Of a DNA stretch of 64,000 nucleotides, positions 1 through 64,000 are shown piece by piece. Within the stretch, counting starts at the first letter, position 1; each line of letters opens with the position of its first letter. Under the pieces are notes generated by a model that saw only the letters and a program-made list of their open reading frames with translations, was not told where the DNA came from and did not search any database. The position numbers were made by a program, and so were the translations under genes. Where the stretch lies: positions 1 through 64,000 of the forward strand of contig JAUXUL010000016.1 of assembly GCA_030680795.1 (NCBI GenBank), given 5' to 3'. The DNA is from Anaerolineales bacterium. GTDB lineage: Bacteria; Chloroflexota; Anaerolineae; Anaerolineales; Villigracilaceae.

Positions 1-688
1 CCAGCGATTCAGTTTGTACAACGACCTGACCGTCCTGCAAAACCTGAATTTCTACGGCGCGGCATACGGACTTTCAAACTCAGAACTTCACCCACGTATC
101 AAAGACGCGTTGTCCATTGCCGGACTCGAAGGACGCAGGAACACAAAAACCAAAGACCTCTCTGGCGGCTGGCGCCAGCGGTTGGCGCTCAGCGCGGCCA
201 TCCTTCATCGTCCCGAAGTACTTTTCCTCGACGAGCCTACCGCGGGCGTTGACCCTCTCTCCCGCCGCGCGTTTTGGGACTTGCTTTATCAATTGATTTT
301 AGAGGGCATTACTGTTTTTGTAGCTACTCATTACATGGACGAAGCCGAGCATTGTCATCGTCTTGCCTTCATTCAACACGGGGATCTCATCGCCTACGGG
401 TCACCCGCGGAAATTAAAAACAAAATGATGCGCGGCGATGTGCTTGAACTCGAACCGTCCGATGCGCCTCGTGCCGTCAAGGTGTTGCGTGCCGCGCAAG
501 CCGATCAAACCCTGCCCATCGAAGAAGTCGAACTCTATGGCGCGCTCGTCCACATCGTTGCACCGAATGTCCGCAAACACCAACGCGCTATCGAGAAAGA
601 ACTTCACAAAGCAAATATCCGCACGGGTCACATGACCATTATCGAGCCATCGCTCGAAGATGTTTTTATCTCTGCCATGAAAGCATAA
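1..688 (+). CDS. ABC transporter ATP-binding protein, 5' end outside window
   Basis: Nucleotide-binding subunit of an ABC exporter. The frame is open to the window edge (codons from base 2 read QRFSLYNDL, a Q-loop sequence), so Walker A and the true start lie upstream. Visible in order are the Q-loop, the signature LSGGWRQRLAL, Walker B VLFLDEPTAGVD and the H-loop in VATHYMDEAEHC, followed by a C-terminal extension of about 100 residues as in drug or multidrug export ATPases (DrrA/YbhF type). The next gene, 20 bp on, is a HlyD-type membrane fusion protein, so the pair probably works with permeases encoded elsewhere, perhaps upstream. The substrate cannot be read from the sequence. Confidence 0.93.
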   Translation, partial: QRFSLYNDLTVLQNLNFYGAAYGLSNSELHPRIKDALSIAGLEGRRNTKTKDLSGGWRQRLALSAAILHRPEVLFLDEPTAGVDPLSRRAFWDLLYQLILEGITVFVATHYMDEAEHCHRLAFIQHGDLIAYGSPAEIKNKMMRGDVLELEPSDAPRAVKVLRAAQADQTLPIEEVELYGALVHIVAPNVRKHQRAIEKELHKANIRTGHMTIIEPSLEDVFISAMKA

Positions 689-708
689 CCGCCTTTAAGG
701 AGAATTTC

Positions 709-2037
709 ATGAAAAAGTTTACTATCATCTTTGCCCTGCTGTTCGCCCTCTCAACTGTCAGTTGTGGATCGGCCGATAGTACAGCGGTCCAGGCTTCGGG
801 TCAGATTGAAGCGAAAGAGATCGCGGTCGCACCCGAACTATCCGGCCGCGTCGTTGAAGTTTCCGTCAATGAAGGGGATTCCGTTAAAGCGGGCAATCCG
901 CTTTTTCGACTGGACGACAGCCTGCTCCTGTCCGAAAAGCGTGCCGCGCAGGCCGCGCTGGATTCCGCTAACGCCAATGTATACACCGCTCAAATTGGAT
1001 TGGAGGCGGCCCAACTGCAATATGACCAGGCTCTATCTGCCGCACTGGCAGAAGAAGAGTCGACCCGCCTTGATCAGTGGAAGCAATCGAAACCGGCCGA
1101 ATTTGACCAGCCCAATTGGTATTTTTCAAAAGATGAACGGATAACGTCTGCTCAGGCAGAAGTTGACACTGCAAAAGCCGCACTTGAAAAAGCACAAACC
1201 AGACTAAGCGATACAGAAAAGAGAGCGGGAAGCTCAACCTTTGTTGCTGCTGAAAGGAAACTATCTGACGAGCGCATTGCATTCGAAGTATCAAAGGCTG
1301 TTCTCGAGCACACTAGCGGTGCGTCCGATGGTTCGAATTTACACGATTCTGCACAAACTGCATTTGACGATGCCAAGATCAAACTCGATAATGCCCAAAA
1401 GGATTATGATGATGCATTGACAACGGATGGCGCGAAGGATGTTCTCGAAGCGCGCGCAGATATTGCGGTGGCACGTGAACGTTACAACTCCGCCATGGAT
1501 GCACTACGCGCTTTGCAGACAGGCGAGCAATCTCCCGCAGTCGCTTCTGCCCAAAAAGCATTGGAACAGGCATTGGCAGTATTGGGTCAGGTTCGAACCA
1601 CCGCCAGGCAAGTTCAAACCAACCTTGATTTGATCAATACGCAGATGGACAAACTCACTGTCCGCGCACCAATGGATGGTGTGGTGCTGGTTCGCAGCAT
1701 TGAAGTCGGCGAGGTGATACAAGCAGGCATGCCCGCACTGACCATTGGCAAACTCGACACATTGAAAGTCACTGTGTATATTCCCGAAACCCAATACGGG
1801 CAAATCAGTTTGGGACAGCAGGCAACCTTGCGCGTAGACTCGTTCCCGAACGAAACCTTCACCGCCACCGTCATGCGCATTGCAGATAAAGCAGAGTTTA
1901 CGCCGCAGAACGTCCAAACCAAAGAAGGACGACAGACAACGGTCTACGCAATTGAGTTGTCTGTGGATAATATGGATGGGAAGTTGAAACCAGGTATGCC
2001 TGTGGATGTTACATTCGAGAACAATGTAACAAAGTAA
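709..2037 (+). CDS. HlyD-family membrane fusion lipoprotein
   Basis: Periplasmic-adaptor-type subunit of an ABC export system (442 aa). The N-terminus MKKFTIIFALLFALSTVSC is a lipoprotein signal peptide with a lipobox ending at the cysteine. A biotinyl-lipoyl-like half motif follows (SGRVVEVSVNEGDSVKAG, about residues 45-65). A long Ala/Glu/Gln/Lys-rich region (about 75-310) should form the alpha-helical coiled-coil hairpin. The second lipoyl half (VRAPMDGVVLVRSIEVGE) and a beta-barrel domain close the protein. The start has an AAGGAG ribosome site 8 bases upstream. It is linked to the preceding ATPase gene and followed by a strong terminator, so it ends this operon. Confidence 0.95.
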   Translation: MKKFTIIFALLFALSTVSCGSADSTAVQASGQIEAKEIAVAPELSGRVVEVSVNEGDSVKAGNPLFRLDDSLLLSEKRAAQAALDSANANVYTAQIGLEAAQLQYDQALSAALAEEESTRLDQWKQSKPAEFDQPNWYFSKDERITSAQAEVDTAKAALEKAQTRLSDTEKRAGSSTFVAAERKLSDERIAFEVSKAVLEHTSGASDGSNLHDSAQTAFDDAKIKLDNAQKDYDDALTTDGAKDVLEARADIAVARERYNSAMDALRALQTGEQSPAVASAQKALEQALAVLGQVRTTARQVQTNLDLINTQMDKLTVRAPMDGVVLVRSIEVGEVIQAGMPALTIGKLDTLKVTVYIPETQYGQISLGQQATLRVDSFPNETFTATVMRIADKAEFTPQNVQTKEGRQTTVYAIELSVDNMDGKLKPGMPVDVTFENNVTK

Positions 2038-2056
2038 ATTAGGATAGGTTTCTTGA

Positions 2057-2093
2057 AAAACAACAGGTGACTATTCTGATCACCTGTTGTTTT
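2057..2093. terminator. rho-independent terminator, probably bidirectional
   Basis: A 14-bp perfect inverted repeat (AAAACAACAGGTGA at 2057-2070 and its complement at 2080-2093) with a 9-base loop and a T-rich tail (TTTTGTTTT). It lies 20 bases after the HlyD stop codon. The A-run on the left side gives U-rich RNA in the other direction too, so it could also terminate reading from the comM remnant on the minus strand. Confidence 0.85.
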
Positions 2094-2096
2094 GTT

Positions 2097-2605
2097 TTAC
2101 ATCATCAACTTTGGACGATACTGTAGCGCCTCCGCCAGATGCACAGACTGAATCTCTTCACTGCCTGCCAAATCTACAATAGTGCGAGCGAGTTTGAGGA
2201 TGCGGTGACATTGTGCTGTGCATAGGCGTGCGCGCATGTCCGCGTTGCAGACGATGTCGGTGGAAGAGCCGTTATTCGATATTCGGGAGCCGGGATTAGC
2301 AAATCGGGTGTTTTGAATATTTCTGGCTGTTTGCACCCGTTTACGAATGGTCTCGGATAATTCACCCACTTTGTTGCCGATTAATTTTTCATAATCTACT
2401 CTCGGGAATTCGATGTGAATGTCAATACGGTCGAGCAGTGGACAAGAAATCGCTTTTGATATTATGTTACAGTTACAGGTGCGCAAGTGCATGGCTTGAG
2501 GGAGTCGCCATGATAGCAGCAAGGACAGGGACGAACACAATTGGACAGATTTTTCTTGTTCGGTAAGAGATAAAAAGGTGATTTTGCCGGTCTATATCAA
2601 AGGTA
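2097..2605 (-). pseudogene. comM/yifB-like Mg-chelatase ATPase, decayed 3' fragment (copy 1)
   Basis: Only the C-terminal third of a ComM-type AAA ATPase remains. Recognisable family blocks are the Cys-rich [53 protein letters not shown], the NADMR block, and the end [31 protein letters not shown]. It is broken: a TAA interrupts the region before YQKR, a frame change separates the Cys-rich block from LLDRIDIHIE, and sequence between NADMR and HRILK is missing. Nothing upstream of the Cys-rich block matches ComM (normally about 370 further residues). It fills most of the 670-base gap between two convergent genes. Two further copies lie at 37.8 and 50.3 kb. Confidence 0.85.
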
Positions 2606-2659
2606 ACCACTAAATTCCGCCCGCATCCACAAATGCGATCTTACACAATGTTTAGTGGT
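2606..2659. repeat. inverted repeat next to comM remnant
   Basis: A 9-bp perfect inverted repeat, ACCACTAAA (2606-2614) and TTTAGTGGT (2651-2659), separated by 36 bases, directly beside the upstream edge of comM remnant 1. It could be a hairpin or the trace of a small element. The rest of the gap to 2710 shows nothing recognisable. Confidence 0.45.
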
Positions 2660-2710
2660 CTTAACTGAGAGGTTAATCTATTTCATTGCCATACATAATT
2701 ACAACGATTT

Positions 2711-4240
2711 TCAAATTATGGAAATTTGATCGAACGATTCTCCAAGCCGAAAATACAATTCCATATAGATCCGATAAAGTGAATCATATAAGTTTGCATC
2801 TTTTGGCTCGGGGTTGTATGTTTTGGTAATCTCCACCACGGAATGCAAATCCTCAAAGCGCTCAACCACTCCACTGCCCAGCAACGCCCAGAATGCCGCT
2901 CCAAGACTTGATGTCTCCCCATTGGCAGGGATAGCCAGGTCGTGGTTGAGCACGCTGGCAATGATCTGCGGCCAGAGATCGGAATGGGTGAAACCGCCGG
3001 AGGCACGGATCTCGCTCACTTCCGCGCCCAGGTCATCGAGGGTATCGCGGATACCGCGCAGGCGGTAGGCGACTCCCTCCATTAATGACCGTGCCAGGTG
3101 GCGGGCATCGTGGTTCAGATTCAATCCGAAGAAGACACCGCGCGCATTCATGTTCCAGTATGGACTGCGTTCTCCAGCGAAAAAGGGGAGGCAGATCAAG
3201 CCGTCAGCGCCGGGTCGTACCTGTGAGGCAGAAGCAATCAATTCGTCAAAAGAGATGCGCACATCCTTGGACAGGCTTTGAAGCATCTGATTGAAGGCGT
3301 CCCGCAGCCAGGTCAGTGCAAGACCGCCGTTGTTGATCGCACCACCTACAAGCCAGTGACCCTCGTCAATCGCATAACACCAACTGCGAACCTGTGCGTC
3401 CAGCATGACGCGCGGTGCGATGATGCGGAATGCGCCACTTGTGCCGATCATGCAGGTGGCCTGTCCCCATTTCACCGCGCCTGCGCCTAGGCTGGAATTG
3501 ACTGCATCCGCCGACCCCAGCACAAGTGGTGTCTTTTCCGGGATAAACATTTGCCCAGCCAGTTCTGGATTTAAACCCTTGAGCACCTGTCGTGGACTGG
3601 CAAGTGATGAAAGCTGGCTGGCACGAATCCCTGCCAGATCAAGGGATTGGGAATCCCATTCCAGGCTATGTGTATTCAACAAAGCTGTTCCCCCGGCAAT
3701 CCCAAAATCAACGAGGTATTCCCCCGTCAGGCGTTTGGTCACGTATTCCTTGGCAGAGATAAAACGGACAGCCTGACTAAAGATGTCAGGCTGTTCCTCG
3801 CGCAGCCAGATAATTTTGTAGAGGGGGTACATGCTGTGAACCGGACAGCCGGTTTGCCGGTAAATCGCGTCAACCCCGGGTGACTCGCGTATGGCCAGGG
3901 CTTGTTTCGTTGCACGATCATCCACCCAGGTCATGACTCCGGTCAGAGGTTTATCGGATCGATCCACCGCGATCAAACTATGATATGCGCCCCCGATGCT
4001 CATAGCCTGACAGTCGCCGGGAGAGACCCCCGCAGTCTCGATCGCAGAGCGCACGGACCCCACCAGCGCGTGAACCAATTCCTCAGGATCCTGCTCCCCT
4101 TGCCTGTTGTTTTCAGCGGAGGTATATCCTTGCGCGCCAAAGCCAAGCAGGCGCGATCCCGCATCGATGATGACGCTTTTACAGCTCCCCGTACCCAGGT
4201 CGATGCCTAAAAACCACTCGGTTTGTTGTTTATGTGCCAT
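2711..4240 (-). CDS. FGGY-family carbohydrate kinase (gluconokinase-like)
   Basis: Cytoplasmic sugar kinase of 509 aa, the usual length of FGGY gluconokinases and xylulokinases. The ATP-binding start FLGIDLGTGSCKS (about residues 11-23), the catalytic-Asp region TWVDDRA (about 104-110), the adenosine region GTSGAFRI and the FGGY signature area GGAINNGGLALTWL are all present. I place the start at the ATG of MAHKQQTEWFLGID because the longer frame adds 15 atypical residues and runs into the upstream gene. The neighbours (2-hydroxyacid dehydrogenase, KDPG aldolase, KDG-kinase-like PfkB) suggest a sugar acid such as gluconate as substrate. This is inference; xylulose or another polyol is possible. 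Confidence 0.9.
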   Translation of the reverse strand: MAHKQQTEWFLGIDLGTGSCKSVIIDAGSRLLGFGAQGYTSAENNRQGEQDPEELVHALVGSVRSAIETAGVSPGDCQAMSIGGAYHSLIAVDRSDKPLTGVMTWVDDRATKQALAIRESPGVDAIYRQTGCPVHSMYPLYKIIWLREEQPDIFSQAVRFISAKEYVTKRLTGEYLVDFGIAGGTALLNTHSLEWDSQSLDLAGIRASQLSSLASPRQVLKGLNPELAGQMFIPEKTPLVLGSADAVNSSLGAGAVKWGQATCMIGTSGAFRIIAPRVMLDAQVRSWCYAIDEGHWLVGGAINNGGLALTWLRDAFNQMLQSLSKDVRISFDELIASASQVRPGADGLICLPFFAGERSPYWNMNARGVFFGLNLNHDARHLARSLMEGVAYRLRGIRDTLDDLGAEVSEIRASGGFTHSDLWPQIIASVLNHDLAIPANGETSSLGAAFWALLGSGVVERFEDLHSVVEITKTYNPEPKDANLYDSLYRIYMELYFRLGESFDQISII

Positions 4241-4256
4241 CTTAACTTTCTGAAGT

Positions 4257-5207
4257 TTATGCAACCCGATTGTGCGGTTGACCACCCTTCAGGGTCCGCA
4301 ATACGTTTTCGGCAGCCATGATGCCCACACGTTCGATCGATTCACGAGTGTGCGCGCCGATGTGTGGTGTGACCACTAAATTCTCCAATCCCAGGAGCGG
4401 GCTGTCTTTGGGAGGTTCTTCGTTGAATACGTCCAGGGCGGCACCGGCGATTTGCTTTTGGGTTAACGCAGTATACAACGCCTCCTCATCCACCAACGCT
4501 CCGCGCGAGGTGTTGATGAAATAGGCGCTCGGCTTCATGATCTTTAATTGATCCGCCCCAATCATGTGACGGGTTTCTTCTGTCAAAGCTGCATGCAGGG
4601 AAACATAATCGGCTTGTCCTAACACGTCTTCAAAACTCATGAGCGAGATGCCCGGCAGGATGTCTTCATATCTCACATAGGGATCATAGGCCAGCACCTT
4701 CATGTCGAACCCCAAAGCCCGTTTGGTGACGCCGCGCCCGATTCGCCCAAGGCCGACCAACCCCAGCGTTTTATTCCATAACTCATTGCCTGCATGTGCC
4801 CCCCAGCCTCCCTTGCGCAGGCTGCCATCCACAGAGGGAATATTCCTTGCGATGGAGATCATCAAACCGAGGGTCAGATCCGCCACAGACTGGTCGTTCA
4901 TCCCCAGACAGTTTGCGATCACGACTCCAGAATTGGCTGCTGCCGTTAAATCAATATGATCCACACCTACGCCGTGCATGCTCACCACTTTCAAACTAGG
5001 CGAGTTTTGAATCACATGGGCTGTCATCGGTAGGACACCGATAATGGCTCCATCCATTCCCTTAAGCAGTTCGATCAAGCGTTCTTCCGTGATCCTTTGC
5101 GACATGTCCGCCTTGACGATCTCACAGCCCTCCTGATTTAGGACATCCCAAGGTTTGGGTGAGGTGCTCCCAAAGGAACGGGTGGCAACCAGGATCTTAT
5201 AACTCAC
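4257..5207 (-). CDS. D-isomer-specific 2-hydroxyacid dehydrogenase
   Basis: NAD-dependent dehydrogenase of the SerA/glyoxylate reductase family (316 aa). The Rossmann motif GLVGLGRIGRG lies at about 149-159 and the downstream acidic residue for NAD is in AYDPY. The catalytic Arg is in TSRGALVD, the Glu in DVFNEEPP and the His in TPHIGAHT, in the family order. It lacks the C-terminal ACT domain of long SerA proteins. Its start overlaps the end of the KDPG aldolase gene by 4 bases (ATGA), so the two are translationally coupled. In this context it more likely reduces or oxidises a sugar-acid intermediate such as a 2-keto acid than makes serine; the substrate is not determined. Confidence 0.93.
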   Translation of the reverse strand: MSYKILVATRSFGSTSPKPWDVLNQEGCEIVKADMSQRITEERLIELLKGMDGAIIGVLPMTAHVIQNSPSLKVVSMHGVGVDHIDLTAAANSGVVIANCLGMNDQSVADLTLGLMISIARNIPSVDGSLRKGGWGAHAGNELWNKTLGLVGLGRIGRGVTKRALGFDMKVLAYDPYVRYEDILPGISLMSFEDVLGQADYVSLHAALTEETRHMIGADQLKIMKPSAYFINTSRGALVDEEALYTALTQKQIAGAALDVFNEEPPKDSPLLGLENLVVTPHIGAHTRESIERVGIMAAENVLRTLKGGQPHNRVA

Positions 5208-5854
5208 CTCGATACGCTCCGCACAACAGAGACCAGCTTTTGCGCCTCTCCAGTGATTGCAGACCAGTCGCCGCGAGAGACGGCTTTCTTATCCACCATG
5301 CTCCCTCCAACGGCAACAACAACAGCTCCCGCCTTGAGGTACTGAGCGGCATTGTCCGCGCTGACGCCGCCAGTCGGTACCAGTCGTAGTTGCGGCAGGG
5401 GAGCAAGTACCGACTTGATGTAATCTGGCCCGCCGATATTGCTGGCAGGGAAGACTTTCACCAGATCCGCGCCTGCCTCCCAAACCGTCAACATTTCTGT
5501 GGGAGTCATGGCGCCGGCGATGATGGGTTTGCCATACCGTTTGCACATTTTAATGGTGTCGAGATTAATTGCTGGATTAACGATGAATTCAGCACCCGCC
5601 AGGATGGCAGCGCGCGCCGTTTCCGGGTCCAGGACCGTGCCGGCGCCGATAAGCACTTCACCGCCAAAATGAGCGGATGCTTCCTTTACCATATCCAGCG
5701 CGCCTGGCGTGGAGCAGGTGAATTCGATTATGGAAATACCCCCCGCGTTCAGCGCCTCCGCGACGCGCACCAATTGTTCGCCGCTGTCCAGTCGCACAAT
5801 GGCGACGATTTTTTCATCGAGTATTTTTTTTAGGATTTCAAAATGAGATTTCAT
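5204..5854 (-). CDS. eda: 2-dehydro-3-deoxy-phosphogluconate (KDPG/KHG) aldolase
   Basis: Class I aldolase cleaving KDPG to pyruvate and glyceraldehyde 3-phosphate, the last step of the Entner-Doudoroff route (216 aa, normal length). The general base Glu lies in SIIEFTCSTP (about 44), the IGAGTVL loop at about 69-75, the Schiff-base Lys in ADLVKVFPAS (about 133) and the phosphate-binding PTGGV near 160. It sits next to a PfkB kinase of KDG-kinase type, which would supply KDPG from KDG, and overlaps the 2-hydroxyacid dehydrogenase. Activity on the related KHG cannot be excluded. Confidence 0.94.
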   Translation of the reverse strand: MKSHFEILKKILDEKIVAIVRLDSGEQLVRVAEALNAGGISIIEFTCSTPGALDMVKEASAHFGGEVLIGAGTVLDPETARAAILAGAEFIVNPAINLDTIKMCKRYGKPIIAGAMTPTEMLTVWEAGADLVKVFPASNIGGPDYIKSVLAPLPQLRLVPTGGVSADNAAQYLKAGAVVVAVGGSMVDKKAVSRGDWSAITGEAQKLVSVVRSVSR

Positions 5855-5898
5855 GGATGTTTATGGTTCCATTTCTGAATGAGATGTTAAGCGTTCCT

Positions 5899-6894
5899 TC
5901 AGCGCGACATGCTGATTCCACCTTCGACGATCAAGGCCTCCACCTCGGCACGCGTTGGCCAAGGAAGATCGGTCGGCGCGGTTTGCTGCAGGGCTGAAAA
6001 CGCATTGCCCAATCGAACAGCATGTTGGATGTCGCCTTCGAGGTAGCCAGTCAAAAATCCAGCTACGCAGGCATCGCCTCCACCAAGCGGATCAATGGTC
6101 TCGACTTCGTATTGGCGATCTGTGTATAGATTGCCATCCGAAAATGCAAGGGATGTCAAAGAAGCGCGTTGAGCAGAAAGAGATTTGCGCATGGTTACCA
6201 GTACAGCCTTGAATCCAAACTTCTCTGACACCTTTTGAGCAACATCTGTTGGATCGTTTCCCTTCAATCCCGAAATCAATTCGGAAACATCAGGCTGGTC
6301 AGGCAGGGATGTGATCAAAATATCCACGTACTCCATCAAAGGATGTTGCGCTTTGCGCGCTTCTGCCACTGTCCACAAGGCGGCACGGTAGTTGACATCG
6401 TAACTGACAAGACAGCCAGCCTTCCGTGCGGCAATCATCGCTTCCTTTTGAGTTTCGTATGCGGACACGCTAAGTGCAGGTGTAATGCCGCCAACATGGA
6501 ATAGACGCGCATCTTGAAAGACTGTTTTCCAATCCACCGTACCCGGCTGGATGTGGGCAAACGCGGAATCTTTTCTATCATAGTAAACGCGGGTAGGGCG
6601 CGGCTCCGCGCCATATTCAACGAAATACACACCGACGCGCTCCCCCTCCGCCCACAAGATATTACTCACATCCACGCCGAACTCGCGGCCTTTGTTTGCA
6701 ATCATGCGCCCCAACGGATTGGATGGTAATCGGCTGACGTAAGCCGATTTGAGCCCAAGGCGCGCAACGCCCGCGGCGACATTCAACTCCGCGCCGCCCG
6801 CTGACAGATTGAGAGAAGCCGTTTGTTCAAGTCGCAGGTGATCGGGAGGCGAGAGGCGGATCATTGTTTCGCCGAAGGTAACAACATCAGTCAT
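5899..6894 (-). CDS. PfkB-family sugar kinase (2-keto-3-deoxygluconate kinase-like)
   Basis: Ribokinase-fold kinase of 331 aa. The N-terminal substrate region GGAELNVAAGVARLG (about 33-47) and the C-terminal ATP/anion-hole motif DPLGGGDACVAGF are present. The usual form is D(T/P)xGAGDAF; the catalytic Asp is kept but the Ala of GAGD is Gly and the Phe is Cys. KDG kinase is the best fit from the start VVTFGETMIRLSPP and the adjacent KDPG aldolase, which would make a KDG to KDPG to pyruvate pathway. A 131-base repeat-containing gap separates it from the next upstream gene, so it may start its own transcript. Confidence 0.9.
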   Translation of the reverse strand: MTDVVTFGETMIRLSPPDHLRLEQTASLNLSAGGAELNVAAGVARLGLKSAYVSRLPSNPLGRMIANKGREFGVDVSNILWAEGERVGVYFVEYGAEPRPTRVYYDRKDSAFAHIQPGTVDWKTVFQDARLFHVGGITPALSVSAYETQKEAMIAARKAGCLVSYDVNYRAALWTVAEARKAQHPLMEYVDILITSLPDQPDVSELISGLKGNDPTDVAQKVSEKFGFKAVLVTMRKSLSAQRASLTSLAFSDGNLYTDRQYEVETIDPLGGGDACVAGFLTGYLEGDIQHAVRLGNAFSALQQTAPTDLPWPTRAEVEALIVEGGISMSR

Positions 6895-6904
6895 TTGACA
6901 ACCT

Positions 6905-7020
6905 CATATTCGCGTTGAGCGCAGTCGAAACGCATTGTACTTATGTATCATGTTCTTCGACTTCGATCTCGATACGAGCAAGAAGCACACTCTCTCTACT
7001 CGACCTCCGCTCAGGGCGAA
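6905..7020. repeat. degenerate palindromic repeat, intergenic
   Basis: The gap between the PfkB kinase and creatininase-fold genes holds segments such as GCGTTGAGCGCAGTCGAAACGC and CGACTTCGATCTCGATACGAG, with GAGCG/CGCTC ends. This is the type of dispersed palindrome (tGAGCgnAGTCGAAAc ... GCTCAggg) seen in several forms in this window. It is degenerate and no protein can be read through it. Confidence 0.45.
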
Positions 7021-7025
7021 GTGCA

Positions 7026-8003
7026 TTATGCAGGCGGCCAGGCGACAGTGTAAAGATGCTTGCCCCCATGCAACGGACCTTTTATCAGTTCATCCACCTG
7101 CTCTTGTGTAAACCGCTGTGTGACAAGGTCGGCATCGGGCAATTTGCCAACGGGAAATTTTTCCATGATGTCATCGTGCAGTTTGACCATGTAATCAAGC
7201 AGGGCTTCAATACCTGGCCGTGCTTTATCCACACTCGCCAGAGTGGCTTTGCCGACAACGCCTTCGGGATTGCCGATGATCTCTATCGTGCCGAGACCGA
7301 CATGCGCATACCAGGGAATGGGGCGTTGATAAGCATTGGCCGCTGAGTCGACATGACCTGCTGGTAAAAAGCCATGTGCTTCCGTGTCCACCGCATCTTC
7401 CATGTGGATCATCTCAGGGAAGAGACCAAGCGAGAAGGATGTTTCGGCTTCGTCGGCATGGACAAAGGGCGTCTCAAAGGGGCCGCCATGCGCTTTATCC
7501 TTCACGAAAGGCTGGATAGCATAATACCAATTGAGATTGACGAGGATAGACGGAACCTGATATCTTTTCGCGAAACGATGTATGGCTGTTGGAATGACAT
7601 ATTCCTGCCCATGACCGTTGAGCAGGATTTGTTTGCGGAAACCTGCGTTCCAAAATCCCGCAATGACCGAACTCAAGTATGCGGTGAAAGTATCTTCATC
7701 AACAGGGATGGTGCCGGGCATTCCAATGTGATGATACGGATGACTTCCAAACCAGATGGGCTGCGACACCGTGCATCCGGTCTGCTTTGCGACCGCCTCG
7801 GCCATGCGCGTGACGAGAAAAGTATCCTCGCCATAGCAGGCATGAGGACCGTGCGCTTCCGAACTTCCGACTGGAATAATGATGAAGTCGTTCTTCTTCA
7901 AACGCGCTTCCACCTCCAGCATGGTCATGTTCTGGAAGTAAATCCCATCCGCCGCGTCCATGTGCCCGCCGCTCGGCGGGATTTGCCAATTGTATTTGCT
8001 CAT
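7026..8003 (-). CDS. creatininase-family hydrolase, 3-dehydro-scyllo-inosose hydrolase-like
   Basis: Metal-dependent amidohydrolase-like enzyme of the creatininase fold (325 aa). Ligands are visible: VGSSEAHGPH (about 47-56), the following GEDT, LNGHGQ (about 140) and HADEAETS (about 190). The layout (MDAADGIYFQNMT start, IWFGSHPYHHIGMPGTI, HGGPFETPFVHADEAE) is closer, as I remember the families, to IolN-type hydrolases that open diketo-inositols than to true creatininases. The next gene upstream is an IolM-like zinc dehydrogenase, and a KDG/KDPG branch lies downstream, which supports a polyol role. A creatininase function cannot be excluded. The assignment is inference; the fold is secure. 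Confidence 0.88.
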   Translation of the reverse strand: MSKYNWQIPPSGGHMDAADGIYFQNMTMLEVEARLKKNDFIIIPVGSSEAHGPHACYGEDTFLVTRMAEAVAKQTGCTVSQPIWFGSHPYHHIGMPGTIPVDEDTFTAYLSSVIAGFWNAGFRKQILLNGHGQEYVIPTAIHRFAKRYQVPSILVNLNWYYAIQPFVKDKAHGGPFETPFVHADEAETSFSLGLFPEMIHMEDAVDTEAHGFLPAGHVDSAANAYQRPIPWYAHVGLGTIEIIGNPEGVVGKATLASVDKARPGIEALLDYMVKLHDDIMEKFPVGKLPDADLVTQRFTQEQVDELIKGPLHGGKHLYTVAWPPA

Positions 8004-8012
8004 CGTTTTCTC

Positions 8013-9080
8013 CTATGGTTGGACAATGACTTTGATCGCGCCGCCTATGCGGCCAGTGAATGTATCGAACGCTTTGTTGATTTCATCAAGTTTGAACGTG
8101 TGCGTATGCAACGGTTTGAGATTGATGCGGCCATCTGCCATTAATGGAATCGCCCGTTCGAGATTTAACATCCCTTCAGCTTTCGGTCCCGTGATAAGCA
8201 GATTCCACTGGACGATTTTGTCAAGTTGCAACGTGACCTGCTCGTGATAGATTCCATTGTACGAGATGCGTCCATTCTTGCGGATGATTTCCAGCGCTTC
8301 CGCCGCGGGCGCAGGTTGACCCGTACATTCGACGACCATATCAGCACCGATACCATTCGTCAACTCCATGATCTTCTCGCGCACCTTGACTTCGTTGATG
8401 TTCAGGGTGATGTCCACGCCCATTTTTTTTCCAACAGCCAGACGGTCGGCGCGAGTCCCTGTGAGGATGACGCGTCCCGCGCCGAGGACTTTGGCGATGT
8501 GCGCAGAGATCAATCCAATCGAGCCAGGTCCCATCACTACAACCGTTTCACCAGGATGAATCCATCCGATGCGGTCGTAGCCATACAACACTGTCCCAGC
8601 GCCAGTCAACATGGCGCCTTCTTCATATGAAATGCTGTCTGGAATTTTATGCAAGGTATTGACATGGCAGGCTGCATACTCAGCGTATCCGCCGTTGGTG
8701 CTGAAGCCGTAATGCCGATGTCCCTTTTCATAATTGCCATAATTCAGACAGGTTGTATACAAGCCGCGCAGACAATTCTCACAGCGGCCACAGCCTTTAT
8801 GCGGCTCAACAGCCACACGGTCGCCCTCCTTTAATTCGGTTACATCTGGTGCGAGTGCGACCACCGTGCCAGTGAATTCGTGCCCTGGGATGAATTCACC
8901 CAGTTTGGGATAGCCCTTCCAGCCTTTGGCAATGATGGCGGGATCGCTTCCGCAAATGGCAACCGAATGGACTTTGACCAGCGCCTCGCCAACTCCGAGC
9001 GAAGGTACGGGCACTTCGGTGACCCGCAAATCACCAAAATTGAACAACACTGCGGCTTTCATGGTTTTGGGAATGCTCAT
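8013..9080 (-). CDS. zinc-dependent MDR dehydrogenase (polyol/scyllo-inosose dehydrogenase-like)
   Basis: Medium-chain zinc alcohol dehydrogenase of 355 aa. Catalytic zinc ligands lie in CGSD (about 43) and PGHEF (about 70), four structural-zinc cysteines in KGCGRCENCLRGLYTTC (about 98-114), and the NAD(P) motif VVVMGPGSIGL near 180. I take the ATG of MSIPKTMKAAV as start because AGGAGACTC precedes it; the frame continues 27 codons further but into a repeat. It is 9 bp upstream of the creatininase-fold gene. This pairing recalls IolM/IolN of the Thermotoga-type inositol pathway, so an inosose or polyol substrate is plausible but unproven. Confidence 0.93.
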   Translation of the reverse strand: MSIPKTMKAAVLFNFGDLRVTEVPVPSLGVGEALVKVHSVAICGSDPAIIAKGWKGYPKLGEFIPGHEFTGTVVALAPDVTELKEGDRVAVEPHKGCGRCENCLRGLYTTCLNYGNYEKGHRHYGFSTNGGYAEYAACHVNTLHKIPDSISYEEGAMLTGAGTVLYGYDRIGWIHPGETVVVMGPGSIGLISAHIAKVLGAGRVILTGTRADRLAVGKKMGVDITLNINEVKVREKIMELTNGIGADMVVECTGQPAPAAEALEIIRKNGRISYNGIYHEQVTLQLDKIVQWNLLITGPKAEGMLNLERAIPLMADGRINLKPLHTHTFKLDEINKAFDTFTGRIGGAIKVIVQP

Positions 9081-9115
9081 AGAGTCTCCTTGTACAATAT
9101 TTCGAATCAAGTGGT

Positions 9116-9222
9116 GGTTGAGTAGCCTGAAGCGATAGCGAAGCGCGTATCGAAACCACATATTCGGATTTTTTCAATCCCTGTTGGTTTTGATACGACG
9201 GACGAACACCGCCTACTCAACC
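9116..9222. repeat. palindromic intergenic repeat
   Basis: A long imperfect palindrome between two zinc dehydrogenase genes. Outer arms GGTTGAGTAG (9116-9125) and CTACTCAACC (9213-9222) are perfect. Inner arms CGTATCGAAACCA (about 9147-9159) and TGGTTTTGATACG (9185-9197) match with one difference. It is non-coding, occupies nearly the whole 147-base gap, and belongs to the same general class as the repeats at 14908 and 20750. Confidence 0.8.
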
Positions 9223-9227
9223 AACGA

Positions 9228-10262
9228 TTATGGTTCCAACACAACCTTCACCGCTTCACCACTACGGGACAGATCAAATCCACGCGACCATTCTTCCAGC
9301 GGCAAAACATGCGTGATAAACTGCGATGGTTTGATTGCGCCGCGCTCGAACAACGACAGCGCTCTTTCCCAACTTGTGAACTTCGAACTGTAACTGAATG
9401 ATACCGTCAACGCGCGGAACATGGCTTGACGATATGGGATTTGTATTTCGTCGGCGGGAGGTTGCCCAATGATGCCGACGCGGCCGAGTCGGCGCGCCAG
9501 TTGAAAAGATTGATTGACGGCAGGCAACGCGCCCGATAACTCAATCACAACATCCGCGCCTTCGCCATGTGTCAGGTCATTGATTAAACTCGTCAAATCT
9601 GTTTTCATGACATTGACCGCGTAATCAATTCCAAGTTCGCGCGCCTTCGGAAGGCGCGCCTTTTCGTCATGGTCAACACCTGTGATGATGACCTTCGACG
9701 CGCCCGCGGATTGCGCCATCTTCGCCGCGACCAATCCGATCGGGCCGCAACCTAAAATGAGAACAACATCTTCAGGGAAAATCCCTGTGCGATCCAACAC
9801 GCCATGCGCGGCAACTGCCGATGGTTCGGTAAATGCGGCTTCCACAAAACTCAAATTCGACGGGATACGATGCAACAACCATGCAGGCACTTTTATCAAT
9901 TCCGTGAACGCGCCATCCGTGAAATAACCAGGTGCGCGCTTGGAACTGCAGGCAAACGCATTGCCCGTCAAACACTGACGGCAATGTCCGCAAGCCTTGA
10001 CGTGTTGCTCCGAGACCACGCGCTCGCCGACCGCCCAGCCCGAAACCTCCGCGCCGACTTCAACGATCTCGCCCGCGAACTCATGTCCGATCACAACGGG
10101 CGCCGTGTACGGATGCTGGTCATCCTGAATCTTGAGATCACTTCCACAAATCCCACAGGCCCGCACACGGATCAACACTTCGCCCGCCTCCACCTGCGGA
10201 ACGGGAACATCCCGCAATTCCAAATTTCCCTGCCCAACTGCCGTCTTTACCAAAGCGCGCAT
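9228..10262 (-). CDS. zinc-dependent MDR dehydrogenase
   Basis: Sorbitol/threonine-dehydrogenase-like medium-chain dehydrogenase (344 aa). ACGICGSDLK (about 36-45) and VIGHEFAGE carry catalytic zinc ligands, HVKACGHCRQCLTGNAFAC the structural-zinc cysteines, and LILGCGPIGLVAAKMAQ the nucleotide-binding loop. It is 8 bp downstream of another zinc dehydrogenase and both read towards the inositol-like genes. The oxidation of a hydroxyl on a sugar, polyol or sugar acid is the likely reaction. The exact substrate is not readable. Confidence 0.93.
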   Translation of the reverse strand: MRALVKTAVGQGNLELRDVPVPQVEAGEVLIRVRACGICGSDLKIQDDQHPYTAPVVIGHEFAGEIVEVGAEVSGWAVGERVVSEQHVKACGHCRQCLTGNAFACSSKRAPGYFTDGAFTELIKVPAWLLHRIPSNLSFVEAAFTEPSAVAAHGVLDRTGIFPEDVVLILGCGPIGLVAAKMAQSAGASKVIITGVDHDEKARLPKARELGIDYAVNVMKTDLTSLINDLTHGEGADVVIELSGALPAVNQSFQLARRLGRVGIIGQPPADEIQIPYRQAMFRALTVSFSYSSKFTSWERALSLFERGAIKPSQFITHVLPLEEWSRGFDLSRSGEAVKVVLEP

Positions 10263-10270
10263 CTTCGCTC

Positions 10271-11329
10271 CTAGGGTCGCATCAAAATGCGGATGGGATC
10301 GCCATCACGCCCAACAAACATTTTCCACGCCGACGAAAATTCACTCAGCGCAATCTCGTGTGTGATCAACGGTGTCACATCCACCAATCCTTTTTGCATC
10401 AACACATTTGCCCGCCGTGAAATGCCCTGCGGATTAGCCACAGAGCCGTACACATTCAAATGACCGCGCACGATGACGCTCAAATCCACATTCAACTCAC
10501 GCCCCGGACTAGTCGAGCCAGCAAGGACGACTCGCCCGCCGCGCCGCGCCATTTCCAACGACTGCCTGCCCGCGTCGGCAGTTCCTGCAAATTCGATGAC
10601 GAGGTCAACGCCTTTGCCATTCGTCAACTCACGCACGCTTCGCGCGGGACTGATATCTGATTTCGCTATAACCACATCATCTGCTCCCAAGCGACTTGCC
10701 AGTTCTAGCCGATTTCCATCCGCGGGGATTCCAACCACAATGACTCGTCCCGCTCCCAACGCATGCGCGACTTGCACGGCCAACAATCCAAGCGCGCCAG
10801 GACCAACAACTGCTACTGTCTCTCCGCCTCTCACGCCGCCCGCGCGTTCAAACGCCCAAAGGACAATCCCGAGTGTATCAGTAAACATGGCATGATTTGC
10901 GTTCAGTCCTTCTGGCATAAGGTGCGCAGCTTTGGCCGGGACGGCGCAATATTCGGCCAATCCGCCTGCCACCGTAAAACCTATGTGCGCGTGACCTGCT
11001 TCCCGATTTCCATAATTCTCGCAAAGGTTATACAAACCTTCTAAGCAACGTGGACAATTTCCACAACCTACATGCGCTTCCACTCCGACCAAATCTCCCT
11101 TGCGCAAGCCTTTTACGTTTGCGCCAACCTCAACGATTTCGCCGCCAAACTCATGTCCTGGATTGTGTGGAAATTTTACGAAAGGGACCGTCCCATGCAG
11201 GATCTTGACATCCGTCGCGCAGATAGTGGTCGCTTTAATGGCAACAATTACCAGGTCCGCGCCTGAAGCGGGATCGGGCACGTTTGCCAGTTCAAATTTG
11301 TCGGGTTCTGTAAAAACGACCGCGCGCAT
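10271..11329 (-). CDS. zinc-dependent MDR dehydrogenase
   Basis: Third member of a zinc dehydrogenase trio (352 aa). ICATDVKILHG holds the first catalytic Cys, PGHEFGGE the His/Glu, AHVGCGNCPRCLEGLYNLC the structural-zinc cysteines, and VVGPGALGLLAVQVAHALG the Rossmann motif. Identity to its neighbours looks modest, so these are not a recent duplication. The gap upstream to the 2Fe-2S subunit is 41 bases, so it could be co-transcribed with the molybdenum hydroxylase and act on the same pathway. The substrate is unknown. Confidence 0.93.
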   Translation of the reverse strand: MRAVVFTEPDKFELANVPDPASGADLVIVAIKATTICATDVKILHGTVPFVKFPHNPGHEFGGEIVEVGANVKGLRKGDLVGVEAHVGCGNCPRCLEGLYNLCENYGNREAGHAHIGFTVAGGLAEYCAVPAKAAHLMPEGLNANHAMFTDTLGIVLWAFERAGGVRGGETVAVVGPGALGLLAVQVAHALGAGRVIVVGIPADGNRLELASRLGADDVVIAKSDISPARSVRELTNGKGVDLVIEFAGTADAGRQSLEMARRGGRVVLAGSTSPGRELNVDLSVIVRGHLNVYGSVANPQGISRRANVLMQKGLVDVTPLITHEIALSEFSSAWKMFVGRDGDPIRILMRP

Positions 11330-11370
11330 ATCGCATCACTTTCCATTCACACTGAAACCAGAGCCATCGT

Positions 11371-11823
11371 TTATCTCAGTCTTTTACCTGCTTCAACCAC
11401 TGCTTTCAATATATTCTGATACGAACCACAGCGACACAAATTTCCAGACAAATATTCACGGATGTCATCTTCACTTGGGTTTGGATTTTCATTGAGTAAC
11501 GCTACTGCTGATAATATAAACCCAGGTGTGCAATAAGCGCATTGGAATGCTCTTTCATCAATGAATGCCTGTTGAACGGGATGTAGCTGCCCATTCTTCT
11601 CGAGGCTTTCAATAGTGAGTATTTCTTTTCCAGGAACCTGTTCCGCTAATGTCAAACATCCACTAATGGGCTTGCCGTCTACCAGCACGGTACATGCTCC
11701 ACACATGCCGATGCCACAGCCTTCTTTTGCGCCGACCAATCCCAAATCATCGCGCAGAACTTCGAGTAACGTCCGCGTCCCCGCCTCGACTTCATGCCTG
11801 CTTCCATTTACATTCAGAATCAT
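11371..11823 (-). CDS. molybdenum hydroxylase small subunit, two [2Fe-2S] clusters
   Basis: Electron-transfer subunit of a xanthine-dehydrogenase/CO-dehydrogenase-type enzyme (150 aa). The plant-ferredoxin-like N-terminal cluster site is CGIGMCGACTVLVDG with the distal Cys in GCLTLAE. The alpha-helical C-terminal cluster site is CAYCTPGF plus GNLCRCGSY. All eight cysteines are present. It overlaps the large-subunit gene by 4 bases (ATGA), the common order for co-translated subunits. It relays electrons from the molybdenum site to the FAD subunit at 14035. Confidence 0.96.
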   Translation of the reverse strand: MILNVNGSRHEVEAGTRTLLEVLRDDLGLVGAKEGCGIGMCGACTVLVDGKPISGCLTLAEQVPGKEILTIESLEKNGQLHPVQQAFIDERAFQCAYCTPGFILSAVALLNENPNPSEDDIREYLSGNLCRCGSYQNILKAVVEAGKRLR

Positions 11824-14066
11824 CGCTGAGACTTCTCCCTTAATGCTCGCAAGATTTTCTCGGCTGTGATCGGCAAATCTTTGATTCTTACGCCAACCGC
11901 ATCTTCAATCGCATTTGCAATCGCGGGTGCGACGGGCGGCAGGGTCATCTCGCCGATTCCGTGCATTTCGCCTTCGCCTGATTCAATGCAAATGCTGATC
12001 AATTCAGCAGGAATATCACGAATGGACGGAATTGAATAATCCGCCAGATTCGGATTGATCGGTTGACCGCCATCGTAGACGATCTCCTCCATCAAGGTAG
12101 GACCCAACCCAAAGATGACGTTGCCGTCATTTTGCAATTGCGCCATGCGCGGATTAACAACCCGCCCCGCAAACGCCGCGGCTGAATATTTCAGGATAGT
12201 AATGCGACCTGTTTCAGTATCCACTTCCACTTCCGCCGCGCCCGCGCCCTGGTGCCAGTGCGGAGTCGCGACTCCCTGCCCCGTTTCTGGGTCAATTCCA
12301 AAAGATGTGGAATACTCGCCAGATTCTTCCACAGTGTTCAAGTCATTGCGCTTAAGAATATCGCCAAATGAAATGGATATTTCATCTGCAACGACAAAAC
12401 CATTTTCAGTCCGCAATCCATCAACAGGCGTTTCCAACAAAGGCGAGCCCAATTCAAACAATTTCTTTTTCATTGTCCCACACGCCGCAATGACGGCATT
12501 GCCCATCATGCTTGTCGAACGGCTGGCGGAGGTAGTTGAGTCAAACGGAGTGATCGCAGTATCGGGTCCGATGATCTTTATCGCCCTGAGAGGCACACCC
12601 AAAGTTTCTGCGGTGATTTGCGCCATCGTGGTATGCCCACCTTGTCCCATCTCAACCGTACTCGTATATAGCGTAACTGTTCCATCATCCTTAAGTTTCA
12701 ACCGCGCTTGAGATTTTGAAGTCGCGACCGTGCTTTTCATCATCACACCATATCCGCGACCCACCCTCATCCCCTGCCCCTCTCCCTTCGGGAGAGGGGT
12801 TAGGGGTGAGGGCACACCCAACCCTTTTGCAGACACCTCAAGACATTCCACAAAATGCACATCATGCAATTCTTCGCCCGTCGCAAAATGTTCGCCTGAG
12901 ACAAACAGGTTTTTCATCCGAAACTCAAACGGATCCCAACCCATCTTACGCGCGATGATATCCATTTGCGATTCATAAGCCCAGGTGGTTTGTGAACTCA
13001 TCGCGCCGCGATACGCACCCGCAGGAGGCAGATTGGTGTAAACACCATACGAATCTACATGCACGGCAGGGATACGATACGGTCCGACCGCGCGCACCAT
13101 TCCCGCAGGTACGAGCATCGGACTGGCATCTGCATACGCGCCGCCATTCCAGTAAAGCGTGGCTTGTCGCGCGGTGAATGTTCCATCACGTTTTACACCT
13201 GTCTTGAGCGTGATGGACGCGGCGTGCTTGGTCACAGTCACAAACTCTTCCGCGCGCGAGAGAACAAATTTTACAGGGCGACCATTCGTCTTGCGCGCCA
13301 TGGCTGCAACCAAAGGTTCAATGCGGATATGGCCTTTGCCGCCGTACCCGCCTCCAAGCGACGGGACGATCACACGCACCGCTTCAGGTGCAATCCCAAA
13401 AATTTCAGATAAAGATTTTCGCACCATGAATGGCGCTTGCGATGCTGTCCAGATCGTTAGATGTTCGCCATCCCATTGTGCGGCTGAGACGTGCGGCTCC
13501 AGTGATGCTTGTTGTGCAACAGGACTTGTAAACGTATCTTCAAAGATTTCATCTGCTTCGGCAAAGGCGGCATCCATATCGCCGTGTCGCAATTTGGCAT
13601 GCTTGAAAATATTGTTCGGGAATTTCTCGTGCAAGTTCGGCGCGCCCGCTTGAATCGCATCCTGCGCGTCGAACACCGCTGGCAGTTCATGGTATTCAAT
13701 ATCAATCAACACTGCGGCTTGTTCTGCAGCATCCAAACTTTCAGCGGCAATCGCCGCAATCGGTTCGCCAACATATCGCACGCGGTCTACAGCAACAACA
13801 CCTTGATCTTTGATCGCAACTCCGTAAAAGGCATTTGCTCCCAGATCTTCGCCCGTGAGAATCGCCACAACACCAGGAATTCGCATTGCGTTCGTTACAT
13901 CCACCTTCAATGATTTTGCATGAGGAGCTTGACTGCGCACGATCTTGCCAAACAACATCTTCGGCAATCGCAGGTTGATCATGTAATCCACAGTGCCCAT
14001 TACACGCGCCACAGAGTCAAGCATCGGTACCGATTCACCGATCACAACGCACCTCCTCCAACGCAC
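11820..14066 (-). CDS. molybdenum hydroxylase large subunit (molybdopterin-binding)
   Basis: Catalytic subunit of a xanthine-dehydrogenase-family hydroxylase (up to 748 aa). GGGYGGKGHIRIEPL is the molybdopterin/Gln-loop region and GIGEMTLPPVAPAIANAI carries the catalytic Glu near the C-terminus. The active-site loop reads PPAGAYRGAM, not the VAYRCSFR-type loop of CO dehydrogenase, so the substrate is more likely an N-heterocycle or aldehyde. The start is uncertain: ATG 14066 overlaps the FAD-subunit gene by 32 bases and ATG 14024 (MLDSVARVMG) is an alternative. Residues about 418-435 (PSPLTPLPKGEGQGMRVG) are an in-frame palindromic repeat absent from the family. Confidence 0.95.
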   Translation of the reverse strand: MRWRRCVVIGESVPMLDSVARVMGTVDYMINLRLPKMLFGKIVRSQAPHAKSLKVDVTNAMRIPGVVAILTGEDLGANAFYGVAIKDQGVVAVDRVRYVGEPIAAIAAESLDAAEQAAVLIDIEYHELPAVFDAQDAIQAGAPNLHEKFPNNIFKHAKLRHGDMDAAFAEADEIFEDTFTSPVAQQASLEPHVSAAQWDGEHLTIWTASQAPFMVRKSLSEIFGIAPEAVRVIVPSLGGGYGGKGHIRIEPLVAAMARKTNGRPVKFVLSRAEEFVTVTKHAASITLKTGVKRDGTFTARQATLYWNGGAYADASPMLVPAGMVRAVGPYRIPAVHVDSYGVYTNLPPAGAYRGAMSSQTTWAYESQMDIIARKMGWDPFEFRMKNLFVSGEHFATGEELHDVHFVECLEVSAKGLGVPSPLTPLPKGEGQGMRVGRGYGVMMKSTVATSKSQARLKLKDDGTVTLYTSTVEMGQGGHTTMAQITAETLGVPLRAIKIIGPDTAITPFDSTTSASRSTSMMGNAVIAACGTMKKKLFELGSPLLETPVDGLRTENGFVVADEISISFGDILKRNDLNTVEESGEYSTSFGIDPETGQGVATPHWHQGAGAAEVEVDTETGRITILKYSAAAFAGRVVNPRMAQLQNDGNVIFGLGPTLMEEIVYDGGQPINPNLADYSIPSIRDIPAELISICIESGEGEMHGIGEMTLPPVAPAIANAIEDAVGVRIKDLPITAEKILRALREKSQR
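12764..12812. repeat. palindromic repeat inserted in frame in a coding sequence
   Basis: Hairpin CCCCTCTCCC (12777-12786), loop TTC, GGGAGAGGGG (12790-12799), extended by CCCTCATCCCCT on the left and AGGGGTGAGGG on the right. This is the CCCTCNCCCC...CCTCTCCC-type extragenic palindrome. Here it lies inside the molybdenum hydroxylase large-subunit gene and is translated as PSPLTPLPKGEG on the minus strand without a stop. A related copy is at 42779. Confidence 0.85.
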
Positions 14067-14895
14067 GCTTCACAAACACGCGGATCATCTCCTTGCGATA
14101 CCACGCCGAACCTCGCACATCAGTCAGTGGATCAAGCCTCAGCGAGTATTCATCTGCAATCGCGGCGACCAGTTCATCGGTCAGGGTTGAACCGTGCGCC
14201 AGCGTTTCCGCATCTCGCACGCGTTGCGGAGTCTCCACTGCCGCGCCCACCGCGATTCGCAAATCCGAACATTTTCGATCATTATCAAAATCAGCGACCG
14301 CACCCACCGCCACACATGGACGCCCCTCGGCGGAGATGGATGTGTACTTGTGATACGCCGCGCTCGCTGACGACGGCAACGTAGGGATGATGACTTCAGT
14401 AAGGATTTCGTTTGGCTCGAGCGCGGTTGTGTAAAAGCCAAGAAAAAATTCACTGAGATGAATTTCACGGTTCTTTTCCGCGCCCTGAACCTGCACGCGC
14501 GCATCGAGAGCAGTTAACATCGCTGGAGGGTCCGCCGCATAATCCGCCGCTGACAAATTGCCGCCGATGGTTGCCTGATTACGTACGCGGACATTGGCGA
14601 CAACGCTGAAAGTATACGCCAGCGCGGGACAAAACTTTTTCACGACATCCGAACGTTCGATGTCGCGCAGTTTGGTCAATGCGCCGATGTGCAAACCATC
14701 TTTTTCATGGCGGATGAAAGCATAATTTGAAATATGACCGAGACTGATCAGCGCAGACGGCGCGATCAACTTTTGTTGAAGCATCAATGTAACCGACACA
14801 CCGCCCGCGATGATCTTTGCATCATCGGCATGTTGGTCAAGCAGTGATATGGCTTCGGTGAAATTTGTGGGTTCGAGGAATTTAATTGGATTCAT
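14035..14895 (-). CDS. molybdenum hydroxylase FAD-binding subunit
   Basis: FAD-binding medium subunit (CoxM/XdhB-type, 286 aa). The two FAD motifs are visible: AGGVSVTLMLQQ (about 30-41) and TIGGNLSAADYAAD (about 105-118). A CO-dehydrogenase-flavoprotein C-terminal domain follows (EIHLSEFFLGFYTTALEPNEIL onwards). I choose the ATG of MNPIKFLEP because the longer frame adds 16 untypical residues. It passes electrons from the 2Fe-2S subunit to an acceptor. Its 3' end overlaps the large-subunit gene, giving the operon order FAD, Mo, 2Fe-2S. Confidence 0.95.
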   Translation of the reverse strand: MNPIKFLEPTNFTEAISLLDQHADDAKIIAGGVSVTLMLQQKLIAPSALISLGHISNYAFIRHEKDGLHIGALTKLRDIERSDVVKKFCPALAYTFSVVANVRVRNQATIGGNLSAADYAADPPAMLTALDARVQVQGAEKNREIHLSEFFLGFYTTALEPNEILTEVIIPTLPSSASAAYHKYTSISAEGRPCVAVGAVADFDNDRKCSDLRIAVGAAVETPQRVRDAETLAHGSTLTDELVAAIADEYSLRLDPLTDVRGSAWYRKEMIRVFVKRALEEVRCDR

Positions 14896-14907
14896 AGGAT
14901 TAAATAT

Positions 14908-14991
14908 GTCGTTGCGAGGGCTGCGTTCGTCCGCCCGAAGCAATCTCCATATCGTGAGGGGGACTGCTTCGCAAAGTGCGCTCGCAACGAC
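14908..14991. repeat. palindromic intergenic repeat
   Basis: Perfect 11-bp outer inverted repeat GTCGTTGCGAG (14908-14918) and CTCGCAACGAC (14981-14991), with inner arms CGAAGCA (14936-14942) and TGCTTCG (14965-14971). The layout (TTGCGAGG...CGAAGCAATCTCC...) is the dispersed palindrome seen in many bacterial genomes. It fills the space between the FAD-subunit and CoxG-like genes. Confidence 0.85.
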
Positions 14992-14999
14992 ATGGCTTG

Positions 15000-15440
15000 T
15001 TATTCAAGTTGCGCTCTCAAATTCTTCGCAAACTCAGCCGTTAACTTTTTCGCGGTTGCAGTAATGACGGGTCCGCCAAATTGCGCCAGCCTGCCGCGCA
15101 GATTGGCTTCCACTTCAAACGCGGCTTCGGTTCCGCCTTCCACGGGAGTCAACGTTCCTGTAAATGTCGCTTTGACAGATGACGCGCTGGATTTGTCGTC
15201 GCCTTCCACTGTGCCCGCAATTCGATTCGGCGCTTCCACTTCTATTAGAGTCACTGTGCCGCCGAATTCTGATTTGATGGGTCCCACTTTGAGGACCAAT
15301 TTGCCGCGATAGGTTTTATCATCCACGGCTTCAACCGATTCAATCCCAGGCACGCATTGACTGAGTTTCGGAATATCGAATAGGAAGTCCCAAACATTAT
15401 CCTGCGGGGCTTTGATCACGAACGAGTCTTTAATCTGCAT
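15000..15440 (-). CDS. CoxG-like SRPBCC-domain protein
   Basis: CO-dehydrogenase subunit G family (146 aa), a START/SRPBCC helix-grip protein. MQIKDSFVIKAPQDNVWDF at the start, CVPGIESVE, the TLIEVEAPNRI strand and the C-terminal helix TAEFAKNLRAQL fit the family. CoxG proteins accompany molybdenum hydroxylase operons; in CO dehydrogenase the protein is linked to membrane recruitment. No hydrophobic anchor is seen in this version. It lies directly upstream of the FAD subunit, separated only by a palindromic repeat. Confidence 0.92.
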   Translation of the reverse strand: MQIKDSFVIKAPQDNVWDFLFDIPKLSQCVPGIESVEAVDDKTYRGKLVLKVGPIKSEFGGTVTLIEVEAPNRIAGTVEGDDKSSASSVKATFTGTLTPVEGGTEAAFEVEANLRGRLAQFGGPVITATAKKLTAEFAKNLRAQLE

Positions 15441-15443
15441 AAT

Positions 15444-15779
15444 CTATTCACTCGCAGGGGCGTGACATAAGAGAACTTCGAGTCCATCCGCGCCTGCCTC
15501 CAGATAAAAAGTATCATCTTTTTCGAGCCATAACATAGACTCGGCATCCAGTGGGAATGATTGCTCGCCTACATAAGCCTGTCCTTTACCACGAACCACA
15601 TACACAAATCTTTCAGGGGCAATTGATTCGAATATTGATGACTTTACACTTGCTTCAAGCGTAATACGCTTGACTTGTAGTGCATCTGTCCCGAGCATGG
15701 CTTGGTTTGCGAGTGTGGTGATGTTTACGCCAGCCTTTTCGCTGACTGGTAAATCTTTTGGTTTAAAAATGGTTGGCAT
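15444..15779 (-). CDS. small cupin-domain protein
   Basis: Single-domain cupin of 111 aa ending SMLWLEKDDTFYLEAGADGLEVLLCHAP. The beta-barrel pattern (FVYVVRGKGQAYVGEQ, then AESMLWLEKDD) is clear, but the metal-binding histidines of cupin motif 1 are not obvious, so it may bind a ligand rather than a metal. It sits 3 bp from the CoxG-like gene and 12 bp from a zinc dehydrogenase gene, so it belongs to the molybdenum hydroxylase transcript. The function is unknown. Confidence 0.85.
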   Translation of the reverse strand: MPTIFKPKDLPVSEKAGVNITTLANQAMLGTDALQVKRITLEASVKSSIFESIAPERFVYVVRGKGQAYVGEQSFPLDAESMLWLEKDDTFYLEAGADGLEVLLCHAPASE

Positions 15780-15791
15780 GGTTTCCTCCGA

Positions 15792-16814
15792 TCATGGTTC
15801 GAGAACAACCCGACCGATAATTTCCTGTTTTCGTAATTTCTGATGTAACGTTTCCGCTTCTTCTAGCGGATATGTTCCTGTAACAATTGGCTTGACGCGT
15901 CCCGCTGCTACCAAAGCAACAACTTCTGCCAACTCGCATTTCGTCACATTGCGCGAGCCAAGGATCTCCCACTCGTTGGCGATCATCGCCTGTGGGCTGG
16001 CTTTCAGTTCAGTGCCTGTGTGTGAACCAACAATGACCATGCGTCCGCCGCGTGAAAGGGATTTCAAAGAGGATTCAAACGTCTTTGTACCTACCAGTTC
16101 AAGGACGACCTCTGCGCCTTCGCCGTTCGTCCATTCGCGGGCTGTTTCTGAGAAGTCGCCTGCTGACGCATCGAAGATTATATCTGCACCAAGTTTGCGC
16201 GCTAGGGCTAGTTTCTCTTCACCGATATCCACTGCCATGACGAACGCGCCCATCATCTTCGCGAGCTGAATCGCATGTGCGCCCACCCCTCCACCCGCGC
16301 CTGTGACAATGACGCGCTCGCCAAGTTGGAGTCGTGCGCGCTTGGTCAGCGCGTGATAGGGCGTTCCGATCGCATTGGCAATCACACTTCCCTCTGGAAA
16401 TGAAATAGACTCTGGTAGTTTTACAAGATTGACCGCGGGTATCGTTGTATATTCCGCGTATGCGCCAGGCGTGTGGATGCCAACATAACCTTTGAAATCC
16501 GCACAGATGGTTTCGCGACCTGTGAGGCAGTAGCGGCATCTTCCACAGGTGAGATAAAGTGTGCTGGTCACGCGGTCGCCTGGCTGGATGTTGTCAACGT
16601 TCGCGCCAACAGATTTGACCACGCCCGCAATCTCATGTCCAAGAATGATCGGCGTTTTGGCGGTCGGAAATTTTCCGTCGCGAATCGTCAGATCGAATTG
16701 ATCCACCGCGCAGGCTTTGACGCGGATCAACGCCTCATCCGCGCCTGGTTGTGGAATGGGTACATCTTCCAAAATTAATGGTCCACCAAACTCTTTGATA
16801 ACAAGCGCCTTCAT
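15792..16814 (-). CDS. zinc-dependent alcohol dehydrogenase (MDR)
   Basis: Medium-chain dehydrogenase of 340 aa. The first catalytic ligand position reads CAVDQFD rather than CGSD. ILGHEIAGV, STLYLTCGRCRYCLTGRETIC (structural zinc) and TGAGGGVGAHAIQLAKMMGA (NAD(P) loop of the quinone-oxidoreductase style) follow. It is distinct from the trio at 8-11 kb. Its start overlaps the stop of the MFS gene by 4 bases, so the carrier and the enzyme are coupled; oxidation of an imported alcohol or hydroxylated ring product is a reasonable guess. Confidence 0.93.
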   Translation of the reverse strand: MKALVIKEFGGPLILEDVPIPQPGADEALIRVKACAVDQFDLTIRDGKFPTAKTPIILGHEIAGVVKSVGANVDNIQPGDRVTSTLYLTCGRCRYCLTGRETICADFKGYVGIHTPGAYAEYTTIPAVNLVKLPESISFPEGSVIANAIGTPYHALTKRARLQLGERVIVTGAGGGVGAHAIQLAKMMGAFVMAVDIGEEKLALARKLGADIIFDASAGDFSETAREWTNGEGAEVVLELVGTKTFESSLKSLSRGGRMVIVGSHTGTELKASPQAMIANEWEILGSRNVTKCELAEVVALVAAGRVKPIVTGTYPLEEAETLHQKLRKQEIIGRVVLEP

Positions 16815-18004
16815 TTCGCAACTACCTCCAAATTATGAACAGGATTGGAAACCGTGAAATAAGCGATCACCGCGCCAAGCGCCAATAAGCCAGTTGCAAG
16901 ACCATATCCGCTGGGCACGCCCAAACCATCTGCCAAATAACCCGCCGTCAATGGTGCAAGCGTTGTACCAATAAAGCGGGCAAAGAATTGCAACGCACCC
17001 GCGGTACCGCGCATGGCAGGGAAATAATCTACCATGATGTTCAGTTGCGCGGCGAAGCCGAAGCCAGCGGTTAACCCGAATGCGAGCAACCCCGCTCCAA
17101 CCACAACTGGTGACATATTCGCAGAAGCAATCGCACTGATGAACGTAATCGCGGCCAACGATAATGTTGCGCCAATCACACCTGCGATCAACGTAAAGCG
17201 CATACCGCGCTGATCGGATACACGTCCGCCCACATACGTGCCAAGGATCACTCCCAAGGCAGTCATCGTGGTGACCGCGCCGATGCCAGCTTCGTGCAAA
17301 TTCATTTTATCGGCGAGCAGGATCGGAGTCAGGATATGAATCGTGTAAATCCCATAGAAATGAACAAAGCCAAGGATGAGCGCTCCGAACGTTGGGAGCG
17401 TGCGTGCGATTGTCCACATATCCTTCAAGCCGACGTTTTGTCCATGAACAGGTTGCGCGGGCAACTGCCAAATGGTGAACACCAAAAGCATGATGGTGAT
17501 GATCGCAAGGATCAGAAAATCTGCGCGCCAACTTAACCACACCGCAATGAGACCGCCAAACGCGGGACCCGATGCTGCGCCTGCCGAGTTGAACATGGAA
17601 AAGACGCCCATCGCGCGACCACGTTCGTTGGTTGGGAATAGATCAGATATAAGCGCAACCCCAACGCCTGCCGCGGCGGCAATGCCCAGCGCTTGTAAAC
17701 TGCGCGCCGCAAGCAGTAAACCGATACCGCGCGTGAAATATGCGCTAAAGTTTCCAATCAAATAAAGCATGAGACCGATCAACAAAATGCGTTTGCTGTC
17801 AAAGCGATCCACGATGGGACCGTATGCGATCTGCGCAAACGCAAGACACAAACCATAAATCGAAATTGTCAGCCCAAGCATTGCGGTTGTTGCGTTCAAA
17901 TCAACTCGCATGACAGCCAATGACGGAACGTAAATTACCTGCGCGAACGAACGCAGGAATGCGGCAAATGAAACAAGATAAAGAACTTTTACCTTTAGAC
18001 TCAT
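16811..18004 (-). CDS. MFS transporter
   Basis: Major facilitator superfamily carrier of 397 aa with about 12 hydrophobic segments. The motif between segments 2 and 3 reads YGPIVDRFDSKRILLIG, a good match to the MFS A-motif. A second copy of the loop motif (GGRVSDQRGMRFT) lies in the middle, marking the second half. It overlaps both neighbours by 4 bases (ATGA), sitting between the OsmC-family gene and a zinc dehydrogenase. Cytoplasmic membrane; the direction and substrate are unknown, but the catabolic context suggests uptake. Confidence 0.93.
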   Translation of the reverse strand: MSLKVKVLYLVSFAAFLRSFAQVIYVPSLAVMRVDLNATTAMLGLTISIYGLCLAFAQIAYGPIVDRFDSKRILLIGLMLYLIGNFSAYFTRGIGLLLAARSLQALGIAAAAGVGVALISDLFPTNERGRAMGVFSMFNSAGAASGPAFGGLIAVWLSWRADFLILAIITIMLLVFTIWQLPAQPVHGQNVGLKDMWTIARTLPTFGALILGFVHFYGIYTIHILTPILLADKMNLHEAGIGAVTTMTALGVILGTYVGGRVSDQRGMRFTLIAGVIGATLSLAAITFISAIASANMSPVVVGAGLLAFGLTAGFGFAAQLNIMVDYFPAMRGTAGALQFFARFIGTTLAPLTAGYLADGLGVPSGYGLATGLLALGAVIAYFTVSNPVHNLEVVAK

Positions 18005-18462
18005 AAACGTTCCCAGGTTACTTCAAAATCAGGCACAGCGGCGCGGATGAGGCTTTGCACGGGGCAGTATCTTTCCGCGAGTTCAATCAAACGGGTTACA
18101 CGCTCATCTGATTCGGTCGTCTTGATCTTCACATGCAAACGAACAGAACTAAAATGCACAGGCACATTTGCTTCGCCTTTGCGACCGCGAATATCCAACA
18201 CGCCTTCGGCAGAGGCTTCCAAACCTTGCAAATCAAATTTTATTTTTTCAGCCATCCTGGCTGATGAGACACCAGTTCAAGCGCAAAGACCCGAAAGCGT
18301 GAGTTCCAGCGGCGTGGGGCCCGTGTTTGTGCCTTCATTGTGCGGCGGCTCATCCGAACGCATCACGGGAAAGTCGCGCACATAAAGATCATTGACACGC
18401 CCGCCCAACCATTTACCTCTGGCACGGATGGTTTTTAGATAATCGGGTTGTTCCATAATCAT
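18001..18462 (-). CDS. OsmC-family protein with in-frame TGA at the redox-cysteine site (candidate selenoprotein)
   Basis: Reads as two short frames (61 and 84 codons) but is one 153-codon gene if TGA 18279-18277 is decoded. The junction is TLSGLCA-(TGA)-TGVSSARMAEKI. In OsmC/Ohr-like proteins the first reactive Cys lies exactly in this LxxxxACTGV position, so TGA replaces it at residue 62. The second redox Cys is kept at about residue 133 (ERYCPVQ). No other stop or frame change exists. A hairpin starts 12 bases after the TGA. OsmC-like selenoproteins are known from bacterial selenoproteome surveys. The gene overlaps both neighbours by 4 bases. Nonsense mutation or sequencing error is the alternative; no selA/B/C/D is in this window. 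Confidence 0.8.
18248..18264 (-). promoter_or_regulatory. putative bacterial SECIS hairpin after the OsmC TGA
   Basis: On the minus strand TCAGCC-AGGAT-GGCTGA forms a perfect 6-bp stem with a 5-base loop. The loop begins 18 bases after the TGA, and G is the second loop base. Bacterial SECIS elements usually have the apical loop about 16-37 bases after UGA with a G among the first two loop bases, so the geometry fits. The short stem is a weakness, and a 6-bp hairpin can occur by chance. Confidence 0.6.
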
Positions 18463-19655
18463 CCTTTTGCGACAACAAATTTCATCGGATATTTTTGCAA
18501 ACTCAGCGCGCCGTTTTTCGTCACACGCGTCAACGCGCCTACCTGCAAGCCCATGCGCTCATCGGGCGTGATCGGATTCGGCTGAACGACCATCGCCATA
18601 TCTTCCGCAAATGTCCTGCCCGCAGGGATGGGCTTCGCAGCATTCCAATAATCACAACACGATTGATCAATCAACGGCGGATGAATATCCACGCCATATC
18701 CGTGGATCAAATCATCATAGATGCGATAGCCCGACTCGCCGATGATTGACGCGGCTTTGATTACATCCCCCTCATTTGCGTTGGGACGTATTGCCTCACA
18801 GATCTGACCGTAAGCCTGCTTGCCAGCCTCAAAGAGTTTTTGCCAAGCTGGGGTTGGATCCTGTCCCACCGCAATCGGACGGTGGATCTGCCCTGAATAG
18901 CCCCAATAACTGGCGCTAATCTCCATGATGATCACGTCACCTTTTTGGATTACCCTATCAGTTACATTCTGCGCAGGGACGCAAGCCGTCGGCGCATCCA
19001 TCGGCATGGAGCGCAAAAATGCGATGTGCGGCTGTCCGCCTTTGCGACGATAGGATGCTTCGACAATTCCGATCAGGTCGAATTCGGTCATGCCCACACG
19101 GATTTCATTTTCCAATGCCGTGACAGTATCATCCGTATATTCGGCGGCGATCTTCAACCAGTCAAATTCTTCTTCGCTTTTGATAACACGTAAACGAGCA
19201 TAATCACGTGTGACGTCAACCCATTCAACTTCAGGCAACGAATCGCTCAAGGTCTTGTAATGTTGAAATGGCATTCCCATGCCAAATGTCGCATTGATAC
19301 CAACCAACCCGACTCGTCCCTTGCCGATACCATCGTTCTTTAATTTGGCAACGATCTCTTGGGCAGGGTCATACGTTCCCCAACGCGTATCGGGGATCAC
19401 AGACGCTGTGCGCGCGTTCGGCACATGATTGACAAGCCCCGTGAGCAGGGTCGCTTCACCATCCAATGGAAAGACAAGATAATTGTGGTGCAGGTCGAGA
19501 TAATTCGTTAACCAAAAAACATTTGCTTCATTGTGACGATTAATGCCAGAGTTGCCGAAGACCACCAGTGCGGAAATTCCCTCGCGGCGCATCAGATCGT
19601 GTGCGAGGTTATTCCTCCGTTGAAACTCAACGTCAGAGAAGCGCGGATAGGTCAT
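18459..19655 (-). CDS. M24 (pita-bread fold) protein lacking metal ligands
   Basis: Xaa-Pro-peptidase/creatinase superfamily protein, 398 aa, with the N-terminal creatinase-like domain and C-terminal pita-bread domain. The five usual metal ligands are largely absent: the first Asp is Glu in GDVIIMEIS, the second is replaced in WGYSGQIHRP, the late Glu residues become Gln in MVVQPNP and GLQVGALTRV; only the His in IHGYGVDIHPP remains. Creatinase is a known metal-free member of this fold, so a non-peptidase hydrolase is likely. It overlaps the OsmC gene and the alpha/beta hydrolase gene by 4 bases each. Confidence 0.92.
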   Translation of the reverse strand: MTYPRFSDVEFQRRNNLAHDLMRREGISALVVFGNSGINRHNEANVFWLTNYLDLHHNYLVFPLDGEATLLTGLVNHVPNARTASVIPDTRWGTYDPAQEIVAKLKNDGIGKGRVGLVGINATFGMGMPFQHYKTLSDSLPEVEWVDVTRDYARLRVIKSEEEFDWLKIAAEYTDDTVTALENEIRVGMTEFDLIGIVEASYRRKGGQPHIAFLRSMPMDAPTACVPAQNVTDRVIQKGDVIIMEISASYWGYSGQIHRPIAVGQDPTPAWQKLFEAGKQAYGQICEAIRPNANEGDVIKAASIIGESGYRIYDDLIHGYGVDIHPPLIDQSCCDYWNAAKPIPAGRTFAEDMAMVVQPNPITPDERMGLQVGALTRVTKNGALSLQKYPMKFVVAKG

Positions 19656-20710
19656 CCAAGTTTTTCCTTTAACCAGTCAGCAGTGAGCGGACGATACGCA
19701 AAAGGAATATTGTTGCAGACGTGATTGCCGTTCTCGAACATTGCCAACTCAGCATTCGAGCCAACTGCATCCACGATCTTCACTGCCTGCTCCCAAGGAA
19801 TCAATCTATCGAGCCTGCCTTGAATGACAAGCAGCGGCTGTTTAATCTTCTGCGCCACACCCTCCAATGAAAGTTTATTCGCATTGGCTTTGGCTTCCTC
19901 TTCATTCTTCGCGCCCGAGTGATGTTGGAATGCGGCGCGCGTGAGCGATGGCAATACTGACCAGCATTCCGCAAAGTTCCATGGACCACAATTCCCCACT
20001 GCGGCTTTGACACGCGGTTCAAAGGCGGCGGCGCGCGGCGCATAATATCCGCCAAGACTGACGCCTGCAAGCCCGATTCGGTTTGGGTCAATATCTTTGC
20101 GTTTGGTCAATGTGTCCACCGCAGTGGAAACTGCGGCTTCGTAATCGGGACGGATATGAGAGTTGTATCCGCATTCCCCCTGACCAGGTCCATCGAGCGA
20201 GAAAGTCGCCAGTCCGCGTTTGAGGAAGACATTTTCCCAGGAGAAAAATTCCTCTTTAGTTGAATCAAGCCCAGGCAGGAGGAGAACGAGAGGCGGGTTT
20301 TTTATATCCACGGGACGTCGCAGAGTCCCGACCATCGTCGCGCCATCGAAGGGAATTTCCACGCGCTCGCCTGTTGGGTCAAGCAGTTTCAAACCTTTGG
20401 CGAAAGCCTCCACTGATTTGTTCGCAGCGGACATATATTCATCGTGAAAATCCTGAAAGACAAATTTGCCGAAGTGATAACAAAGCGCCGCGCTGATGTA
20501 AGCTTCGCCCGCGCTGATGGAATTACCGCTGGCTTCCGCTTTCACTGCAAGATCGTAATGTGTATCGCCCGTCACGAGCCACTCGCGACACCAATCCTCC
20601 CACTTCTCAACGCGCGCGGTGGTACGATAGAAATCGTTGTAATCAACGCCCTGTGATGTGAAACGCGGCGCCCAGTTTTTTATTGCGGCTTCTACTCGTT
20701 CATCTGGCAT
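19652..20710 (-). CDS. alpha/beta hydrolase, C-C-hydrolase-like (2,6-dihydroxypseudooxynicotine hydrolase family)
   Basis: Serine hydrolase of 352 aa with a helical N-terminal region (about 1-115) before the catalytic domain. The oxyanion region is LLLPGLDSTKEEF, the nucleophile elbow GVSLGGYYA (Ser about 224), the acid QGRLDRLIP (Asp about 302) and the base NGNHVCNN (His about 332). Length and helical extension match the family of 2,6-dihydroxypseudooxynicotine hydrolase, which cleaves a carbon-carbon bond after molybdenum-hydroxylase steps in nicotine breakdown. The molybdenum hydroxylase in this operon makes a ring-degradation role attractive, but the substrate is inferred. Good evidence for the fold, moderate for the subfamily. 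Confidence 0.92.
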   Translation of the reverse strand: MPDERVEAAIKNWAPRFTSQGVDYNDFYRTTARVEKWEDWCREWLVTGDTHYDLAVKAEASGNSISAGEAYISAALCYHFGKFVFQDFHDEYMSAANKSVEAFAKGLKLLDPTGERVEIPFDGATMVGTLRRPVDIKNPPLVLLLPGLDSTKEEFFSWENVFLKRGLATFSLDGPGQGECGYNSHIRPDYEAAVSTAVDTLTKRKDIDPNRIGLAGVSLGGYYAPRAAAFEPRVKAAVGNCGPWNFAECWSVLPSLTRAAFQHHSGAKNEEEAKANANKLSLEGVAQKIKQPLLVIQGRLDRLIPWEQAVKIVDAVGSNAELAMFENGNHVCNNIPFAYRPLTADWLKEKLG

Positions 20711-20749
20711 GGTTCTCTCCTTTTAATTATTACGATGCATCACTAAAAT

Positions 20750-20842
20750 GTCACCCTGACCCTGAACGATAGTGAAGGGGAAGGGTCTCTACCCCAAAAA
20801 TGCGAGACTCTTCGATCGCAACAAACGCTCCCTCAGAGTGAC
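20750..20842. repeat. palindromic intergenic repeat
   Basis: Ends GTCACCCTGA (20750-20759) and TCAGAGTGAC (20833-20842) are complementary with one mismatch, with internal GAAGGGTCTC and GAGACTCTTCG segments. This is the common TGTCACCCTGAnCG...GAAGGGTCTC dispersed palindrome. It is non-coding and fills the 157-base gap between the alpha/beta hydrolase and acyl-CoA dehydrogenase genes. Confidence 0.8.
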
Positions 20843-20867
20843 AGGATGTTTTTGAGACAGGGTCTAG

Positions 20868-22100
20868 TTAATCATTACCAGCGTAATTACCAGCTGTCTC
20901 CGGGAACATGGAGCGAATGATCTTGAAGCGATGAATATCCTGTGTGCCGTCCATATGTAGGAAGATAGCCGCGTCGCGGAAATGTTTCTCGATGCCCATT
21001 TCGATCATCACACCGTTCCCCGCGAAGATTTCCATCGCCTTCTTGGCAACGTCGAAGATCGCGTCCGCGGCATAGACCTTGGCCATCATGCACAATTGCA
21101 ATGCGTCGGAGGTATTGTTATCGAGTGCGCGCGCCGCATAACGGGTGAAGGCGCGCGTCGTCTCGACCTTGATCGCCATGTCCGCCAGCATGTTGGCAAT
21201 TGCCTGGTGTTTGATGATGATCTTGCCGCCCTGCACATATTGCTGGACATAAGCAGCGGTATCCTCGAACGCAGCGACACCGACGCCCAGATTCTTCGCG
21301 GCTTGCAGGATCTTACCTGGCTTGAAATAAACGCCCGCATGTTTGAGCGCTTCATCCTTGACGAGGATGGAGTCTTCGGGAATGCGGCAGTTATCGAACA
21401 CGATCTCGCCGTTGTTCATGTAGCGCGCGCCCATTTTTTCATTGGTACGCACGGGGATGAGTCCTGGCGTATCGCGCGGGATCAGGAAACTGCTGGTGCC
21501 CTGCATCATTCCCACTTTGGGATTTGTGTTGGCATAAACGATATATAACTTTGCATCATAACCGTTGGTGATGAACTGTTTACGTCCGTTGAGAACCCAG
21601 TGTCCATCCTTGAGTTCGGCTTTGGTGTTCATGGCGGCTTCAGGGACGTTGTATGGAAGCCAGCGGTCAGAGGCGCCGCGCGGCTCGGTGAGACAATGCG
21701 CGATCAGGAAGGTGGGATCCTCAATAAATTTCGGAAACCATATATCCTGAAAATGTTCGGGCATGATGTTGCCGAGCAAAACAGGCACCTTCCACACCTG
21801 CCCCATGATGTCTGCAAAGCCCGAATCGCCGCGCGCCAATTCCTCGGCGATGATGGCAAATGTCTGCGCCTGATCCTCCAGTTTGATCCCGCCGTATTTC
21901 TCCGGCACTCCCAATCCCCGCAGACCGAGTTTGTCCGCCTTCTTGAGCAACTCCCAGGGCATGCGCTCACTGGACGGCGCAGTCCACTCCCGTTCGCGGT
22001 CTTTGCTGACAAAGGGGATAATCTCCTTGTCGGTGAAATCACGCGCCAGTTGCCTCATTTGTTTTTGTTCATCTGTGAGGTCCAACATTTGCATTTGCAT
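20868..22100 (-). CDS. acyl-CoA dehydrogenase
   Basis: FAD-dependent acyl-CoA dehydrogenase of 410 aa. The N-terminal helical domain (LTDEQKQMRQLARDFTDKEI), the central FAD-contacting strand LTEPRGASD, the KQFITNGYDA region and the C-terminal helical domain ending FAGNGVMIEMGIEKHFRDA are all present. The start is well supported by AAGGAG 8 bases before the ATG. It probably forms an enoyl-CoA or related unsaturated acid in the ring-cleavage branch; chain length cannot be read. A 115-base gap with a short CGCCTGA/TCAGGCG hairpin (22185-22201) separates it from the cupin gene upstream. Confidence 0.95.
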   Translation of the reverse strand: MQMQMLDLTDEQKQMRQLARDFTDKEIIPFVSKDREREWTAPSSERMPWELLKKADKLGLRGLGVPEKYGGIKLEDQAQTFAIIAEELARGDSGFADIMGQVWKVPVLLGNIMPEHFQDIWFPKFIEDPTFLIAHCLTEPRGASDRWLPYNVPEAAMNTKAELKDGHWVLNGRKQFITNGYDAKLYIVYANTNPKVGMMQGTSSFLIPRDTPGLIPVRTNEKMGARYMNNGEIVFDNCRIPEDSILVKDEALKHAGVYFKPGKILQAAKNLGVGVAAFEDTAAYVQQYVQGGKIIIKHQAIANMLADMAIKVETTRAFTRYAARALDNNTSDALQLCMMAKVYAADAIFDVAKKAMEIFAGNGVMIEMGIEKHFRDAAIFLHMDGTQDIHRFKIIRSMFPETAGNYAGND

Positions 22101-22215
22101 GTTCCATTCTCCTTTTGCACTGAAATGGTTTTCTTAGCGAACTTTGCGGGTTTCGCGGTTCAAATGTACGGCAGCAAAATTAAGCGCCTGAAACTCAGGC
22201 GTGACGTTCCCACGT

Positions 22216-22593
22216 TCATATATCGTCAGTTTTTATCCATATCGTTTCTTTTGGCGGTGGTCCCCAAAATTCAACAAATGAAAAATTTTCCTGTGTATCG
22301 TTCTCGAACCAATGCACTTCGCTTGGCGCAACGACAGCGACCATGCCTGGGGACAGTCGGTGACTGCCTTCATCCACGTGCAAAATGCCGTTGCCATACA
22401 ACACATAAAAGAGATGATGACAATCGGTGTGGTAATGTTTGGCGGCGGTATCGCCGGGGTGATAGATGATACGGTCTGCGCGGATGAACTGCGCGCCCAA
22501 TTTGACGTTGTCCGTCACAAGGTCGAGTCGATCGCGCGTATCGCGCGTCGAATGCAAATGCGGCAGTTGATCGAATGTCAGTAGTCTTGCCAT
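22216..22593 (-). CDS. cupin-domain protein
   Basis: Single cupin of 125 aa. Motif 1 is HYHTDCHHLFYVLYGNG, with the two His and a further His but Asp/Phe in place of the usual Glu. Motif 2 is GMVAVVAPSEVHWFEN with the conserved His. Metal binding is therefore likely. It ends near a hairpin and begins one base after the stop of the amidohydrolase gene, so the two are co-transcribed. Enzyme or sensor cupin is undecided. Confidence 0.88.
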   Translation of the reverse strand: MARLLTFDQLPHLHSTRDTRDRLDLVTDNVKLGAQFIRADRIIYHPGDTAAKHYHTDCHHLFYVLYGNGILHVDEGSHRLSPGMVAVVAPSEVHWFENDTQENFSFVEFWGPPPKETIWIKTDDI

Positions 22594-23577
22594 TTATGCC
22601 TCCCAATTCAACAATTGACTTGCGTTCCCTCCGAGAATCTTTTTCTCGTTTTCAGTCCCCAGATTCGCTGAACGCACAAGTTCAACGGGATTTTCATTAC
22701 CCATATCGAAGGGATAATCGGAACCAAGCAGGACATGATCCGCGCCGACGAAATCTACAAGGCTTTTCAAAACAACGGGATCGTGTGTGATCGTATCGAA
22801 ATAGAATTGTTTGAGATATTCCATCGGCGGTTTGGAAATCACCTTATTTATTTCAGGTCGCATTTTATAACCGCGATCCAATCGTCCGCGCAGATAGGGC
22901 AATGCGCCGCCGCCATGCGCGAGCATAATTTTCAGACGCGGATATGCCTCCATTATGCCGGACAGAATCAAATGTCCCGCGGCGACCATTGTCTCCAGCG
23001 GATTGCCGATCACGTTCCACATGTAGTAGTCACGCAATTCCACCCGCCCGCCGCCCTCCACGGGATGAATAAAAACAAACACGCCCAACGACTCACACGC
23101 CTCCCAAAACGAAAGAAAGCGCGCGTCGCCAGGATAAACGCCGTTGACATGCGTGCCGATCTCGACACCCTTCAACCCAGACTTCATCAAGCGTTCTAGT
23201 TCCTTGATGGCAAGCGCGACATCCTGAAGCGGGATCATCCCCAGCGCGGCGACCTGCTTCGGATATTTTTTTACAAGCGCTGAAAGCGCGTCATTCTGGA
23301 CTTGGCACGCGCTCAGCGATTCTTCGGGCGTTCCCTCATAGCGAACCAGCGACACCCATGGGCAGAGCAGGACCGCGTCCGCGCCTGATTTCTTCATTTC
23401 ATCCATAATTGTTTCGGGCGTTACAAATTCACGCAATGCCGAACCGATCCGTTTGGGACCATATTCAACGAATTGTTTCCCGTTTTCCCACACCACCCTC
23501 GGACGCCATTCTTCAGCAGGCTTTGCATCCCGCAAAATCTCAGGGACAATGATATGTGCATGCGTATCAATGATCAT
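22594..23577 (-). CDS. amidohydrolase (amidohydrolase_2 / ACMSD-like decarboxylase family)
   Basis: TIM-barrel metal enzyme of 327 aa. MIIDTHAHI gives the HxH metal site. HPVEGGG supplies a second His, IMLAHGGGALPYLRGRLDRG a third, and LLGSDYPFDMG the catalytic Asp. This arrangement matches aminocarboxymuconate-semialdehyde decarboxylase and related non-oxidative decarboxylases rather than hydantoinase-type amidohydrolases. Such decarboxylases act in meta-cleavage pathways, and an MhpD-like hydratase for a later step lies at 37082. The link to a ring-cleavage route is inference. It lies downstream of an EamA exporter gene. Confidence 0.92.
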   Translation of the reverse strand: MIIDTHAHIIVPEILRDAKPAEEWRPRVVWENGKQFVEYGPKRIGSALREFVTPETIMDEMKKSGADAVLLCPWVSLVRYEGTPEESLSACQVQNDALSALVKKYPKQVAALGMIPLQDVALAIKELERLMKSGLKGVEIGTHVNGVYPGDARFLSFWEACESLGVFVFIHPVEGGGRVELRDYYMWNVIGNPLETMVAAGHLILSGIMEAYPRLKIMLAHGGGALPYLRGRLDRGYKMRPEINKVISKPPMEYLKQFYFDTITHDPVVLKSLVDFVGADHVLLGSDYPFDMGNENPVELVRSANLGTENEKKILGGNASQLLNWEA

Positions 23578-23590
23578 ACTTCATCCTCGC

Positions 23591-24493
23591 TTATAGGAAA
23601 GTCAGGAGCAATGCTCCACTTAAAATCAAACCGGTTCCCATCCACAATATGGCAGTCACGCGTTCCAAATGTTTGCCTGAAATCAAGGGCGAAAGCAGGA
23701 TCACAATAGGCGATGAGATCATTGTCAACGCGAGAACAACTGCCACAGGAGACAAATCCAACGCAACCCAGCGCATCCACGTGGAGAGCCCTACAAGCAG
23801 ACCGGCCAGAAGTTTGAACATCCAAGCTTCATTGGTGATGGGTATATGGATCCAGCGCTCACGCTGCCAGATCAGAATGATGGCATAACCAACGGCGCTT
23901 GCAGTCACACCGATGGTTACCCCCAACATGGGAGATGGTAAACCCTCCAAGCCAACGCGAATAAAAACCGGGCTTAATGCCCAAAAGAAAGCCGCAGCCA
24001 GTCCCATCCAGGAGGCGCGCAGAAGGGCAGAAAATCTTTGTGTTGAATTGGCGGCATTTGCAGGATCCTCACCTTCTTTGGATACAAGGTAAGCACCCAG
24101 CACGATGATGCCGATTCCAAGAAATTCCAGCCAGGTGGGAAACTCACCTAATGCCACTGCGGCGACAATGGCGCCAAACAAAGGCACGGTGGCGATCAGC
24201 GGGCTTGTACGGGCCGCGCCAATGCGTTTTTGGCTGCCATTTAGAAGCGTCCAACCGATGAGGAAATGAAAAAAACCTGCCGCCACGAAACTAAGGATGG
24301 CAGTGATGGGAGCACTGAAAACAAGGCTTATATCTTCCGTTACAAAAGAAATCGCAACAAGCACAATGGATGAGACCAACAATTGAACAAAAGTGGCCAT
24401 GTAAACATCCATGCCTCGCACTGCCTGGCGATTAAGTGTTTGAAAGAGACCAAAGCCTGCGCCAGCCGCAAGTGCCCATAATGCTCCACTCAT
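23591..24493 (-). CDS. EamA-family (DMT) transporter
   Basis: Ten hydrophobic segments in 300 aa with the two-fold repeat of EamA domains, the first around GLFQTLNRQAVRGMD and the second starting near RASWMGLAAAFFWAL. Inner-membrane drug/metabolite-type carrier. The gene lies one base from the LivF ATPase stop and 13 bases from the amidohydrolase start, so it belongs to the same transcript. A role in exporting or importing a metabolite of the pathway is likely, but the substrate is not shown. Confidence 0.9.
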   Translation of the reverse strand: MSGALWALAAGAGFGLFQTLNRQAVRGMDVYMATFVQLLVSSIVLVAISFVTEDISLVFSAPITAILSFVAAGFFHFLIGWTLLNGSQKRIGAARTSPLIATVPLFGAIVAAVALGEFPTWLEFLGIGIIVLGAYLVSKEGEDPANAANSTQRFSALLRASWMGLAAAFFWALSPVFIRVGLEGLPSPMLGVTIGVTASAVGYAIILIWQRERWIHIPITNEAWMFKLLAGLLVGLSTWMRWVALDLSPVAVVLALTMISSPIVILLSPLISGKHLERVTAILWMGTGLILSGALLLTFL

Positions 24494-24494
24494 A

Positions 24495-25223
24495 TCAACT
24501 CTTCAGAGTCCCGCCGAGATACAGTTCGGCGACGCGTGGGTCTGAAAGCAACGTTTGGGCAGGACCTTCGAGACGTTCCACCCCCAGTTCAAGGACATAC
24601 GCGCGGTCAGCAATAGCCAGCCCGCTTTTGGCATTCTGTTCGACCATTAAGACGGTCATCCCCATTTCATTTTTGAGGGACTTGATCGTTTCAAAGACTT
24701 GTTTGGCTGTGATCGGCGCCAACCCGAGGGAAGGCTCATCGAGCAGGATCATTTTTGGCTCCAGCATCAAGGCCCGTCCAACTTCCAGTATTTTCTGCTG
24801 ACCGCCGCTGAAGTTCCCTGCCTTCTCATTCTTCCTTTCCTTCAGGAATGGAAACATTTCATAAACCTTGTCCATGCGGCGTTCGCGTTCTGCCCTATTG
24901 TTCAAGACATAGGCGCCCATGAGCATGTTTTCTTTAACAGTCATCTCAGGGAAGGAACTGTGTCCCTGTGGGACGTGGGCGATACCTTGGCGCAAGACGA
25001 GGTCTGGACGAAGACCACCAATACTCTTTCCACCAAATAGAATTTCACCCTGACTGGGTTTCAAAATTCCCGAGATGGCGCGCAGCACAGTGGACTTGCC
25101 CGCACCATTCGGCCCGATCATGCAAACCAGTTCACCCTGACTCACATGAATATTGATCCCTTGAAGGACATTGACATCTGGCAGGTACCCGGCGACGACG
25201 TTTTTTATTTCAAGAATCATCAT
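24495..25223 (-). CDS. livF: branched-chain amino-acid-type ABC transporter ATPase LivF
   Basis: ATPase subunit of 242 aa. Walker A is GPNGAGKST, the signature NFSGGQQKILE and Walker B MILLDEPSLGLAP; the H-loop His is replaced by Gln in LMVEQNAKSG, as is usual for LivF. Its start overlaps the end of the LivG gene. With LivG, LivM, LivH and the binding protein at 27953 it makes a complete importer for an amino acid, amide or related small acid. Confidence 0.95.
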   Translation of the reverse strand: MMILEIKNVVAGYLPDVNVLQGINIHVSQGELVCMIGPNGAGKSTVLRAISGILKPSQGEILFGGKSIGGLRPDLVLRQGIAHVPQGHSSFPEMTVKENMLMGAYVLNNRAERERRMDKVYEMFPFLKERKNEKAGNFSGGQQKILEVGRALMLEPKMILLDEPSLGLAPITAKQVFETIKSLKNEMGMTVLMVEQNAKSGLAIADRAYVLELGVERLEGPAQTLLSDPRVAELYLGGTLKS

Positions 25224-25957
25224 TATGTTCCCAGATAAGCATCTAATACAGCAGGATTGGTCTGGATCATCTCAGGTGAACCTTCCGCCAGTTTTGTGCC
25301 TTGATCCAATACAATGACATGATCGCAAAGCTCCATTACCACACCCATGTTGTGTTCCACTACCAGGAAGGTCACGCCCTCTTTATTGAGATCCCGGATC
25401 AGGTCCATGATGAAGCGGATCATGGTTGGGTTGACGCCTCCAGCGGGTTCATCCAGCATCACCATTTTGGGGTCTGCCATCAGGATTGCGGCAAACTCCA
25501 AAAGTTTCTGTTGACCAAAGGATAATTTTCGAGCGGGTTCATCCTTGAGATGAGTCAATCCGACACGTTCCAACAAGCCCATTGCACGGTCGATCTCATT
25601 ACGAAACATGTCCGGACCCAACAAGGATCGAAATCCAACCTGTCGAATGGGAACGATCATGTTCTCGAGAGCGGTCATTTCCCAGAAAAGCCGTGTGATC
25701 TGAAACGTACGACTGAGTCCACCATGACAGATTCTGCTAGGTGGCAGATTTGTTATCGTCTTTCCCTCGAAAAGGATCTCACCTTCATCGGGGGAATACA
25801 CGCCTGTGATCAAGTTGAACAGGGTGGTCTTGCCCGACCCATTTGGACCGATCAAACCAGTGATACTGCCAGACTGTACAGAAATATTACAATCCCTGAC
25901 AGCTTGAATCCCGCCAAAGCGACGAGAGACGCAGGCAATGCGCAACATCTCATTCAT
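25223..25957 (-). CDS. livG: branched-chain amino-acid-type ABC transporter ATPase LivG
   Basis: ATPase subunit with Walker A GPNGSGKTT, signature KLSFGQQKLLE, Walker B MVMLDEPAGGVNP and H-loop VVEHNMGVVM, the LivG hallmark. I start at ATG 25957 (MNEMLRIACVSRRFGG; 244 aa), which overlaps the LivM stop by 8 bases; an ATG at 25969 is also possible. The reading frame extends further upstream inside LivM, but that stretch has no family resemblance. Confidence 0.94.
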   Translation of the reverse strand: MNEMLRIACVSRRFGGIQAVRDCNISVQSGSITGLIGPNGSGKTTLFNLITGVYSPDEGEILFEGKTITNLPPSRICHGGLSRTFQITRLFWEMTALENMIVPIRQVGFRSLLGPDMFRNEIDRAMGLLERVGLTHLKDEPARKLSFGQQKLLEFAAILMADPKMVMLDEPAGGVNPTMIRFIMDLIRDLNKEGVTFLVVEHNMGVVMELCDHVIVLDQGTKLAEGSPEMIQTNPAVLDAYLGT

Positions 25958-26984
25958 GGGATGATTCATCCTCTCCCTGTTTTTTTTCACTAGATGAGTC
26001 ATAAATATCCGCCATGGAACGCGCACCTTGATGTGCGGCACGCGGGGCATGCCGATTTTCCACCCAATCAGTAATGGTTGTCAGAAAGCCTTTCGGCATA
26101 AAGATGATTACCAGCATCATTAACCCGCCTGTGATCGCCAGATATATTGAGGTCGAACCAAACTTGAACAGAATTAGATCTCTTGCCGGCACAAGAATAA
26201 ATGCGCCCAAAACAGGTCCCCAAAGTGTGCCCAGCCCGCCCAGCATAGTCATCAAGATCATGTCAACCCCGACAAGAATGTCAAATGCATAAATAGGGCT
26301 AATATGTGATGTGAAATAGGACCATACGCCGCCGCCCAGGGCTACAAAATAAGCACTGACGCCAAATGCCAGGATCTTATACAGAGTGGTATTCACCCCG
26401 ACCATTTCGGCTTTGCCTTCGTCGTCTCGCATTGCGACCAACCCAAGTCCGAAACGGGAGCGACGGATATACCACGAAACGAACAGTGCAACGATCAACC
26501 AAAACAGGATATAGTAATAGAACGGCATTCGGGAAAATTCAGGGCTCCAGGGCGGAAGCGGCTGGCTTAAACCCGGCGCGCCTTTGGTGATCTCGCGCAG
26601 GTTCAATGCCGTGATGCGGAAGATGAGCAGCATGGCAATCGTCGCAATGACGAATGCCGACCCGCTCGTGCGGAGCATAATCCAACCCAGCAGAACGGCC
26701 ACCAACGCCACTATGATCGCCAGAAATGGCGCACTAATCAGAGGGTTCCATCCCAGTTTATTTGCGGCAATTGCGACCAGATAGGCTCCCAACCCATAGA
26801 ACGCGCTATGACCAAGGGACTTGTATCCAGTGTAACCACCCATGATGTTCCAACTGGTTGCCATCATTGCATATAGAAGAACAAAAAATCCCAGACTATG
26901 ATAATAAGGTTCCCGATATACCCAGGGAAAGGCCAGGAGAATTAACAGTGCAATTAATTTCCACCAACGGCGAAGAAATTCCAT
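25950..26984 (-). CDS. livM: branched-chain amino-acid-type ABC permease LivM
   Basis: Permease of 344 aa with about ten hydrophobic segments. The LivM cores ATSWNIMGGYTGYKSLGHSAFYGLGAYL and the GGLGTLWGPVLGAF motif are present. The C-terminus carries a charged cytoplasmic tail (EKKQGEDESSHE) that runs into the LivG start. It forms the membrane channel with LivH. Confidence 0.95.
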   Translation of the reverse strand: MEFLRRWWKLIALLILLAFPWVYREPYYHSLGFFVLLYAMMATSWNIMGGYTGYKSLGHSAFYGLGAYLVAIAANKLGWNPLISAPFLAIIVALVAVLLGWIMLRTSGSAFVIATIAMLLIFRITALNLREITKGAPGLSQPLPPWSPEFSRMPFYYYILFWLIVALFVSWYIRRSRFGLGLVAMRDDEGKAEMVGVNTTLYKILAFGVSAYFVALGGGVWSYFTSHISPIYAFDILVGVDMILMTMLGGLGTLWGPVLGAFILVPARDLILFKFGSTSIYLAITGGLMMLVIIFMPKGFLTTITDWVENRHAPRAAHQGARSMADIYDSSSEKKQGEDESSHE

Positions 26985-26988
26985 TTCC

Positions 26989-27888
26989 CTATCCTTCCCG
27001 AATCCGAGTGCCCATCAGACCTTGTGGCCTGAAGATCAACACCAAAAATAGAATAAGGTAAAAAACAATGGGCGAGAGGTAGGAAGTCATGACGACTGCA
27101 GAAACAGACTCGGTCACTCCCATGATCAGAGCTGCAATAAAAGTACCGGGAAGACTGCCCATGCCTCCCAATACAATGATCGAAAGCATTTTGGAAATCC
27201 ACGCTTCATGGCTCCCAGAATTAAATGTCCAAATCAGACTGAACAAGGCGCCACCTCCAGCGACTGTCGCCAGACCAATTCCAAATGTCAAGGCTTGAAC
27301 GCTTTCGACGTTGACACCCATCAATTGCGCGGCAGATCGGTTTTGAATCGTGGCGCGGATGGCACGTCCTAAATTGCTGTTTTTGAGAAAGAAATAGATT
27401 GCCGCCAAGGCAATTGCGGCTGCAACCAAACCTCCGACCCTTACCCATGGAAGACGCAGGGTTAAGTCGGAAGTCAATACGATCGGAATAACTTTGCTGG
27501 TATAGGCAGTACGGACGGATCGACCTGTTGACTCCCAAAGCGAACCCATGGCCCCTTCCAATGTGATTGCCATCGCAAAGGTCAGAAGCACACCCAAGCC
27601 CGGGTCACCCTTGACACGGGATAGAACATACCTTTGGAATAAAACCCCCATCGTAAATAATACCGGCACCGACACAATAATCGAAAGAAATGGGTCCATA
27701 CCATAGGTCGTGAACATCCAATAGGAAAGATAGGCGCTAAAGATCAAAAAAGCGCCATGGGCAACGTTGATCACGCGCATTACGCCAAATATTAATGTCA
27801 AGCCCGTTGCCATCAAGGCGTATACCCCACCTGTCAAGAATCCAATGATCGTTACTTGAAGAAGTACATTCCACGAAGGAAGATGCAT
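26989..27888 (-). CDS. livH: branched-chain amino-acid-type ABC permease LivH
   Basis: Permease of 299 aa with about eight hydrophobic segments; GGVYALMATGLTLIFGVMRV and IIVLGGMGSLPGTFIAAL are the LivH motifs. I choose the ATG at 27888 (MHLPSWNVLL), preceded by AGGAGATTGCG. The earlier in-frame codons run through the terminator hairpin and are rejected. The gene is 4 bp upstream of livM. Confidence 0.95.
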   Translation of the reverse strand: MHLPSWNVLLQVTIIGFLTGGVYALMATGLTLIFGVMRVINVAHGAFLIFSAYLSYWMFTTYGMDPFLSIIVSVPVLFTMGVLFQRYVLSRVKGDPGLGVLLTFAMAITLEGAMGSLWESTGRSVRTAYTSKVIPIVLTSDLTLRLPWVRVGGLVAAAIALAAIYFFLKNSNLGRAIRATIQNRSAAQLMGVNVESVQALTFGIGLATVAGGGALFSLIWTFNSGSHEAWISKMLSIIVLGGMGSLPGTFIAALIMGVTESVSAVVMTSYLSPIVFYLILFLVLIFRPQGLMGTRIREG

Positions 27889-27900
27889 CGCAATCTCCTG

Positions 27901-27941
27901 AATTGTTCGAGGAACCAAGGCGATTGGTTCCTCGAACAATT
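27901..27941 (-). terminator. intra-operon hairpin after binding-protein gene
   Basis: A 17-bp perfect inverted repeat: AATTGTTCGAGGAACCA (27901-27917) and its complement (27925-27941) with a 7-base loop. It lies 11 bases after the binding-protein stop codon and upstream of livH. A partial terminator or mRNA-stabilising hairpin here would raise binding-protein expression over the permeases. Confidence 0.75.
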
Positions 27942-27952
27942 AATTTATTGAA

Positions 27953-29218
27953 TTACCACCCTGGCTTGGGAACGATCGGTTCTGCGCGAGCGCGGTCACC
28001 AGGACCAACGATCTCGAATGAATCGCCCTGCCATTGCAGGAGCATGAATGTGCCCTGCGGACGGCCAACTTCGTCAAAGCTTAGCGGACCAACGACTGTC
28101 TGGAACGTACCTTTGTGCAGTTCTTCGATCAGCGCAGCATTATCAACCGAGCCAACCGTTTCAACTGCCTGTTGGAGCACTTGTCCAACCGTGAAGGCAT
28201 TGGCTACATCTTCAGCGATGTCACCCGCATTACCGCCAAACATCTCAAGATACTTGGCAACCATGTCAGCATTTTGGAATTCCTCAGCTTCAGGGAACCA
28301 TGAAATGGAGGCAAATACACCCTCAGTTGCAGAACCAACGCCCTCACGGAAAGGCACCGGAAGTGATGGGCCGGTGGTGAAGAACGCAAGGCGCGGTTGA
28401 TAACCGGCTTCCTGATAGGCGCGGATCTGACCGACCGAATCTTCAAGCACCGTACCGCCAACGATCAGGTCGGGATCGAGATCGGCTACCTGGATTGCAA
28501 TCGACGAGAAGTCGGTTGTTTCCGGAGCATAGATCTCATCGAAGACAAGCTCGATCCCCGCAGCATTCAAGGCTAATTTCACACCATCCATTACACCAAG
28601 CGTAAAGGGGTCATCCTGGCTGACGACGGCATAAGTTTTCGGCTTCTGGTCATCTGGAAGGGCAATAACAAAGTCGGTAAACGGAATTGCCTGCTCGCTT
28701 CCTGGTGCAGGTTGAGCGAAGAAAATATTGGTAAGTCCGCGATTGAACACATCTGGCGCGCCACCGGCAGGTTCTACGAACGCGTAACCATAGCGTGCCG
28801 CAACCTCCGATGTTGGGATAACAAGGAAGCTGGAGAACGGACCAACTACCAGATCAACCTTATCCACGGTGATCAGTTTTTCGTAATCCGCCACTGCGGT
28901 ATCCTGATCACTCGCGTTATCCACAATTGTCAACTCGACCTGGCGTCCAAGGAGACCGCCATTTGCATTGACAATTTCAGCCCAGACTTCATACCCTTGC
29001 TTGGCGGCTGTGCCCGGTTCGCTCTTATCACCGGTTAATGGGAGCGAAGCGCCGATTTTAATCGGAGGTTCGGGGGCCGCAGCGGGTGCCTCGGTCGCCG
29101 CCGGAGCCTCAGTCGCGGGAGCAACTGGCGCTTCGGTCGGGGCCGCGCTTCCACAGGCGGTGATCAGAAGGCTGAATATCGCCATACTAATCATCAGTTT
29201 CAAAATTTTTGATTTCAT
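27953..29218 (-). CDS. substrate-binding lipoprotein of Liv-type ABC transporter
   Basis: Periplasmic-type binding protein of 421 aa, Leu/Ile/Val-binding (type I fold). Signal peptide MKSKILKLMISMAIFSLLITACGS with lipobox LITAC. A Pro/Ala/Glu-rich linker of about 30 residues is followed by IKIGASLPLTGDKSEPG, the standard ligand-domain start. The ligand is unknown: aromatic acids, amides and amino acids are bound by this family. The start ATG overlaps a possible 21-codon leader by ATGA. Confidence 0.95.
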   Translation of the reverse strand: MKSKILKLMISMAIFSLLITACGSAAPTEAPVAPATEAPAATEAPAAAPEPPIKIGASLPLTGDKSEPGTAAKQGYEVWAEIVNANGGLLGRQVELTIVDNASDQDTAVADYEKLITVDKVDLVVGPFSSFLVIPTSEVAARYGYAFVEPAGGAPDVFNRGLTNIFFAQPAPGSEQAIPFTDFVIALPDDQKPKTYAVVSQDDPFTLGVMDGVKLALNAAGIELVFDEIYAPETTDFSSIAIQVADLDPDLIVGGTVLEDSVGQIRAYQEAGYQPRLAFFTTGPSLPVPFREGVGSATEGVFASISWFPEAEEFQNADMVAKYLEMFGGNAGDIAEDVANAFTVGQVLQQAVETVGSVDNAALIEELHKGTFQTVVGPLSFDEVGRPQGTFMLLQWQGDSFEIVGPGDRARAEPIVPKPGW

Positions 29219-29280
29219 ACTAATCTCCTTTTTGGTTTGTAAATATTGGTTTGATTTTCAGGTCCAACAAAATCCAACAT
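29215..29280 (-). CDS. possible 21-residue leader ORF coupled to binding-protein gene
   Basis: ATG 29280-29278 opens a 21-codon frame (MLDFVGPENQTNIYKPKRRLV) whose stop overlaps the binding-protein start as ATGA. A strong Shine-Dalgarno-like sequence (29295-29306) lies 14 bases upstream, which is farther than normal, so translation is uncertain. It could couple ribosomes into the binding-protein gene. No homology is recognised. Confidence 0.3.
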   Translation of the reverse strand: MLDFVGPENQTNIYKPKRRLV

Positions 29281-29294
29281 AGGTGCTTCTCGTC

Positions 29295-29306
29295 ATCACC
29301 TCCTTT
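29295..29306 (-). promoter_or_regulatory. extended Shine-Dalgarno sequence (12-base anti-SD match)
   Basis: Minus strand AAAGGAGGTGAT is complementary over its full length to the 16S rRNA 3' end. It lies about 76 bases before the binding-protein start, not at the normal distance. It may serve the leader ORF or a 12-codon frame beginning at the ATG inside GGTGATGACG. Confidence 0.4.
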
Positions 29307-29353
29307 CACATCGAATAGATACCAGGTTCAATCCACTTCATCGCGACACCGTT

Positions 29354-30706
29354 TCAGCTCAACATTCCCAACGGTTCTTCGATCAGGTTTGCTAGATCAT
29401 CTAGAAATTGAGCCGCGCGCGCGCCATCTACGACGCGATGATCACACGAGAGGGAGAGGGTCATCATGGACCGAATTTCTGGCTGCCCATTGACAGGGAC
29501 AACTCGCTCCGCGATTCTCCCTACTGCCAGAATAGCGGCTTGGGGTGTGTTAACGATTGCGTTGAACACGTCCACGTTATACATGCCTAAATTTGATAAT
29601 GTGAAGGTTCCATCGGAAATATCCACAGGGCGGAGTTTGCGGTTTTGAGCGCGCTCGATCAAATCTTTTCGTTGCGCGGCGATTTCACTGATTGATGAAC
29701 TATCTGCATGGCGAATCACTGGAACAATGAGTCCATCATCAATCGCGGCGGCAATGCCGACATTAATATCCTTGTTGAATTGAATATTGCCATTTGTCCA
29801 GGCCGCATTGACTCGCGGATGTTCACGCAAAGCAAAACCGATCAATTTGACAAGCAGGTCAGTATATGTAGGCTTGATACCGTTTTGTTTTTCAGCCATC
29901 GCTACGATGCGTATACGCCTTTCGATAAGATTACTGGCATCCACATCACGAATGAGATAAAAGTGCGGGACAGTTGTCCAACTGGCGGTCATGCGTTCCG
30001 CCATCACGCGCCAGACTGTGCTTGGAGTCTCCAATCTGCCTACTGAACCGACAGTCACTGCTTCAAGAGGCACATCAGCAACCAGGACTGCGCCATCGGG
30101 ACCTGAGCCTTTGAGTGTTGTGATATCAATGCCGCGCTCGGATGCAAGTCTGCGGGCTTTGGGAGAGGCTGGCATCAGCCGCGTTGGGGAGGAAAGGCTT
30201 GACGCAGCAGAAGCAGGCCGAGGTGTCGTTTGACGCGTGGCGTCCATGTAAGCCAGAACATCCGCTTTCTCGATTCGCTTTCCATTTGATTTCACCAGCG
30301 CGAGGTCAATCCCATGTTCGTCGGCGATGTTGCGCGCCAGCGGGGAAACTTCGAGTGCGATGTTGCCCGGGGTTTCAGTTGTCTTTGATTTACCGTCGCC
30401 GCGTACAGCGACAGTTGAAGCGCGACCAGAATGTGAATCGAGAGGTGAAGAGGGAGGCGCTTTTTCGCCCGGCGCAAGAATCCAAGCGATCGTCTGGCCG
30501 ACCGGCACGACATCGTTCTCTTTGACGAGAACGCCGCCGAGTATCCCGGAAGCAGGCGCTTCGATCTCAATCGTGACCTTGTCGGTTTCAATCTCCATGA
30601 GCGCTTCGCCTTTTACAACGGATTCACCATCGCGCTTAAGCCAGCTCACGAGTCTGCCAGACTCTTGCGTCATTTCAAGTGCGGGCATAATGACACTGGT
30701 CGCCAT
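29354..30706 (-). CDS. 2-oxoacid dehydrogenase E2 (dihydrolipoyl acyltransferase)
   Basis: E2 core of a 2-oxoacid dehydrogenase complex (450 aa). The lipoyl domain has the attachment Lys in EIETDKVTIEIEA (Lys43). Two peripheral subunit-binding motifs follow, VSPLARNIADEHGID (about 120-152) and ASPKARRLASERGID (about 179-212); most E2 proteins have one. The catalytic domain ends with LSCDHRVVDGARAAQFL. Pairs with E1 beta and E1 alpha at 32034 and 33013. The substrate (pyruvate, acetoin or branched-chain oxoacid) is not readable, and no E3 gene is in the window. Confidence 0.95.
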   Translation of the reverse strand: MATSVIMPALEMTQESGRLVSWLKRDGESVVKGEALMEIETDKVTIEIEAPASGILGGVLVKENDVVPVGQTIAWILAPGEKAPPSSPLDSHSGRASTVAVRGDGKSKTTETPGNIALEVSPLARNIADEHGIDLALVKSNGKRIEKADVLAYMDATRQTTPRPASAASSLSSPTRLMPASPKARRLASERGIDITTLKGSGPDGAVLVADVPLEAVTVGSVGRLETPSTVWRVMAERMTASWTTVPHFYLIRDVDASNLIERRIRIVAMAEKQNGIKPTYTDLLVKLIGFALREHPRVNAAWTNGNIQFNKDINVGIAAAIDDGLIVPVIRHADSSSISEIAAQRKDLIERAQNRKLRPVDISDGTFTLSNLGMYNVDVFNAIVNTPQAAILAVGRIAERVVPVNGQPEIRSMMTLSLSCDHRVVDGARAAQFLDDLANLIEEPLGMLS

Positions 30707-32032
30707 TTATCCTCGAACTGCCTTGACCATTTCCACAACCTGTTCGTTCAATTCAGGTTCATGCGTACGCGTGGTGGGCAATGGCCCGGTGGCAGTGTAA
30801 TAATGATGGCCGGCGACCATCAGATCGTTAGCGGGGAAGCGCGTGATGATCTCGTGACCTGCTTCGGTGACGACAATCTCTTCCTCGATGCGTGCCGCGC
30901 TCCAGCCATCTGTGGAAGGCCAATAAGTTTCAAGCGCAAAGACCATGCCTGGTTTGATCTCGGCCGGATGATCGAGCGAGACGAGCCTACTGATGACCGG
31001 CTTCTCCCAAATCGCGAGACCAACACCATGCCCATATTGTAGGGCGAATGCCGCTTCTTCATTTGGGAATCCGAACTCGGTTGCCTTGGGCCACACGGAG
31101 GCGATCTCAGCGGTCGTGCGTCCGGGGCGGACAAGTTCAATCGCCGCATCAAGATAGTCACGGCAACGTTTGTAGGCATCTGTCATGGCATGAGACGCAT
31201 AGCCGATGGTGAAGGTGCGATAGTAGCAAGTGCGATAGCCCATGTAGGATTGCAAAATGTCGTAGTAAACAGGATCGCCGGGGCGTAACATGCGATCAGA
31301 AAAGACATGCGGGTGAGGATTACAGCGTTCGCCTGAAATCGCGTTGACCGCTTCGACATATTCCGAGCCGAGATCGTAAAGAACTTTGGAGACCAGACCG
31401 ACCGCTTCGTTCTCGCGCATGCCCGGTTTCATGGCGCGGTACAACTCATCGTAAGCCGCGTCCACCTGCGCGGCGGCGTGTGTGAGTAATGCGATTTCAT
31501 CCACTGTCTTGATGACGCGCGCTTCGGACAATAATTGCTGACCGTCAACAATCGTCAATCCCCTTTTCTGGAGTTCGAACAATACTGGCAGCTCGGCAAT
31601 ATCAACACCGACGGGTTCTTTCTCCAAACCGCGTTCTTTGAGTTCTGTCCAGATCTTATTTGCCACATCTTCGGCGCGGCCCATTTCGGGAGACATGGCA
31701 CCGCGCAGCAGGGAAATGCCGGCGCGCGATCTTTTTTCACCCAGCCAGGGCGAGTAGAGTTGATGATGTTTTGCGGCAGACCCAAAGTCCCACAAGATCG
31801 GTTCGTCATCCTGTGGCAAAAGCGTAAAACGATTCGCCTTATCCTGCGCCCAAGTACCTATGTGAGTTGCGGTGATGTAGCGCACGTTGTTCATGTCGAA
31901 GCATAGCAGAGCACCCATCTCGGATTTTTTAAGCAGATCTTTGGCGCGATCCAGCCGTTCGCGGCGCAAGCGGTCAAAATCAATGCGCTGTTCCCAATCC
32001 ACAGCCATCGTGCCATAAGTTTTGATTGCCAT
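30707..32032 (-). CDS. M24-family Xaa-Pro peptidase-like protein
   Basis: Pita-bread-fold protein of 441 aa. Metal positions are mostly kept: Asp in PVYYDILQ, His in YGHGVGLA, Glu in FALETYWP and Glu in ARIEEEIVV; the second Asp position reads GYRTCYYRT and is lost. The gene is placed between E2 and E1 beta of a 2-oxoacid dehydrogenase operon, with its stop touching the E2 start and 1 base from E1 beta. Ectoine hydrolase and creatinase relatives in this family act on amide bonds in catabolism. A similar role is possible; dipeptidase activity is the default. Confidence 0.93.
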   Translation of the reverse strand: MAIKTYGTMAVDWEQRIDFDRLRRERLDRAKDLLKKSEMGALLCFDMNNVRYITATHIGTWAQDKANRFTLLPQDDEPILWDFGSAAKHHQLYSPWLGEKRSRAGISLLRGAMSPEMGRAEDVANKIWTELKERGLEKEPVGVDIAELPVLFELQKRGLTIVDGQQLLSEARVIKTVDEIALLTHAAAQVDAAYDELYRAMKPGMRENEAVGLVSKVLYDLGSEYVEAVNAISGERCNPHPHVFSDRMLRPGDPVYYDILQSYMGYRTCYYRTFTIGYASHAMTDAYKRCRDYLDAAIELVRPGRTTAEIASVWPKATEFGFPNEEAAFALQYGHGVGLAIWEKPVISRLVSLDHPAEIKPGMVFALETYWPSTDGWSAARIEEEIVVTEAGHEIITRFPANDLMVAGHHYYTATGPLPTTRTHEPELNEQVVEMVKAVRG

Positions 32033-32033
32033 A

Positions 32034-33026
32034 TCAATCTCTCCTACATAGTGTCTTAGCCATTTGAAATACAGTCTCTTCTGTGGGTACGGTTAAATCT
32101 TCCAAAGCTGGTGAAAACGGGATCGGTACATTCATCGCGCCCATGCGTTTGACGGGCGCATCAAGATAATAAAATGCGCCATCCGCGATCACCGATGCGA
32201 TCTCTGCGGTGACGCCATAACTTTCATATCCTTCGTCAATCACAATGGCGCGCGAGGTTTTCTTTGCCGACTCAATGAATGCCTGTCTGTCAAGCGGAGT
32301 AGTCGTGCGCGGATCAATGACCTCAGCGCTGATCCCGATTTGTTCCAGCATATTTGCTGCTCCGAGCGCAACCTGGACCATCGAGCTGGTTGCCACCAAA
32401 GTGATATCATCTCCCTTTCGCTTTATATCTGCAACTCCGAACGGGATGGTGTATTCCTCGGCGGGGACGGGGCCCTTCATTTTGAACATCATCTTGTCTT
32501 CGATAAAGACAACGGGATTGTCATCACGAATGGCGGTTTTGAGCAAACCTTTCACGTCATACGGCGTGGACGGAATGACCACTTTCAATCCTGGCACATG
32601 ACTGACCCAGGCCTGCAAACTCTGGGAATGCTGCGCGCCCGAACGGCGTGACGCGCCCATTGTTGTGCGAAAGACAATAGGCGCTTTCATCTTGCCGCCA
32701 GACATGTAATGAATCTTCGCGGCTTGATTGACGATTTGATCCATGGTTAGGGTGAGAAAATCCCCAAACATGATATCAATCACAGGTCTCATGCCCGTGA
32801 TTGCTGCGCCAATACCCATGCCCGTAAAACCAGGCTCCGAAATGGGCGTATCCATGACACGTTCCTTGCCAAATTCTTCCACTAAACCAGACAGCACCTT
32901 GAACGGCGTGCCGGCCTCGGCAACATCCTCGCCCATGATGAAAACATTCGAGTCGCGGCGCATTTCTTCCGCCAGCGCTTCGCGCACCGCCTCGGCAAAT
33001 GTTATTTCGCGCTCAGGCGTAGACAT
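32034..33026 (-). CDS. 2-oxoacid dehydrogenase E1 beta subunit
   Basis: Transketolase-like pyrimidine-binding subunit of the E1 component (330 aa). MGEDVAEAGTPFKVLSGL with the conserved Glu, ISEPGFTGMGIGAA and the C-terminal domain VIDPRTTTPLD and VIDEGYESYG are characteristic. It overlaps E1 alpha by 14 bases. Together with alpha it decarboxylates a 2-oxoacid using thiamine diphosphate and loads the E2 lipoyl group. Confidence 0.96.
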   Translation of the reverse strand: MSTPEREITFAEAVREALAEEMRRDSNVFIMGEDVAEAGTPFKVLSGLVEEFGKERVMDTPISEPGFTGMGIGAAITGMRPVIDIMFGDFLTLTMDQIVNQAAKIHYMSGGKMKAPIVFRTTMGASRRSGAQHSQSLQAWVSHVPGLKVVIPSTPYDVKGLLKTAIRDDNPVVFIEDKMMFKMKGPVPAEEYTIPFGVADIKRKGDDITLVATSSMVQVALGAANMLEQIGISAEVIDPRTTTPLDRQAFIESAKKTSRAIVIDEGYESYGVTAEIASVIADGAFYYLDAPVKRMGAMNVPIPFSPALEDLTVPTEETVFQMAKTLCRRD

Positions 33027-34017
33027 GTTGATTTACCTCGCTTTGATCGGGGTAGGGCGCGTCAATGCCGAACTGCATCCCTTTTTCCACTTCGGATCTC
33101 ACATCTGTTACAATGCGATCCAACACAGACTGATCGGTAAGTTTTCCCCCGACAAGTTTGTCTGCGAGTAATTTCAATGGGTCGCGCTTATTACGCCACT
33201 CCTGTTCCTCTTCCTTTGAACGATAGTAAGTTCGGCTGATGTCGCCGACATGATGTCCGTAATAACGATAAGTCATACATTCCAGAAACGCTGGCCCTTC
33301 GCCGCGGCGGGCGCGTTCCACCAAGCGTTTGGTTGTCTCGTACACCAACTGCACATCCTGCCCGTCAATAGTTTCAGCATGGATGCCGAACGCTTCTGCG
33401 CGGGCGGTTACTTTGCCGGCCAGCGCTTCACTGTAGTGTGTATATTCGTTGTAAAGGTTATTTTCGCAAACATATATGATGGGCAGTTTCCATAGCGAAG
33501 CCATGTTCATCACTTCATATAATAAGCCTTGACCTAAAGCCCCCTCACCAAAGAAACAAACCGCCACCTGATCACTTCCGCGCTTCTTTGCAGATAGTGC
33601 AGCGCCAGTCGCGATTCCCGCGCTCCCACCAACAATCGCGTTCGCGCCGAGATTTCCTGAAGCGGGATCGGCGATGTGCATCGAACCGCCTTTCCCGCGG
33701 CAATAGCCCGCTTCCTTTCCCAAAAGTTCGGCGAACATCAAATCCACCGACGCGCCTTTGGCAAGACAATGTCCATGTCCGCGATGTGTGCTGGTGATGT
33801 AATCCTCGCGCCGCAATGCTTCGCAGACTCCCACCGCCACCGCTTCTTGTCCCGAATACAAGTGGGTGAGTCCGGGCATGATGGCTTTCAGATACAACTC
33901 GTTTGCCTTCTCCTCGAACTCACGGATTTTGACCATCTTTTCGTAGACGTGCAGCCACTGCTCGACATCCATCGCTTCAGGACTGCGCTTTGTGGCTGAT
34001 TCTGTTTTCCTGGTCAT
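33013..34017 (-). CDS. 2-oxoacid dehydrogenase E1 alpha subunit
   Basis: Thiamine-diphosphate-binding E1 alpha (334 aa). The ThDP motif begins GDGA-like as CFFGEGALGQGLLYEVMNMA and ends in ENNLYNEYTHY, with GKGGSMHI and TYRYYGHHVGD regions. It resembles acetoin/pyruvate dehydrogenase alpha proteins. It overlaps the oxidoreductase gene upstream by 4 bases (ATGA), so the operon order is oxidoreductase, E1 alpha, E1 beta, M24, E2. Confidence 0.96.
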   Translation of the reverse strand: MTRKTESATKRSPEAMDVEQWLHVYEKMVKIREFEEKANELYLKAIMPGLTHLYSGQEAVAVGVCEALRREDYITSTHRGHGHCLAKGASVDLMFAELLGKEAGYCRGKGGSMHIADPASGNLGANAIVGGSAGIATGAALSAKKRGSDQVAVCFFGEGALGQGLLYEVMNMASLWKLPIIYVCENNLYNEYTHYSEALAGKVTARAEAFGIHAETIDGQDVQLVYETTKRLVERARRGEGPAFLECMTYRYYGHHVGDISRTYYRSKEEEQEWRNKRDPLKLLADKLVGGKLTDQSVLDRIVTDVRSEVEKGMQFGIDAPYPDQSEVNQHVYA

Positions 34018-34895
34018 CGCTCCACTCCCGACATTTGCGCGAGTACGTCGAACATTACTGCGAAGTCCTGCTTCTCCAGTCCCATGCCACGCGCAGCCGT
34101 GAGGAATTCATTCGTCACCGCTGTGGTGGGTAGGGGAACGCTCAACTCGCGTCCCAGTTCCAATGCCAGATTCATATCCTTCTGCATCATGTAACAATCG
34201 AACCAGGCTTCGTCGGGCATTTCCAAAACGAATGGACCGCGATATTTCACCATCGGTGAAGCGATCACGCTGTTGAGCAAAACTTCAACTGCGGTCTCGC
34301 GTTTGATCCCGCTTTTCTCTGCTAGCAAGACACCTTCGCTAAAGGCAAGCATCTGCACGGCGAGACTTAGATTAGTCGCTATTTTCATTGTCACAGCAAG
34401 ACCATTCCTGCCTACGTGCGTTACTTTCGGCCCGATATTCAGAAGGATCGGTTTTACTTTTTCAAAGACAGCCGCGTCACCGCCGACCATGATGGACAAC
34501 TTTCCCTCTTCCAGCGTTATTACACTGCCAGACACAGGCGAATCCAACATTGCCGCGCCCTTCGCCTCAATCTTTTTTGCAAGTTCCTGGCTGAAGGCCG
34601 GGCTGACCGTGCTCATATCCACATGGATTTTGCCTTTGCTGATGCCAGCCAGCAGGCCCTCTTCGCCTTCCATGACATTACGAAGGGCATTTGTATTTGT
34701 GACCATCGTAAATGTGATATCTGAAGCTTCTGCGACCGCGCGCGGCGTGTCCGCCCATTTCATGCCAGCATCCAACAACCATTGGGCTTTTGATTTCGTG
34801 CGGTTATAACCGGTAACCTGGTGGCCGGCATCCAAAAGACGTTTGACCACGCGACTTCCCATTACACCAAGTCCGACATATCCCAATTTCGTCAT
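34014..34895 (-). CDS. 3-hydroxyisobutyrate dehydrogenase-family oxidoreductase
   Basis: NAD(P)-dependent beta-hydroxyacid dehydrogenase (293 aa). The dinucleotide motif LGYVGLGVMGSRVV is at the N-terminus, MSTVSPAF and DSPVSGSVITLEEG form the substrate region, and the catalytic Lys lies in AVTMKIATNLSL. I start at ATG 34895 because TTTGGAGG precedes it. A paralogue with the same family features is at 35789 on the other side of a GntR regulator. The likely substrate is a 3-hydroxyacid or tartronate-semialdehyde-like compound. Confidence 0.95.
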   Translation of the reverse strand: MTKLGYVGLGVMGSRVVKRLLDAGHQVTGYNRTKSKAQWLLDAGMKWADTPRAVAEASDITFTMVTNTNALRNVMEGEEGLLAGISKGKIHVDMSTVSPAFSQELAKKIEAKGAAMLDSPVSGSVITLEEGKLSIMVGGDAAVFEKVKPILLNIGPKVTHVGRNGLAVTMKIATNLSLAVQMLAFSEGVLLAEKSGIKRETAVEVLLNSVIASPMVKYRGPFVLEMPDEAWFDCYMMQKDMNLALELGRELSVPLPTTAVTNEFLTAARGMGLEKQDFAVMFDVLAQMSGVER

Positions 34896-34919
34896 GAAAT
34901 CCTCCAAATAGAATAAGCC

Positions 34920-35624
34920 TCATGCCGTTTCAACGGTAGAGGCTTTTGAATCTTCGCGTACTTGTTGTAAATGATCCTGCATTGCCTGGCGCGCGGCCTG
35001 AGGGTCGTGGCGTGTTATAGCACCCAAAATTCTCTTGTGGTGAACTTGTCCACGTTGGAGGCCACCTTTCGTGAGTCCAATACGTTTCCGTTGTTCGCGG
35101 AGTAGTTCAATGATCGAGTCCATCAGAATAGGGATGAAGGGGTTTTGTGTCGCCTCAGCCAGCGCAAGGTGGAAATCCAGATCCGCCTCAACAAAGACAT
35201 CTACATCCGCCAGCGCTCTATCCATTACCTCAACAGCTTCCTGCATAACGGCTATATATTCATTTGTAATTCGCGTCGCGGCCAATGCTGCTATTTCGGG
35301 TTCCAGGATTTCACGTACTTCCACCAAATTAATAGAGCCATCCTTACCCCCGAATATCATAAGCAAACCGAGAGAATTTCGAATAGAGTCCGTTGTTCCA
35401 TTTGTAATAAATGTCCCCCGACCTGGCCTGATCTCCACCAATCCTTTTTGGCGCAAAGCCTTGACCGCTTCGCGCACAGCCGTACGACTGACAGCAAACT
35501 GCTCCGCCAATTCGCGTTCAGAAGGCAGTTGATCGCCGACTTTTAAATCCCCTGCCTCGATCCGCTGTTCAATCTGGCTTACGATTTGCTCGTACAGACG
35601 TTCAGACTGAATGGGTAAGTACAT
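34920..35624 (-). CDS. GntR/FadR-family transcriptional regulator
   Basis: Repressor-type regulator of 234 aa. The N-terminal winged helix-turn-helix is LPSERELAEQFAVSRTAVRE with EIRPGRGTFIT as wing, and the C-terminal FCD effector domain is helical (VREILEPEIAALAATRITNE). I choose ATG 35624 (MYLPIQSERL), preceded by AAAGGATGG. It is encoded upstream of the operon at 34895 and divergent from the operon starting at 35789. It probably controls both, and itself, through the shared promoter region. Confidence 0.94.
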   Translation of the reverse strand: MYLPIQSERLYEQIVSQIEQRIEAGDLKVGDQLPSERELAEQFAVSRTAVREAVKALRQKGLVEIRPGRGTFITNGTTDSIRNSLGLLMIFGGKDGSINLVEVREILEPEIAALAATRITNEYIAVMQEAVEVMDRALADVDVFVEADLDFHLALAEATQNPFIPILMDSIIELLREQRKRIGLTKGGLQRGQVHHKRILGAITRHDPQAARQAMQDHLQQVREDSKASTVETA

Positions 35625-35667
35625 TAAGCTACCATCCTTTGTGGTGTGGTGGTATGATGTCTCTGCC

Positions 35668-35695
35668 AGTATATCACGACAAATAAACTTGTCAA
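35668..35695 (-). promoter_or_regulatory. sigma70-type promoter for GntR gene and downstream operon
   Basis: On the minus strand TTGACA (35695-35690), a 16-base spacer and TATACT (35673-35668) form a near-consensus promoter about 44 bases before the regulator start codon. Confidence 0.7.
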
Positions 35696-35736
35696 TATCC
35701 AATTAGTGTTTTATTTCACAAATAGCATATTGACAA
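35689..35736. promoter_or_regulatory. inverted repeat overlapping both divergent -35 boxes (putative operator)
   Basis: Perfect 10-bp inverted repeat TTGTCAATAT (35689-35698) and ATATTGACAA (35727-35736), 28 bp apart. The arms contain the -35 hexamers of the two divergent promoters. A second small repeat GACAA-ATAAAC-TTGTC (35678-35693) overlaps it. The likely ligand is the adjacent GntR/FadR protein. Confidence 0.5.
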
Positions 35737-35757
35737 TCAACTTTTTGTACCTAATAG
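35730..35757 (+). promoter_or_regulatory. sigma70-type promoter for the 35789 operon
   Basis: TTGACA (35730-35735), a 16-base spacer and TAATAG (35752-35757), 32 bases before ATG 35789. The -35 box is perfect and the -10 box weaker. Confidence 0.55.
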
Positions 35758-35788
35758 TCACTGAAACAGTCCGGGTATGGAGGTATTT

Positions 35789-36673
35789 ATGAAAATTGGA
35801 TTCGTAGGACTCGGCGCGATGGGCGCGGGGATTGTTTCGCGACTGCTCGCGGCAGGATACACCGTCACGGGGTGGAACCGCACAAAGTCGAAGGCTGAAG
35901 TGTTGATAAAAGAGGGAATGAAATGGGCGGAGAGTCCGCGTATAGCAGCAAGTCAATCCGAAATTATTTTTTCAATTGTCACGGACGCGACGGCTGTACG
36001 CGATGTGGCGCTCGGTCCCAATGGAATTATCAAGGGACTTCCAAAGAACGGCATTTATCTGGATATGAGTACCATCGCGCCGGACTCAAGTCGGGCTATC
36101 GCGTCTGAGTTCAAAAAGGTGGGGCTGACCATGCTTGACGCGCCCATCTCTGGAAGTACTGTCACGCTTGAAGCAGGTAAGGCTTCAATTATGGTTGGCG
36201 GTGATAAGAACGCCTTTGAGGTCGTAAAACCAATGTTGCTCGAAATAGGCGCAAAGGCCACTTATATTGGTGACAATGGCATGGCTGTGCAAATGAAACT
36301 TGCCATCAACCTTGTGTTGATGGTTGAAGTGATTGCATTTGGTGAAGGCATCGCGCTGGCCGAAAAAGGAGGCGTTGCGCGCGAAGCCGCGGTGGAAGCC
36401 ATGCTCAACAGCGTAGCCGCATCGCCTGTGCTTGGCTATCGCGGACCGTTTATTCTCGAAGGCAAAATGCCCGAAGTGCCGCTGGCAGATGTCAACTTGC
36501 AACAAAAAGATATGTTGCTTGTGCTCGAACAGGCACGCAAATTAGGCTCCCCGGTTCCGCTCGCGGCAGCGGCCAACGAAATGATGAACGCCTGTCGCGG
36601 TCTCGGCATTGATAATCGCGATTTTGTTACGGCGCATCAGGTCTATCGCATGTTAGGAGGAATGTCCAAATGA
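35789..36673 (+). CDS. 3-hydroxyisobutyrate dehydrogenase-family oxidoreductase
   Basis: Beta-hydroxyacid dehydrogenase (294 aa). The dinucleotide motif IGFVGLGAMGAGIV, MSTIAPDSS, DAPISGSTVTLEAG and the Lys in AVQMKLAINLVL match the family. ATG 35789 has GGAGG 7 bases upstream, while the in-frame ATG at 35777 would include this ribosome site and is rejected. It is the first gene of the plus-strand operon with a cupin and an MhpD-like hydratase. Its paralogue at 34014 lies across the regulator. Confidence 0.95.
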   Translation: MKIGFVGLGAMGAGIVSRLLAAGYTVTGWNRTKSKAEVLIKEGMKWAESPRIAASQSEIIFSIVTDATAVRDVALGPNGIIKGLPKNGIYLDMSTIAPDSSRAIASEFKKVGLTMLDAPISGSTVTLEAGKASIMVGGDKNAFEVVKPMLLEIGAKATYIGDNGMAVQMKLAINLVLMVEVIAFGEGIALAEKGGVAREAAVEAMLNSVAASPVLGYRGPFILEGKMPEVPLADVNLQQKDMLLVLEQARKLGSPVPLAAAANEMMNACRGLGIDNRDFVTAHQVYRMLGGMSK

Positions 36674-37089
36674 AACCTTATCGAACCAACCTTCGTGACG
36701 TGCCTTATGTTCAGGGACTATCTCCCAGAGACGGCTGGATTAACATGCAGGTGCAGTTTTTGATTGACGAGAAAACCGCCAACTCAGATAAACTGGTGCT
36801 CGGCTGGACAGTCCTGCCGTCTGGCGCACGGCATGATCGTCATCGTCACTTTCATGCGGAAGAATTTTTGCTGGTGCTAAAAGGTCACGGTCAAATCTAT
36901 ACTGATGAAGGTAACGAGCCTGCGGGCGAAGGCGATGTCGTCTTCACGTCACGCGGCCACTGGCATGGCTTCAACAACATATCGGACGATGAAGTGATAT
37001 TGGTTTGGGGCTGGAGTGGCGCAGGTTCATTGGAATCAGCGGGCTACGAAGTCTCGAACGAAGACGTTCATTCCCATTATCATGAGTAA
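36670..37089 (+). CDS. cupin-domain protein
   Basis: Cupin of 139 aa. HDRHRHFHAEEFLLVLKGHG is motif 1 with several His and the Glu, and GDVVFTSRGHWHGFNN is motif 2 with its His, so metal binding is very likely. It overlaps the oxidoreductase stop (ATGA) and the hydratase start, so all three are translated from one message. Dioxygenase, isomerase or regulator roles all exist in this family. Confidence 0.9.
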   Translation: MKPYRTNLRDVPYVQGLSPRDGWINMQVQFLIDEKTANSDKLVLGWTVLPSGARHDRHRHFHAEEFLLVLKGHGQIYTDEGNEPAGEGDVVFTSRGHWHGFNNISDDEVILVWGWSGAGSLESAGYEVSNEDVHSHYHE

Positions 37090-37783
37090 GTCTTACAATG
37101 ATCCGCGCATCTTGCGCGGCATGGAAAAACAATTGCGCCTTCGACAGGATCGCCTGAATGCGGGCGAGAAATCCATTGGCTGGAAAGTTGGATTTGGCGC
37201 GCCGGCTGCGCTGGAACACCTGCGCCTCGACGCGCCCCTGATCGGGTTCCTGACCGATAAAACGCTTCTACACTCAAATGCAACGATCTCCATCGCGGGC
37301 TGGACGAAACCAGCAATGGAACCTGAGATTGCCGTCTACATGGGAAAAGATTTGACTGAAGCCTCTGACCGCGAAAGGACGCCCGCGGCTATAGCCTCAC
37401 TCGGACCCGCGATTGAACTCGCGGATGTGCATTTTCCACCCGACGATGTGGAGGCAATCCTGGCGTGGAACATTTACAACAGGCATATCATTTTGGGCCG
37501 TGCCGATCCTTCGCGCGCTGGCTGTGTATTGAATGGATTGACTGGCCGCATCTCCCGCAATGGACAGGATATGCCTCCCGTCACAGAATTGCAAGCGTTG
37601 ACTGGCGACATTATTGACATCGTAAGCCATACCGCCAATCTTCTTTCCATGTTGGGCGAAACGCTGCGCGCGGGCGAAGTTATCATCGCAGGCTCCATCG
37701 TTCCACCACTTTGGATCGAGTTAAATGAGGAAATCCACTATTACCTCGATCCGATTGACACGATATCCATTAACGTATACTGA
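37082..37783 (+). CDS. 2-keto-4-pentenoate hydratase-like protein (MhpD/FAH family)
   Basis: Fumarylacetoacetase-related hydratase/decarboxylase of 233 aa. GEKSIGWKVGFG, PAMEPEIAVYMGKDL and the acidic metal residues in PEIAVYM and AIELADVHF fit 2-oxopent-4-enoate hydratase and 4-oxalocrotonate decarboxylase. I use ATG 37082 (MSKSYNDPRIL), overlapping the cupin end. Such enzymes follow meta ring cleavage, agreeing with the ACMSD-like gene at 22594. The comM remnant begins about 50 bases downstream. Confidence 0.9.
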   Translation: MSKSYNDPRILRGMEKQLRLRQDRLNAGEKSIGWKVGFGAPAALEHLRLDAPLIGFLTDKTLLHSNATISIAGWTKPAMEPEIAVYMGKDLTEASDRERTPAAIASLGPAIELADVHFPPDDVEAILAWNIYNRHIILGRADPSRAGCVLNGLTGRISRNGQDMPPVTELQALTGDIIDIVSHTANLLSMLGETLRAGEVIIAGSIVPPLWIELNEEIHYYLDPIDTISINVY

Positions 37784-37833
37784 TTGAGATGGGGAAGAAA
37801 AAAACTTAATTCGAGCAATTCAGTTCAAGCACT

Positions 37834-38300
37834 CATAACAGCACATCATGTATAACTTCGGACGATATTGCGCTGCCTCCTCCAAAGGCACGGACTGGAT
37901 TTCCTCATTCCCCGCCAGATCTGCAATCGTGTGCGACAATTTCAGGATGCAACGATAGGCGCGCGCATATCCGCGTTGCAGATGATGCCTTTTGCTTCCC
38001 GATATGCAAAGCGTTTATTTTGTATATCTCGCGCGGCTTGGATACGTGCGCGTATCATTTCACTTGATTCGCCCAAACGATCTTCGCTCAACTTTTCATA
38101 ATCCACGCGCGGAACTTCAATGTGAATATCAATTCTATCCAGCAATGGACCTGAGATTCGCTTTTAATATTTTGTCACGAGGACTGACGCAATGAAGCAT
38201 GGCTTGACCGAGTCGCCATAATAACCGCATGCCCATGGATACACACATCGGATATAATTTTTTTGCTTAGTAAGGGACAAAAAGATTGTAATAAAGGCTT
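37834..38300 (-). pseudogene. comM/yifB-like decayed 3' fragment (copy 2)
   Basis: A 470-base remnant of the same comM segment as at 2097 and 50256. Readable blocks are the Cys-rich ACGYYGDSVKPC, a TAA before [51 protein letters not shown] and, after a deletion and frame change, CILKLSHTIADLAGNEEIQ. The upstream junction resembles those of the other copies. It occupies most of the gap between convergent genes at 37783 and 38356. No complete ORF remains. The last bases to 38355 show nothing else. Confidence 0.8.
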
Positions 38301-38355
38301 ATTTCAATACTGATACCCGAATCAAACTATCAAAAAGAAATCATCCCAGAGTCCT

Positions 38356-38784
38356 TCAAACTTTCACGTCATCCCTTCGAGAAATCAAGTAACTTATCAC
38401 CAAAAGCGTGATGCCGCCTAACACGCCAGTCAAGTGGTATGGCAGAAAATTCATCACATCCACCGATACCTGTGTAGTTACTTTCAAATAAAAGTAGGGT
38501 ACCCAAACCAAAATACCGAAATAAATCAATCCATGACCAATCATATGCAGTCGCCCCTTTTTACGAGGCGGCACGCCCAGCTCTTTGCGGGCGAATGCAC
38601 GCAAGCGCGACCCGCCCACCACGCCAACCAGATGAAACGGCAAATACCAAAACAGCGATGGTTTTTCACCCGCGATACGCAAAACGATAAAGGGCAGCCA
38701 CGTCAGCACACCCAGCCAGATCAACAAATTCCCAAGGCGATACCGCATTAACGCTGTGTTGTAAATCTTTTCATTTGTTACCAT
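38356..38784 (-). CDS. small membrane protein with internal duplication
   Basis: Four predicted membrane segments in 142 aa. The two halves are clearly related: [19 protein letters not shown]...[19 protein letters not shown] and [19 protein letters not shown]...[19 protein letters not shown]. The loop between carries [12 protein letters not shown]. It overlaps the hemL stop by 7 bases, so it is the last gene of the heme operon. I do not recognise a family. A membrane-bound helper of heme biosynthesis or transport is a guess from position only. Confidence 0.88.
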
Positions 38785-40061
38785 GTGCGAAATGCCTCCG
38801 TTACAGCTTCAATAGTCTTATCAATGATCGTGCTCGTATGCATGATCGAAAGGAATCCTGCTTCGAATTGCGAGGGCGCAAGATAGACCCCATTCTCCAG
38901 CATCTTTTGGAAAAACTTTCCAAACCGGACTTTATCCGCCACTTTGACTGTATTCCAATCTTTGGGTTCTGTCTCACTAAAGAAAGTTGTGAACATCGTA
39001 CCCACCCGCGTTTGCTGGATGGGAACTCCCGCTTGTTTTGCCGTGGACAAAATTCCCGCTTCTAACTTAGCCGCAGCCTGCTCCAGTTTCTCCCAGCAGC
39101 CCTCTTCCCGAATCAAACTCAACGCTGCGATACCCGCGCTCATCGCCAATGGATTCCCCGAAAGTGTCCCCGCCTGATACATCGCACCAACAGGCGCGAC
39201 CATTTGCATAATCTCGTGTTTGCCGCCATACGCACCGACAGGCAGCCCGCCGCCGATGACTTTTCCCAATGTTGTTAAATCGGGTTTGATGTTGTAAAGT
39301 GTTTGCGCCCCGCCGAAATGGACACGAAAGCCTGTCATCACCTCATCGAAGATCAGCACGCTTCCCTCGCGAGAAGTAATTGCACGCAGGCCTTCGAGGA
39401 AACCTTTCACAGGAGGTACCACTCCCATATTTCCTGCAACGGGTTCAACGATGATCCCCGCGATTTGTTCGGGATATTTTTTGAACAACGCTTCCACTGA
39501 ATCAAGGTCATTAAAATTTGCGACCAATGTATCTGCCGCGACAGCGGCGGGCACCCCAGGTGAATCAGGCAAGCCCAATGTCGCTACACCTGAACCTGCC
39601 TGCACGAGTAGCATATCCGCATGGCCGTGATAACAGCCATCAAACTTAATGATCTTATCCCGCTTGGTGTAAGCACGCGCCAATCGCAACGCGGACATGG
39701 TCGCTTCAGTGCCCGAGTTGACAAAGCGAATCATCTCGATGTTGGGCATGAAGTCCATCACGCTTTTGGCAAGATCAATTTCCAGCAGACTGGGCGCGCC
39801 ATACGATGTGCCTTTGAGCGCCGCCTGTTGAATCGCTTCCACAACTTTTGGGTGCGCGTGTCCCGTAATGAGTGGTCCCCATGACAAAACGTAATCAATA
39901 TAGCGATTGCCATCTACATCATAAAGATAGGGGCCTTCGCCGCGATCTATGAAGAGCGGCTGTCCGCCTACAGCGCGGAAGGCGCGCACGGGCGAATTTA
40001 CACCGCCGGGGAATAATTTTTGTGCTTCTTGAAAAAGAGAGATGGATTTTGTAATGTTCAT
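38778..40061 (-). CDS. hemL: glutamate-1-semialdehyde 2,1-aminomutase
   Basis: PLP enzyme (427 aa) that converts glutamate-1-semialdehyde to 5-aminolevulinate. [21 protein letters not shown] at the start, [26 protein letters not shown] and the PLP Lys in [18 protein letters not shown] are diagnostic. Together with hemA it forms the C5 pathway. It is the second-to-last gene of the heme operon, 27 bases downstream of the oxidase gene. Confidence 0.97.
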
Positions 40062-40088
40062 AAAAACCTCGAGAATAGAGAATGGAGA

Positions 40089-41528
40089 TTAGTGAGTAGT
40101 TTGTGCAGGAACAGAACTGTTCTCTACTGCACTATTCTCTAATATCTTGTTTACAGCAAGTTCACCCGAATGAATGCAGTCAGGGATGCCAATGCCGCGA
40201 TAGCCATTGCCCGCTATTGCGAGACCTGGATGATTCTCCAATGCAGTGTCAATGCGTTTGAGTAATTCAGGATGACCGAGATTGTATTGCGGCATGGCTT
40301 TGTCCCACATGAAGACACGCGAGAGGATGGGTTCGGCGGTGAGACCGAGTGTGAGATTTAATTCTTCCTTTGCCAACGCAAGCAGATCATTTTCATTCCA
40401 CGGAATATCTTGTCCCGCGCGGCCAACGAACACGCGAATTAGAGCATACCTATCAGGTGCGCGGTGCGGAAATTTTGTGGATGTCCATGTGCAGGCGAGG
40501 GCTTTGCGTCCTTCACGGCGCGGGATGACATAGCCATAACCATCCAACTCGCGGGTCAGGTCACTCTGTCGGTAGGCGAGGGAAACAGTAGCGGTCGAAG
40601 CGTAGGGAATACTTTTTAGATCAGAAGCAAGCGTCGGGTCAAATGAGGCGAGTAGAGTCCCGCTGACATAGGCGGGAGAGGCTAAGATAACGGAATCAGA
40701 GTCAAGGCTTGAGTCATCTTCCAATTCCACAAGGTAGCGAGAATCGATATTTGATATTCGGGAAACGGATGTGTTGAGGCGCAGGTCAACATTGTTGGTT
40801 TGAAGATGTGCAACGAGGGTTTCAACAATTTCAGCGAGCCCTGTGGTTGGCGTGAGGAAGGCAGAGCGTGAACCTTGAACGGATTTTCCGTTTGATTGTT
40901 TACGCATTTGAAGTGCTCCGCGTGCAAGCGAACCATATTTGATTTCAAGATCGCGCAGATATGGGAAAGTGGATGCGAGACTAAGCGCGTCGCCGTCGCC
41001 TGCGTAGATGCCAGACATGAGCGGTTCGATGAGATTTTCATACGCTTCACGCCCAAGCCGACGGCTGACAAATGAACCGAGAGATTCATCGCAGTTGAGA
41101 GTGTGTGATGGCAGCATGAAATCAAGTCCCATACGCGCTTTGCCAAACCATGAAACCAATCGCGAACGCAGGATGGCAGACACGTTTGTTGGAATCATCA
41201 TGGCGAGTCCATCAGGCATAGGAAGCAGATGACCTTTGTTTAAAACGTATGTGTTTTTTTGATTGGGATTTGTGCCATGCAAGCGCTCACTGAGACCGAG
41301 TTCCTTGCAAAGCGCAACGCCCCAGGGTTTGGTGGCAAGGAAGGTATCGGGTCCGCCTTCGATGATGAATTGCCCGTCGTCAAACATAGCGCGGTCAGTG
41401 GTAATCTTGCCGCCCCAACGCGAGTCGGATTCGATCAACGTGATCTGTGCGTCGGGAAGTTTTTTTGTTGCGTAATACGCAGCAGAGAGTCCCGCAATGC
41501 CGCCGCCAATGATAACGATTTGTCTCAT
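40089..41528 (-). CDS. cgoX: coproporphyrinogen III / protoporphyrinogen IX oxidase (HemY/CgoX type)
   Basis: FAD-dependent porphyrinogen oxidase (479 aa). The N-terminal dinucleotide motif is VIIGGGIAGLSAAYYATKK and the C-terminal FAD loop is AGNGYRGIGIPDCIHSGE. The general HemY fold is secure. Because ChdC is encoded in this operon and no HemF/HemN is seen, the substrate is probably coproporphyrinogen III. It overlaps the ferrochelatase gene by 4 bases (ATGA). Confidence 0.95.
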   Translation of the reverse strand: MRQIVIIGGGIAGLSAAYYATKKLPDAQITLIESDSRWGGKITTDRAMFDDGQFIIEGGPDTFLATKPWGVALCKELGLSERLHGTNPNQKNTYVLNKGHLLPMPDGLAMMIPTNVSAILRSRLVSWFGKARMGLDFMLPSHTLNCDESLGSFVSRRLGREAYENLIEPLMSGIYAGDGDALSLASTFPYLRDLEIKYGSLARGALQMRKQSNGKSVQGSRSAFLTPTTGLAEIVETLVAHLQTNNVDLRLNTSVSRISNIDSRYLVELEDDSSLDSDSVILASPAYVSGTLLASFDPTLASDLKSIPYASTATVSLAYRQSDLTRELDGYGYVIPRREGRKALACTWTSTKFPHRAPDRYALIRVFVGRAGQDIPWNENDLLALAKEELNLTLGLTAEPILSRVFMWDKAMPQYNLGHPELLKRIDTALENHPGLAIAGNGYRGIGIPDCIHSGELAVNKILENSAVENSSVPAQTTH

Positions 41529-42457
41529 AACCAGTTTGCTTCCTTTGCAGTCCTGCAGATAAGATCAGCCAGTCCAACGACCATCTGTGGGGCAATGTGA
41601 ACCATTTCAATGCGCTCCAGACGCACCCCTAATGACTTGGCTAGTTTTTGATAAACGATATCGATGTCGTATAGAATTTCAACGTGTTCGCAAACGAACC
41701 CGATTGGGCAACTGATGATGTTCTTCTGATCCTGCTCGGCAAAGCGTTTAATCAATACCGAGACATCGGGCCCAAGCCAAGGTTCATTTGAAATCGCTGC
41801 AGATTGGAAAGCAAAATCATGCGGTTGATCACCCAGCTGTTGCATGACCGCATCAACAGTGGCAAGCAGTTGGGCGGGATAAGGATCATTCCATGCCTGA
41901 ATTCTTTCAGGCAAACTGTGCGCGCTGAAAATCACAGGGACTTGCGAACGGACATCCGCTGGGAAGCGTTCCAACGCGGCGCGCACGCGGCTAACGAGCG
42001 AGTCGAGGTAGCCAGGAAGTAAGTGCCAATTGTTGATGGGTGCCATTGCTACGGGCGATTCGGCTTCTCCAATTTTTTGGAAATAGGCTTCAATGCTCAT
42101 GCGTGAATAATGCGGCGCCATGACCAATCCGACAGCACGCTGGATACCTTGCGTCTGCATCTCTGCGAGCGTGTCTTTGATATACGGATACCAGTGGCGC
42201 ATTCCAACGAAGGCTTTGAATTCCTGTCCGTTGATATTCAATGCGGATTCAAGCGCCGCTGCCTGTGCTTGGGTCTGTTCCAGAATCGGGGAGCCTCCGC
42301 CAATTTCGCGGTAACGTTCGCGCACCTCATGGACGATTTCAGGCGCGGTGGGACGGTGCCCGCGCACATCCATAAGATAAGGTTCGACTTCGTCAATGTT
42401 ATTAGGACCGCCATAAGCCATTACCAATAAACCGATCATAAGTGCGGTGCTCTCCAT
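41525..42457 (-). CDS. cpfC: ferrochelatase (coproporphyrin type)
   Basis: Ferrochelatase-family enzyme (310 aa) that inserts Fe(II). The catalytic His is in FSAHSLPERI and the Glu in CEHVEILYDID. GLLVMAYGGPNNIDEVEPYL at the start is typical. The length and absence of a C-terminal membrane extension fit monofunctional coproporphyrin ferrochelatase of Gram-positive type. Its start overlaps the DUF4491-like gene end by 22 bases; whether initiation is at ATG 42457 or ATG 42439 is open. Confidence 0.96.
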   Translation of the reverse strand: MESTALMIGLLVMAYGGPNNIDEVEPYLMDVRGHRPTAPEIVHEVRERYREIGGGSPILEQTQAQAAALESALNINGQEFKAFVGMRHWYPYIKDTLAEMQTQGIQRAVGLVMAPHYSRMSIEAYFQKIGEAESPVAMAPINNWHLLPGYLDSLVSRVRAALERFPADVRSQVPVIFSAHSLPERIQAWNDPYPAQLLATVDAVMQQLGDQPHDFAFQSAAISNEPWLGPDVSVLIKRFAEQDQKNIISCPIGFVCEHVEILYDIDIVYQKLAKSLGVRLERIEMVHIAPQMVVGLADLICRTAKEANWL

Positions 42458-42768
42458 TTTTTGATGATATTTTCAAAAGGTGGTTTGATCTTGTTACCAT
42501 TAAAAGGGAACCAGCCAAGTTCCGTGCGGACAGCTTGTTCCTTGAGTTCAGTTGACCCCCAAACAAAAGTTGCGCCCAGTACACCGATCACAACAGATAA
42601 CCAGTTTGTAGAAATAAAAAGGGAAGCCGAAATACCAACCAAGCCAATACCCATCATGTAAGGCCACCATAAATAGCCAAGGTATCTTTCGCCGCGAATA
42701 ACAAGCGGAAAGCCAAGCCCGATGATGAGTAACGTAGCGATACCTATGAGAAGACCAAAGTAATTCAT
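42436..42768 (-). CDS. DUF4491-like small membrane protein
   Basis: Protein of 110 aa with three hydrophobic segments and a C-terminal basic tail. LLIGIATLLIIGLGFPLVIRGERYLG, GVLGATFVWGSTELKEQAVRTELGWFPFN resembles DUF4491 proteins (W...EL.EQ..R...GWFP.N). It overlaps its paralogue at 42765 by 4 bases. Both sit between hemE and the ferrochelatase gene, so a link to heme or porphyrin handling at the membrane is possible but unproven. Confidence 0.88.
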   Translation of the reverse strand: MNYFGLLIGIATLLIIGLGFPLVIRGERYLGYLWWPYMMGIGLVGISASLFISTNWLSVVIGVLGATFVWGSTELKEQAVRTELGWFPFNGNKIKPPFENIIKKWRAPHL

Positions 42769-43172
42769 GGTTTTTCCCTCACCCCTAACCTCTCTCCCAA
42801 AAGGAGAGGGGAACCTGTTGGTTCGCGTTTGAGCAGGTCAATAGTTGTGGCAGATGAATGTTCCGCAAGGATTTTGGCATGGCGCGGGTTATTGGGGTTC
42901 GCGGGAGCATGTCCCTTTTTGATGCGGTTTTGCTGGCGGATAAATTCAAGAGCATCCCAGAGCAGGGTGATGCCTGCAATCCCAAGGGCTGTTTGCAAAG
43001 GCAATTGAGCAGTAATCAATGATAAGTATTCAGTGAAAAGCCCAAGAGATATGAAGATGAAAGTTGGAAACCAAATCGTTGGCGAGACAAATTCAATCTT
43101 GCGGACAGCAACATGCCCAACCCAAATGCAAAAGAAGGCAGTCAGCGCGGCAACCAGCCCGATCCAGTTCAT
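42765..43172 (-). CDS. DUF4491-like membrane protein, paralogue with repeat-derived C-terminus
   Basis: Protein of 135 aa with three hydrophobic segments. The ending LGIAGITLLWDALEFIRQQNRIKKGHAPANP aligns with the DUF4491 pattern of its neighbour. The final residues TGSPLLLGERLGVREKP are encoded by a palindromic repeat (42779-42815), which seems to have changed the original end. It starts one base from the hemE stop. Probably a duplicated pair with 42436. Confidence 0.85.
   Translation of the reverse strand: MNWIGLVAALTAFFCIWVGHVAVRKIEFVSPTIWFPTFIFISLGLFTEYLSLITAQLPLQTALGIAGITLLWDALEFIRQQNRIKKGHAPANPNNPRHAKILAEHSSATTIDLLKREPTGSPLLLGERLGVREKP
42779..42815. repeat. palindromic repeat inside gene end
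   Basis: CCCTCACCCCTAACCTCTCTCC and GGAGAGGGG with CAAAA-type loop, the same class as the repeat at 12764. It encodes the last residues SPLLLGERLGVREKP of the 42765 gene on the minus strand. Confidence 0.8.
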
Positions 43173-44215
43173 CAGGCTTCCACTTTCTCAGCAGAAAATT
43201 CATGAACCATATCCACTACGGCTTTCACGCTGTCCACTGGGGTGTGTTGCAAAATGCCATGACCGAGATTAAAGATGTGACCAGGTCTGCCTTCGGCGCG
43301 GCGCAGAATATCGTGAACGCGCGTTTTGATCTCAGACAACGGAGCGAACAATAAAACAGGGTCGAGATTACCTTGCACAGCGCGGTCATGACCGATAATT
43401 TTCCAGCCATCATCAAGCGGAAGACGCCAATCGAGTCCGAGCACCGATCCACCTGCGCGTTTCATCTGTGGCAGTAATGTTGTGGTGTTCGTTCCAAAAT
43501 GGATGACAGGTACGTTCATCGCTTCAGCAGCCTTGAGCACTTTTTGTGAGTAAGGCAAAACAAAAGTTTCATAATCTGCTGGGCTGAGGGCGCCGACCCA
43601 TGAGTCAAAGACTTGCACAACCTGTGCGCCTGCATGAATTTGCGCCACGAGATAATTACTAAGCACAACCGAAAGTTTTTCCATCAACGCATGAAAAACT
43701 TCAGGCGCAGAATACATCATTGTTTTAGTCTTCAGGAATTCACGCGAAGAACCGCCTTCGATAATATATGAGGCGACCGTGAACGGAGCGCCACAAAAGC
43801 CGATTAATGGCACGCCGCCCAAAGTTTCGCGCAGGATGCGAATCGCATCCATCACATAGCCGAGATTTGATTCAGCATCGAAAGGTTTCATCGCGCGGAC
43901 ATCTTCCAGCGTCCGAACTGGCGACCCGATTACGGGTCCCTCCCCTTTGGCAAACTCCAAGCCGAGTCCGAGTGGAATCACAGGAAGCAGAATATCGGCG
44001 AAGAGAATCGCCGCGTCCACGCCCAAAGCGCGGACTGGCTGCATGGTGACTTCCGCCGCAATTTCGGGGCGCTGACAGATTTCGATCAACGAGTACTTCT
44101 TACGGATGGCGCGGTATTCGGGCATGTAGCGTCCCGCCTGACGCATGAACCAGACAGGTGTCACATCTACGGGCTCGCGATTGCATGCTTGTAAAAAACG
44201 TTGATTTATTTCCAT
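43172..44215 (-). CDS. hemE: uroporphyrinogen decarboxylase
   Basis: Decarboxylates uroporphyrinogen III to coproporphyrinogen III (347 aa). WFMRQAGRYMPEYR with the anionic-site Arg residues, the catalytic Asp in LFADILLPVIPLG, and GFCGAPFTVASYIIEGG are diagnostic. It overlaps the ChdC gene by 10 bases. It differs clearly from the URO-D-family methyltransferase at 51810. Confidence 0.97.
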   Translation of the reverse strand: MEINQRFLQACNREPVDVTPVWFMRQAGRYMPEYRAIRKKYSLIEICQRPEIAAEVTMQPVRALGVDAAILFADILLPVIPLGLGLEFAKGEGPVIGSPVRTLEDVRAMKPFDAESNLGYVMDAIRILRETLGGVPLIGFCGAPFTVASYIIEGGSSREFLKTKTMMYSAPEVFHALMEKLSVVLSNYLVAQIHAGAQVVQVFDSWVGALSPADYETFVLPYSQKVLKAAEAMNVPVIHFGTNTTTLLPQMKRAGGSVLGLDWRLPLDDGWKIIGHDRAVQGNLDPVLLFAPLSEIKTRVHDILRRAEGRPGHIFNLGHGILQHTPVDSVKAVVDMVHEFSAEKVEA

Positions 44216-44904
44216 AAGGATAGAGTCTCCTCGGCAGGATGATAGATGGCAGTATGCAATGGCGTATCACGCAATGTATAGCGACGGGCTTCCGTGTCGC
44301 GTAATTCATTTACTAGATTAGAAAAACGGGTAAGTTCATCGGTTTCATACACGACTACGAATTCCTGATTTTGCAAACCAAATGAATACAGAAGCAATTG
44401 GCTAATATCGTCATATTGTTTGCCGATGCGAATATGCTCATTCATCATGCCTTGACGTGCTTCGCGACTCATCAAATACCATTCTGTCGTTTTGCTAAAT
44501 GGATAAATGATCAGATAAGGCTTGCGTTCTTCAGAGAATGGATCGATCTCCTGCTTGGATCGTGCCTTCGAATATTGGGATGGACGTGTGAAGCCCCACA
44601 ATGAATCATTGATTTCGATCAGGTGACGATAGGGTTTACATGCCAGTGCAAATTTATCAAAAAATATAGCGGCATCTTGTTTATCATCTGCAGAAAGCGC
44701 AGACCAGACGATCAAATCAATGCCGCTCTCAGTGGCTTGAAAGATGTCCACTTTTTGAGCGGCAGCGCGTAATCCGCTCAGCCATTTTTTATGGAACTCC
44801 TCGCGTTCTTTTGAGAGAACAGACCAGTACGCGTCTTTGAAAGAAATCAAGGCGTAATGATTGAGCGTGCGATGTAAAGTTTCTTCAGTGGTAGTGTTGT
44901 CCAT
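44206..44904 (-). CDS. chdC: coproheme decarboxylase (HemQ/ChdC)
   Basis: Chlorite-dismutase-fold enzyme (232 aa) that converts coproheme to heme b with peroxide, the last step of the coproporphyrin route. The catalytic Tyr is in LIIYPFSKTTEWY (about Tyr134) and the heme-ligand His in GMMNEHIRIGKQY (about His157). The C-terminal FGLQNQEFVVVYETDELTRF and LRDTEARRYTL complete the family pattern. It lies 4 bases from a radical SAM gene. Confidence 0.95.
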   Translation of the reverse strand: MDNTTTEETLHRTLNHYALISFKDAYWSVLSKEREEFHKKWLSGLRAAAQKVDIFQATESGIDLIVWSALSADDKQDAAIFFDKFALACKPYRHLIEINDSLWGFTRPSQYSKARSKQEIDPFSEERKPYLIIYPFSKTTEWYLMSREARQGMMNEHIRIGKQYDDISQLLLYSFGLQNQEFVVVYETDELTRFSNLVNELRDTEARRYTLRDTPLHTAIYHPAEETLSLWK

Positions 44905-44908
44905 TTAA

Positions 44909-46054
44909 TTAAGCCACCTGCGGAATATAGGAACACGCTGGATCAGATTCAAGATAATCACCTGTGACACCATATGCGCGTCCGCGTTGACCACCGCATA
45001 CATCGCGGTATTCACAGATACCGCAGCGTCCTTTGAGCTTGTCGGGATTACGCAGGTCAGTGAAAAGCTGTGAGTTGCGGTACACATTGATCACATCATC
45101 CGTGCGGACATTGCCCGCCGTGATGGGCAAAAAACCAGAAGGTTGAATATCGCCGACATGTGAAATAAACAGAAAGCCATTGCCATCATTGACGCCGCGC
45201 GTCGGGCGATTAAGTCCATCTGTGTATTGGAAGCCCGCACCTTGAAATGTGACAGGAGTTCCATCAGCTTGTTCCGCGCGTTTGCGTTCGATCGCCACAC
45301 GACGATACATCGGCGCAGCAGTGGACTTAATGTCAAAAGGCGCAGTCTTGGAAAGGTCATAAAGCCAATTGAAAGTTTGCTCGTGTTGTTCAGCGGAGAT
45401 CATATTGCTGGCTTGCGCGCGTCCTGTTGGGACAAGAAAAAACAATGACCATTGCACCGCGCCGACTTCCTGCAAGAACGGCACCATTTCAGCCAGAATA
45501 TCCACGTTGTGTTTCGCAACCGTTGTATTGACCTGTACGCTAATCCCAATGGATTGAGCACGGCGCAAAATATCCATCGTGCGCTGCCATGAGCCTTGCA
45601 CCTGCCGAAAGTTATCATGGATCTCTGCGTTCGGTGCATCTAGTGAAAGTGCAATCCTGCGAACACCCGCATCACGCACTTTTTCAAGCCGCGCTGTTGT
45701 TGGCAAAGCAGTGGCAGTCGGCGTCAAAGAACATCGCAGACCTTTTTGAGTCGCATAGGAAATTAGTTCATGCAAATCTTTGCGCATCATCGGGTCGCCA
45801 CCTGTGAAGACCAATATTGGTGAACCGAATTCAGCCAGACGATCTATCAGGCGCATGGATTCTTCAGTATTTAATTCGTTTGGATCAGGGGTGTGCATTG
45901 CATCCGCGCGGCAGTGAACACAGGCATAAGCGCAGGCACGTGTTACTTCCCATGCGATTGTAAATGGAGCTAAATTAAAATCGGCATGCACCATGTGTTC
46001 GTTGTGCATTGACCGCTCAGATGCAGCTCGGGGGGCTAAATTATTTAATGTCAT
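44909..46054 (-). CDS. radical SAM/SPASM protein in heme operon (NirJ/AhbD-related)
   Basis: Radical SAM enzyme of 381 aa. The cluster motif CAYACVHC (about residues 41-48) is followed by VFTGGDPMMRKDL. The C-terminal SPASM-like cysteines are in CGICEYRDVCGG and ESDPAC, predicting an auxiliary iron-sulfur cluster. Relatives include NirJ and AhbD, which change heme side chains, and BA_1875-type proteins beside heme genes. With ChdC already present, a step on coproheme or heme is possible but the reaction is unknown. Start alternatives at internal ATG codons (MHNEHMVHAD) exist. Confidence 0.93.
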   Translation of the reverse strand: MTLNNLAPRAASERSMHNEHMVHADFNLAPFTIAWEVTRACAYACVHCRADAMHTPDPNELNTEESMRLIDRLAEFGSPILVFTGGDPMMRKDLHELISYATQKGLRCSLTPTATALPTTARLEKVRDAGVRRIALSLDAPNAEIHDNFRQVQGSWQRTMDILRRAQSIGISVQVNTTVAKHNVDILAEMVPFLQEVGAVQWSLFFLVPTGRAQASNMISAEQHEQTFNWLYDLSKTAPFDIKSTAAPMYRRVAIERKRAEQADGTPVTFQGAGFQYTDGLNRPTRGVNDGNGFLFISHVGDIQPSGFLPITAGNVRTDDVINVYRNSQLFTDLRNPDKLKGRCGICEYRDVCGGQRGRAYGVTGDYLESDPACSYIPQVA

Positions 46055-46100
46055 TGGAATCTCCGATACTATCGTTTAAAAGTTAGAAGGTTGAAAACTG

Positions 46101-47141
46101 CTAACTTGCTAACCATTTTGCGGCATCCACCGCATGATACGTAATAATTAGATCGGCGCCCGCGCGCTTGATCGAAGTCAGCGTTTCGAGCGTTACCTTC
46201 GCTTCATCAATCCAGCCATTTGCGGCGGCGGCTTTGATCATTGAATACTCGCCGCTGACGTTGTATGCCGCCATCGGCATTTCAGGGAAGGCGTCCTTCA
46301 CCACGCGGATCACATCCAGGTACGCCAGCGCAGGTTTGACCATCAACATGTCCGCGCCTTCTTCCACATCAATTGCCGCTTCACGTAACGCCTCACGCAC
46401 ATTGGCGGGATCCATCTGGTGCGATTTTCTATCACCAAACTTTGGCGCACCCTCCGCGGCTTCACGGAACGGTCCATAAAACGATGAGGCATATTTCACA
46501 GCATAAGACAGGATCGGAAGATTTTCATAACCAGAAAAATCCAACGCATCACGAATCGCTGAAATCATTCCATCCATCATGCCGCTTGGCGCAACAATAT
46601 CCGCGCCGCATTCGGCATGTGAGATCGCAACTTTTGCCAGCACATCCAGCGTTGGATCATTGAGTACATAACCTTCGGGCAAACCTGCATGGAAATGCTC
46701 GCCCATGTTCAAAATTCCACAATGCCCGTGATCGGTGTACTCGCACAGGCACACATCCGTCACCACCACCATCTCTGGGATTTCCTTTTTAATGGCGCGA
46801 ATTGCCTGTTGGACAATTCCATCTTCCGCGAAATTTTCCAACCCAATCGGATCCTTCTCTTCGGGGATCCCAAACAGAATCACAGCGTTCACCCCCGACC
46901 TCGCGGCGGCTTCCGCTTCACGGACAGTTTCCTCCACTGACAGTTGATATACGCCCGGCATCGAACGAATCTCGCTTCGGCCTTCACCATGCCGCACAAA
47001 AAGCGGATAAATAAAATCGCGCGCGTTGAGTTCTGTCTCGCGCACCATGGCGCGGAGGGCGTCGGTTGCGCGAAGTCTCCGTGGGCGGTTAATTAGTAAT
47101 TGGTGATTGTTAATTGTCATTTCATGTTCGAGCAGGGTCAT
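46101..47141 (-). CDS. hemB: porphobilinogen synthase (delta-aminolevulinate dehydratase)
   Basis: Condenses two 5-aminolevulinate molecules (346 aa). The zinc-site cysteines are in [13 protein letters not shown], the Schiff-base Lys residues in [13 protein letters not shown] and [15 protein letters not shown] 47141 overlaps the hemD stop as ATGA. The first 17 residues (to LLINRP) are partly encoded by an AT-rich repeat-like sequence (47091-47120); the conserved part begins [10 protein letters not shown]. An ATG at 47120 is an alternative start. Confidence 0.97.
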
Positions 47142-47872
47142 AGTTTCTCCAAATTTGCGATGGCTTTAATCAATCCATCGGTTGTATATTCTTTGGCAAC
47201 AACGATATTTGATAACCCTACTTCCCGCGCGGCTTGTTCTGTAATGGGACCAATGCAGGCAAACAATGGATTGTTCGGCAGTTTCAATGGATCAAGTTTG
47301 TTTTGGCGCCCAATTGCGACAAAGTTTTCAACTGTGGATGCGCTGGTAAAGGTGATAACATCCACGCCCGATTTCAACGCGGCGAGTCCATCCATGTCAA
47401 CTTCTGCGGGAAGAGTTTGGTACACCACGATCTCATGCGCGCTTCCGCCTGCCTTGACAATTGCTTCTGGCAATTCCTTGCGGGCAATCTCTGCACGGGG
47501 AAGCAAAACCCATTTGTTTTTCAAGTCACCCAGTCCAGGCAAAATGGCTTCAGCAATATATTCTTCGGGAATAAATTCAGGTTCGATGTTGTGTTTGCGT
47601 AATGCTTCAGCGGTTTTGGGACCAATCGCTGCAACACGTAGGGGCGACCCTTGCGGTCGCCCGTGCCCGAACACCACATCCACCGAGTTGACCGAGGTAA
47701 ACACCACCCAGTCGTATTTGTTCAAATTGTTCAATACCCGATCGAGTTGGGCATTATTTCCCATCGGACGTATTTCGATCACGGGAAAATAGATCGGCTC
47801 AAAACCAGCGGCATGCAGGGCTTCGCCAAAAGATTCGGATTGTGCGCGGGGACGGGTAATCAGTACTTTCAT
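47138..47872 (-). CDS. hemD: uroporphyrinogen-III synthase
   Basis: Cyclises hydroxymethylbilane to uroporphyrinogen III (244 aa). The family is poorly conserved in sequence, but [17 protein letters not shown] at the start, [27 protein letters not shown] and [16 protein letters not shown] fit HemD, and its position between hemC and hemB settles it. It is 5 bases from hemC. Confidence 0.95.
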
Positions 47873-47877
47873 AGTTA

Positions 47878-48798
47878 TCAGTGAACAGTAATCAGTTTAA
47901 GGACTTCGCTTGCCCCTTGTGCGACAGCTTGTTGAGCGAGTTCATTTCCAAGTTCAAGCGCGTTTGTGCCTTGCCCTATGACTTTGACAACCTTCTTCCC
48001 GTCTTCCGAAATCACCAATCCAGTCAAACTTATTACTAATGACCGATTACCAATTACTGCATACGCCGCCACAGGCACCGCACACCCTCCGCCAAGTCCG
48101 CTCAGGAAAGCGCGTTCAGCAGTGACACATTTGCGGGTGGAGTCATCCTCAAGCGCGGCGAGCAGGCTGAGGGTTGTCTGATCGTCGGCGCGGCATTGGA
48201 TGGCAAGCGCGCCTTGTCCAGGCGCGGGGAGCATCACATCCAATGACAGCCATTCGGTCACGTGATTGTCCAACCCTAAACGAGTCAAGCCCGCGCCCGC
48301 GAGAATAATAGCATCGTACTGAGCGTCCAGTGCTTTTCGCAGACGGGTATCCACATTGCCGCGCAAGGATTGGGTGTTAATGTCTGGGCGGTGGGAAAGG
48401 ATCTGGGCAGAGCGGCGCAGGCTTGAGGTCCCGACCGAAGCGTTTGCGGGAAGGGTGGCGATGGTGTATCCATTTGCAGAGATCAGCGCATCACGCACTT
48501 CGGCGCGCGTTGGAATACATCCAATGGTTAATCCAGCGGGATTTTCAACAGGCAAATCCTTGAGCGAATGAACCGCGCAATGTACTGCTCCACTCAACAA
48601 TTCAGATTCTAGTTCCTTTGTAAACAAACCCTTGCCGCCGATTTCAGGCAATGGCTTATCGAGAATTTTGTCGCCTTGCGTGATGATGATTTTTTCTTCG
48701 CATTCCAAATCGGGATGAATGTTTTTCAATTCATTGATTACCCAATTGGTTTGCCAGCGAGCGAGAGCAGAGGGACGAGTTGCAAAAAATAATTTCAT
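47878..48798 (-). CDS. hemC: hydroxymethylbilane synthase (porphobilinogen deaminase)
   Basis: Builds hydroxymethylbilane from four porphobilinogens (306 aa). FATRPSALARWQTNWV at the start, VHSLKDLPVENPAGL with the catalytic Asp, SLRRSAQIL and the dipyrromethane-cofactor Cys in GLGGGCAVPVAAYAV are conserved. The stretch encoding VIGNRSLVIS (about 48030-48058) resembles the AT-rich repeat at the hemB start. Confidence 0.97.
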   Translation of the reverse strand: MKLFFATRPSALARWQTNWVINELKNIHPDLECEEKIIITQGDKILDKPLPEIGGKGLFTKELESELLSGAVHCAVHSLKDLPVENPAGLTIGCIPTRAEVRDALISANGYTIATLPANASVGTSSLRRSAQILSHRPDINTQSLRGNVDTRLRKALDAQYDAIILAGAGLTRLGLDNHVTEWLSLDVMLPAPGQGALAIQCRADDQTTLSLLAALEDDSTRKCVTAERAFLSGLGGGCAVPVAAYAVIGNRSLVISLTGLVISEDGKKVVKVIGQGTNALELGNELAQQAVAQGASEVLKLITVH

Positions 48799-48800
48799 GG

Positions 48801-50102
48801 TTAATCAGCCGCAGTGGATAGAGGATGTGTGCACTCATCGGATAAGTTGAAGAGTGAGCGGGCTAGAGCAGCGTATTCGGGTGACTGGGACGACCCCGCT
48901 TCGGCGCGCAGACGATGGGTTGGGGCCTGCAATAATTTTTTGACTAACGCCTGAGACATGGCTTCAATGCGGTTGCGCTCGGCTTCGGTCAGATCGGGAA
49001 GGCGGCGAAAGGTTTTATCCAATTCCACCTGACGAATGGTTTCCGCTTGTTGGTGCATGTCTGCGATGATGGGCAACATATCCAATGACTTTAGATAATC
49101 TTCAAACTCCGTGAGTGCTTCTTCAAGAATGGTCTTGACTTGCGGCACTTCCGCCATGCGTTCGGCGAGGGAGTGTTCAAGTTGACCGTTCAGGCTATCC
49201 ATATCGTAAAGCCGCACATGAGGGATATTGGCTGTTTCAGGATCAATGTCGCGCGGTACAGCAATGTCAATCAATACCAGCGGACGTTCGGCGCGTTGTG
49301 TCATTGCTTCCTTCACCATTTCGTGTGAGATGAGCGTATGCGGCGCGCCCGTGGATGCAATCAGAATGTCCGCAGAAGTCAGCGCGGCGTTGATGTTCTC
49401 AAAGGTGGTGGCTTGCGCATCCCAGCGTTGAGCGAGGGCATGGGCGCGTTCCAATGTGCGGTTGACGACCAGAATGCGATTCGCGCCGCGCTTACGTAAT
49501 GCTTCAACAGCCAGTTCTGCCATTTCTCCCGCACCAAGGATGACGATCTGCGAGCCGGAGATTTTATGTACCGTCCGTTCAGACAAGGACGCGGCGAGGG
49601 ACGAAACCGAGGCGGGGTTGCGGCTGATGGCTGTTTCCGTGCGGGCGCGTTTGCCTGCATGGATGGCGGATTGGAAGAGTCGGTTAAGAAGGGATCCTGC
49701 TGTGTTTTGTCCACGGGCCAGTTCGAGCGCGCGTGTGACCTGTCCCAGGATTTGCGGTTCGCCCACGACAAGCGAATCCAATCCCGCGGCAACGTTAAAG
49801 AGATGACGGGCTACATCCACATCCCTGTGACGATAGAGATGCGGAGTGAATTCATCGCAGTTAATGCCGCGTGCCTCTGATAAAAAAATCTCCAGTTCAG
49901 AAAAAATTTCCTGACTGGAGACCGCGTAGATCTCAATACGATTACAAGTGGAAAGGATAATCATCTCCGCCATATTGCCGGATAAATGTCCGCAACTCAG
50001 GCGGGCGAGTGAAGCGCGAATCTGTTCTTCCCCAAAGATAATGCGTTCACGCAGGTTGACAGGGGCAGATATGTGACTGAGACCGATGGACAGAATGTGC
50101 AT
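48801..50102 (-). CDS. hemA: glutamyl-tRNA reductase
   Basis: First enzyme of the C5 pathway (433 aa with ATG 50102). The catalytic Cys is in LSTCNRIEIYAV, SLVVGEPQILGQV is the substrate region, and VILGAGEMAELA the NADPH loop. I choose MHILSIGLSH because AAGGA lies upstream; GTG 50126 would add eight residues. It is the first gene of the operon; the 150 bases upstream hold no clear consensus promoter. By analogy, heme feedback on HemA is likely, but nothing here shows it. Confidence 0.97.
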   Translation of the reverse strand: MHILSIGLSHISAPVNLRERIIFGEEQIRASLARLSCGHLSGNMAEMIILSTCNRIEIYAVSSQEIFSELEIFLSEARGINCDEFTPHLYRHRDVDVARHLFNVAAGLDSLVVGEPQILGQVTRALELARGQNTAGSLLNRLFQSAIHAGKRARTETAISRNPASVSSLAASLSERTVHKISGSQIVILGAGEMAELAVEALRKRGANRILVVNRTLERAHALAQRWDAQATTFENINAALTSADILIASTGAPHTLISHEMVKEAMTQRAERPLVLIDIAVPRDIDPETANIPHVRLYDMDSLNGQLEHSLAERMAEVPQVKTILEEALTEFEDYLKSLDMLPIIADMHQQAETIRQVELDKTFRRLPDLTEAERNRIEAMSQALVKKLLQAPTHRLRAEAGSSQSPEYAALARSLFNLSDECTHPLSTAAD

Positions 50103-50255
50103 GGCTGCTTTGTTTTTCCTTTGCACTACTATAGCAACAAAGTAAACAATGACACACTGAGAATTGATAAACTTTAGGTTAGGAGAAAATAAAATTGAAT
50201 AAGTGTTTGCTCATTTGTAAAACAAATGTCATCTTCATAGAAGACGTTGATCACA

Positions 50256-50850
50256 TCACATGGTGCTGTGCATGATCTTCGGCCTGTACTGCAACGCCTC
50301 CGCCAAATGCGCGGATTGGATTTCCTCGCTCCCTGCCAAATCTGCAATCGTGCGCGATAATTTCAGGATGCGATGATAAGCGCGCGCAGATAACTGCAAT
50401 TTACTCATGATTGCCCGCATCAAGGTCTGATGTTTCGACGGGCTCAACCCAGCGCCTTCGGCCTGCAATGGACAAAATGATGCCTTTCGCTTCCCCATTT
50501 GCAAAGCGTTTCTTTTGTATATCTCGCGCGGCTTGAACCCGTTGGCGAATGGTCTCGGATAATTCACCCACTTTATTGCCGCTTAACTTTTCATAATCCA
50601 CACGCGGGACTTCAATGTGAATGTCAATGCGGTCCAGCAATGGACCGGAGATTCGCTTTTGATATTTTGTTACTGTCGAAGGTGCACAACTGCAGGGTTT
50701 TAGCGAATCGCCATACCAACCGCACGGGCAGGGTTACACACAATCGACCAGATTTTTCATGTTCTGTAAGGGGAAAAAGAGTGATTCTGAAGGTCTTTCT
50801 CAAGGTCGCCGTAATAATGAGATAACCTTCATTCATCGCATTATCTTCCC
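50256..50850 (-). pseudogene. comM/yifB-like decayed 3' fragment (copy 3, least decayed)
   Basis: The longest remnant. One frame reads [59 protein letters not shown], then a second frame ends [21 protein letters not shown] and [19 protein letters not shown] directly precedes PCPCG, and the middle is replaced by a short repeat encoding [12 protein letters not shown], which shifts the frame. About 60 bases upstream of PCPCG are shared with copies 1 and 2 but do not encode ComM. The gap between 50850 and the terminator at 50978 shows nothing recognisable. Confidence 0.85.
50425..50475. repeat. short VEPVETS-type repeat inside comM remnant
   Basis: TTTCGACGGGCTCAACCCAGCG followed by CCTTCGGCCTGC. 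On the minus strand it would read [12 protein letters not shown], a translation product that recurs in many genomes because it derives from a dispersed repeat rather than a protein domain. It replaces the NADMR region of comM in copy 3. Confidence 0.6.
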
Positions 50851-50977
50851 TTGCATAAGATTGGCTCACAACAAACTGCATCAAATCCCGATACTTCGAC
50901 AGACTTGATACAGTGCCGTATATCTACTTTAATAAATGTCATCCTCTCCATACGCATTTCGACATTACAATAGAAAT

Positions 50978-51006
50978 CTGGCTTTGAGATCAACTCTCAA
51001 AGCCAG
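50978..51006 (-). terminator. rho-independent-like terminator of corrinoid-protein operon
   Basis: Perfect 12-bp inverted repeat CTGGCTTTGAGA (50978-50989) and TCTCAAAGCCAG (50995-51006), loop 5 bases, 40 bases after the corrinoid-protein stop. The minus-strand continuation ATTTCTATT is moderately T-rich. Confidence 0.75.
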
Positions 51007-51046
51007 CCTCCAAGCCATATCAAAATTTTATGAAGCGATCAATATC

Positions 51047-51685
51047 TTATTTGCTGAGCAATGACTTCGCCATATTGACTGCGCGGTTTGCATCAGAAGC
51101 GAACCCATCCGCGCCGATCTGGTTGGCGTATGTTTCTGATATGGGCGCGCCGCCAATGATGAACTTCACCTTATCGCGCAAACCAGCGGCTTCGAAGGCA
51201 TCAATCGTCTGTTTCATCATTAGCATGGTGGTAGTCAACAATGCAGACATGGCCACAATATCCGGCTTCTCTTCTTTTGCCACGCGAATGAACTCCTCGA
51301 TCGGTACATCCACACCCAGGTCTTTGATCTCAAATCCTGCGCCTTCCAGCATCAACGCCACCAGGTTTTTGCCGATGTCGTGCAGGTCGCCTTTGACGGT
51401 GCCGATGGCGATTTTCCCGGCGGCTTTTACATTACTGTTCACCAGGTGCGGCTTTAATAGCGCCAGCCCGCTTTGCATGGCACGAGCTGAGATCAGCATC
51501 TCCGGCACGAAGTAGTCACCATCTTCAAATCGTTTTCCAACTTCTTTCATCGCCGCAATCATGCCGTCAGCTAGGATTTTCCCCGGTTCCAGCCCGGCAT
51601 CTAGCGCGGCCTGGATTCCTTGTTTCGTGCCTGCTTCGTCGCCTTCTAAAACAGCATTGTAAAGTGTTGAGAGTATTTCATTCAT
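51047..51685 (-). CDS. methyltransferase corrinoid protein (MtbC/MttC-like)
   Basis: B12-carrying protein of 212 aa. An N-terminal helical cap domain (ILSTLYNAVLEGDEAGTKQG, about 4-85) precedes the cobalamin-binding domain with the base-off motif GDLHDIGKNLV (Asp/His/Gly near residue 110) and the GGAPISETYANQIGADGF end. ATG 51685 has AAGGA upstream. The next gene is a URO-D-family methyltransferase, so the pair probably transfers a methyl group from a methylated compound to cobalamin or onward. The companion substrate-specific methyltransferase is not in this window. Confidence 0.94.
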   Translation of the reverse strand: MNEILSTLYNAVLEGDEAGTKQGIQAALDAGLEPGKILADGMIAAMKEVGKRFEDGDYFVPEMLISARAMQSGLALLKPHLVNSNVKAAGKIAIGTVKGDLHDIGKNLVALMLEGAGFEIKDLGVDVPIEEFIRVAKEEKPDIVAMSALLTTTMLMMKQTIDAFEAAGLRDKVKFIIGGAPISETYANQIGADGFASDANRAVNMAKSLLSK

Positions 51686-51809
51686 GATTGTTTTTTCCTT
51701 TTTTACGGTTGCAGGCACCTGATCGCAGTTCTTGTTGACTGCCTCGGTTATAAGGTCCAAAATTTTGTGAGCGCTGTTTTGCGCTCAGTTCTGCATCTCT
51801 AAACTCAAG

Positions 51810-52964
51810 TTAGTAAATACCATAAGTATGCACTGTCTCCAGCATTGCAACAATGTTCTCAGCCGGGACGCCAGCTTGAATGTTATGAATCGGTGCAGCC
51901 ACAAAGCCTCCCCCTGGCATGAGGTCTTCCAGACGGCGGCGAGTTTCGCTACGCACATCCTGAGGAGTTCCGAAAGGAAGGGTAAACTGGTTATCACACA
52001 AGCCTCCCCAGAAGGATAGATCCCTACCGAACTCTTGCTTTAACCACAGAGTATCACCCATCCCCCGGGCGTTGACCTGAACAGGATTGAAGATATCAAC
52101 GCCGATATCAATCAGATCGGGTAGAAAGGACAGCATAGCACCATCACTATGGTACATCACATAAACATTCGCTTTTGCCTTGATTGCTGCAATCACTTTT
52201 TTTTGAATGGGTTTAACTAGCTTGCGGTATAAGACGGGAGAAATCAAGGGACCTTGCTGCCCTGCTAGATCATCAGCAATTCGCACGACCTGTACATATG
52301 GACCGACTTGATCCAGTAAGATAGAATACCATTCCGACATAACTTCACCTAACTTACCCATCAATCGAGTGGCAAACCCTGGGTTGCTAGCCAAGTCCAT
52401 AAAGAAGTCTTCCATACCACGTAAAAACTGAGAGAGTTGAAAGACTCCCATTCCTGTAGCCCAGGTAGTGACAAGTCCGTAAGGTGTCGTTTCGTAAAGA
52501 TGGCGGGCTCGTTCGGCAACTCCAACCCAACGGCTTGGATCTGCTGGGGAAGGCCAAGTGTATGCATCAAGAGCCTTAAGTGTGGATTCTTTGATCGGGA
52601 AATCAACCAGGTCGAAATATAAACCACCATCTTTCGGCATGCGCATACCGATGCCCCACTCATTTACCGTACAACAATAACCGTCTCTTTCTTCAATGCG
52701 TAAAGGACCAGCAGAACCCATGTTTTCTTTCACAGCTCGCACGTCTGCCTTCACGATTTCTTGCAGAAAGGTTTCATCAAGTTTAGGAAGCTGTTGCACC
52801 AAGTTATCAATGGTCATACTACCCGGATCACGCCCCAAATGCGCCATCAGCTCAATATAAGCGTCTCGATGAATGGAAGTCACATCGGTGGCACCAAGAT
52901 CTATTGGAACTCGATCAGGTTCCCCGTGCGCCAATGCGGTTAATAAGCGTTCTCGAGAGTTCAT
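51810..52964 (-). CDS. uroporphyrinogen decarboxylase-family methyltransferase (MtaA/CmuA-like)
   Basis: TIM-barrel protein of 384 aa from the URO-D superfamily. RERLLTALAHGEPDRVPID at the N-terminus and GGGFVAAPIHNIQAGVPAEN at the end are typical of corrinoid methyltransferases. The zinc-ligand region is YHSDGAMLSF rather than the common HxCG, so one expected Cys is absent; GGLCDNQ supplies a later Cys. Its closeness to the corrinoid protein gene supports methyl transfer over porphyrin decarboxylation. The methyl donor is unknown. Confidence 0.92.
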   Translation of the reverse strand: MNSRERLLTALAHGEPDRVPIDLGATDVTSIHRDAYIELMAHLGRDPGSMTIDNLVQQLPKLDETFLQEIVKADVRAVKENMGSAGPLRIEERDGYCCTVNEWGIGMRMPKDGGLYFDLVDFPIKESTLKALDAYTWPSPADPSRWVGVAERARHLYETTPYGLVTTWATGMGVFQLSQFLRGMEDFFMDLASNPGFATRLMGKLGEVMSEWYSILLDQVGPYVQVVRIADDLAGQQGPLISPVLYRKLVKPIQKKVIAAIKAKANVYVMYHSDGAMLSFLPDLIDIGVDIFNPVQVNARGMGDTLWLKQEFGRDLSFWGGLCDNQFTLPFGTPQDVRSETRRRLEDLMPGGGFVAAPIHNIQAGVPAENIVAMLETVHTYGIY

Positions 52965-52967
52965 TTT

Positions 52968-54440
52968 TTAAGTTCCTTCCATAGAAAGTATCTCTAAAGT
53001 AGCCAGGGTTTTTTGGAAGCGGGCATACAGCCGGGTATATAATTCAGCGTTGTCCGCGTTGGGGGTAATTCGCTCGCCAGGTATTACCATGGTGGCGATG
53101 GCATCCTCGTAGTTTGAATGGAGTCCAAGGGTAACAAAACCCACAATGGCTGTCCCCAAGAGGCTGTCTGCTTCCATTCGGATCAGAGTCCGGTTGAGAA
53201 CATCGGCCAAGATCTGTCTCCAGAGAAGATTATTGCCGCCCCCGCCTGTCAAGCGCACATCGGACCATTCCAGGCCGAGCGTATCAAATACCTGATGGAT
53301 ATCTTTGAGTGTAAAGGCTACACCTTCAAAGATTGCACGGGCCAGGTCCTGTTGTGTATGATGACGAGAGAGGCCAATAAATGCGCCTCGCATGTCCTCG
53401 TTGGAATTTGGTGTACCTCTACCCGCTAAGAAGGGCAGGAAGAGTACACCTCTGGCACCAGCAGGACTGACTATATTTCCAAATTCTTGTTGAATTTCCT
53501 CTGTTGACACAGACCGTCCGTGTAAAACTTCCGAGAACCAACGAGCGCTGTCCCCTCCCGCCTTAGTGAAACCTCCGGCGATCGATTTTCCCTGGATATA
53601 AGGATAGGAGAACAGAGACCTATCCAACAAGGTGGAGGTGGGCAAAGGAGCTGATACCACACTTCTTGCGACGGCATTTGTGCTCAGACTTACGATTCCC
53701 TGACCGGGATGTAAAAGACCGGCCCCCAAACAGGCCGCAGCGCCGTCATTCAACCCCAATATCACCTGAGTATCCAACGGCAAACTGAAAGATCTTGATA
53801 AAGCCGGCCGGAGAACTCCTGCAATTGAGTCGGACGGGGCTATTTCGGCCAGCCTTCCTTCACCTACGCCAAGATAGTCAAATACGGGCCAGGACCATGC
53901 ACCTTGATGAGAACAACTGGAGGGCTCATCAACAATGCGTCCGGTCAATATGCCTATGAGATAGGCTTTCGTACCCAGAACGTACATCGCGCTATCCACC
54001 AAGTCAGGCTGGTTTTCTTTCGCCCAGGCAAGTTTTGCAGGCAGGCCGGTTTCTGGGGTGCCCAGGCCAATCCACCCTGCATCTACATGATTGATCAAAT
54101 ACCTAGCCTGAGCCGAACTGCGCAGATCTTGCCAGATCGGCGCCCTCATCAGTGGATGAAGATTCGAGTCCGTCAAGACCAGACTGGGGCCGTGGGCAGA
54201 TACGGAGATTGCTCCCACTTCTTTGGATCGTGGACCAAGCTGTTCTGCGACACCCTTGAGCACTTGAAAAACCGCCTCGCGCCATTCCAACGGATCCTGT
54301 TCGTTCCAACCAGGTTGTGGGCGGTACGTTGTGATGGTTCGATCTTCCCGAGCTAGAGCTTTTCCAATACGATCGTAGGCGCAAGCCTTACAGAGCGTGG
54401 TTCCCAGATCCAACCCGATGACAAGTGAAGGTAAAGGCAT
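52968..54440 (-). CDS. FGGY-family carbohydrate kinase (xylulokinase-like)
   Basis: Sugar kinase of 490 aa. LVIGLDLGTTLCKACAYD (about 6-23) is the ATP-binding start, APIWQDLRS (about 100) the catalytic Asp region, LGLNDGAAACLGAG and GGGGNNLLWRQILADVLNR the FGGY C-terminal motifs. It overlaps nothing and lies 3 bases from the methyltransferase. It is distinct from the kinase at 2711. The substrate is unknown; xylulose or another pentulose is the default guess. Confidence 0.92.
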   Translation of the reverse strand: MPLPSLVIGLDLGTTLCKACAYDRIGKALAREDRTITTYRPQPGWNEQDPLEWREAVFQVLKGVAEQLGPRSKEVGAISVSAHGPSLVLTDSNLHPLMRAPIWQDLRSSAQARYLINHVDAGWIGLGTPETGLPAKLAWAKENQPDLVDSAMYVLGTKAYLIGILTGRIVDEPSSCSHQGAWSWPVFDYLGVGEGRLAEIAPSDSIAGVLRPALSRSFSLPLDTQVILGLNDGAAACLGAGLLHPGQGIVSLSTNAVARSVVSAPLPTSTLLDRSLFSYPYIQGKSIAGGFTKAGGDSARWFSEVLHGRSVSTEEIQQEFGNIVSPAGARGVLFLPFLAGRGTPNSNEDMRGAFIGLSRHHTQQDLARAIFEGVAFTLKDIHQVFDTLGLEWSDVRLTGGGGNNLLWRQILADVLNRTLIRMEADSLLGTAIVGFVTLGLHSNYEDAIATMVIPGERITPNADNAELYTRLYARFQKTLATLEILSMEGT

Positions 54441-54448
54441 TTTTTGAC

Positions 54449-55339
54449 TCAGGGAACCAACTTCGTTCCTTGTCGGAATAAATACTTGGGGATATGCACG
54501 GAAGCCGAGGTGACTTCGTTCACAATCGAACCGAGACGAACATTGCAGGCCAAGCTGACCAGTGAATAAGCCTCCACAAGATCAAGCCCTCCCTTGCTTG
54601 CCAGATAGTGAACGGCCCGATGAGTGGCACATTGGATTGCTGCATCCAGCGGAACTCCGTAACCCGGAATCAGGATATGGTCGTGCGTTTCGATCAGCGG
54701 GTACTCTAAATTGACGTCTTTTATAACATCCAATCGCATTCGAACGCTACTTTCAATCTCCAACCCCAAACCGGTCACCTCACCCTCACCCATCACTGCA
54801 TGGACGTTGCCAAGCAGAAGCAGGCCTCCGGGTACTTGCACCGGCAAATAAAGCCGGCTTCCAGCCCGGATTTCCACGAAATCCAGGTTCGCGCCGTAAT
54901 CACCCGGGTTGCCACGAGGGTGCTCTTCGACTGGTGCTACTGCAATGCATCCTATCATTGGGTTAACCGGGATACGGATATGGGTGCTAAACTCGGCAAA
55001 ACCGCCTTTCACGGCAATGACCCGATTGAATCCTTCTCGGATTTCGTGTTTTAAAATTCCAAAGCGGGGATCAACCAGAGAAATACCTTGTTCTGCAAGT
55101 GCGATCTCCTCGATATCTACAATTAATACATCTCCGGCTTCAGCGCCTGCCACGGCTACTGGTCCACTTAACTGCATGGCAACGTCCATATTCAAACGCT
55201 GCAGCGTCTCTTCCAGAGGGTAAACGTTCGGTCCAGTGCGGGTATCTACTTGTACTTCTTCCCCGGGCTGCACGGTTGCAACGGGAATTAAACCAGGTCC
55301 CAGGTAGGTTGTAGTTTCTGTTCGGGTCACATGATGCAT
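54449..55339 (-). CDS. acetamidase/formamidase-family amidase
   Basis: FmdA/AmdA-family hydrolase of 296 aa. HPRGNPGDYGANLDFVEI and LPVQVPGGLLLLGNVHAVMGEGE are the conserved central blocks (acidic residue and His for metal and catalysis). Short amides such as formamide or acetamide are the usual substrates, giving ammonia. It lies 8 bases from the FGGY kinase and 15 bases from LivF, so the transporter may import an amide or amino compound. Confidence 0.93.
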   Translation of the reverse strand: MHHVTRTETTTYLGPGLIPVATVQPGEEVQVDTRTGPNVYPLEETLQRLNMDVAMQLSGPVAVAGAEAGDVLIVDIEEIALAEQGISLVDPRFGILKHEIREGFNRVIAVKGGFAEFSTHIRIPVNPMIGCIAVAPVEEHPRGNPGDYGANLDFVEIRAGSRLYLPVQVPGGLLLLGNVHAVMGEGEVTGLGLEIESSVRMRLDVIKDVNLEYPLIETHDHILIPGYGVPLDAAIQCATHRAVHYLASKGGLDLVEAYSLVSLACNVRLGSIVNEVTSASVHIPKYLFRQGTKLVP

Positions 55340-55354
55340 AATATTCCTCCAATT

Positions 55355-56101
55355 TCATAGGCCTAAATAACGGTAGCGCACTTTCGGGTCATTCAGAATA
55401 GACTGCGCTGATCCATCCAGCCAATTCCGCCCAAGCTCGAGCACAAAAGCGTAGTCAGAAATGGAAAGCGCCTTTTTAGCGTTTTGTTCTACCATCAACA
55501 CCGCAGTTCCCCGATCCTTGATTTGGGTGATCGTCTCAAATACCTGCTCCATCATGCGAGGATCCAGTCCTAAAGACGGTTCATCAATCAACAGAAGAGC
55601 TGGTTTCAACAGTAGGGCCATGGCCATTTCCAGAATTTGCTGCTGACCTCCGCTCAAGTTGCCGGCCATTTCCCGGTCCTTCATCTTCAACATGGGGAAC
55701 TCATCATACAGGCGCTCAATTTCTTCGGCCACCTGCTTAAGATCTTTGCGGGTAAAAGCTCCCATTTCAAGATTTTCCCGAATACTCATCTGAGGAAAGT
55801 TGCATCGGCCCTGGGGGACATAGGAAATGCCCATTTTGAGGATACTCATCGGCTGGTGATGAATTATTTCGACTGAGTTGAATGTAATCTTCCCCGCTCG
55901 TGCTGGAACTATGCCAAAAACGGTTTTCAGTAAAGTCGATTTGCCTGCGCCATTAGCGCCAATGATACAGGTAATACGACCCTTATGAACGGTGCAGCTT
56001 ACCCCTTTAAGTACATGGATCTCACCATAAGAGGCACAAACTTCACTCAGGAGCAGGAGGGGGGAATTACCGTCCAAAGTAAGCCTCCAGAACCATTTCA
56101 T
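55355..56101 (-). CDS. livF: Liv-type ABC transporter ATPase LivF (second system)
   Basis: ATPase subunit with Walker A GANGAGKST, signature NLSGGQQQILE, Walker B LLLIDEPSLGLDP and the LivF Gln in LMVEQNAKKAL. The conserved start is LLLLSEVCASYGEIHVLKGV. I list ATG 56101 as start, but a TTG at the LivG stop (LDGNSPLL) is also possible. It overlaps LivG. The tail RYLGL ends close to the amidase gene. Confidence 0.92.
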   Translation of the reverse strand: MKWFWRLTLDGNSPLLLLSEVCASYGEIHVLKGVSCTVHKGRITCIIGANGAGKSTLLKTVFGIVPARAGKITFNSVEIIHHQPMSILKMGISYVPQGRCNFPQMSIRENLEMGAFTRKDLKQVAEEIERLYDEFPMLKMKDREMAGNLSGGQQQILEMAMALLLKPALLLIDEPSLGLDPRMMEQVFETITQIKDRGTAVLMVEQNAKKALSISDYAFVLELGRNWLDGSAQSILNDPKVRYRYLGL

Positions 56102-56822
56102 TAGTTTGAATATCGCGAGGCTCCCCTTCAGCGATCTTCTGGCCTTGTTCAAGCACAATAATCCTCCTGGCTAAATCCATGATGAACTCCATATTGTGTT
56201 CGATGATGAAAAAAGTGATCCCCTTCTGATTGAGGATGCGAATGTGTTCCTTGATTTTGTTAATCATTGTCGGATTGACAGCTGCAGTGGGCTCATCCAA
56301 AAGGATGATATCCGGCTCAAACACAAAACACGAAGCTAAAGCCAGCAATTTCCTTTGGCCATATGAAAGATGGCCCGCTTTTAGGTCTCGAACATAGGTA
56401 AGCTCCACAAACTCCAATGCCTCATCCGCTTTTTCTCGTGCAACCCGTTCAAACTTCCGAATTGACGGGGAGCGGAGCAACCTGGAGATTACAGAATCTT
56501 CCTGATGCTGCTGCAAGGCAACGAGCAAATTCTCTAGAACGGTCAACTCGGAGAAAACGCGGATGGTCTGGAATGTGCGCGTCAGTCCACTCAAAGCCAA
56601 ACGATATGGAGCGGTGTGGGTAATATCTTTCCCTTTGAACAATATCACGCCCTCATCGGACTCGAGATGTCGGGTGATGCAGTTAAAGATGGTGGTTTTT
56701 CCAGATCCATTCGGCCCAATTAGACCGGTTACCTCTCCCCGTTCAATGGACAGGTTGAGATGATCTACCGCAGGAATGCCGTAGAAACTCTTCGTCAGGT
56801 TTTGAATTTCCAGCAAAGCCAT
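56067..56822 (-). CDS. livG: Liv-type ABC transporter ATPase LivG (second system)
   Basis: ATPase subunit of 251 aa: Walker A GPNGSGKTT, signature HLSYGQRKLLA, Walker B IILLDEPTAAVNP and H-loop FIIEHNMEFIM. It overlaps LivF and lies 12 bases from LivM. The sequence is clearly diverged from the LivG at 25223, so the two importers are not a recent duplication. Confidence 0.95.
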   Translation of the reverse strand: MALLEIQNLTKSFYGIPAVDHLNLSIERGEVTGLIGPNGSGKTTIFNCITRHLESDEGVILFKGKDITHTAPYRLALSGLTRTFQTIRVFSELTVLENLLVALQQHQEDSVISRLLRSPSIRKFERVAREKADEALEFVELTYVRDLKAGHLSYGQRKLLALASCFVFEPDIILLDEPTAAVNPTMINKIKEHIRILNQKGITFFIIEHNMEFIMDLARRIIVLEQGQKIAEGEPRDIQTNEMVLEAYFGR

Positions 56823-56834
56823 ATCTTATCTCTC

Positions 56835-57857
56835 CTACTCTGAAAACGGGGTAGCATCATTCGAATCGGACGCAGATTGATTTTCGGCTGCCGCTGATTG
56901 CAACTCAGAAGTTGATTTTCTGAGCCTCCTGCGTACGGAATCTACTAGCCCTGCAAGGCCTTCTGGCATCAGAACAATCGCCAGGAACAGCAAGATACCA
57001 TATAAGATCAAGCGGATGCTGGGTGCCACACGCAGTACTTCGGGGACAATGGTCAAGACAACTGCGGTCACAATGATTCCCCGATAGTTTGTAACACCAC
57101 CAATAAACACAATGATGAGCAGATTTAATGTGTAGGAGAGACCCAGGTAGTCCGGACAGACGACCGTCATGTAGTGGGCCCATATGCTACCAACTCCGCC
57201 TGCCAGCGCCGCTCCTATAAGGAAAGCCAACTGCTTATAACGAAGGACATTTATTCCCTGTGTGGCTGAAAGAATTTCATCATTCCGGATGGCAGTGAAT
57301 GTCCGCCCAATACGACCAGTGGTCACCAGGCGATAAATAACGATTACGACAATATTCACCAACAGAAACAGGTAGTAATAACCTTGTAAGCTGCTGAGCA
57401 AAACTGATGAGCCTTTTGAGAACAGTGAAACTGCAGGGATGTTGTTGATGCACATAGGGCCACGGGTTAGCTCTACCCAATTTTGAGCGACAAGCTGAAG
57501 TGAGACCGCAAGTCCGAGTGTGACGATAGCGAAGGAAATATCCGCTAACCGAAACGCCGGCTGGGCCATGATGAATGCTAAGATCATCACAAGAGCAGCT
57601 GCCAGCAGGAAGTTCGCCCAGAAAGGGGTCCCAAACATTGGTGCTAAAATACCCGTCACATATGCGCCCGTTCCGAAGAATGCCGGATGGGCCAGAGAAA
57701 CGCTCCCCAAGTGGCCTGCAGAAATATCATAGCTTAGCGCATAAGCCACGTACATGGCAGATAGGATCAATATGTGCAGGAAGTACGGCAGCCGTACTAT
57801 CAGGGGCATCCCGAGTAAGATGATCACCAGAAGGGGTAACAACAACTTCTTACCCAT
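56835..57857 (-). CDS. livM: Liv-type ABC permease LivM (second system)
   Basis: Permease of 340 aa with about ten hydrophobic segments. SYDISAGHLGSVSLAHPAFFGTGAYVTG and LIIVFIGGVTNYRGIIV are LivM-type cores. The C-terminal RRRLRKSTSELQ tail is charged. It is one base from livH. Confidence 0.95.
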   Translation of the reverse strand: MGKKLLLPLLVIILLGMPLIVRLPYFLHILILSAMYVAYALSYDISAGHLGSVSLAHPAFFGTGAYVTGILAPMFGTPFWANFLLAAALVMILAFIMAQPAFRLADISFAIVTLGLAVSLQLVAQNWVELTRGPMCINNIPAVSLFSKGSSVLLSSLQGYYYLFLLVNIVVIVIYRLVTTGRIGRTFTAIRNDEILSATQGINVLRYKQLAFLIGAALAGGVGSIWAHYMTVVCPDYLGLSYTLNLLIIVFIGGVTNYRGIIVTAVVLTIVPEVLRVAPSIRLILYGILLFLAIVLMPEGLAGLVDSVRRRLRKSTSELQSAAAENQSASDSNDATPFSE

Positions 57858-57858
57858 A

Positions 57859-58728
57859 TTAGATGCTCACCTTTCTACCGAAGATGCCCTGGGGGCGGAG
57901 AAGGAGAACGAAGATCAAAACAATAAAAGCCGCGGCGTCTCGAAACGGATAAGAAACATAACCGGCAAACAAGGCTTCCGTAATGCCCAGCAGGACTGCG
58001 GCATATATCGTACCCCGCACATGGCCCAGTCCGCCTAAAATGACCGCAGCAAGTGCTTTCATCATCACCATAGCCCCAACCGTGGGCTCGACGCTGTACA
58101 AAGGTGTAATGATCGAGGCGGCCAGGGCCGCGAAACCGGAGCCAATCCCAAATGTAATGGAGGAAATTCCATGAATATCCAGCCCGTAAACGACACTGGC
58201 TTCCCGGTTTTGGGAGATTGCACGCATGGCCTTACCAGTCCGCGTCTTTTGAACGAACCATGTTAGGAGCAGGAAAGAAACAACCGCAACAACCAAAAGT
58301 AGGATGCGCTGATAGCTGATATTGACAGATGCTACACGAAAAACATTCTGTGAAAGAATAGTGGGAGCCTGGCGAGGGGTAGTTCCCCAGATCAAGATTG
58401 CCAGGTTCGTCAGGACGATCGATGCAGCCAAGGTAGCGATCAATTGTATGCGCCAGGTACGATGAACAACGGGCCGGATAACAATGCGTTCAAAAAGAAA
58501 GCCGACCAGAACCATACCCGCAACAGTGAAAACAACCGCCAGTCCATAAGGAACTCCCTTCTCGACATAGAGAAAAACGAGCAGGTAACCGCTCAGCATG
58601 AATAGGTCGCCATGGGCGAAATTCACCATACGTAGAACTCCAAAAACAACCGAGAGCCCTGTTGCGACCAGGGCATACATTGCGCCCAGGGTAATTCCGT
58701 TGATCAAGTGCAAGATAAAAATATCCAT
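57859..58728 (-). CDS. livH: Liv-type ABC permease LivH (second system)
   Basis: Permease of 289 aa with about eight hydrophobic segments; LINGITLGAMYALVATGLSVVFGVLRMVNF and LAAVILGGLGHVRGTIYAA are LivH motifs. ATG 58728 begins the protein directly at the first membrane segment. An 86-base gap with a hairpin lies between it and the binding-protein gene upstream. Confidence 0.95.
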   Translation of the reverse strand: MDIFILHLINGITLGAMYALVATGLSVVFGVLRMVNFAHGDLFMLSGYLLVFLYVEKGVPYGLAVVFTVAGMVLVGFLFERIVIRPVVHRTWRIQLIATLAASIVLTNLAILIWGTTPRQAPTILSQNVFRVASVNISYQRILLLVVAVVSFLLLTWFVQKTRTGKAMRAISQNREASVVYGLDIHGISSITFGIGSGFAALAASIITPLYSVEPTVGAMVMMKALAAVILGGLGHVRGTIYAAVLLGITEALFAGYVSYPFRDAAAFIVLIFVLLLRPQGIFGRKVSI

Positions 58729-58762
58729 GATTCCTCAAAATAGCACCGAAGGACCTCCTAGC

Positions 58763-58794
58763 GACTGAGGTACGCCGAGAGGCGCACCTCAGTC
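58763..58794 (-). terminator. intra-operon hairpin after binding-protein gene (second system)
   Basis: Arms GACTGAGGTACGCC (58763-58776) and GGCGCACCTCAGTC (58781-58794) pair with a single mismatch around a 4-base loop, 20 bases after the binding-protein stop. Same place as the hairpin at 27901 in the first system. Confidence 0.7.
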
Positions 58795-58814
58795 TGTGAT
58801 CATTCAGGAAATGT

Positions 58815-60041
58815 TTACTTGGTTGGGGCTTTTGTTTCTAGTACTTGTAAAAGCTTGATCGTTCCATTTTCAACTGTCGATACGGCCATGTTCGGATAGG
58901 CCTGATGGTGTGCATCGAAAGAAATTACACCAACCGGTGTTTCTACAGAAATCTTCTCCAGAGCGTCACGGATGCTCTTGCGATCGACTGTTCCTGTCTT
59001 GGCTGCCTCTTCAATGGCGGCTTTCACCACATAGCGCATGATGAAGTAGCTGGTTGCGCGGTGTGGGCTTGGGGCGGTTCCCCAACGATTCACGAATGCC
59101 ACATCAAATTTGGGATCTAGCCCAGGTGCCCACCAGGTACCTTCCATAATGCCTTCGTTCAGGCCAGGTTCTTTTTTCGTCATTTCCATGAACAACGGGG
59201 TAACAATCGCACCGCGGGCGAACAGCTTCTGAGTGAGGCCCAGTTCCTTCAGTTGCCGTAAGATCACGATACCATCACTTTCTGTCGCCACCAGGAGCAG
59301 ACCTTCCGGTTTATCCTCTTTAATGTTGAGCAATAAGGGTCGGAAATCAGCGCCACCGCGTTCAAAGTATTCAGTGCTCACAACTTCCACACCTAAACCT
59401 CCAAGAATGTCCTGATAGGATTGAGCCGCACCACGCCCATAATCATCATTATAAGCCAGGATGCTAAGGCTTTTTACTTCCGCTGCGATGAAGGGGGCAA
59501 AGCCCTCAGCCATTATCCGATCATCAGGTACATAACGGAACTGCCATATGTTACCGCCAACTCCCGAGCCGTCATAGATCTTTGGATTGGTGGAACCTTC
59601 AGTAATTTGGGCGATCTCCGCCTCGGGTAGCAAAGGCATCACTGCTAGGGTGGCCGAGCTGCAGCCAGAGCCAAGAATCAAGTCTACGTTATCAACATCC
59701 ACCAGCTTCCTAACAGCGGTAACTGCTTGGTCAGGGTTGCAGGCGTTGTCCGCAGTTACCAGTTTAATCGGGTAACCGGCGATTTCATTACCAAGTTCTT
59801 CTAGGGCAAGTGTGTAACCCATCATGTAGCTCTCACCGACGTAGGCGATCGGCCCGCTAAAGGCTGATGGAACGCCGATAACAATGGGTTCTTTCGGGAT
59901 TGTTTCCTCAGAGCTTACCTGAGTGGGGGCCTGTGTGGGGGCCTGTGTTGCTTCCGTTGGGGTAGCCAAGGGCGCACAGCTTGATAGGAGGGTCACGAAT
60001 ATCAGGCTGATCACCAAAGCGAATGTAAGTTTGCGTTTCAT
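58815..60041 (-). CDS. substrate-binding lipoprotein of second Liv-type transporter
   Basis: Type I periplasmic binding protein of 408 aa. Signal peptide MKRKLTFALVISLIFVTLLSSCAP with lipobox LLSSC; a Thr/Gln/Pro linker (TEATQAPTQAPTQVSS) precedes IVIGVPSAFSGPIAYVGESY. AAAGGAG lies 6 bases before the ATG. The ligand may be an amide, amino acid or aromatic acid. It is probably the first gene of the importer operon. Confidence 0.95.
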   Translation of the reverse strand: MKRKLTFALVISLIFVTLLSSCAPLATPTEATQAPTQAPTQVSSEETIPKEPIVIGVPSAFSGPIAYVGESYMMGYTLALEELGNEIAGYPIKLVTADNACNPDQAVTAVRKLVDVDNVDLILGSGCSSATLAVMPLLPEAEIAQITEGSTNPKIYDGSGVGGNIWQFRYVPDDRIMAEGFAPFIAAEVKSLSILAYNDDYGRGAAQSYQDILGGLGVEVVSTEYFERGGADFRPLLLNIKEDKPEGLLLVATESDGIVILRQLKELGLTQKLFARGAIVTPLFMEMTKKEPGLNEGIMEGTWWAPGLDPKFDVAFVNRWGTAPSPHRATSYFIMRYVVKAAIEEAAKTGTVDRKSIRDALEKISVETPVGVISFDAHHQAYPNMAVSTVENGTIKLLQVLETKAPTK

Positions 60042-60184
60042 TTTTTTGCTCCTTTATTCTTAATATTGTAAGACCGGAAATCTTTGTTGGAGGGATTCTT
60101 GCTCAATAGAGAAATGGGGGTATGCATTTTTAGCGAGGACAATCACATCATAGGGCCTCCTTTTGATCTTCTATTTGTTCCAGA

Positions 60185-61234
60185 TTATCCGAGCAATGCT
60201 TTTACATGCGGCATTACCTGCTCGGCAAAACCTAATATCATGTCGAGGCTGGTGCGTCCTTTTGGCGGGTGTGGCACTAAACAAATTCTGGTAAAACCAG
60301 CCTCAATGACACTGGCGACCATACCCGCCACGTCGGCAGGGGTACCTGACCAGGAAAATGCATCCACAAACCGTTCAGGCAGCAGATCGTGTGCAGCTGC
60401 ATAGACTTCTGCGAATGTAGCCGTTCCCATAAAAGTGCCCAACTTCACAGGGATCGTTAAACCGGCCTGCTCGACAAAAGCCTGATCTGGATAGCTGGCA
60501 TGAACCATCCCAGCGATCATGGGTTTCACTGCGGCACGAGCTCGCTCCCGGTCCGCATCCAGGCTGAAATCAACCCGTACGGTAACTGCCATCTCATCCA
60601 TGTGGCGTCCTGCCTCCCAGCAGCCTTTTTTCACGATATTCCTTGCGAAGGATAGGCTTTGAGGCTGTGCATATGTAGCAATCATGACACCATCGGCCAA
60701 GCGTCCGGCCATCTCTAAAATTTTGTTTCCCCGGCTGGCAATCCATATCGGAATGCCAGCCAATGGTGCAAACAGAAGTTTTGCTTCCTGAGTCGTGACT
60801 ACCTGACCCTGCATCGTGGAAACTCGACCGGCAAGCAGATCACGGATGACCAGAATCGATTCAGACAAAGCGCTGAGCGGCTTTTTGCGATCAATACCCA
60901 GTTCACGAAAACTGAACCCGCCAGCGCCCAGGACCAGAATCGCCTGGCCGCAGTTTGCTTCTGCCACCGTAGCAATCGCTGCGGCAATCAGGGCGGGATG
61001 ATAGCTGTAAGGATCAGCGATGAACGTGCCAATTTGCAAGCGTTCTGTCTGGGCTGCAACGAGTCCCATCGTCACCCACATATCGCGATAAAGCTTTTCA
61101 TTCCCACACCAGATTTGATCATAACCTGCCGCGTCCATCCGGCGGACCAGTTCGCGCAGCTCCGGCAGCGGCATGTTGGGGATAAATCCCACTCCTATCT
61201 GAATCTGTTGGTTTCCGATTTTCCACATAGACAT
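60185..61234 (-). CDS. LLM-class (F420/FMN-dependent) oxidoreductase
   Basis: Luciferase-like TIM-barrel oxidoreductase of about 349 aa. QIGVGFIPNMPLPELRELVRRMDAAGYDQIW at the start, LQIGTFIADPYSYHPALIA and ILVLGAGGFSFRELGI match coenzyme F420-dependent methylenetetrahydromethanopterin-reductase-like proteins. F420 versus FMN cannot be decided here. The start is among ATG 61234, ATG 61228 and GTG 61243. It lies 20 bases from the aminopeptidase gene. Confidence 0.9.
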   Translation of the reverse strand: MSMWKIGNQQIQIGVGFIPNMPLPELRELVRRMDAAGYDQIWCGNEKLYRDMWVTMGLVAAQTERLQIGTFIADPYSYHPALIAAAIATVAEANCGQAILVLGAGGFSFRELGIDRKKPLSALSESILVIRDLLAGRVSTMQGQVVTTQEAKLLFAPLAGIPIWIASRGNKILEMAGRLADGVMIATYAQPQSLSFARNIVKKGCWEAGRHMDEMAVTVRVDFSLDADRERARAAVKPMIAGMVHASYPDQAFVEQAGLTIPVKLGTFMGTATFAEVYAAAHDLLPERFVDAFSWSGTPADVAGMVASVIEAGFTRICLVPHPPKGRTSLDMILGFAEQVMPHVKALLG

Positions 61235-61254
61235 GATCCTCACGATGCTGTTGT

Positions 61255-62340
61255 TTAGGCCTCCAGAGCTCTAAAAAGGAACTTTCCGTTTTCAAAGACC
61301 TTCCCCCCATCCAGGTAGACTTCGCCCTGTTGGCGAAGGTCCTTGATCAGGTCCCAATGCAGATCGGATTTATTGATTCCACCACACTCACTGTAAGCCC
61401 TTCCTAGAGCAATATGAATGGTTCCACCGATCTTCTCATCGTACAAGATGTCATAAGTGAAGCGGTCTATTCCGAAATTCACTCCCACCCCAAACTCACC
61501 AATGCGGCTAGCCCCAGCATCCATATTCAGGAGCTTGTCGAGGAGGCTCTGGTTCGTTCGGGCAGTTGCTTTTAAAACCTGTCCTTTAGAAAATTCCAGG
61601 CGAATCCCTTCCACAAGCTGGCCAGCATAAACGCCAGGAAACTCAAAAGTAATCATACCTTCAGCGCTGTCATCAACAGGAGCAGTGAAGATTTCTCCGT
61701 CGGGCATATTAAGATGACCGTCAGCAGTTTCATAAATTCGGCCACGGGTCGAAAATATCAGGTCGGTCTCCTTCCCGACCACTCGAACCGTTTCCGCTGC
61801 TTGAAATACCTCTCTGATCTGATTGTACCGTTCAGCCTCTTTCTGCCAGTCACGTAGGGTTGCTCTGAAAAAAAATTCCATCATATCATCCAGCCTCATA
61901 CCTGCCTGCTGAGCAAAAGACTCATTGGGGATCCGGATTAAAACCCAGCGGGTAAGTTCGTTGCGCATGCCAGATATTTTGCCCATGGATTTTTTATGAT
62001 CTGATAAGGTTTTCGCATCGATGTCAATAAATTCGTTGGGATTCCTAGCTCCGCGTAACCCAATGTAAACATCAGCCCATTCCATCCCGGATGATTGCAT
62101 CTCGCATATCCAATCCACCTGTTCTTTGGAACCGTGTTTCATCAAATCTCGTTCCAAATAAGCAGATTGAAATTCCACAAATGGGAGTCCACCGGCTTTG
62201 ATCACAGCGTCATAAACTTTTCGCATAAGAGGAAATGTGTCAATTTCCATCATTGTGATCAATACGCGCTCCCCTTTTTTTACAGCCGTTGAATAATTCA
62301 CCAGGATCTCTGCGAGTTGTTGCCATCTTGGATCAAACAT
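61255..62340 (-). CDS. M29-family aminopeptidase
   Basis: Metal-dependent aminopeptidase of 361 aa (thermophilic aminopeptidase family). NMPDGEIFTAPVDDSAEG, RIGEFGVGVNFGID and ILYDEKIGGTIHIALGRAYSECGG with HWDLIKDL are the metal-site blocks. It releases N-terminal amino acids from peptides. It may act on a special amide here, because the neighbouring genes include an amidase and an importer; that is inference. It is 40 bases from the eIF2B-like gene upstream. Confidence 0.93.
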   Translation of the reverse strand: MFDPRWQQLAEILVNYSTAVKKGERVLITMMEIDTFPLMRKVYDAVIKAGGLPFVEFQSAYLERDLMKHGSKEQVDWICEMQSSGMEWADVYIGLRGARNPNEFIDIDAKTLSDHKKSMGKISGMRNELTRWVLIRIPNESFAQQAGMRLDDMMEFFFRATLRDWQKEAERYNQIREVFQAAETVRVVGKETDLIFSTRGRIYETADGHLNMPDGEIFTAPVDDSAEGMITFEFPGVYAGQLVEGIRLEFSKGQVLKATARTNQSLLDKLLNMDAGASRIGEFGVGVNFGIDRFTYDILYDEKIGGTIHIALGRAYSECGGINKSDLHWDLIKDLRQQGEVYLDGGKVFENGKFLFRALEA

Positions 62341-62380
62341 ATTTACTCCTTCTTCTTATATCCTGAGGGTTGACTTACTA

Positions 62381-63319
62381 TCATCCGCTCATTTGTTGAG
62401 CTAGCCAGAGACTCACCTTTGTGTCAGAAACAAGGGATGGAATATCACTTGCAGTAATTAATCCCTTTTCGGTAGCGTAAGCGTTGATTAAGTGAGGGGG
62501 GGTTACGTCAAAATAATTGCCGGTTATATCGAGTGATGGGTGCGAATAATAAAATCCCAACGATGTTGTGGTGATCGGATTAAGGTAAAAATCTCTCCAG
62601 GAAATATAGTTGATCTTGTTGCTGTCTGCGACAATATACAGAGGTTTTTTATACAGCTCGCACAGTCTTGCCGCCGAATACGCTCCGATCTTCCCAACAA
62701 CGGAGCCATCGAGGTTGATTATCTCAGCGCCCGAAAGCATCAGGTGGGCGAATTCAATCGCGGCAGGCATGGCGGCATCAATGGTAAGGCGCACATTTAT
62801 ATTGTGTTCGGCAAGACGCCGGGCAGTATCCCACCCGTCGTTATTGGGGCGGGACTCCGTCACGATTACCATGTTAAGCTTCCCAATGCGATGAAGTTCC
62901 AACAAAACACCCAGGACTGTTTCTGAGAGTGTATGGGTATAGACCACTGTATCCGGGGGCAAAATATCCAATAGGTTATTAGCAATCCTGTCACGATTGG
63001 CTAACGGGTCTGACGCATCCTTATGAAGAGAGCCCAGCTGGCTTTTCACTTCTGCGATATTGTCACCATTTGTCAAGGCATTTTCAACTAACAGCAGAAT
63101 TAGGTTGATGTTGTTTAATGGAGGCGCATAAGGAGGGAGTGAATCGAGCAAATAGCGTATATTTTCGTGCAGTTCCGTAACCAAGTCAGAAATTACAATT
63201 GCTTGGTTCTCATACACAACATCGGTGAGAACACGCAAAACTTCCCGCCCACTATGGGCAGCGTGCAATTCGAGTCTACGAAAGTGGTCCGCTAGCTGAG
63301 AAATATTTTTATGAATCAT
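62381..63319 (-). CDS. eIF2B alpha/beta/delta-like protein (isomerase family, atypical site)
   Basis: Protein of 312 aa with the eIF2B/MtnA/ribose-1,5-bisphosphate isomerase fold: VIVTESRPNNDGWDTARRL, SGAEIINLDGSVVGKIGAYSAA and KPLYIVADSNKI. The catalytic Cys of the isomerases would lie in VVYTHTLSETVL but is Thr/Leu/Ser, and the Asp in GAD is Glu in SGAEI. It therefore looks non-catalytic or altered. A paralogue is the next gene upstream, 34 bases away. The function is unknown. Confidence 0.88.
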   Translation of the reverse strand: MIHKNISQLADHFRRLELHAAHSGREVLRVLTDVVYENQAIVISDLVTELHENIRYLLDSLPPYAPPLNNINLILLLVENALTNGDNIAEVKSQLGSLHKDASDPLANRDRIANNLLDILPPDTVVYTHTLSETVLGVLLELHRIGKLNMVIVTESRPNNDGWDTARRLAEHNINVRLTIDAAMPAAIEFAHLMLSGAEIINLDGSVVGKIGAYSAARLCELYKKPLYIVADSNKINYISWRDFYLNPITTTSLGFYYSHPSLDITGNYFDVTPPHLINAYATEKGLITASDIPSLVSDTKVSLWLAQQMSG

Positions 63320-63353
63320 TTGCTTTGGTCTGAGAATCCTTTGGGTTATTAGT

Positions 63354-64000
63354 CTAAAGCGTGTTGTGGGCCCAAGCTGGAAGAAGTTCGCTTATTCGCT
63401 TGCTAAGTTTCATGTTCCACATGACATTAATGCATGCACTAGGAGGAACCGGTCCAAGTTCGGTAATAATCGCAGTGATCAAATGTGGAGGGGTTGTGTC
63501 AAATAGGTTTCCAACCACACTGACGCCAGAATCATACTTTTTATCGCCTAAGACTTCGTGATAATGAACTGGTTCGGAACGGAAAGGCAATCCCAGCAAT
63601 GTGGCAGTGTCGAATTTCAATGTATCGGAAACAAAATAAAAAGGAACGCCGAATTCGCGAGCCGCCAAGGCGGAGAGGTAAGTGCCGGCTTTATTGAATA
63701 CCGAGCCGTCCGCCGCAATCGCGTCAACACCAGCAAATCCGATATTGCTGCGGGCCATCAATTCCGCCAAGCAAGCATCAATGCTTATAGTGACCGGGAT
63801 GCCACTCTTGTGCATTTCATCCACTGTCCACAAGCCTTCGTTTGCTGGGCGAGCTTCTGTCACAAGCACGGTGAAGTTCTTACCCTGTTCCTTGGCCCTG
63901 CGCAAAACCTTCCACACAGATGATGTCATGCTAAACATAAAAACGTTATCGCCTTCTTTAATCAACTCTGACCCAATGTTGGCAATTTTTTCAAAAGCGG
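63354..64000 (-). CDS. eIF2B-like protein, 5' end beyond window
   Basis: Partial paralogue of 62381; at least 215 codons are open to the window end (upstream residues read AFEKIANIGSELIKEGDNV). VLVTEARPANEGLWTVDEM, FAGVDAIAADGSVFNKAGTYLSALAA and VPFYFVSDTLKFD are the fold motifs. The acid of GADxI is kept as GVDAI, but the Cys loop is FMFSMTSSVW without Cys. The two adjacent proteins may form a heteromer, as eIF2B subunits do. Confidence 0.85.
   Translation of the reverse strand, partial: AFEKIANIGSELIKEGDNVFMFSMTSSVWKVLRRAKEQGKNFTVLVTEARPANEGLWTVDEMHKSGIPVTISIDACLAELMARSNIGFAGVDAIAADGSVFNKAGTYLSALAAREFGVPFYFVSDTLKFDTATLLGLPFRSEPVHYHEVLGDKKYDSGVSVVGNLFDTTPPHLITAIITELGPVPPSACINVMWNMKLSKRISELLPAWAHNTL

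What the first reader, a model, noticed from the sequence alone, without database searches (positions are those of the whole stretch)
18001..18462. Candidate selenocysteine in an OsmC-family protein
TGA 18279-18277 is in frame and falls exactly at the OsmC reactive-cysteine position (GLCA-TGA-TGVSS). The second redox Cys (ERYCPVQ) is kept and 84 downstream codons stay open. A minus-strand hairpin TCAGCC-AGGAT-GGCTGA puts its loop 18 bases after the TGA with G as second loop base, matching bacterial SECIS rules as I know them. OsmC-like proteins are a reported bacterial selenoprotein family. Sec as the peroxidatic residue in a catabolic operon would be notable.
Basis: partly seen in the sequence, partly recalled or inferred. 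Interest (0 to 1): 0.85.

Follow-up and report, generated by a model that had tools for sequence, protein, structure and literature searches.

The report
Selenocysteine OsmC-like redox protein gene
A gene for a small redox protein carries an in-frame UGA codon that is very probably read as selenocysteine at the protein's reactive site; it is a new branch of a selenoprotein type already known from other bacteria.

Summary
TGA 18279-18277 (-) is in frame and lies in the reactive-Cys column of an OsmC protein (PF02566, E 5.8e-20). The genome has selA, selB, tRNA-Sec and selD, and selD has its own in-frame TGA. Five orthologues (50-59% identical; four from Chloroflexota, one from an unnamed bacterium) have TGA at the same codon; four further members of the clade have Cys. 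The 6 TGA copies share one hairpin 19 nt downstream, with one A-U/G-C double change and a rare AGG Arg codon; the 4 Cys copies lack it. Pseudogene, sequencing error and code change are thereby very unlikely. OsmC-like selenoproteins are known since 2005, with motif UxxT. This clade has CxU and UxxV, scores below the curated NCBI model (75 against 95 bits) and groups apart from that lineage. I rate it a new variant of a known kind. It lies in a partly conserved gene cluster (alpha/beta hydrolase, M24 enzyme, CoxG, Mo hydroxylase). Its substrate is unknown; a selenol-based peroxidase or similar redox role is inferred, not shown.

The parts
18001..18462 (-). osmC-like selenoprotein gene, 153 aa; its start overlaps the M24 gene stop (ATGA) and its stop overlaps the MFS gene start (ATGA)
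18277..18279 (-). UGA codon 62, predicted selenocysteine, in the reactive-Cys column
18248..18264 (-). SECIS-type hairpin TCAGCCA-GGA-TGGCTGA, 19 nt after the UGA
18283..18285 (-). Cys60 of the CxU motif (LCAU/LCAC), kept in 10 of 10 members of this clade
18064..18066 (-). Cys133, second redox Cys (resolving-Cys position of OsmC); Ser in one Cys-type orthologue, L118
18459..19655 (-). M24 family (creatinase/prolidase-like) enzyme, neighbour
19652..20710 (-). alpha/beta hydrolase (FrsA-like), neighbour
16811..18004 (-). MFS transporter, start overlaps the osmC-like stop
15444..15779 (-). small cupin-like protein (my reading; no Pfam hit at E 1e-5), neighbour
15000..15440 (-). CoxG family protein, neighbour
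11371..14943 (-). molybdenum hydroxylase subunits (2Fe-2S, MoCo and FAD)
29354..34017 (-). 2-oxoacid dehydrogenase-type E2 (lipoyl domain), a second M24 protein, E1 beta and E1 alpha, in the wider gene cluster

Best explanation
The gene encodes a selenoprotein of the OsmC superfamily. By the established bacterial mechanism, SelA, SelD and tRNA-Sec supply Sec-tRNA, and SelB bound to the hairpin at 18264-18248 delivers it to UGA 18279-18277; the UGA that ends the gene (18003-18001) has no such hairpin and stops translation. Sec62 sits in the central helix and Cys133 at a helix break. The likely chemistry, inferred: the Sec62 selenolate attacks an oxidised substrate (perhaps an organic hydroperoxide formed in the pathway), the selenenic acid is resolved by Cys133 or by Cys60 of the CxU motif, and a dithiol (perhaps the lipoyl E2 encoded in the same cluster) reduces the enzyme. 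The gene lies in a partly conserved catabolic gene cluster with an alpha/beta hydrolase, an M24 enzyme, CoxG and a Mo hydroxylase. How sure: Sec insertion about 0.96; a redox role tied to that cluster about 0.7; peroxidase as the actual reaction about 0.4; lipoyl reductant about 0.25.
For: Fold and family: PF02566 E 5.8e-20 (that copy had one extra residue for the final stop). AlphaFold2 model, Cys put at 62, mean pLDDT 95.7, residue 62 in helix 51-73, 133 at a helix break; solved OsmC proteins are nearest, Z 16.7 with 1lql, 14.3 with 2opl. Column: of 126 rows (joined, window included; L126 and L127 identical) 114 have Cys and 12 TGA; six of the 12 (L105-L110) were fetched because one search had flagged a TGA. 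Machinery in G000: selA 450.6 bits, selB 349.5, tRNA-Sec 64.9, anticodon TCA, selD 361.6 with TGA in ACAGUASKL and a rule-abiding hairpin. SECIS: 6 of 6 TGA copies at -8.6 or -9.0 kcal/mol, same place; 0 of 4 Cys copies reach -7.5. The Arg codon in the loop is AGG in 6 of 6, CGG and CGC in the Cys copies L118 and L120; AGG is 15 of 207 Arg codons in 13 neighbouring genes. Selection: downstream of the TGA pN is 0.12-0.27 and pS 0.59-0.92 in 21 of 21 pairs of 7 sequences, two of them Cys copies. Every internal stop listed is TGA. Neighbours shared.
Against: No protein or read data. In the window's own family none of 151 other genomes gave an orthologue (best match 33% identical, E 2.1e-13), so the gene is sporadic. 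Covariation rests on one pair, perhaps one event: 27 of 500 shuffles reach the score and 251 of 500 the number of double-changed pairs; the outermost pair is broken in 3 of 6. Folding the whole 45 nt does not separate the forms: L118 -12.5, L123 -13.5 and L138 -18.8 (Cys) against -10.2 for the window; only the unbulged hairpin at the right distance does. G342, with a TGA copy (89% complete), shows no selB over the cut-off, though selA at 472.5 bits. Three of four Cys copies live in genomes with selB. One of 8 neighbouring stop TGAs (gene 22216-22593) is followed by a rule-abiding hairpin, -9.8. The peroxidase step is untested; no Arg lies in residues 37-50 of the window protein.
Confidence: 0.9

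Rival explanations
1. Nonsense mutation: the gene is a pseudogene, or translation stops at codon 62 and restarts at ATG 18255.
For: An 84-aa ORF with ATG at 18255 exists. Decay does occur in relatives: L182 is a 5'-truncated remnant with TAG and TAA.
Against: Five other genomes keep TGA at the same codon and the hairpin; the protein is conserved on both sides; the restart ATG lies inside the hairpin and is TTG in L122.
Confidence: 0.02
2. Sequencing or assembly error: the true codon is TGC or TGT (Cys).
For: Relatives L118 and L120 have TGC. No reads could be examined.
Against: TGA at this codon in five other assemblies; the four Cys copies lack the hairpin, the window has it.
Confidence: 0.01
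3. UGA is read as another residue (Trp, Gly or near-cognate readthrough), not Sec.
For: The codon alone cannot tell.
Against: TGA ends 8 of 13 neighbouring genes; apart from TGA the column holds only Cys in the rows examined; full Sec machinery.
Confidence: 0.01
4. It is an ordinary member of the described OsmC-like selenoprotein family (UxxT; NCBIfam NF041052).
For: NF041052 is its best NCBIfam hit (75.3 bits); same superfamily, same column.
Against: Below the curated cut-off of 95 for the window and for 5 of 5 other Sec members of the clade (61.8-73.3 bits), whereas L105 of the UxxT lineage scores 140.2 (L107, L108 and L110 not scanned); motif UxxV with CxU; on the tree Cys rows lie between the lineages, though several deep forks are open.
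Confidence: 0.1

Closest known systems
OsmC-like selenoprotein of the Sargasso Sea and GOS surveys (UxxT; COG1765/PF02566; NCBIfam NF041052)
   Same: OsmC family, Sec in place of the reactive Cys, SECIS-type hairpin downstream
   Different: Motif UxxT there (by motif the lineage of L105, L107, L108, L110: ULLT or UMLT), UxxV plus a Cys two before Sec here; scores below the NF041052 cut-off; separate clade on the tree
Ohr/OsmC thiol peroxidases (e.g. 1n2f, 1nye, 1vla)
   Same: Fold, reactive residue in the central helix, second Cys in the C-terminal part
   Different: Sec instead of Cys; catalytic Arg not established; peroxidase activity untested
GSU2788 OsmC-like protein, PDB 2opl
   Same: Best solved relative by sequence (E 3.6e-13) and by Foldseek
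   Different: Cys protein titled only as OsmC-like; Ser at the second redox position ('KYSPV')
OsmC protein of 400 aa, PDB 9wo1
   Same: OsmC domain at residues 276-389
   Different: The rest of 9wo1 is, by recall and not by a call, an alpha/beta hydrolase; here hydrolase and OsmC are separate genes with the M24 gene between them

Membership tests
Bacterial selenoprotein gene | In-frame UGA at a position that is Cys in homologues | tested here: met
Bacterial selenoprotein gene | SelA, SelB, tRNA-Sec and SelD in the genome | tested here: met
Bacterial selenoprotein gene | bSECIS limits of PMC13188914: loop 3-9 nt, stem 4-16 bp, G in first two loop positions, 16-37 nt from UGA, MFE <= -7.5 | tested here: met
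   loop 3 (GGA), stem 7, 19 nt, -9.0 kcal/mol
Bacterial selenoprotein gene | Selenium actually incorporated | not testable with these tools
   needs labelling or mass spectrometry
OsmC superfamily (PF02566) | Profile match and fold | tested here: met
OsmC-like selenoprotein, NCBIfam NF041052 | Curated score cut-off 95 bits | tested here: not met
   75.3 bits; 61.8-73.3 in the 5 other Sec members
OsmC-like selenoprotein, published UxxT form | UxxT motif | tested here: not met
   UTGV in the window, UTNV, UANV or UINV in the others; motif from PMC1088965
Ohr/OsmC peroxidase | Reactive and second Cys positions (one Sec here) | tested here: met
Ohr/OsmC peroxidase | Catalytic Arg and Glu (triad, PMC5962072) | tested here: inconclusive
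   Glu53 nearly invariant in A2, its register to Ohr Glu51 not settled; no Arg in the window's residues 37-50
Ohr/OsmC peroxidase | Hydroperoxide reduction with lipoyl or other dithiol reductant | not testable with these tools
   needs enzyme assay

The most novel reading that the evidence does not exclude
A separate Cys-to-Sec lineage of OsmC with a CxU centre, dedicated to one catabolic pathway (Mo hydroxylase, alpha/beta hydrolase, M24 enzyme, lipoyl-dependent dehydrogenase) rather than to general peroxide defence, and reduced by the lipoyl E2 of its own gene cluster. Sec and Cys have been exchanged within it more than once while the cluster role stayed, and one Cys copy has even dropped the second redox Cys, which suggests that the CxU/CxC pair can do the resolving.
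Probability: 0.2. Interest if true: 0.6.

Novelty: new variant of a known kind. Interest (0 to 1): 0.42.

Why it matters
It adds a Sec lineage of OsmC that falls below the cut-off of the curated model for this selenoprotein type, so such genes are probably annotated as truncated (inference; no annotation was examined). The clade holds close natural Sec and Cys versions (L119 and L120: 75% identical upstream and 80% downstream of the codon), which makes it a ready system for asking what Sec adds to OsmC chemistry. It also ties an OsmC protein to a set of catabolic partners, which may help to find a substrate for a superfamily whose activity is partly unknown.

Tried and rejected
Family search: 87 of 151 other genomes gave a match at E 1e-3, the best 33% identical, none with a stop inside, so no close orthologue. 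First genome-contig scan with the single protein: 41 stretches, none confirmed; the scan with alignment A1 worked. Viral contigs: 36 stretches, none confirmed. Plasmids: 115 records, all under 60% identity; only the 15 listed rows were seen and none was aligned. Order of G441: 2 of 25 genomes at E 1e-20, both already known. Last order search: 10 of 400 genomes at E 1e-15, window's genome included; L181 shares a 60-base stretch with L118 and is taken as the same gene; L182 is a decayed remnant; the other seven (31-38% identical) were not aligned after that call, though L053 and L054 are. Rfam on the window: nothing at gathering score. TGA-readthrough ORFs in the window: two short ones, neither with a hairpin at -7.5 or below; this scan is not exhaustive, for its overlap filter also dropped the osmC-like gene itself.

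Dropped rows and gaps: L167, L178 and L180 were left out of the tree; of the 64 loci I put 19 into it. In one search the site finder failed on L133. Hairpins were tested by rule in 6 TGA and 4 Cys copies only. In the other Sec lineages my rule, which allows no bulge, is met by 1 of 6 (L110, -11.1); L105 reaches -7.0, L107 and L108 -6.5, L106 and L109 -5.5. The tree has 141 columns for 82 rows and 29 open forks of 78, so the order of lineages is uncertain. No coordinates of the model were inspected; the Sec62-Cys133 distance was not measured.

Literature: PMC1088965, PMC2398784, PMC9312934, PMC13188914, PMC12013277, PMC5962072 and PMC4069020 were seen as found passages only; other papers as search listings. 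That this branch is not in print rests on searches of one open-access library and on the single OsmC mention (UxxT) in the 2026 review.

Full report
The observation. On the minus strand an ORF of 153 codons (18462-18001 with its stop) carries one in-frame TGA at 18279-18277, codon 62. Read through, it matches OsmC, PF02566, E 5.8e-20. Its start codon overlaps the stop of an M24 enzyme gene and its stop overlaps the start of an MFS gene, so it probably lies in one operon with them (inference).

The Cys column. I aligned the window protein with 64 loci from genome searches and with 65 loci from genome contigs. Four loci are shared. Of 126 rows, window included, 114 have Cys and 12 have TGA at the column of codon 62; no row has anything else. 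Six of the 12 were fetched on purpose because one search had flagged a TGA. The queries had Cys at this place and stops were read through. Every internal stop listed was TGA.

The clade. Beside the window, TGA copies are L116, L117 (same as L051), L119, L121 and L122 (same as L052), 50 to 59% identical to the window. By their record titles four are Chloroflexota; L121 is an uncultured bacterium. Cys copies are L118, L120, L123 and L124. L119 (Sec) and L120 (Cys) are sisters, support 98/93, so Sec and Cys have been exchanged inside the clade; the tree does not give the direction.

The hairpin. In all 6 TGA copies a 6 or 7 bp stem closes GGA (GGT in L122), 19 nt after the UGA, at -9.0 (three copies) or -8.6 kcal/mol (three copies), within the limits quoted in PMC13188914 (passage). 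The four Cys copies reach at best -4.7. Folding the whole 45 nt does not separate the two forms. One pair changes A-U to G-C, three copies each, and the outermost pair is lost in three; against shuffles this is modest (27 of 500 reach the covariation score). The loop's Arg codon is AGG in all six although AGG is 15 of 207 Arg codons in 13 neighbouring genes and synonymous sites downstream are strongly diverged (pS 0.59-0.92). The Cys copies L118 and L120 use CGG and CGC. As nulls, 151 of 3912 codon positions in the 13 genes are followed by such a hairpin, and 8.75% of recodings of the window stretch contain one (11.65% for L119, 4.05% for L121, 1.95% for L122). The gene's own stop TGA and the preceding M24 stop TGA have none; one of the 8 neighbouring stop TGAs has one.

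The machinery. G000 holds selA, selB, tRNA-Sec (TCA) and selD; selD has a TGA in ACAGUASKL (that SelD is often a selenoprotein at this place is recalled). Of the six genomes with TGA copies of this clade five have selB over the curated cut-off. G342 has not, but has selA at 472.5 bits. Of the four genomes with Cys copies three have selB over the cut-off (G631 and G698; that of L118). That of L120 has none over the cut-off, and its best SelA match has 45.8 bits, over Pfam's low cut-off of 22.8 but far from the 342-473 bits of the other five genomes in that call. Of the six genomes with other Sec lineages four have selB over the cut-off; G857 (220.1 bits) and G792 do not but have selA at 341.7 and 466.8 bits. 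TGA is the stop of 8 of 13 neighbouring genes.

The protein. AlphaFold2 on 22 aligned rows, with Cys at 62, gives mean pLDDT 95.7, residue 62 in helix 51-73 and residue 133 at a helix break. The nearest solved structures are OsmC proteins. Ohr crystallised with dihydrolipoamide is among them (6ebg), and lipoylated proteins are the reductant of Ohr (PMC4069020 passage). A lipoyl-domain E2 is encoded at 29354-30706; the link to this protein is inference.

The neighbourhood. Loci reach at most about 5 kb to each side, so absence proves little. Relatives of the window's neighbours lie near the OsmC gene: the alpha/beta hydrolase in L116, L117, L118, L121, L123 and L124; M24 in L117, L118 and L121; CoxG in L116, L117 and L118; the small cupin-like protein in L116, L117, L118 and L119; the Mo hydroxylase large subunit in L116, L117, L118 and L119 (59-64% identity) and a distant one in L121 (32%). 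L119 and L120 share the amidohydrolase with the window; the stretch held for L120 lacks the others just named but has relatives of the ABC transporter, GntR regulator and a dehydrogenase of the cluster. L122 has only the EamA gene and weak ABC matches. The longer stretch around L117 (L111) also has the E1 and second M24 genes at 73-78%. Partners are shared by Sec and Cys forms. The pathway's substrate is not known.

What is known. OsmC-like selenoproteins were reported in 2005 (three sequences, UxxT; PMC1088965), in 2008 (first count 5, UxxT; PMC2398784), and stand as one UxxT entry in reviews of 2022 and 2026. NCBIfam NF041052 models them with a cut-off of 95 bits. L105, of the ULLT lineage, scores 140.2; the window 75.3; the eight other members of its clade that I scanned 61.8-80.1 (L123 not scanned); L106, of a third lineage GTUTAM, 39.9. 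On the tree the label Sec needs five changes and Cys rows lie between the three Sec lineages, but several deep forks are open.

Verdict. Sec at codon 62 is as well supported as comparison allows. The kind is known; the branch, its CxU motif and its gene cluster are not covered by the curated model or by the passages I read. The reaction is open.

Noticed in passing
L019:1501-2433 (G000:C5:9855-10787): The genome's selD has an in-frame TGA in ACAGUASKL followed by a hairpin within the SECIS limits (-8.6 kcal/mol), so it is probably a selenoprotein gene too.
   Followed up: yes
L105, L107, L108, L110: Four more Sec OsmC genes in the phylum, of the AAFU lineage (ULLT/UMLT, UxxT); one Cys counterpart in L094.
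   Followed up: partly
L106, L109: A third Sec OsmC lineage, GTUTAM; L106 is far below the NF041052 cut-off (39.9 bits).
   Followed up: partly
L118:5001-5441: Cys-type orthologue in which the second redox Cys is Ser (RYSPV) while the CxC motif is kept.
   Followed up: no
L182:1501-1695 (G978): A 5'-truncated, decayed remnant of the same gene, with TAG and TAA, next to an unrelated reading frame.
   Followed up: partly
window 8013-35702: Long minus-strand catabolic cluster: Mo hydroxylase, two M24 proteins, zinc dehydrogenases, ABC transporter with a Peripla_BP_6 binding protein, acyl-CoA dehydrogenase, E1/E2 of a 2-oxoacid dehydrogenase type complex, GntR/FCD regulator; substrate unknown.
   Followed up: partly
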